Position numbers and translations under genes: made by a program. A stretch of DNA of 22,637 bases, from positions 1 to 22,637 of IMG/VR virus record IMGVR_UViG_3300007538_000211. One strand, given 5' to 3'. Shown piece by piece: positions 1-22,637 of this stretch; position 1 is the first letter of the stretch; every line of letters begins with the position of its first letter. This stretch comes from a virus. The notes under the pieces were generated by a model. The model was not told the origin of the DNA. It did no database searches and saw nothing but the letters and a program-made list of their open reading frames with translations.

Positions 1-117
1 CTCCGACATAAACTCGAGCACATTTACGCCCTCAGCCACTTGGCCCTTTCCGAAGACGTTACCGAGCGAGAAGGAAGTACAGCGCCGATTACGCATGCAG
101 ACAAAGCGGCGTATTGA
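1..117 (+). CDS. C-terminal end of an unidentified protein (partial)
   Basis: Frame 1 is open from the window edge to a TGA at 115-117, giving about 38 residues that end in THADKAAY. I do not recognise the protein. First codon positions are rich in G (14 of 38 by hand count), as expected for real coding sequence here. Frame 2 is also open, from base 2 to a TAA at 140-142. That stop would sit on the AAGGAG of the next gene, an arrangement used elsewhere in this window (for example at 7864-7870), so frame 2 is a serious alternative. Only one of the two is likely to be real, and the upstream sequence would decide. Either way a rightward gene enters from the left and sits just upstream of the DUF3310 gene. 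Confidence 0.4.
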   Translation, partial: LRHKLEHIYALSHLALSEDVTEREGSTAPITHADKAAY

Positions 118-152
118 AGACACAGAAGACGCACCATTTTAAGGAGAACAAC

Positions 153-716
153 ATGACTAATCAACCCGAAGCTAAACCTTTCATTAACTTCGATCTAGCA
201 GAAAAAGTGCCGGATCATGTGGGGTTTCTTAACGTTTGCATAACGAATGACAACACAGGCGGTAACAGCGAAGAAACTTATTTGACGCTGAATACAGAAG
301 GTTTTGGCGGTGCCGGTATATACGTAAAAATCGACGGTGAAACTGTCGAAGCCGGAGAGGTCCGGATCAAACTTTACGGGGCTTTGGAATTCACAGCTTT
401 ACTGCAAGGCATGGAAGGCTTTTTGAAATACTACGAGCGCCTAAATACGATACGCGCGGATAAGCAAGCTCTTACTGAGGGATCAAATGGTACGAGTGCC
501 GATGACATCCAATACGGCGGCACACACTACAAAGACATGCCCATACAACCGTGGGCTGTGATGGAATCGGTGTTGACCCGCGAGGAATTCATTGGGTTCT
601 TAAAAGGCAACATCATCAAATACAGTTTGCGTCACGGCAGGAAAGATAGTCCTGACGCAGACAAAGCTCTGCACTACATGCAGAAGCTGAAAGAAACGTC
701 CGGCTCAGGGTGGTGA
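153..716 (+). CDS. DUF3310 (SaV-like) domain protein with an extra N-terminal domain
   Basis: This is a 187-residue protein. Residues 121 to about 183 match the phage DUF3310 family, sometimes called a nucleotide-kinase-like domain: a YGGTHY motif at 121-126, then IQPWAV, then a helix with GNIIKYSLRHGRK and a final D-ADKALHYM-KL helix. The biochemical role of the family is not established, and it is usually found among phage DNA-metabolism genes, as here. Residues 1-110 are predicted mixed beta/alpha sequence that I do not recognise; DUF3310 proteins are often only the short C-terminal domain. I chose the ATG at 153 because AAGGAG at 141-146 lies six bases upstream. A TTG at 114 in the same frame would add 13 residues and has no comparable ribosome-binding site. 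Confidence 0.8.
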   Translation: MTNQPEAKPFINFDLAEKVPDHVGFLNVCITNDNTGGNSEETYLTLNTEGFGGAGIYVKIDGETVEAGEVRIKLYGALEFTALLQGMEGFLKYYERLNTIRADKQALTEGSNGTSADDIQYGGTHYKDMPIQPWAVMESVLTREEFIGFLKGNIIKYSLRHGRKDSPDADKALHYMQKLKETSGSGW

Positions 717-912
717 GCCTGGTTGGTCAGCGTGTGAGTGAATAGTCATAGGCCTTGTAGATGTCTCAAGCACGCTGAATGTAGTTACTGTGCCACCAAG
801 ACCTTCAGGCGGTCCGATACAGCAGTAACTCGATCTCCCCACGGCGAAGCTCGGGAGGGCGCCGAATCTACATTTCCCTCCCGCCCATTAACTTGTTAAC
901 AGGAGAACAATC
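717..912 (+). other. Structured non-coding region with three successive hairpins
   Basis: This is the only long gap in the rightward block, and I see no convincing gene in it. Three inverted repeats follow one another. The first pairs 727-734 with 771-778 (TCAGCGTG/CACGCTGA) and continues as 735-738 with 765-768 (TGAG/CTCA) across a two-base bulge. The second pairs 783-790 with 823-830 (AGTTACTG/CAGTAACT), with a possible GACC/GGTC stem inside its loop. The third pairs 852-859 with 876-883 (CGGGAGGG/CCCTCCCG). None is followed by a T-run, so they are not typical intrinsic terminators. The region ends at the AGGAGA ribosome-binding site (901-906) of the nuclease gene. It could be an RNase III processing region, an attenuator or a structured leader RNA. 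I see no clear promoter or tRNA fold in it. Confidence 0.5.
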
Positions 913-1203
913 ATGGCGTCAACGCCGGAAGCACTGGTCAAGAAACAGATCAGGAAAATTTTAGATACAACAGCCACGTACTACGCCATGCCCATCGGCA
1001 CAGGCTACGGCAACAGCGGGGTGCCAGACTTCCTTTGTTGTAGGAACGGTCATTTCTTAGCCATAGAAGCTAAGGCAGGCAAAGGCAAAACCACCGCGCT
1101 ACAAAATGCACACCTCGAGCGTATCAAAGCCGCAGGCGGCACAGCCGTCGTTATAAACGAGCAGAACATCAAAGAGCTGCCGGACATACTGGACAAGTTA
1201 TGA
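913..1203 (+). CDS. VRR-NUC domain nuclease
   Basis: This 96-residue protein matches the small stand-alone phage VRR-NUC nucleases, a branch of the PD-(D/E)XK fold whose relatives cut branched or flapped DNA. Visible motif residues are G36-V-P-D39, then E52-A-K54 (the IEAK core) and Q64 in the following helix, then a hydrophobic strand near GGTAVVI at 75-81. The full length is typical of a single-domain phage version, so it is probably complete. The ATG at 913 is preceded by AGGAGA at 901-906. It opens a polycistronic run: its last four bases, ATGA, contain the start of the next gene, so the two are probably translationally coupled. The likely role is processing of recombination or replication intermediates; the substrate is inferred from the family only. 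Confidence 0.85.
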   Translation: MASTPEALVKKQIRKILDTTATYYAMPIGTGYGNSGVPDFLCCRNGHFLAIEAKAGKGKTTALQNAHLERIKAAGGTAVVINEQNIKELPDILDKL

Positions 1204-1472
1204 AAATGTTTGAGATCATTGAGCGATCAATAGCGAACTTCGACTCGCTGCCGGAAGACGACAAAGAACGCTTCGCGGGTATGTGCGCTATCTTAGCCGC
1301 GTGCATAACCGAGCACCAAAAAGCTGTGTGGTTGATCGACCGAGAAGACACGGTGTCTGTAATGGCAGTCAATGCCAACGAACTAGAAATAGCGCAACTC
1401 ATTAGCGAGGGCTACGAGCTATTCAACTGCGCCGTGATGGAAGACGCGCCACCAAAGGAGATGATGAATTGA
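1200..1472 (+). CDS. Small unknown protein between nuclease and DNA polymerase
   Basis: This 90-residue protein is not recognised. It is acidic and predicted mostly helical at the start (FEIIERSIANF), with a hydrophobic middle containing cysteines (MCAILAACI) and a C-terminal segment around ISEGYELFNCAVMED. It has no signal peptide or clear membrane helix. It overlaps the upstream nuclease gene by four bases (ATGA) and the downstream polymerase gene by four bases (TTGA), a layout expected of genes made from one transcript in fixed proportion. Its position suggests a replication accessory role, but nothing in the sequence shows the function. A reverse-strand reading frame across this region is a shadow. 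Confidence 0.65.
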   Translation: MKMFEIIERSIANFDSLPEDDKERFAGMCAILAACITEHQKAVWLIDREDTVSVMAVNANELEIAQLISEGYELFNCAVMEDAPPKEMMN

Positions 1473-3436
1473 GTAAGCCATTCGACCAAATCATAACTGT
1501 TGACTTCGAGACGTATTGGGACAGCAAGTCCTTTACGTTGAGCAAGATGACAACGGAGGAGTACATACGCGATGAAAAATTTAGAGACTTCGGAGCTTGC
1601 TTCCATGTATACGGAAGCGACGAACCAATTGAATGGGTTAGAGGATGCGACATACCTGAGTACGTTTCTGGAATCAATTGGGGACGAACTGCAGTGCTTG
1701 CGCACAACGCACAATTCGATGTGTCAATACTGGGATGGCGGTATGGTGTATCCCCGGCATTCATATTCGACACCCTATCAATGGCGCGAGCTTTACGCGG
1801 CGTGGAGGTTGGCAATTCCCTCGCGAAACTCGCAAACGCTTTTGGTCTTCCCGACAAAGGGCAAGCCGTACATTCGACCAATGGACTGCGTGAATTGGAT
1901 AGTGAGACAGAAGGAGAACTTGCGGCATACTGCAAACACGACGTCTTTCTCTGTGAAGAGATATTCAAACGGCTTGCAGTGGGATACCCTGCGTCAGAGC
2001 TACGACTGGTCAACATGACGCTCAAGATGTATACCGAGCCCATGCTTGAGTTGGATAGCGCAATGCTTGAGCAGGCGTTGGTTGACGAGAAAGCACGCCG
2101 TGAGGGTTTACTGCAACGTCTTGGTGTAGAAGAAAAGCAGCTGGCATCCAACCCGATGTTTGCTGACATCCTGATCAGTATGGGGGTGCCCCCACCAAAG
2201 AAAGTCAGTAAGACAACAGGCAAAGAAACGCTGGCACTTGCCAAGAACGATGCCCTGTTCCAAGCCCTGCTCAATGGAGACAACGAAGATGTGTCAGCGT
2301 TGTGTGAGGCTCGCCTAGCGGTGAAGTCAACAACCGAGCGTACCCGAGCCCAACGGTTCCTCGACATTAGTAAGCGCGGACCCCTGCCTGTGCCTCTGAG
2401 CTACTACGGAGCGGCGACTGGGCGTTGGACGGCATCCAAGGGCAGCGCCATCAACATGCAGAACCTTAAGCGCGGCTCGTTCCTACGCAAAGCCATCATG
2501 GCACCAGAGGGGCACCAGCTAGTTGTTGGTGACTTGTCTCAGATTGAGCCTCGTGTTCTGGCATGGCTGTCGGACTATGAAGACATGCTTATGATCTTTA
2601 AGCAAGGCGGCGACCCGTACGCGGCGTTTGGTGCCCAGATGTTCAACATTCCGGGGATGACCAAAGAGAGCCATCCTGATCTTCGGCAGTCTGCTAAGTC
2701 GGCGCTTCTGGGCTGTGGCTATGGCTTGGGCTGGGCATCCTTTGCGGCGCAGTTACTGACCGGCTTCCTTGGCGCACCGCCAGTTATGTACACGAAAGAC
2801 TTTGCCAAGAAGCTGGGCGTCGATCGGGACTATGTGGAGAAGTTTGTCGACAACGAAGAAAACGTTGAGAAGCTGGAAGCCATACCGCACACCTGTTCTA
2901 TTGACGACTTGTTAACACATGCCGTAGCGGCAAAGAAGATCATCGACATCTACCGGAGCACCGCATGGCCTGTCGTATCGTTCTGGAATATGTGCGCAGA
3001 GCTGCTTGTTAAATCGCTTGCAGGCGGCGAAGAAGTGGTGTATAAATGTATCACTTTCAGAAAAGAGGAGATCGTATTGCCCAACGGCATGCGGCTCTTG
3101 TATCCGAATTTACGACAAGTTAAAGATGAAAACGGTAGGAGCCAGTGGGTATACGGGCCAGACGCTACCAAGCTCTATCCGGGCAAGATAACGAACAACA
3201 TTGTTCAAGGAACAGCGCGTATCGTTATGACGGATGGGATGCTCCGAGTGGGGAAAAGATACCCCATCAAGGGCACGGTACACGACGAGTTAATCGCCGT
3301 TGTACCAGACGAAGAAGTGTCTGACGCGAAGACTTGGGTCTTGGCGCAGATGACTATGGAGCCGAAGTATATGCTGGGCATACCTTTGGACGCTGACGGT
3401 GGCGCACACCGCCGATATGGATTAGCTAAAAACTAG
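1469..3436 (+). CDS. Family A DNA polymerase with 3'-5' exonuclease domain
   Basis: This 655-residue replicative polymerase has an N-terminal DnaQ-like proofreading domain with intact motifs: D12-F-E14 (Exo I), HNAQFD ending at D84 (Exo II) and Y154-C-K-H-D158 (Exo III). The Pol A domain follows, with the RWTASKGSAINMQN segment, motif A at D355-L-S-Q-I-E360-P-R362, motif B (O helix) at R406, K410, L414, Y418-G419, and motif C at H605-D606-E607. The residue equivalent to E. coli Pol I Phe762 is leucine (L414). There is no 5'-3' exonuclease domain, as usual for phage replicases. The start is a TTG at 1469, chosen because AAAGGAG at 1454-1460 is at ideal distance and the exonuclease motif begins 11 residues in. 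It is coupled to the preceding gene by a four-base overlap. Confidence 0.95.
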   Translation: MSKPFDQIITVDFETYWDSKSFTLSKMTTEEYIRDEKFRDFGACFHVYGSDEPIEWVRGCDIPEYVSGINWGRTAVLAHNAQFDVSILGWRYGVSPAFIFDTLSMARALRGVEVGNSLAKLANAFGLPDKGQAVHSTNGLRELDSETEGELAAYCKHDVFLCEEIFKRLAVGYPASELRLVNMTLKMYTEPMLELDSAMLEQALVDEKARREGLLQRLGVEEKQLASNPMFADILISMGVPPPKKVSKTTGKETLALAKNDALFQALLNGDNEDVSALCEARLAVKSTTERTRAQRFLDISKRGPLPVPLSYYGAATGRWTASKGSAINMQNLKRGSFLRKAIMAPEGHQLVVGDLSQIEPRVLAWLSDYEDMLMIFKQGGDPYAAFGAQMFNIPGMTKESHPDLRQSAKSALLGCGYGLGWASFAAQLLTGFLGAPPVMYTKDFAKKLGVDRDYVEKFVDNEENVEKLEAIPHTCSIDDLLTHAVAAKKIIDIYRSTAWPVVSFWNMCAELLVKSLAGGEEVVYKCITFRKEEIVLPNGMRLLYPNLRQVKDENGRSQWVYGPDATKLYPGKITNNIVQGTARIVMTDGMLRVGKRYPIKGTVHDELIAVVPDEEVSDAKTWVLAQMTMEPKYMLGIPLDADGGAHRRYGLAKN

Positions 3437-3445
3437 GAGAAGCAA

Positions 3446-3733
3446 ATGTTATTACCAAAAACTATTGAGGTTGGCAAATCAATATACACAATCAATCAGC
3501 CAAAGGAGATTACCAAATGTCTAGGTCAGATTGATTACACGGAAAAGGTTATTGATGTGGCAACCCACGCTCTGAATTACAAACTGGCAGACGGAGAACG
3601 TAGCGAGACGTTCTGGCACGAGCTAACCCACGCCATACTGCACGACATGCACCACCCTCTGACGCGTGACGAGAAGTTTGTAACCGCCTTTGCTCGCCGT
3701 CTCAATGACGCCATCCTTTCTGCGGAGTTCTGA
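3446..3733 (+). CDS. Small HExxH zinc-peptidase-like protein (ImmA/IrrE-like)
   Basis: This 95-residue protein has a clear zinc-peptidase signature, H58-E59-L-T-H62, inside the hydrophobic helix FWHELTHAIL. A possible third metal ligand is E76 in the downstream helix DEKFVTAFARRL. The beta-strand segment before it (IDYTEKVIDVA) followed by the HExxH helix matches the minimal core of ImmA/IrrE-type (COG2856-like) peptidases, several of which cleave repressors. Here it is much shorter than full ImmA proteins and lacks an HTH domain. The start is supported by AGGAGAAG just before the ATG at 3446. It lies between the polymerase and the RecB-like nuclease and overlaps the latter by one base (TGATG), so it is part of the replication operon. 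The target is unknown and proteolytic activity is inferred from the motif alone. Confidence 0.7.
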   Translation: MLLPKTIEVGKSIYTINQPKEITKCLGQIDYTEKVIDVATHALNYKLADGERSETFWHELTHAILHDMHHPLTRDEKFVTAFARRLNDAILSAEF

Positions 3734-4398
3734 TGAAAAAACCTGCATGGAGCCACAGCTCCCTAAAAGACTTTGAGGGGTGCGCTAGGCGCTACCATGA
3801 GGTCAAAGTTCTGAAGAACTACCCGTTCCAAGAGACCGAGGCAACACGTTACGGAAACCAAGTACACGAGTCCTTGGAGTTATACATTCGGGACGGCAAA
3901 GAGATACCGCCAGAGCACAGCCAGTTCAAGCCAGTTGTTGACAAGCTGTTAGCAAAACCGGGACGTAAGCTAGCCGAGCAGGAGATGGCGCTCACCGTAG
4001 ACCTGAAGCCTACCGATTGGAAAGCCAAGGACGTGTGGGTACGGGGCATAGCCGACATGCTGATCATTGACGACGACAACCTGACGGCGTGGGTGGTGGA
4101 CTGGAAGACAGGGAACGACAAGTACCCAGATCGTGACCAGCTAATCCTGATGTCCATCATGGTGTTTGAGCACTACCCCCATATCCGCAAGGTCAACTCA
4201 GCCCTGTTGTTTATTGTCAAAAACAGCATGGTCAAGATGCAGATGACGCGCGATCAAAAAGACGCGGCATGGTGGCGTTATCGTGAACGAACCGCTAGAC
4301 TAGAGGCGTGCTTTGAGAACAATGTTTGGAACCCTAACCAAACGCCCCTGTGTAAGTGGTGTCAAGTTAAGGGCTGTGAATTTAACCCGCATCATTAA
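3733..4398 (+). CDS. PD-(D/E)XK nuclease, RecB/Cas4-like, probable Fe-S protein
   Basis: This 221-residue protein has the PDDEXK_1 (RecB-like) nuclease layout: an N-terminal S-x-S-SLKDFEGC segment, the G-N-Q-V-H45-E helix, E84 in the AEQEMAL strand, D108 in GIADML, and the catalytic D123-W-K125 in VVDWKTG, followed by the QL helix used by the family. Cysteines stand at C17 and at C207-x2-C210-x4-C215. One N-terminal plus three C-terminal cysteines is the arrangement that holds a 4Fe-4S cluster in Cas4 and AddB-type nucleases, so an iron-sulfur cluster is likely though not proven. The expected role is an exonuclease acting on DNA ends in phage recombination or replication. The start overlaps the previous stop by one base. 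A Cas4 function is unlikely, because no cas genes are present. Confidence 0.88.
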   Translation: MKKPAWSHSSLKDFEGCARRYHEVKVLKNYPFQETEATRYGNQVHESLELYIRDGKEIPPEHSQFKPVVDKLLAKPGRKLAEQEMALTVDLKPTDWKAKDVWVRGIADMLIIDDDNLTAWVVDWKTGNDKYPDRDQLILMSIMVFEHYPHIRKVNSALLFIVKNSMVKMQMTRDQKDAAWWRYRERTARLEACFENNVWNPNQTPLCKWCQVKGCEFNPHH

Positions 4399-4407
4399 GG
4401 ACTAAAA

Positions 4408-4674
4408 ATGCCTTACGTAAACAAACCCCGTCCCTATAAAAAAGAGTACGAACAGTACGATGGGACACCCGCAGTTAAAAAGAAACGCGCTGCTCGTAAC
4501 AAAGCGCGCCGCATGATGGAAGAAGAAGGGCTCGTTCATAAAGGAGATGGCAAAGATGTCGATCACAAACGGCCCCTTTCAAAAGGCGGCGCCACAACTA
4601 GAAGCAATATTCGAGTTAAGAGCGCGACTGCAAACCGATCATATAAAAGGAATGCAGACGGCTCCGTCAAATGA
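4408..4674 (+). CDS. Small HNH-type endonuclease-like protein
   Basis: This 88-residue, very basic protein has a beta-beta-alpha-metal (HNH) signature: D50-V-D52-H53 followed by the PLSKGG turn (56-61), N67 in SNIRV and N76-R77 at the end. The last metal position appears to be asparagine rather than histidine, giving an HNN variant. The N-terminal half is a lysine- and arginine-rich helix (residues 23-40) that probably contacts DNA. Proteins of this size and sequence are common in phages; some are thought to nick DNA, but the role of this one is not shown. It starts ten bases after the RecB-like nuclease stop, with a weak AAGGA upstream. Its 3' part is overlapped in another frame by the gene starting at 4556, which is unusual for this window. 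Confidence 0.75.
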   Translation: MPYVNKPRPYKKEYEQYDGTPAVKKKRAARNKARRMMEEEGLVHKGDGKDVDHKRPLSKGGATTRSNIRVKSATANRSYKRNADGSVK

Positions 4675-4858
4675 TGACGTGCCGATTGACGTACTAGCCG
4701 ATCTCTGGTTGGTACGTTTCGGAGATGCGTGGGTAGATCAAGACACCATCAATCAGGATGACTTTTTCTATGACGCATTTATCAGACTTAGGCAAAGAGG
4801 TTACATACAACAACATTTTTTGACGGACCGCGCAAAGTACGTGTGCCGCAAACCATAA
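4556..4858 (+). CDS. Small unknown protein overlapping the HNH gene
   Basis: This 100-residue protein is not recognised. Residues 40-100 read like a compact folded domain (IDVLADLWLVRFGDAWVD, then DDFFYDAFIRLRQRGYIQ), rich in acidic and aromatic residues and similar in texture to small winged-helix or regulatory phage proteins, though that is only an impression. I chose the ATG at 4556 because a perfect AAGGAG (4541-4546) lies nine bases upstream. The ATG at 4547 is directly against that site, and the ATG at 4652 has its AAAGG only one base away. The chosen start makes the gene share 119 bases with the HNH gene in a different frame. If translation begins instead at 4652 or at a GTG at 4679, the overlap is small or absent. 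Confidence 0.6.
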   Translation: MSITNGPFQKAAPQLEAIFELRARLQTDHIKGMQTAPSNDDVPIDVLADLWLVRFGDAWVDQDTINQDDFFYDAFIRLRQRGYIQQHFLTDRAKYVCRKP

Positions 4859-4869
4859 AGAGAGAAGCA

Positions 4870-6429
4870 ATGCAGATCGTAAATGACAAGGCGCTAGTCT
4901 TGCGGACTCGCAATCCGTCTAAGTACAGCGTCATACCAAAGCACAGAATAGTTGCGGAGAAAGACGGCATCTATGACATTGCCGTTTACTGGGGCTTGGA
5001 CGAGACCCGAGTACTTCGCAACCTTGGCGTGAAGCATGCGCCATCACCAATCACAAGACGCTACGGTTGGCCCGGGAGGTTTACGCCAATGGCTCACCAA
5101 AAAGAGACCTCGGCTTTCCTGACGCTATATCGTCGTGCGTTTTGTTTCAATGACCCCGGTACAGGCAAGACGCTGTCTGCGTTGTGGGCGGCTGACTACT
5201 TGATGCAACGTGGCGAGGTTCGCCGTGTGCTGATTCTGTGTCCGCTGTCTATCATGCACAGCGCGTGGATGGGTGACATAAACAGCAGTGTGATTCATCG
5301 CTCGGCTATTGTTGCCCACCATGCGCAAGCTGCGCGGCGCATCGAGATGATTCAGGGCGACTACGAGATCGTGATTGCCAACTACGATGGGCTGAACTTG
5401 ATTGCAAACGAGATCAACAATGACGGTCGTTTTGACTTGGTTATCGTTGACGAGGCTAACGCATACAAGAACCCATCTACGCGGCGATGGAAGGCGTTGG
5501 CGTCAATCATCAAGCCCGAGACCTATCTGTGGATGATGACGGGTACGCCCGCATCGCAGTCGCCTGTTGATGCGTACGGCTTGGCAAAGCTCGTGAATCC
5601 CGGCGGGGTGCCTAAGTTCTACACGGCGTGGCGTGACAAGGTTATGTACAAAGTTACGCAGTTCAAGTGGGTGCCAAAAGCCAACGCTCGCGATACTGTG
5701 TTCGACGCACTTCAACCAGCAATACGTTTTAGTAAAGCCGAGTGTCTTGACTTGCCGCCAGTTATCACCATGACGCGCGAGGTGCCGATGACTTCGCAAC
5801 AAACCAAGTACTACAACATGCTCAAAGAGCAGATGCTGGTCAAGGCGGCGGGTGAAGTAATCAGTGCTGTCAACGCTGGCGTTGCGGTTAGCAAGCTGCT
5901 ACAAATCTCGTGTGGCGCCGCATACACGGATGACAAAGAGGTTGTCGAGTTTGATGCCGCGCCGCGCCTCAATGTGTTGGGGGAGATTTTGGAAGAGACC
6001 GACCGCAAGGTTATTATCTTTGCGTTGTTCCGCTCTAGCATTGACACAATCACCCATCACCTGACCAAGCATGGCGTGGGGGTAGCGCAGATTCATGGCG
6101 ATGTGTCGGCGAGCAAACGTGGTCAGATCATCCACGACTTCCAGACAACCGACACGATACGCGTACTTGTCATGCAACCTCAAGCAACCGCACACGGCAT
6201 CACTTTGACCGCCGCTGATACTGTTGTTTTCTTTGGTCCGCTGATGAGTGTTGAACAGTACATCCAATGTATTGCACGCGCAGATCGTAAGGGGCAGGAC
6301 TCAGACAAAGTCACCGTGGTGCATATACAATCAAGTCCGCTTGAGAAGAAATTGTTCAAGGCGATGAGTGGCAAAGTTGATGACAACTCGTTACTCGTTA
6401 GTTTGTTCGATAGTGAAATAAAAAATTAA
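4870..6429 (+). CDS. SNF2-type (superfamily 2) DNA helicase/translocase
   Basis: This 519-residue protein carries both RecA-like lobes of SF2 ATPases. Lobe 1 has Walker A at G97-T-G-K100-T, the LILCPLSIMHSAW motif Ia region, a D194-E-A-N197 box in place of the usual DEAH, and the MMTGTPASQ motif III. Lobe 2 has KVIIFALFRSSIDTI, the QIHGDVS segment, and motif VI with R470 and R473 in QCIARADRKGQ, which is the SNF2 signature end. Length and motif order match compact phage SNF2 helicases. I start it at ATG 4870 because AGAGAAGCA precedes it, like the AGGAGAAGCAA before two other genes; an ATG at 4843 would overlap the previous gene. The probable role is DNA remodelling or unwinding during phage replication or recombination. 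Confidence 0.9.
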   Translation: MQIVNDKALVLRTRNPSKYSVIPKHRIVAEKDGIYDIAVYWGLDETRVLRNLGVKHAPSPITRRYGWPGRFTPMAHQKETSAFLTLYRRAFCFNDPGTGKTLSALWAADYLMQRGEVRRVLILCPLSIMHSAWMGDINSSVIHRSAIVAHHAQAARRIEMIQGDYEIVIANYDGLNLIANEINNDGRFDLVIVDEANAYKNPSTRRWKALASIIKPETYLWMMTGTPASQSPVDAYGLAKLVNPGGVPKFYTAWRDKVMYKVTQFKWVPKANARDTVFDALQPAIRFSKAECLDLPPVITMTREVPMTSQQTKYYNMLKEQMLVKAAGEVISAVNAGVAVSKLLQISCGAAYTDDKEVVEFDAAPRLNVLGEILEETDRKVIIFALFRSSIDTITHHLTKHGVGVAQIHGDVSASKRGQIIHDFQTTDTIRVLVMQPQATAHGITLTAADTVVFFGPLMSVEQYIQCIARADRKGQDSDKVTVVHIQSSPLEKKLFKAMSGKVDDNSLLVSLFDSEIKN

Positions 6430-6436
6430 AAACCGT

Positions 6437-6464
6437 TTGCATGAATACAGAAAACCTGTATGAT
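6437..6464 (+). promoter_or_regulatory. Sigma70-like promoter for the 6491-11428 genes
   Basis: TTGCAT at 6437-6442 and TATGAT at 6459-6464 are separated by 16 bases, each hexamer differing from the sigma70 consensus at two or fewer positions. The predicted start of transcription near 6471 would leave a leader of about 20 bases carrying AAGGAG (6479-6484) before the ATG at 6491. It lies in the 61-base gap after the SNF2 gene, one of the few non-coding gaps in the block, which strengthens the call. Confidence 0.6.
6445..6461 (+). promoter_or_regulatory. Palindrome overlapping the promoter (candidate operator)
   Basis: The sequence ATACAG-AAAAC-CTGTAT is a perfect six-base inverted repeat with a five-base spacer. 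It covers most of the promoter spacer and the first bases of the -10 hexamer, where a bound dimer would block RNA polymerase. The half-site order is the reverse of a LexA box (which would be CTGT then ACAG with a longer gap). The HTH protein encoded at 7896-8174, in the same transcript, is a natural candidate binder, but this link is inferred. Confidence 0.4.
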
Positions 6465-6490
6465 GTCAAACATTAGACAAGGAGAAGCAA

Positions 6491-6907
6491 ATGACAGAAG
6501 AAGCAGAATCCGCAGAAATACCAATGGATAAGCTGGCGCGGGTGTATCGAAAGATACGCGACGAGAAGCAACGCCTGAGCCGCGAGTACGAAGGTAAGAT
6601 TGCAGAACTAGAAGGCAAACTAGATCAGCTAAAAATTGCCATGAAAGATCAGATGCTGCGCTTGGGTACAACATCCATGCGCACAAACAGCGGCACCGTA
6701 TCGTTGGCTAAACACACAAGGTACAGCACTAACGACTGGGATAGCTTTAAACAATTCATCATGGAACATGACGCCGTAGACTTGCTTGAGAAGCGCGTTG
6801 CGCAGATCAACATGGCTACGTTCCTTGAGGAAAACCCCGGCGTCGTTCCCCCCGGATTGAACTCGTTGACTGAGTATTCGATTTCTGTCCGTAAGCCCTC
6901 AAACTAA
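6491..6907 (+). CDS. Coiled-coil phage protein of unknown function
   Basis: This 138-residue protein has a long charged helix at residues 12-60 (RVYRKIRDEKQRLSREYE and onward) with the heptad pattern of a coiled coil. A short beta segment follows (RTNSGTVSLAKHTRY), then a helical C-terminal domain with DSFKQFIMEHDAVDLLEKR and the NPGVVPPGLN turn. A helix-then-small-domain layout of this type is common in phage replication modules and recalls Gam-like nuclease-inhibitor proteins in its first half, but I do not see enough to assign that function. It is the first gene after the promoter at 6437-6464 and has a strong ribosome-binding site (AAGGAG, six bases before the ATG). The probable ssDNA-binding protein follows after 11 bases, which suggests a joint role in DNA handling. 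Confidence 0.8.
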   Translation: MTEEAESAEIPMDKLARVYRKIRDEKQRLSREYEGKIAELEGKLDQLKIAMKDQMLRLGTTSMRTNSGTVSLAKHTRYSTNDWDSFKQFIMEHDAVDLLEKRVAQINMATFLEENPGVVPPGLNSLTEYSISVRKPSN

Positions 6908-6918
6908 GGAGAAGTGAA

Positions 6919-7866
6919 ATGAGTGAAGTTGTTCCTTTTAACCCATCAAAATTGCCTGCGTTCGCAAAGAACCGTGGCGAACTGTCTGACCTTGCCAAGG
7001 CGCTAGCTGGTGGCTCTGGTGGTGGCGGTGGTGGCAAGCGCATCTCTATCAAAGGTGGTGTTTTCCGTCTGCTGGCTTCTGGTAAAGAAGTTGCTGCAAT
7101 TGACGAGCGCTATCTTGACGTAGTGATTGTGAATGCCGCACCCAAAGTCAGCCGTGTGTTCTACGCCAAGAGCTACGATGCGGCGACTGTCTCTGCGCCT
7201 GACTGCTGGTCGCCCGATGGTGAGAAGCCCTCCCCTGATGCAGAGAACCGCCAAGCGTCACGTTGCGCTGAGTGTGTCCAGAACATCGCTGGATCGGGTC
7301 AGGGTAATACCCGCGCTTGCCGTTACCAGCAACGTATTGCCGTAGTGCTCGCCAACGATATGGAAGGCGATGTCATGCAGTTAACTCTGCCAGCTAAGAG
7401 CGTGTTCGGTGAGGAGAACGGCGAGGAGCGTCCCCTGCAGGCATACGCCCGTTATCTGGTTGCGCAGAACGTCGACCCCTCTGAACTCGTTACCCGTATG
7501 AAGTTCGACACAAAGTCAGAGAGCCCCAAGCTGTTCTTCAAGCCCGTGCGCTGGCTGACTGATGACGAGCGCCCCGGGATCATAGAGCAAAGCAAATCAG
7601 ATGCCGCTATTCGGGCAATTACTATGACGGTTGCCAAGCAGGATAGTGTAGTATCTAAGCCCTTGGCTATCGAAGGTACCCGCCACGCCCCAGTAGAGGA
7701 AGAAGAAGCTCCCGCACCCAAGGCTAAGAAAGCCAAAGCTGCCACCGTAGAGGTGGAAGACGATGACGACGAGCCAACCGTGCGTAAGGAATCCAAGAAG
7801 CCAAGCGCCGTGCCGACTGCTAAGGCATCCTTAGCCGACATGGTAGATGACTGGGACGACGAATAA
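6919..7866 (+). CDS. Probable single-stranded-DNA-binding protein with acidic tail
   Basis: This is a 315-residue protein. After a short N-terminal helix comes a glycine-only linker (GGSGGGGGG at 31-39), then a predicted beta-rich core starting at RISIKGGVFRLL. It contains four cysteines that could bind zinc (C96, C116, C119, C134) and a second beta region to about residue 215. The tail from about 250 is low-complexity lysine/alanine/glutamate with a DDDD run and ends in DMVDDWDDE. An acidic, aromatic-containing last segment is the hallmark by which SSB, T7 gp2.5 and T4 gp32 recruit replication partners, and T4 gp32 also has a zinc site. The assignment rests on this architecture and on the replication neighbourhood. 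It has AAGGAG upstream and its own stop overlaps the AAGGAG of the next gene. Confidence 0.65.
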   Translation: MSEVVPFNPSKLPAFAKNRGELSDLAKALAGGSGGGGGGKRISIKGGVFRLLASGKEVAAIDERYLDVVIVNAAPKVSRVFYAKSYDAATVSAPDCWSPDGEKPSPDAENRQASRCAECVQNIAGSGQGNTRACRYQQRIAVVLANDMEGDVMQLTLPAKSVFGEENGEERPLQAYARYLVAQNVDPSELVTRMKFDTKSESPKLFFKPVRWLTDDERPGIIEQSKSDAAIRAITMTVAKQDSVVSKPLAIEGTRHAPVEEEEAPAPKAKKAKAATVEVEDDDDEPTVRKESKKPSAVPTAKASLADMVDDWDDE

Positions 7867-7898
7867 GGAGAAAGGGGGCTTCGGCCCCCGTTACGATG
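7865..7898 (+). promoter_or_regulatory. Hairpin-spanned ribosome-binding site of the HTH gene
   Basis: AAGGAG at 7865-7870 lies 25 bases before the ATG at 7896, too far for normal initiation. Between them a perfect six-base stem, GGGGGC (7874-7879) with GCCCCC (7884-7889), closes a TTCG tetraloop, one of the most stable RNA hairpins. Folding leaves three plus six unpaired bases, an effective spacing of nine. This is the arrangement known for phage T4 gene 38. No T-run follows the stem, so a terminator is less likely. Confidence 0.55.
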
Positions 7899-8174
7899 GC
7901 TTACTCACAACAAACTATACAAGCAGTTAAGAAGGCGCCTAAGACGCTGGGTAACCAGCTCGGGAGGTGGGCGGTGCATCTGGAGTTTCCTGTGGCAAAG
8001 ATCGCAGACTTGTCTGGAGCTACCCGGCAATCTGTCTACAACTGGTTTCATGGCGGGGAGGTGTTTGTTGCCTACCGTCCAGTCGTTAAGACACTTCTTA
8101 GCATATTTCAAACATGTACAACCGCCGATGAGGCTTGGAGAAAAGCATGCAAGGCATTCAACCGCGCACTCTGA
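7896..8174 (+). CDS. HTH DNA-binding protein (probable transcription regulator)
   Basis: This 92-residue protein has a Cro/CI-like helix-turn-helix at about residues 32-54: a helix VAKIADLSG, a turn, and a recognition helix ATRQSVYNWFHG. It is followed by helical segments to the C-terminus, including VVKTLLSIFQTC. It has no second domain, no peptidase and no dimerisation extension, so it is a minimal regulator of the kind frequent in podovirus-like phages. The ribosome-binding site is separated from the ATG by a stable hairpin, which suggests translational control. The next gene overlaps its last 28 bases. It may act on the promoter-palindrome at 6445-6461, which lies upstream in the same transcript, and so regulate its own synthesis; this is inference. 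Confidence 0.8.
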   Translation: MAYSQQTIQAVKKAPKTLGNQLGRWAVHLEFPVAKIADLSGATRQSVYNWFHGGEVFVAYRPVVKTLLSIFQTCTTADEAWRKACKAFNRAL

Positions 8175-8326
8175 CAAACGAAGAACTAGTCAACTACGCA
8201 ACGATTCAAGGCTTCAAAAACCTCCCGCCAGAGTGGGTAGAAGAGCTGGTTATTAGATTGGCGCTGACCCCAGACCAACCCCGTCAAGTAAAAGACACGC
8301 ACACAAAAGACCTGTTCGACAACTAA
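8147..8326 (+). CDS. Small unknown phage protein
   Basis: This 59-residue protein is not recognised by function. The pattern RTLTNEELVNYATIQGF followed by LPPEWVEELVIRLAL is the kind of short two-helix sequence found in many phage replication operons. The ATG at 8147 has GGAG six bases upstream (8137-8140). A TTG at 8135 would remove that site and is less likely. It overlaps the end of the HTH gene by 28 bases in another frame and is followed 14 bases later by the primase-helicase gene, so it is almost certainly in the same transcript. It has no cysteines, membrane helix or obvious catalytic motif. Confidence 0.6.
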   Translation: MQGIQPRTLTNEELVNYATIQGFKNLPPEWVEELVIRLALTPDQPRQVKDTHTKDLFDN

Positions 8327-8340
8327 TCAAAGGGACTGCC

Positions 8341-11280
8341 ATGACGCCGCTTGAGTTTTTAGCGGAGGTTCTGCCGTCCCCGGGTAACGGGCACTACTGC
8401 GTAGCGGAACTGACAATAAGAAAAGAACATCAATTTCTGGAGAGCATAAATGAAGCACAACCCCACATAGACCGCTGGCTTGATAAAAAAGCCGACATAT
8501 TCTTTGCGCTGGCTACGTTCAAAGAGCCGGGCAAGCGAGAGGCTGTCAACGCCAAGGTGATCAAATCCCTGTTCATCGACATGGACGGGTACACCACAAA
8601 GAAGGCGGCAGCTCTGGCACTCGATGCGTTCCTTAAGAAGACTGGACTTGACGTGTTTGGTGCGCCGTGGGTGGTGGCTTCTGGTGGCGGCATTCACTGC
8701 TACTGGCCCCTGACCCAAGAGCTAGAGATAGACGTTTGGAAACCTGTTGCTGAGAAGTTAAAGCGGCTGTGTGTCCAAGAGGGTATGAAGATCGACATGG
8801 CGGTAACGGCTGACGCCGCCCGTGTTCTGCGTATCCCCGGCACAACCAACTTCAAGAAGAAATACGGCACCCCTCGTCCCGTTAAGCTGATGTCTACGGC
8901 AGGGCGGTTTGAGTTTGAGGACTTGGCTAACTGTATAGATTCACAGTTGCGGGAAGAGTTTAAGCCGCTCCCCAATCGCATGATGGATATTGGCGGTACC
9001 CGTCCCAAGCGAGACCCCAACGCTACGCAGGTCAAGTTGCTGGACAACGCCGATACCAGCTTCGAGCAAATCTGGGACAAGACAGTCGCCGGTACTGGGT
9101 GCGGACAGCTTCGGGACTACGTAGAGAACGCCCAAGAGGACGGCAAAGAGCCGATCTGGCGAGCGCTCCTATCGTGGACTAAGTGCTGCTCAGACGGACC
9201 CGGGTATGCGGTCTGGTTAAGTGATCTGCACCCGTATGACCACGAGCGGATGCACCAGAAGATCATAGATATTAAAGGTCCGTATTCCTGCGAGAAGCTC
9301 GATAGCGAAAACCCCGGCATCTGCGGTACCTGTCCGCACCGTGGCAAGATTACCAACCCCCTGATTCTGGGGCGGGTGGTTCGGACTGACGACTCTGAGA
9401 AACAAATTGTCCTAAACCACGAACCCCCGCCACCAGAGCCGTTGGATGAGATTGAGGATGCAATCGACGTTGCCCCTCCGGTGGCACAGCAACAAGTGGT
9501 CACCCGCCCCCACGCACCCCGTGGGTTCACTTATGGACAGAACGGCGGCGTGTACAAGGAAGTAGAGATTGAAGACGCGCAGGGTAACAAGACCAAGAAG
9601 CAAACGCCCATCCTGCCGTACGACCTATTTGTGGTGGATATTCTGAAGCAAGAGGGGGAGCACATCGTTCACCTAGCGGCGAACCGTCCCGATGGGGCGG
9701 TAACGGTCATCCTTCCACAAAAAGCGGTGGTCAGCAAAGATGAGACCGTCAAAGTCTTGGCGTCTCAAAACATCATTGCGTCTTTCGGGAAAGGCAATGA
9801 CAACAATTTGTTTGACTATGTTCGAGGAGCAGTAGAGGACGCATCTATGACAAAGAAAGCAATCACAGTACCCACCCAGTGTGGCTGGCAAGAAGACGGC
9901 TCGTTCGTCTATAACAACAGAGTATTTACCAAAGACGGGCGCGAGACCACGGTGCCAATGCCCGGGCTGGAGAACATCAATCGCAATACCAACCACGCAG
10001 GTAGCCTAGAGAATTGGCGCAAGCCGTGGGACTTGCTGGTTCAGCGGAACATGAACACCATGCTGGCAATTGCGCTGGACTCGTTCGGGTCTTCCCTAAT
10101 GCGTTTCACAGACTATGACGGCTTTGTCTGGCACATTGGCTCAACCGAGTCGGGTACGGGTAAGTCGCTGACGTTGGAGCTAAAGGCTGGCGTGTGGGGG
10201 CATCCGATCAAGTACCGTACCAGTAAGAGCACATCCCCCGTAGCCATGCAAAACCGCTTGGGGCTGCTCAACAGTATGCCCCTGCTGATTGACGAAATCA
10301 CCAGCAAGAGCCGCAAGGACATGGAGTGGGCGCCGGAGTTTATCTTCGACGTTTCAGAAGCGCAGGGTAAGGACAGGATGGAGAGCGGCGCCAACAAAGA
10401 GCGCCTCAACAACAGCACATGGTCCACGAGCTGTACCCTGACCTCCAACGTCCATTTATCCGACTATATGTCTGGTGCGCGGCAACACAGTTCCAACGGG
10501 GAACTGCTGCGTATGCTGGAATGGACGCCCAACGTGGCTCTGGAGTGGGCTGATAGCGACCGGGTTATCTTGAAAAATGTGCGGCAGAACTACGGCGTAG
10601 CTGGCGAGGCGTGGGTTCGCTGGATAGTTACCCATCAAGATATTGTCCAAGAAGTCATGACTAAAGTCCACGCCAAGCTCAAGACGGTTATGGAGTTTGT
10701 GGATGATGAGCGCTACTGGCATGCCGCGTGTACCTGCTCTGTGGCATCTGCCATCCTGACGGGTCCGAAGTACGCTAACCTGCTGAACGTGCCAGTCAAG
10801 AACATCGTGGAAGCTCAACACAATCTCGTCAAGAAAGCCCGTGGCGTCCTGCGTAAGAACGTGCGCACCGCTGAGGATGTCCTGAACGCTTACACCCGGG
10901 AGAATTACGGCAACTTTATCGTCATCCGTAAGGGTAGCGACAAGGGTATTCTGGCTGGTTGGGGTAGCGGCGAGACCATTGACGCCTCAATTACCCGCAG
11001 TAAAGTGTTGGGACGGGTCGAGCATGAGGTCGCCGCCGGGGGGTATGTCGAATACTTCTTGGAAGAACAGCTTCTGAAACAGCACTGCGTGGCTATGAGC
11101 TTTGGTTACTCAGACTTCAAGAAGCAGCTTGAGGAGGCGTTCAAAGGCAGCATCCACTACATCAAGAAGGACATGCTGGCGCGGACCAAAGGCCCGAACA
11201 TGCGCGTAAATGTCATGCACATAACCCGTAAGATCGAAGAACTAGATGGTAATTCACTACCCGTGGCAGACTTTGAATAA
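8341..11280 (+). CDS. Primase (AEP-type) fused to DUF927-type helicase
   Basis: This 979-residue fusion has an N-terminal archaeo-eukaryotic primase-like domain with motif I at D80-M-D82 (LFIDMDGY), motif II at the SGGGIH119CYW strand, and the third motif around AARVLRIPGTTNFKKK. A zinc-type cluster follows at C317, C328, C331 and H333 (the GICGTCPHRGKI segment). From about residue 393 the sequence matches the DUF927 helicase family, including the CGWQEDGSFVYN segment, Walker A at G605-T-G-K608-S and Walker B at LLID651-E652. The C-terminal 200 residues are helical and may form a partner-binding region. The protein would synthesise primers and unwind the fork for the Pol A enzyme. AAAGGGA precedes the ATG. 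It is the largest rightward gene and appears complete. Confidence 0.9.
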   Translation: MTPLEFLAEVLPSPGNGHYCVAELTIRKEHQFLESINEAQPHIDRWLDKKADIFFALATFKEPGKREAVNAKVIKSLFIDMDGYTTKKAAALALDAFLKKTGLDVFGAPWVVASGGGIHCYWPLTQELEIDVWKPVAEKLKRLCVQEGMKIDMAVTADAARVLRIPGTTNFKKKYGTPRPVKLMSTAGRFEFEDLANCIDSQLREEFKPLPNRMMDIGGTRPKRDPNATQVKLLDNADTSFEQIWDKTVAGTGCGQLRDYVENAQEDGKEPIWRALLSWTKCCSDGPGYAVWLSDLHPYDHERMHQKIIDIKGPYSCEKLDSENPGICGTCPHRGKITNPLILGRVVRTDDSEKQIVLNHEPPPPEPLDEIEDAIDVAPPVAQQQVVTRPHAPRGFTYGQNGGVYKEVEIEDAQGNKTKKQTPILPYDLFVVDILKQEGEHIVHLAANRPDGAVTVILPQKAVVSKDETVKVLASQNIIASFGKGNDNNLFDYVRGAVEDASMTKKAITVPTQCGWQEDGSFVYNNRVFTKDGRETTVPMPGLENINRNTNHAGSLENWRKPWDLLVQRNMNTMLAIALDSFGSSLMRFTDYDGFVWHIGSTESGTGKSLTLELKAGVWGHPIKYRTSKSTSPVAMQNRLGLLNSMPLLIDEITSKSRKDMEWAPEFIFDVSEAQGKDRMESGANKERLNNSTWSTSCTLTSNVHLSDYMSGARQHSSNGELLRMLEWTPNVALEWADSDRVILKNVRQNYGVAGEAWVRWIVTHQDIVQEVMTKVHAKLKTVMEFVDDERYWHAACTCSVASAILTGPKYANLLNVPVKNIVEAQHNLVKKARGVLRKNVRTAEDVLNAYTRENYGNFIVIRKGSDKGILAGWGSGETIDASITRSKVLGRVEHEVAAGGYVEYFLEEQLLKQHCVAMSFGYSDFKKQLEEAFKGSIHYIKKDMLARTKGPNMRVNVMHITRKIEELDGNSLPVADFE

Positions 11281-11428
11281 GGGTGAGGGATTCTTTGTCC
11301 CCGGACTAGACGTAGAAAAGATCAGAGAGCGCGGACTCAAAGCCGCGCTCCCATTTCGATATAGAGTAAAAGCCACCCCCGGCATCAAGGATGGCAAACT
11401 CGGCGTCTGGTTTACCCGTCTGCCTTAG
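11246..11428 (+). CDS. Small unknown phage protein at the end of the rightward block
   Basis: This 60-residue basic protein is not recognised by function. It reads HYPWQTLNKGEGFFVPGLD, then a basic helix (KIRERGLKAAL) and a final strand KLGVWFTRLP. The opening tryptophan-then-GEGFFVP pattern is a recurrent style of short phage protein. It starts inside the end of the primase-helicase gene (35-base overlap, another frame) with only a weak GAAG upstream, so its translation probably depends on the gene before it. Its TAG stop shares bases with the stop of the convergent giant gene. It closes the rightward transcription unit. Confidence 0.6.
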   Translation: MVIHYPWQTLNKGEGFFVPGLDVEKIRERGLKAALPFRYRVKATPGIKDGKLGVWFTRLP

Positions 11429-14400
11429 CGTCCCAGACTTAAGAACCTGTCAGCAATCCGCATCTTGGCTTCGTACAGTCGTTTTAGACGCTCGTCTTTC
11501 TGTTGTTGAGTCATGTACGGGGACGCTTTAATCTTACGCTCAGTTGCTGCTAGCGCACCCAACCGTTGTTGAACAGTACCAGACACAGACATCAATGCAA
11601 TTTCGTTAGCGTTTTCTTGAGCAAACTTTATTGCTTCTGCACGTTGGCCTGACTGCACCAGCCGGTTATATGTGCCTTTTATCTGTTGAATCTCTAGCAT
11701 ACGATCGTAGGCTTCGTCCAGTGTTCCGCGTCCTTCTGCGTTCTGAAACAATCCACCAATAAAAGGTGTTTGATTTGGTTTCATAGACGGCGCTGCTATC
11801 TCAGCACGGGTGTCAGGTGCCAGCAACGGGTTAGCCAACTGAATAATCGCAATACCAAGACTACCGGTATACCCCCGAATCAAATGATCTAGGCTGATTG
11901 CACTCACGCCCAACTTACCTGTTACCGCGCCGAGCAATCTAGATACCTCCGTTGTGTTATCACGATAGCGGTCAGTTGCCAACATTTGAGTCCGTTCGCG
12001 CTGAGACTCAATATCTCCACCAAAGAACGATTTGCCTAAATACACTTCCGTTAAAGGTTTAACTGCCTGCGGCATACTGAATGGGTTGCTTTGCCCCAAT
12101 AACGTACGTAATCCTTTTAGTGCGTTGCCAGCCCGCTCGTCGCCAAATGCCACGTTTATCATAGCCTCTGGCAAAGCCTTAAATAAGAAACCCATCTCAA
12201 ATGGGATAGGCACTTTAATAAAACCTTCGCCAAACGGGTTTGGAACGAACCAGTTAGCGAGCCGTTCTTCAGGACGAGCCCGCTTGTACTCCTCGTCGTC
12301 TTCCATCAGCAACGCATACGCCATTGATAAACCCGCCATCAATACAGCGCGGCGAATCATCTTCTCTTTAATCTGCAACTGCTGGCTAAAAGGCAGCTCG
12401 CCTTTATAGGCGCGATAGAGCACGTCCAAACCCTGAATTTGCGCATTAAAGAACGGAATTAGCACAGACAGTACCTGCATACTGGGGGACACGCCTCGTC
12501 GGCTAAAGTTCATAGACTCCAGTGTACGAAGCAGTGCTTCTTGTTCAGATAAACCCTTTTTAAGCGAGTCTTCGTAAATAACAGCCCGAGTCGCAGAATC
12601 CCCCTGTAAAGCAAAAGCGTCTGCACGGGCAACCAGTTTATCCCAACCACTTCGACCAGAAGAAATGTCTTTGATGAACTTAGCCATATCACGTTCATCA
12701 CCGGAGTAAACGTTGCTACTAATAGCGCCCGTACTCATCAAAGCGTTTTCCGTTGGGCTGCGTCCAGCCACCATCTTAGCAAGCTCTTTCATTGAAGACA
12801 GAACTGGGGGAGCGTCTGTGCCGTTAGTTAGCCACGCGTTTAACGGATCACGAATAACTTGTCGAACCGCATACGCAGGGTTGCGCACAACAAAGTTTCT
12901 TAAAACCGTTGCAGGCACACCCATTGCTTTGAACACAACCGGGATGGTTGTCTTAATACCTTCCATGCCGCGCACAATAAGTTCGGCAGGCACGCCATAG
13001 GCATCGGCGTCAATCAACGCATAGTAATCTTCGCCTTTGCGTTTAAAACGCACAACGTCTGCACTAGCAGGTCCTTTACCTTTTGTTAAGCGTGTTGCAA
13101 CGCCCAGCTTTTGCAACATAAATGATGTTTCTTTAACCGCTTGGTTACGCAAACCCATCCGTGTAAGCAAAAACGTGTTTTGAGCGGCACTGGTAAAGAT
13201 CGGCAAGATTGATTTATTGTCACCAATCAGTTGCTGCAAAATGGGCTCGTCCTTGATATTGGACAGGCGAACTGCACGCTCTTTGTCGATCATCAAATCA
13301 ACCGCGCCGTCTTTAATACGGTAGAACGGCACGTAAGTAATACTCTTAAGTTCTGCTGCTTTTTGTTGTGTCAAATAACCTGTCTGAACAAGGAAGTCCA
13401 GCAAGCCAGCGTTATATTCTTTATACAAGTTACGCGCAGCTTTAAACGCTTTCTCCGCTTCCGGATTCAGCGCCAACTTTTGCAATAAGGCTTGATACTC
13501 TGCTTGTGCTTTAGCCGGGCTCTCAAAATTAAGTTTGTCCCAACCTACCTGTCGAGCGCGTTCGCCTGCTAAATACAGCGTAAAGTCAACTTCCTGCTGA
13601 GTGTCACTACCAAGTTTAGCTTGGGACAATGCCTGCGCTACGTCCATCATTGACGTACCTTTGGTTGAGCGGTACAACGAGGTTGTTACCCCGTTACGAA
13701 CAGACGTTTCCATGACAACAGGGCCATTAGTCATAAACTGACCGGCAAATTGCGACACTTGCTGACCAAAACGCAACAAATAATTAACGTTAGTCGCTTC
13801 TTCGCTTTTAATTTGCCCAGCGCTTACGCCTTTTCTACCAACGGTTTCTGTTGCCGCGTACTGGTCGATAAGCTGAACACGCCCCGTTAAACCAAACAAG
13901 TTACCAAATAAATTGTCAATGAACCCTTTTGGCTGCGCCACAACAGAACTGACCGGCTCATTTTTACGAACAAAAGAAAACACGCCTTTAGACTTCTCAA
14001 CAACGCCAACACTTTTAGGCGCAAAGCTAATCTTTTCTTTTGCTTCAATAAGCGTTTGGATAGGCGGTCTATCGGCTACCCAGTTCGGTGCCTCAAACGT
14101 AGGAGGCGCAAGGTTAACGGTGTCAACCATGCGGACAAGCCCGTCAGAACTTGCAAAGACTCTATTCGCTATTATGTTAAGTTCATCAGCAGGAATTGCA
14201 GAAGCGTCTTTAAAAAGCGTAGCGACTACGTCAGAAAAACCGTTTTCAACAAGATCGGCGCTGTTTACAGTCTCCTTCCAATAATTGTCAAAATCGTATA
14301 TCGTGTCTCGCCCAGTTAACCTGTCTTGTGCTTCTACTAAATCAAGTGCAAACCGTTTAAGTTTTTGCTCTACAAGTTCAACACTTTTCTTGTCAACATC

Positions 14401-17400
14401 CGTATCAACTCCGAGACGCATAAGACGCAAAGCGTCAAGACGGGGTACCAGATTATAGTTTTTCAAATATTTTTCAAAAGCACGCGAAAACATCTCCGTC
14501 TTAAACTGTGTTGGGTCTTCGTAAATGACGTTTGCGTATAGTGCATCGGGAGCATCTACGTTTATTGCTCTACCAAACGAAGACATCTGAACGTTGCCTA
14601 TATTTTTAGCGCCTTTTATCGTTAACTCACTAATCCGGCTGTCAGTAACGGGCGAAATCTGCCCTATTTTCACGTTGGCTGGCGTACTAACAACAGCGCT
14701 TTTATACGGGCTTATGTTATTTAAAGTTTTTAAAGCGGGGAGTATCAAATCGTCACTAGAGCTACCCAAAACCAGTTCGTTTACGTGCTCAAGAACTGGT
14801 AGCGTTATTTGTCTATTCTCTACGTCACCGTCCAAAAGAAAGCTAAATTTAGTCTTTGGCTGCAAACCGCTTATGGTGAGTGCTTGAGCGCTTTTAACGG
14901 TTGAAATTGTTGGACTGAATTTTTCACCAAAAAGTTTAACAGGTTCAAAATCACCGTTTTTAAAAATCAGTCTGCTAAGGACAAACCGTTCTTGTTTAGC
15001 AAAATGTAACGAACTTTTTTCTACAAGTTTAATAAATTTTTTAATAACAGTTGGAGAAACGCTAGGTGTAAAAGCGTAGCCGAGCACACTCCTAAACTCC
15101 AGAGCTCTTATAATTTGCTTTTCTTTAATTACGCCATCGTCATCAATCCAGCTTCTGTGGGGGACAATATTTAAGAAAATCTCTTCTGGTAACAGCTGGT
15201 CTGTTCTTGCGGCTTCAACTAGTGCTTGTTTTAAATTAAAATCTTGCAAATAGTCTTGTGTATCAGCAAAAGAACTGTTTTGTAAAAATTCTTTAGCTAT
15301 CTTTTGCTGTGCATCAGTAAGCGCTTGCTTCGGTGTGTTACCGCGAACCTCCCCAATAATGCCGCTGCCAACCATTCGCACAGCCACTTCCGGCTTGCCG
15401 TTCTTGTAATAAATATAAAAGTCTCCCGACTCAATCTGACTTTTTGCGTGGCCTAAGCTAGCCCCTGTACACCAAGACGTGTTAGCAGCGCCCTCGTTTA
15501 ACGCAACAGCGGCTTCGTGTTCTTTAGACTGCTCGAATTTCTTCCAACCATTGAAGCGAGTATTTTTTTGCGCAGCAGCGTCTGCAGCTTTCTGCATACC
15601 GTCAATAAACGCTTCTTTTAATCCCTTCCCCGCGCGAAGTTCTTCAATGATGGCGTTTGTGTTTGTAGCACCAATAACTGCAACTGGGTGTTCATTGTTT
15701 TTATCCAGTTTAACTAACTTTAATTTACCGTCTTCACCAGAAATAACACCAAACTGCGTTGCAGCTTTAAGGACAAGCGCAGTTTCAGCCATCGTAAAGT
15801 TGTTATATTTACTTACTAAATAGTTAAACAAGCTAGTTATAGCGTCTTTGCGTTCATTGTTTATAGAACGCGCAGTTCTATCCCTTAACACACCGTTGTC
15901 CTGTTTTAAAAAATCTAGTGCTGCAAAAGTTTCAGCCGTCGCTTCTGCGTAATGAAGCATATTGTCAGGATCAAACTCCTTACCGTCTGACATTATGACG
16001 AGCCGTTTAAAAGCCGGTGTAATTGATCCCGCAGTAACAACAGGAAGGCCTTTATTAGCACTGGACATAATTGCGTCCATCTGCTGTATTGCAATTCTTT
16101 CTACGTCTTCAGGCGTGCGATCGGATTGTTTTATAACAGAACCGAACTGTTCTGCGAACTGCCGCATAGAGTTACTGTCCGTAGCCAGCGCTGCAATATC
16201 TTTAGCAGACAGAGTGCGGCCTTCGGTTTTTGTTTCTACACCGCCAACGGTGCGCATACTTGATGGAATAAACAGTGCTTCAACAGAAACCATTGATGCG
16301 CCAAGCATTGTCTTAACTTCATCAGGTTTAATCCCCAGAAGCCGTAAAATACTGGACTTAAACGCATTCCACATATTGCTCATAGTCCACTTGCGCTTAC
16401 TTAATTGCGCTTGCAGATTACGGTTTGACATGACTTCTGCCACGAACTCCGTTAGGCTGCTCTTAGCATTTGAGCTGGTAAATGCGGGGTCGTTTCTTAC
16501 TGCGTTATAAATAGCGTTCAGTTCGTTGATTGCCAAACGCTGTTCTTTAGTTAAAGCAGAGGGGTTTGTTTTTGCCAACTGCACAATCCGTTCAGCAGCA
16601 GCGTGCGTACCTTCATGCAGCAGTGCTTCAATAGACAAGCCACCATTTCGGTTTAGCCAAATATTTGTACTGTTTGCGGCGCCTAAAACTTCTTTTCCAT
16701 CGTCAATCAACGTGTTCTTTATTTCAACGCTGGTGTAGTCTAAGAACTTACGCAAAACTTTAGCTACTGTGCGGCTAACCGGGTCGATGCGATCGTCGGT
16801 AACGATTGCGTCCAGTGCACCGGGAAGATTATTTTTCTCCAACATGCGGACTTGCATGTCCGACAACGCCACACTATCTGTCTCAACGCCGCGCAAGAAC
16901 CTCTTGGGGGCATCGCTAAGATCAAGCTGACTTGCGGCTTCGTCTACTCCACGTAGTACATCGTAATATTGATTCTCTGCTGTCCACCCACTTGGCACCG
17001 CCGCAAAATCAGCTGCACCTTGTCGTCCCCCACGCGGGCCTTTATAAACAAGTGCTTTTTCCTCGCCTGTCGCTCCTGTACGAATAGTTTTGGGAGCACC
17101 ACTCGAACGACGTGTTTCTTGTGGGGTACGTTTTGACTTAGTTGTTTGCGGGAACCCTGCGGCTGTTGCGCCAGCACTCGCTTCTTGTAACTTCTTGGTT
17201 TGCTCGGCAAGTGCTTGGCGGTATGCCGGGGTCTTTTTACCTAGCTCAATAGCTTTAGCTTTACGTTGATTACCAGCATCAAGTTTGAACGCTTGCACTG
17301 CCGGGTCATTTTCTCCGTATTTTTTACGAAGAGCATCCAGTCTTTTACTCAGCCCTTCGTTAAACTGCTCAAATTCTTTAGTCTCAACACCAATATTAAA

Positions 17401-20388
17401 GGCTACGTTACGTGTTGCTAAATCTTTTTCAGCTTCGGGACGGAGATTACCTCGGGCAATTCGAGCTTGCGTAGCAGCAGCGCGAGACTTGGAAACTTTT
17501 GGCTTAACTTCCCCTGCCCGATCTTCCATTTCCGCTTCGTAAGATTTTTTGAAGCGTTTATCTTTTTTGCCAAGTTCAAGCGCTTTTTCTTCTAGCAGCT
17601 TGGGGTTCGTTGTTGTTTCAGCAAATTTAGTGTACGCGTCGGTTTCCTGTCCGTACTGAATGGCTAAGTCGCGCAAATAACCAGAACGCTCTTGTTCCTT
17701 TTGTTCGGCTTTCTTAGCCTCACGCTGTTTAGCGCGTTCAATATTTTTAGCTTCTTCTTCCGTGACGGACGTTTTTGTAGTGGTATACAGGGATGCGTAC
17801 TCAGCCAAAACTTTGTCGCGAATCGGTGTAATTCTGCCAATCAAAGCGTTGTACCGGTTTGTTAAGCCGTCAATTTTGCGCTGCAGATTGTACGCACCCA
17901 TCTTGGTCAACTGCCGTTCGCCAGCGGGCTCGCCTTTTCCAAACTTAGCGTTGAGGTCTTTTGCCTTGTCGGCTAGTGTGGGCGTATCTATACCTGATGC
18001 TTGCTGCGCTTTCAATTCTTCGATCTGGTTGTACAGATCAACAGCTTCTGCGTATAACGATTTTTTAGCGTTGCCTTGTGGTTTTGTCACCTTCCCCACT
18101 AAGTCAGTAACGCGATCCATGACGATTTCGTACTCAACCGCCGCCTTGCCGCCCTTGTCATACACATCCTGAAGCCGAATGCGCTCCATAACAGGTTGCC
18201 CAGTTTTTTTATTAAAAACGGGATTGCCGTTTCTATCTATTTTTTGACGTTCGATCTTTTCTTCGTTTGTTCCGTTAGCAAATCTTGCTCTTTCTTTCGG
18301 GTCAGGGTAGAAAGCGTCAAACAGATTAGCGCGTTCGCGCTTGACACCGCGTGTATCGGTACCCATCTTTTTGCCAAGAATCTCAGCTAGTCGATCGCGC
18401 TCGGTTTTCTTTTCGTCTAGTAACTTGTTTAGAGCTTCTGAGTCGTTTGCGCGGGTGATGTTTAGTATGGTTCGCTCGTCACCACGCCGAATTGCTTCGC
18501 GTAAAAAATTGGTAACGGAAAAAATATCAAACGTATTGTTAAAGCTCTCACCAGCCCGCTCATCTTGGTTAACGGTACGGGATAGTTTGTTTTGTGCTTC
18601 GTTTATTTTTTTGATTACTTCAAAAACTTTAGCGCCTCTAGGGCCTTGCAAAGTAAATGGACCGCCCCAAGAAGACTGCGGACCAACTAAATTGGTATCT
18701 TTAGTTTTGCGGGCTTCGGAAAGGGTGGTGGCTAGCTCGTTTTCAAGTTGCTTAATCTGCTCAACCTGTTCTTTCGGCACTGCCGCTTTTTCTTCACGTA
18801 CGAGCGCCCGTTCGGCTTCGCGTTCAGCCGTAGGCATGCCTGTTACTGGAGCGCCTACCATGTTCTCAAACTTAACAGGCGTTGCTTTTGCCTTTTCACC
18901 TTCAGTAGCCGCCGTAAACATTTCTGTCGTTTGCCCAACAGGTGTGGCTTGACGAGCACGTAGTTCCTCTAGGCGCTGACGGAAGGGGTCTAAAGCCTGT
19001 CGCTTACCCGGAAGCTCTTGTATCTGCGCCTGCAATTGACGAGTTTTTTCGCCTAACTTTTTGGCTTTTTCAACGTCCATTTGCTCAAGCGCAACTAAAC
19101 GGTCTTTTTCAGTCTTGTCCAGTTTTGCTTTGAGCGCTGTTTCCTCGCTTGTCAGACCCTGTTCGGCTTCAGCAAGGTCCTGCTCTGACATTGTTACGCC
19201 GCCCCGCTCTATCACGGCGGGTGCTAGCTCCTGCATCTTCGCTTGCGTCTCCTCAAGCTGGGTAATAAGTGCGTCTTGCGTATCTAAATCTGGCCCTGCC
19301 GCAAGCTGATCTTGGATTTCTGCTAGTTGATTACGCAAAGCGTCGTACTGGTCAGATAAGGTAATCCCTGATCCTACAGGTGCGGGAGGTGCGGGAGGTG
19401 CAGCTGTTTCAGTTACAGGCTGTTCCGGTACTTCCGGCATTGTTTCTACAACAGGTTGCTCGGCAGCTATGCGCTGTTCTTCTTGAGCTACTTCGGCTTT
19501 AGCGCGGCTCTGAGCACCGATGCGGCTACCCGCTCCAAACAAACCACCCAGCGTGGCACCGCCTACAAAGTTATCAATATATTCGTTACGGGCCTGCTCG
19601 TCCATTAAGTCTAGACCGGCCTGCATACGCTCAAATACAACTTGCCCGGCTTCAGTCAAACCCTCAATGCCAGCAGTTTGAAGTGTTTTAACCCCACCAG
19701 CTTTAATAACGCCTGCTGCAGATGCTTGCGCGAGTTTACGTGCGGCATTCAGCGATTCTTCCTTGGTCAGCTCCCGTCCAAATTTACCGACGAGCTTATT
19801 GACGCCGGGTATGAATTTCAAGGCGACGGTATCTAGCGCAGCTTGAGGAACCGCAGCGGCAACGGCAGCACCGAGTTGGAGGTCTTCGGGAGCCGTGCCT
19901 TCTTCTAGCTGGCGAGATAAGTTAGAACCCGTGAACTGTGTGGCAGAAACTGCGCCAGCACCCAACATGCCAGCACCAAGAGCACTAAGACCAAGAGCGC
20001 CCGATACAGGAGCGGACCCAACTAACGCAGCGCCAGCAATAGGAGCCGCCATGTAAGCGGCAGATTGTCCCAACAGGGTGGTGACGTAGCCCCAGGGGTC
20101 TTCAGTTAGCTCGGGAGTCTGGGCAATTTGAGCGGCTTTTTCCCGCTGTGCCTTGGCGTATTCCGCCCCACCTTCGATACCCAGCCCGGCACCGATAGCA
20201 CCAATATCACCCTTGAGGCTTTCAAAACCAGACTTTAAACCTGCAGTAAACCCAGTTTCTGGTGTGGGGGGCGTAATGCCAAAGGACTCTGGATAATCTT
20301 GTCTGGCTTTAGCGTACGCTTGAGCGGCGTTAAACCCCTCTGGTGCTTCATAGTATTTACCATCGGGTAGTTTAATGTAGTTAGCCAT
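11425..20388 (-). CDS. Giant multidomain polyvalent protein (probable ejected or internal virion protein)
   Basis: This is a 2987-residue protein, intact over almost 9 kb. In order: hydrophobic glycine/alanine-rich helices (about 60-310) that could insert in membranes; a proline-rich linker (APPAPPAP, near 335); a long lysine/glutamate/glutamine-rich coiled-coil region (about 340-1120); a zinc-peptidase-like domain with H1258-E-G-T-H1262 and a possible ligand E1314; a PcfJ-like module around the W1639-C-T motif and YIYYKNGKP; a strand-rich solenoid-like stretch (about 1740-1930); and a C-terminal helical region with RNPAYAVRQVIRDP and PFFNAQIQGL, like the large-polyvalent-protein domain LPD38. 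Such proteins are thought to enter the host with the DNA. The start is ATG 20388 with GAGG ten bases upstream; a TTG at 20424 is less likely. No secretion signal is seen. Confidence 0.85.
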   Translation of the reverse strand: MANYIKLPDGKYYEAPEGFNAAQAYAKARQDYPESFGITPPTPETGFTAGLKSGFESLKGDIGAIGAGLGIEGGAEYAKAQREKAAQIAQTPELTEDPWGYVTTLLGQSAAYMAAPIAGAALVGSAPVSGALGLSALGAGMLGAGAVSATQFTGSNLSRQLEEGTAPEDLQLGAAVAAAVPQAALDTVALKFIPGVNKLVGKFGRELTKEESLNAARKLAQASAAGVIKAGGVKTLQTAGIEGLTEAGQVVFERMQAGLDLMDEQARNEYIDNFVGGATLGGLFGAGSRIGAQSRAKAEVAQEEQRIAAEQPVVETMPEVPEQPVTETAAPPAPPAPVGSGITLSDQYDALRNQLAEIQDQLAAGPDLDTQDALITQLEETQAKMQELAPAVIERGGVTMSEQDLAEAEQGLTSEETALKAKLDKTEKDRLVALEQMDVEKAKKLGEKTRQLQAQIQELPGKRQALDPFRQRLEELRARQATPVGQTTEMFTAATEGEKAKATPVKFENMVGAPVTGMPTAEREAERALVREEKAAVPKEQVEQIKQLENELATTLSEARKTKDTNLVGPQSSWGGPFTLQGPRGAKVFEVIKKINEAQNKLSRTVNQDERAGESFNNTFDIFSVTNFLREAIRRGDERTILNITRANDSEALNKLLDEKKTERDRLAEILGKKMGTDTRGVKRERANLFDAFYPDPKERARFANGTNEEKIERQKIDRNGNPVFNKKTGQPVMERIRLQDVYDKGGKAAVEYEIVMDRVTDLVGKVTKPQGNAKKSLYAEAVDLYNQIEELKAQQASGIDTPTLADKAKDLNAKFGKGEPAGERQLTKMGAYNLQRKIDGLTNRYNALIGRITPIRDKVLAEYASLYTTTKTSVTEEEAKNIERAKQREAKKAEQKEQERSGYLRDLAIQYGQETDAYTKFAETTTNPKLLEEKALELGKKDKRFKKSYEAEMEDRAGEVKPKVSKSRAAATQARIARGNLRPEAEKDLATRNVAFNIGVETKEFEQFNEGLSKRLDALRKKYGENDPAVQAFKLDAGNQRKAKAIELGKKTPAYRQALAEQTKKLQEASAGATAAGFPQTTKSKRTPQETRRSSGAPKTIRTGATGEEKALVYKGPRGGRQGAADFAAVPSGWTAENQYYDVLRGVDEAASQLDLSDAPKRFLRGVETDSVALSDMQVRMLEKNNLPGALDAIVTDDRIDPVSRTVAKVLRKFLDYTSVEIKNTLIDDGKEVLGAANSTNIWLNRNGGLSIEALLHEGTHAAAERIVQLAKTNPSALTKEQRLAINELNAIYNAVRNDPAFTSSNAKSSLTEFVAEVMSNRNLQAQLSKRKWTMSNMWNAFKSSILRLLGIKPDEVKTMLGASMVSVEALFIPSSMRTVGGVETKTEGRTLSAKDIAALATDSNSMRQFAEQFGSVIKQSDRTPEDVERIAIQQMDAIMSSANKGLPVVTAGSITPAFKRLVIMSDGKEFDPDNMLHYAEATAETFAALDFLKQDNGVLRDRTARSINNERKDAITSLFNYLVSKYNNFTMAETALVLKAATQFGVISGEDGKLKLVKLDKNNEHPVAVIGATNTNAIIEELRAGKGLKEAFIDGMQKAADAAAQKNTRFNGWKKFEQSKEHEAAVALNEGAANTSWCTGASLGHAKSQIESGDFYIYYKNGKPEVAVRMVGSGIIGEVRGNTPKQALTDAQQKIAKEFLQNSSFADTQDYLQDFNLKQALVEAARTDQLLPEEIFLNIVPHRSWIDDDGVIKEKQIIRALEFRSVLGYAFTPSVSPTVIKKFIKLVEKSSLHFAKQERFVLSRLIFKNGDFEPVKLFGEKFSPTISTVKSAQALTISGLQPKTKFSFLLDGDVENRQITLPVLEHVNELVLGSSSDDLILPALKTLNNISPYKSAVVSTPANVKIGQISPVTDSRISELTIKGAKNIGNVQMSSFGRAINVDAPDALYANVIYEDPTQFKTEMFSRAFEKYLKNYNLVPRLDALRLMRLGVDTDVDKKSVELVEQKLKRFALDLVEAQDRLTGRDTIYDFDNYWKETVNSADLVENGFSDVVATLFKDASAIPADELNIIANRVFASSDGLVRMVDTVNLAPPTFEAPNWVADRPPIQTLIEAKEKISFAPKSVGVVEKSKGVFSFVRKNEPVSSVVAQPKGFIDNLFGNLFGLTGRVQLIDQYAATETVGRKGVSAGQIKSEEATNVNYLLRFGQQVSQFAGQFMTNGPVVMETSVRNGVTTSLYRSTKGTSMMDVAQALSQAKLGSDTQQEVDFTLYLAGERARQVGWDKLNFESPAKAQAEYQALLQKLALNPEAEKAFKAARNLYKEYNAGLLDFLVQTGYLTQQKAAELKSITYVPFYRIKDGAVDLMIDKERAVRLSNIKDEPILQQLIGDNKSILPIFTSAAQNTFLLTRMGLRNQAVKETSFMLQKLGVATRLTKGKGPASADVVRFKRKGEDYYALIDADAYGVPAELIVRGMEGIKTTIPVVFKAMGVPATVLRNFVVRNPAYAVRQVIRDPLNAWLTNGTDAPPVLSSMKELAKMVAGRSPTENALMSTGAISSNVYSGDERDMAKFIKDISSGRSGWDKLVARADAFALQGDSATRAVIYEDSLKKGLSEQEALLRTLESMNFSRRGVSPSMQVLSVLIPFFNAQIQGLDVLYRAYKGELPFSQQLQIKEKMIRRAVLMAGLSMAYALLMEDDEEYKRARPEERLANWFVPNPFGEGFIKVPIPFEMGFLFKALPEAMINVAFGDERAGNALKGLRTLLGQSNPFSMPQAVKPLTEVYLGKSFFGGDIESQRERTQMLATDRYRDNTTEVSRLLGAVTGKLGVSAISLDHLIRGYTGSLGIAIIQLANPLLAPDTRAEIAAPSMKPNQTPFIGGLFQNAEGRGTLDEAYDRMLEIQQIKGTYNRLVQSGQRAEAIKFAQENANEIALMSVSGTVQQRLGALAATERKIKASPYMTQQQKDERLKRLYEAKMRIADRFLSLGR

Positions 20389-20411
20389 AACAATGAGTCC
20401 TCGGATTTTGA

Positions 20412-20441
20412 CAAAACTCCCCAACTACCGGACGTTGAGGA
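20412..20441 (-). terminator. Weak hairpin with T-run between two leftward genes
   Basis: Read leftward, TCCTCAAC (20441-20434) can pair with GTTGGGGA (20425-20418), eight pairs including one G-T, around an eight-base loop, followed by GTTTTG. This lies 13 bases after the stop of the 621-residue protein and about 30 bases before the giant gene. The stem is only moderately GC-rich and the T-run is short, so partial termination or attenuation is more likely than a full stop. Confidence 0.35.
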
Positions 20442-20448
20442 TTTATTT

Positions 20449-20454
20449 ATTATA
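20449..20454 (-). promoter_or_regulatory. Perfect TATAAT -10 hexamer upstream of the giant gene
   Basis: On the minus strand the bases right after the TAG stop of the 621-residue protein read TATAAT, a perfect sigma70 -10 hexamer in an AT-rich stretch. At spacings of 16-18 bases the -35 region is poor (CTACCG or its neighbours) and no TGn extension is present. It could serve as a weak or activator-dependent promoter for the giant gene, with the hairpin at 20418-20441 in its leader. Confidence 0.25.
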
Positions 20455-22320
20455 CTACTTTGGCTTAACCACGGTAGCGTTTCCTGTTGGAGCCTCCCAG
20501 TTATCTTTATACATGGCGTTAAATTCCGCAAAGCTAGGCAACCCTTCTGTAATACCGCCTTTAATAAGCTCGGCACGGAACTTAGCATACGCATCTTCTC
20601 GGTTGGCTTGTTGAGCATATTTTGCTTTAATTGCCGCCATAGCGTCAACGCCTGATTTTATGTCACCGTCACCAAGTTGCTGATACAGTTGCAGGTCCCC
20701 AGTAGGCAACCTTGCAATTGCAAGGCGGGTCATCAGTTCTGCCTGAAGGCGACGATCACCTGCAACAAGGCCTGCGGAAGCAATGTCTCGATCAGCGGCA
20801 ATTTTCTCTGTTTGCAGTACAGAATTAACGTATGAGTTTGCAGCGGTTGTAGCAATCTCTTTCGTCATGTTGAGCTTATCTCTGCCTACTTCGTAGGTTA
20901 CACGAGCTAAACCGGCTGCGTTACTGTCAACTTTAGCTTCAGCAGCGCGTATTTCTGCCATAGTAGCCTTCTTCTCGCCACGGCGAATATCCTGCAAATT
21001 GGCAAGTGCTTCATCTAGTTTATCGCGACGCGCGTCAATTTTATCCACACCTTCTTTGTACGCTTTAGTACCGACTAGTGCGCCCTTCCCGATGTTCTCA
21101 AATGCGTACTGAGAATTACCAGCCATCATTGCCAGACCAGCTTCAAGAAGCGCCATGCTGACGTTTTTGTCTTCTTTGCCCTCAAGCTCTTTAAGCTGTT
21201 TGTTGAGTTTAGCTTCGCGTTCAACACCATACTCGCCTAATGCTTTGTTATCCCGATTAATTTTGGCTAGGGCTTTTTTGTCTGCCTCTCCCTGCGCGGT
21301 TACTGCAGCTTTGCCTTTCTTTTCCAAATCATCATACTGCTTGCCCAGTGCACCAAGGCCATATAATTCCTCATATCCTTTTCGATCCGTAGGAAGAGAT
21401 GACTTTGGAAGCGCTGGAAGTCCCTGACTGCGACCAGTGGTTAGCGCAGTCGCTGCGGCTAACGCTTCAGTTATTGCTGCATCTGATTCACTTACCGGTT
21501 TCTCTGACGCCTTATCTTGTGCGACTGCTGCTCGCGAACGATTTCGCATAGCGTCGGATTCAATCGTACTCCCCGCAGGCACAGCCGGACGCGGTGCGGG
21601 AGGGGCTGGAGGTGGTGGCTGAATAACAGCTCTATCCTCGTCTGATAAGAAACGATCACTCATGGCGAAGTCTTTTATCGCGTCGTATGTACCGCTCACT
21701 GCATCCCGAACCGCCGGGATTTTAGACGCTTCGTACGTCGCTCCCAGACCAAGTACGTAAGGGTTTTGTAGATACCGTGAAAGGCGTCCAAGAGCACCAG
21801 CTTTAGGGGTAGTTGAAGTAGCAGCAGCACTTGGCGCTGCCGCAGCGGGCGCTGCCGCAGTAGGCGCAGGCATGCGTGGGCCCTGTGTAGCTTTTTCAAA
21901 CGCGGCCTTTAACGCTTGCTGTTCTTTAGGTGTGGCTTCGACAAAATCTTTAGCCGATTTGCCAATACTGCTTAAAAATTGAACAAAAGAGGCGTTGGGA
22001 CCTCCTGTGGCACCGCCGGGCGCAAACGCCAAAATACCACCTTCAGCAAACTCCATCTCACCAGCAGGTAACTGACCAATGCCTACGTCTTCTGGCATGG
22101 GTTGTTGGGGCGCCATCTCGGCAACTGCCTGATCAACAACCTTGGGCTGTTCCTGCATACCCTGCGCTTGCTGCGCGGCGCGGACCTGTTTACGGCGGTT
22201 GGATTCCGACACCGCCAACGCCATGATGTAGGGGTCGTTCTTGTTCATGGCAGCGTATTGCTGCAATGCCTGATCTGGCAAACTTGCCAGTTTTGCGGTC
22301 ATATTTTGTACGTTCAGCAT
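20455..22320 (-). CDS. Putative internal virion protein, alanine/proline- and coiled-coil-rich
   Basis: This 621-residue protein has no enzyme motif. The N-terminal 80 residues are glutamine-rich helix, followed near residue 88 by FAEGGILAFAPGG. Two alanine/proline linkers come next, one with AAAPAAAAPSAAA and one with PPPPAPPAPRP near 240. A charged coiled coil (about 320-385) leads into MALLEAGLAMMAGNS at 389-403 and FENIGKGALVGTKAY, then more helix to the end. The MMAG-then-IG-GALVG segment is a pattern I associate with internal or core proteins of podovirus-like phages. A structural or ejected role fits with its place before the giant protein. The ATG at 22320 has GAGG seven bases upstream, and the previous gene ends nine bases before. 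The ORF ends in TAG at 20455-20457. Confidence 0.7.
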   Translation of the reverse strand: MLNVQNMTAKLASLPDQALQQYAAMNKNDPYIMALAVSESNRRKQVRAAQQAQGMQEQPKVVDQAVAEMAPQQPMPEDVGIGQLPAGEMEFAEGGILAFAPGGATGGPNASFVQFLSSIGKSAKDFVEATPKEQQALKAAFEKATQGPRMPAPTAAAPAAAAPSAAATSTTPKAGALGRLSRYLQNPYVLGLGATYEASKIPAVRDAVSGTYDAIKDFAMSDRFLSDEDRAVIQPPPPAPPAPRPAVPAGSTIESDAMRNRSRAAVAQDKASEKPVSESDAAITEALAAATALTTGRSQGLPALPKSSLPTDRKGYEELYGLGALGKQYDDLEKKGKAAVTAQGEADKKALAKINRDNKALGEYGVEREAKLNKQLKELEGKEDKNVSMALLEAGLAMMAGNSQYAFENIGKGALVGTKAYKEGVDKIDARRDKLDEALANLQDIRRGEKKATMAEIRAAEAKVDSNAAGLARVTYEVGRDKLNMTKEIATTAANSYVNSVLQTEKIAADRDIASAGLVAGDRRLQAELMTRLAIARLPTGDLQLYQQLGDGDIKSGVDAMAAIKAKYAQQANREDAYAKFRAELIKGGITEGLPSFAEFNAMYKDNWEAPTGNATVVKPK

Positions 22321-22329
22321 ATTTGTGCC

Positions 22330-22637
22330 TCAAGCCATTTTCTTAAGTGCCAGCTCTGCCAACCCTGCTGGTCTAACTTCGCCGCCTTCTTTCATCCGAC
22401 TCAAACCGTAAGCCGCAGTACCAAGACCAGCCAGTTGTGACATAGCACTAGGACCGGGGGCGTACATCGAGGACACAGTGCCCATCGGAGTGCCGCGCAG
22501 CATGGAGTTCATAAACTCAAGCTGTTGATACGGGAAGCGTTGCTGGTTCAAGAAGTCCTGATAAGCAGTATCTAATCCGGCTTGTTCTTGGGCTTGACGT
22601 TGGGTACCGTACTCATTCTGCAGTTTGTTGATGTCCA
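22330..22637 (-). CDS. C-terminal part of a virion-type protein (partial)
   Basis: The frame is open from the right edge to the TGA at 22330-22332, giving about 101 residues. The part just inside the edge (NKLQNEYGTQRQAQEQAG, then YQDFLNQQRFPYQQLEFM) is a glutamine-rich helix, followed by a proline/serine turn, a hydrophobic glycine segment (MSQLAGLGTAAYGL) and the ending KEGGEVRPAGLAELAL. No start is present within the window with a good ribosome-binding site; the first candidate, at 22551, is a TTG inside continuous coding sequence, so the gene begins outside. The helix-QQL-hydrophobic glycine layout is seen in small internal or tail-associated proteins of podovirus-like phages, an impression rather than a firm match. 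It is the first visible gene of the leftward block. Confidence 0.7.
   Translation of the reverse strand, partial: DINKLQNEYGTQRQAQEQAGLDTAYQDFLNQQRFPYQQLEFMNSMLRGTPMGTVSSMYAPGPSAMSQLAGLGTAAYGLSRMKEGGEVRPAGLAELALKKMA

Follow-up and report, generated by a model that had tools for sequence, protein, structure and literature searches.

The window, by which we mean the whole stretch of DNA analysed, is a 22,637-bp virus fragment from IMG/VR. Its minus strand carries a giant gene in one unbroken frame. The initial annotation, made from the letters, had described an intact leftward frame, and this was borne out at 2987 codons on the minus strand (positions 11425 to 20388), whereas no open stretch in 200 shuffles exceeded 222 codons. 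GAGGA lies approximately 11 nt 5′ of the ATG at 20388, and a pattern scan placed terminator-like hairpins past the 3′ end of the gene. The locus comprises the following features.

22330-22635, minus strand: gene for a DNA ejection protein, C-terminal part only, truncated by the window end (phrog_4287, E = 1.1e-5)
20455-22320, minus strand: 621-aa gene upstream of the giant gene, in a gp15-like position by gene order
11425-20388, minus strand: gene for the 2987-aa ejection-type giant protein, ATG at 20388, stop at 11425
19804-20091, minus strand: Gly/Ala-rich hydrophobic segment, residues ~100-195, from hydropathy and composition
17149-19341, minus strand: charged region, residues ~350-1080, probable coiled coil, variable among relatives
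16234-16878, minus strand: zincin domain, residues 1171-1385, with homologues in the ejection proteins of phiKMV type and of PhiM1 and in N4-like vRNAP
16603-16617, minus strand: HEGTH motif, residues 1258-1262, kept in all 18 loci that were fetched independently and extend over it
16447-16449, minus strand: Glu1314, candidate third zinc ligand (E in 84/86 and D in 2/86 aligned sequences)
14044-16251, minus strand: all-or-none cassette, residues ~1380-2115 (~740 residues), between the zincin and the C-terminal region
15253-15555, minus strand: WCT or PcfJ-like module, residues ~1612-1712, with a helix, three strands and a helix after the WCT loop
14521-14988, minus strand: beta-solenoid predicted by AlphaFold2, residues 1801-1956, the least conserved domain
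11428-14001, minus strand: C-terminal helical region, residues 2130-2987, conserved across a 44-sequence alignment (AlphaFold2 pLDDT 70)
11758-12297, minus strand: LPD38 (PF18857), residues 2698-2877 (Pfam E = 1.4e-32)
11372-11395, minus strand: terminator-like hairpin 3′ of the giant gene, from the pattern scan only

Judged from gene order, an ejection operon ends with the giant gene. The operon is gp14-gp15-gp16-like, with the giant gene as its final and largest member, in both the window and its relatives. Plus-strand replication genes converge on the giant gene. The 621-aa upstream gene had no family match in the window copy. In the relatives L038 and L035, the gene directly upstream contains an SLT (transglycosylase) or endolysin domain, both murein hydrolases. 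In Pelagibacter podophages, LPD38-type relatives occupy the position of T7 gp16. Because the ejection gene order is found in the window and in relatives, including this gp16 position, we read the protein as an ejection protein; the 22.6-kb record itself is a fragment that contains no capsid or tail genes. Injection of the protein into the host, as had been proposed initially, appears likely from the same operon context.

The N-terminal part of the protein agreed with what had been noted from the letters. The hydrophobic Gly/Ala helices correspond to a hydrophobic Gly/Ala stretch at residues ~105-190, and the segment that contains it (residues ~100-195) is a candidate membrane-inserting part by analogy with the N-terminus of N4 vRNAP (PMC12633501). 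The long charged region was found at residues ~350-1080, where charged residues make up 29-40% of each 100 aa across most of its length, identity to the nearest relatives is 35-43%, and a coiled coil is probable. The motifs that had been named could also be placed, with WCT at residue 1639, YYKNGKP at 1660 and PFFNAQIQGL at 2645.

The HEGTH site reported at residues 1258-1262 is present, at a protein composition that predicts just 0.003 HExxH. Because the scan pattern for the first locus set held HExxH, HExxH counts within that set are circular; Glu1314 lay outside that pattern. In 18 of the 18 loci with coverage that were fetched by the WCT pattern and were absent from the HExxH set, H1258, E1259, H1262 and E1314 were all conserved. 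By tblastn, the HEGTH region matched N4-like phage virion RNA polymerases as well as an internal virion protein of phikF77. An initial profile (A2) included sequences from isolates, which made the PDB search partly circular, and the search was therefore repeated with a profile (A7) made from the window and metagenomic (IMG/VR) loci only. Among solved proteins, the A7 profile matched the internal virion protein 9sfn (6e-12), PhiM1 gp48 (8vb2, 2.7e-9) and gp10 of 23sg (7.9e-6), while the match to N4 vRNAP was borderline (0.017). These comparisons indicate that the peptidase-like module suspected at the outset is a zincin, homologous to its counterpart in phage ejection proteins of solved structure. 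Homologues of the zincin are present in N4 vRNAP and phiKMV-type ejection proteins, a point that was absent from the initial annotation. The domain would bind zinc and act in proteolysis.

Comparison with known systems shows what the window protein has in common with other ejected proteins. Relatives of the zincin are virion ejection proteins (PMC12633501, PMC11440229). Chain G of 9sfn (a phiKMV-size internal virion protein of 1337 aa) and the tetrameric gp48 of PhiM1 (8vb2) are less than half as long as the window protein. Like it, they have an HExxH domain followed by a conserved Glu and are the largest protein of the ejection cluster; unlike in the window protein, no WCT/solenoid cassette aligned in them. 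The N4 vRNAP has a membrane-type N-terminus, HExxH in its C1 part and then a helical C2 without known relatives, as described in a preprint (PMC12633501). This protein (gp50, Schitoviridae) resembles the window protein in being a giant ejected protein with a membrane-type N-terminus, an HExxH domain and a large helical C-terminus. In contrast, the cassette is absent from N4, the window C-terminus is not detectably related to C2, and Pfam and PHROGs scans of the window protein gave no RNA polymerase family.

Alternatively, the zincin could be a peptidase that processes its own polyprotein and so releases separate effectors, which would be compatible with an ejection role. Self-processing has been proposed for zincin-containing polyvalent proteins by Iyer et al. 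2017 (PMC5512222), and the catalytic residues are conserved in the window protein. However, N4 vRNAP, which bears a related domain, is packaged unprocessed (PMC5512222), and we regard self-processing as possible but doubtful. Elsewhere in the window, a 95-aa protein (3446-3733, plus strand) that matches phrog_1233 (function unknown) has a second small zinc-type motif, HELTH.

At the other end of the protein, the LPD38-like C-terminus anticipated earlier was confirmed by Pfam, which gave 113.8 bits against a gathering cut-off of 27 and covered all 189 positions of the family; the Pfam scan of the giant protein found no other domain. Neither an hhalign profile comparison of the C-terminus with N4 C2 nor a fold comparison of its model with the PDB gave a match, and the evidence for kinship to one structural gp16 class therefore goes no further than the zincin. 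Among relatives of the C-terminal region, several bear the annotation methylase, RelA/SpoT or polyvalent protein. The phage polyvalent proteins of Iyer et al. 2017 (PMC5512222) contain zincin and LPD38, as the window protein does; PcfJ, solenoid and LRR domains are all unmentioned in the main text of that study. These shared domains and annotations are what one would expect if the protein were a polyvalent effector and not part of the ejection channel, with the adjacent ejection genes being incidental. This is unlikely, given that the gene order is conserved in relatives and that the closest zincin relatives of solved structure are core ejection proteins.

Between the zincin and the C-terminal region lies a cassette that is either present or absent as a whole. 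Among 44 zincin-scan relatives in which both ends could be mapped, the distance between the zincin end and the C-terminal region was 3-55 residues in 20 and 678-903 residues in 24, with no intermediate values, and each of the 24 long-gap loci has one WCT-type motif. In a tree built from the C-terminal region (31 carriers and 13 non-carriers, the second scan having enriched carriers), the cassette state changed approximately 8 times, compared with 11.3 times on average when cassette labels were shuffled on the same tree. This was a quick tree with some long branches, and at least 6 of the changes are forced by well-supported branches. When L038, which has the cassette, was compared with L040, which does not, DNA identity was 90-93% on the C-terminal side and 72-85% on the other. 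Because the protein junction alignments (L038/L040 and L036/L043) were poor, the cassette boundaries rest on BLAST mapping. The cassette has thus been repeatedly gained or lost among related phages, and within it the PcfJ-like module and the solenoid come and go together, as a single removable unit that the initial annotation had not recognised. Isolates showed no cassette; among them is Escherichia phage PTXU04, a cultivated relative with an LPD38-type C-terminus. Zincin and LPD38 were already known as phage polyvalent-protein domains, and the swappable cassette is the new element. For scanning viral contigs, the whole protein as a single sequence gave no matches and the A1 alignment was too divergent; the zincin and WCT alignments succeeded.

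An AlphaFold2 model of the cassette (residues 1372-1966, 42 sequences, mean pLDDT 82.8) consists, in order, of a helical part, the WCT module, a mainly helical stretch (~1692-1798) and an all-beta solenoid. Discrete domains had been expected here, and the model predicts two, the WCT module and the solenoid. The beta stretch annotated at ~1740-1930 does exist as an all-beta solenoid, but its limits had to be moved to 1801-1956. Additional residues (~80-180) lie between the helical part and WCT in L022, L023, L026, L049 and others and are absent from the window protein.

The WCT core has 25 invariant positions across divergent phages, many of them polar or of catalytic type (C, T, D, R, E, Q), and no catalytic family was recognised for the cassette. 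When the cassette model was compared with BFVD by Foldseek, an uncharacterised phage protein matched with a probability of 1.0, and PcfJ proteins occupied ranks 3-5 with probabilities of 0.87, 0.33 and 0.51. Two of these were identified as PcfJ by name and the other, LP65 gp137, by Pfam (1.2e-16). The PcfJ family (PF14284) has HCV where the window protein has WCT. The PF14284 HMM matched 0 of 20 members, even at E = 1, and hhalign of WCT against a larger PcfJ set was at background level and not significant, with the Cys and RG register retained in the alignments. Smaller, partly mis-extracted sets had given better hhalign results, which we rejected as proof of a WCT-PcfJ relationship since the larger set returned them to background. 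PDB searches found no experimental PcfJ structure. "PcfJ-like" is therefore a statement at the level of fold: the initial assignment finds some support in the predicted-structure comparison (PcfJ proteins at three of the first five places in BFVD) but none from the PF14284 HMM or hhalign. The Foldseek PDB list for the cassette model (14521-16275) was rich in GNAT acetyltransferases and MprF-type transferases, with weak matches, none at E <1e-3, and counts only as a lead.

The WCT profile also matched two other giant viral proteins, as well as proteins encoded by metagenome-assembled genomes of Patescibacteria, Bacilli and Gastranaerophilales. Among 50,697 records, WCT queries returned no phage, and PF14284 found no PcfJ in four genomes with WCT proteins. 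Several WCT proteins outside the giant ejection proteins have solenoid-type repeats after WCT, and the viral solenoid profile matched the solenoid repeats of L141 (1.4e-17). By these profile matches, the combination of WCT and solenoid recurs outside the giant ejection protein, which the initial annotation had also missed.

To five near relatives, the solenoid is 26-30% identical, compared with 54-67% for the zincin, WCT and the C-terminus. In ten close pairs, dN/dS was 0.11-0.49 for the solenoid and 0.05-0.10 for the C-terminus. All ratios were <0.5 except one WCT value (L100/L118), which rests on almost no synonymous change, indicating that purifying selection acts on the cassette and that it is functional; no sign of positive selection was seen in these pairs. 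Because the solenoid was much closer or more distant than its flanks in some pairs, the sequences suggest that it has been exchanged by recombination. Its faster change could reflect relaxed constraint instead of target-driven diversification. A purely structural cassette, serving as an optional spacer or virion-packing module without a host target, would suit its position between two core domains and the lack of a recognised catalytic family, but is improbable given the invariant, largely polar WCT core across divergent phages, the occurrence of WCT and solenoid in non-ejection proteins of metagenome-assembled bacterial genomes, and the roughly half of zincin-scan relatives that live without it.

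We consider it likely that an uncultivated short-tailed phage has the giant protein as its gp16-type (largest) ejection protein, and that this protein carries an accessory host-directed cassette. We infer that the protein is packaged in the capsid, ejected and able to bind a target. It would exit through the tail ahead of the DNA as the largest of three ejected proteins, with the N-terminal hydrophobic segment contacting the envelope. The zincin and the helical LPD38-type C-terminus would be the core machinery common to relatives, which makes the core a variant of the gp16-type ejection protein already known. The solenoid, behaving like a recognition surface, would probably bind a host target, and the PcfJ-like domain would act on the bound target. 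Repeated gain and loss of the cassette is the behaviour to be expected from an accessory part directed at the host, and we favour such an action of the cassette on the host. More tentatively, the largest ejection protein of short-tailed phages may be a carrier of an exchangeable recognition cassette, in which the solenoid picks a target (e.g. a defence protein) and the PcfJ-like enzyme acts on it at entry. If so, PcfJ-like domains, known also from conjugative elements, would gain a role as delivered effectors. The protein connects three subjects so far studied separately, namely the ejection proteins of podophages, polyvalent proteins, and domains of PcfJ-like type. Close relatives with and without the cassette provide a natural comparison for the role of an ejected accessory domain in the first step of infection.

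Some WCT proteins differ from the window protein in their other parts. The Patescibacteria WCT proteins (L143-L159 set) are mostly without repeats and have another C-terminal part in common. For the WCT-solenoid protein of L145, the sole matching phage record was EBPR podovirus 1 (JF412294.1:112-675), which matched the solenoid part only and has no annotated gene there. The L141 protein (L141:4212-15764, IMGVR_UViG_3300042429_000905) is a viral protein of 3851 aa whose C-terminus does not align to the window protein and which combines Kinase-PolyVal, HETTH, the WCT module and a much longer solenoid.
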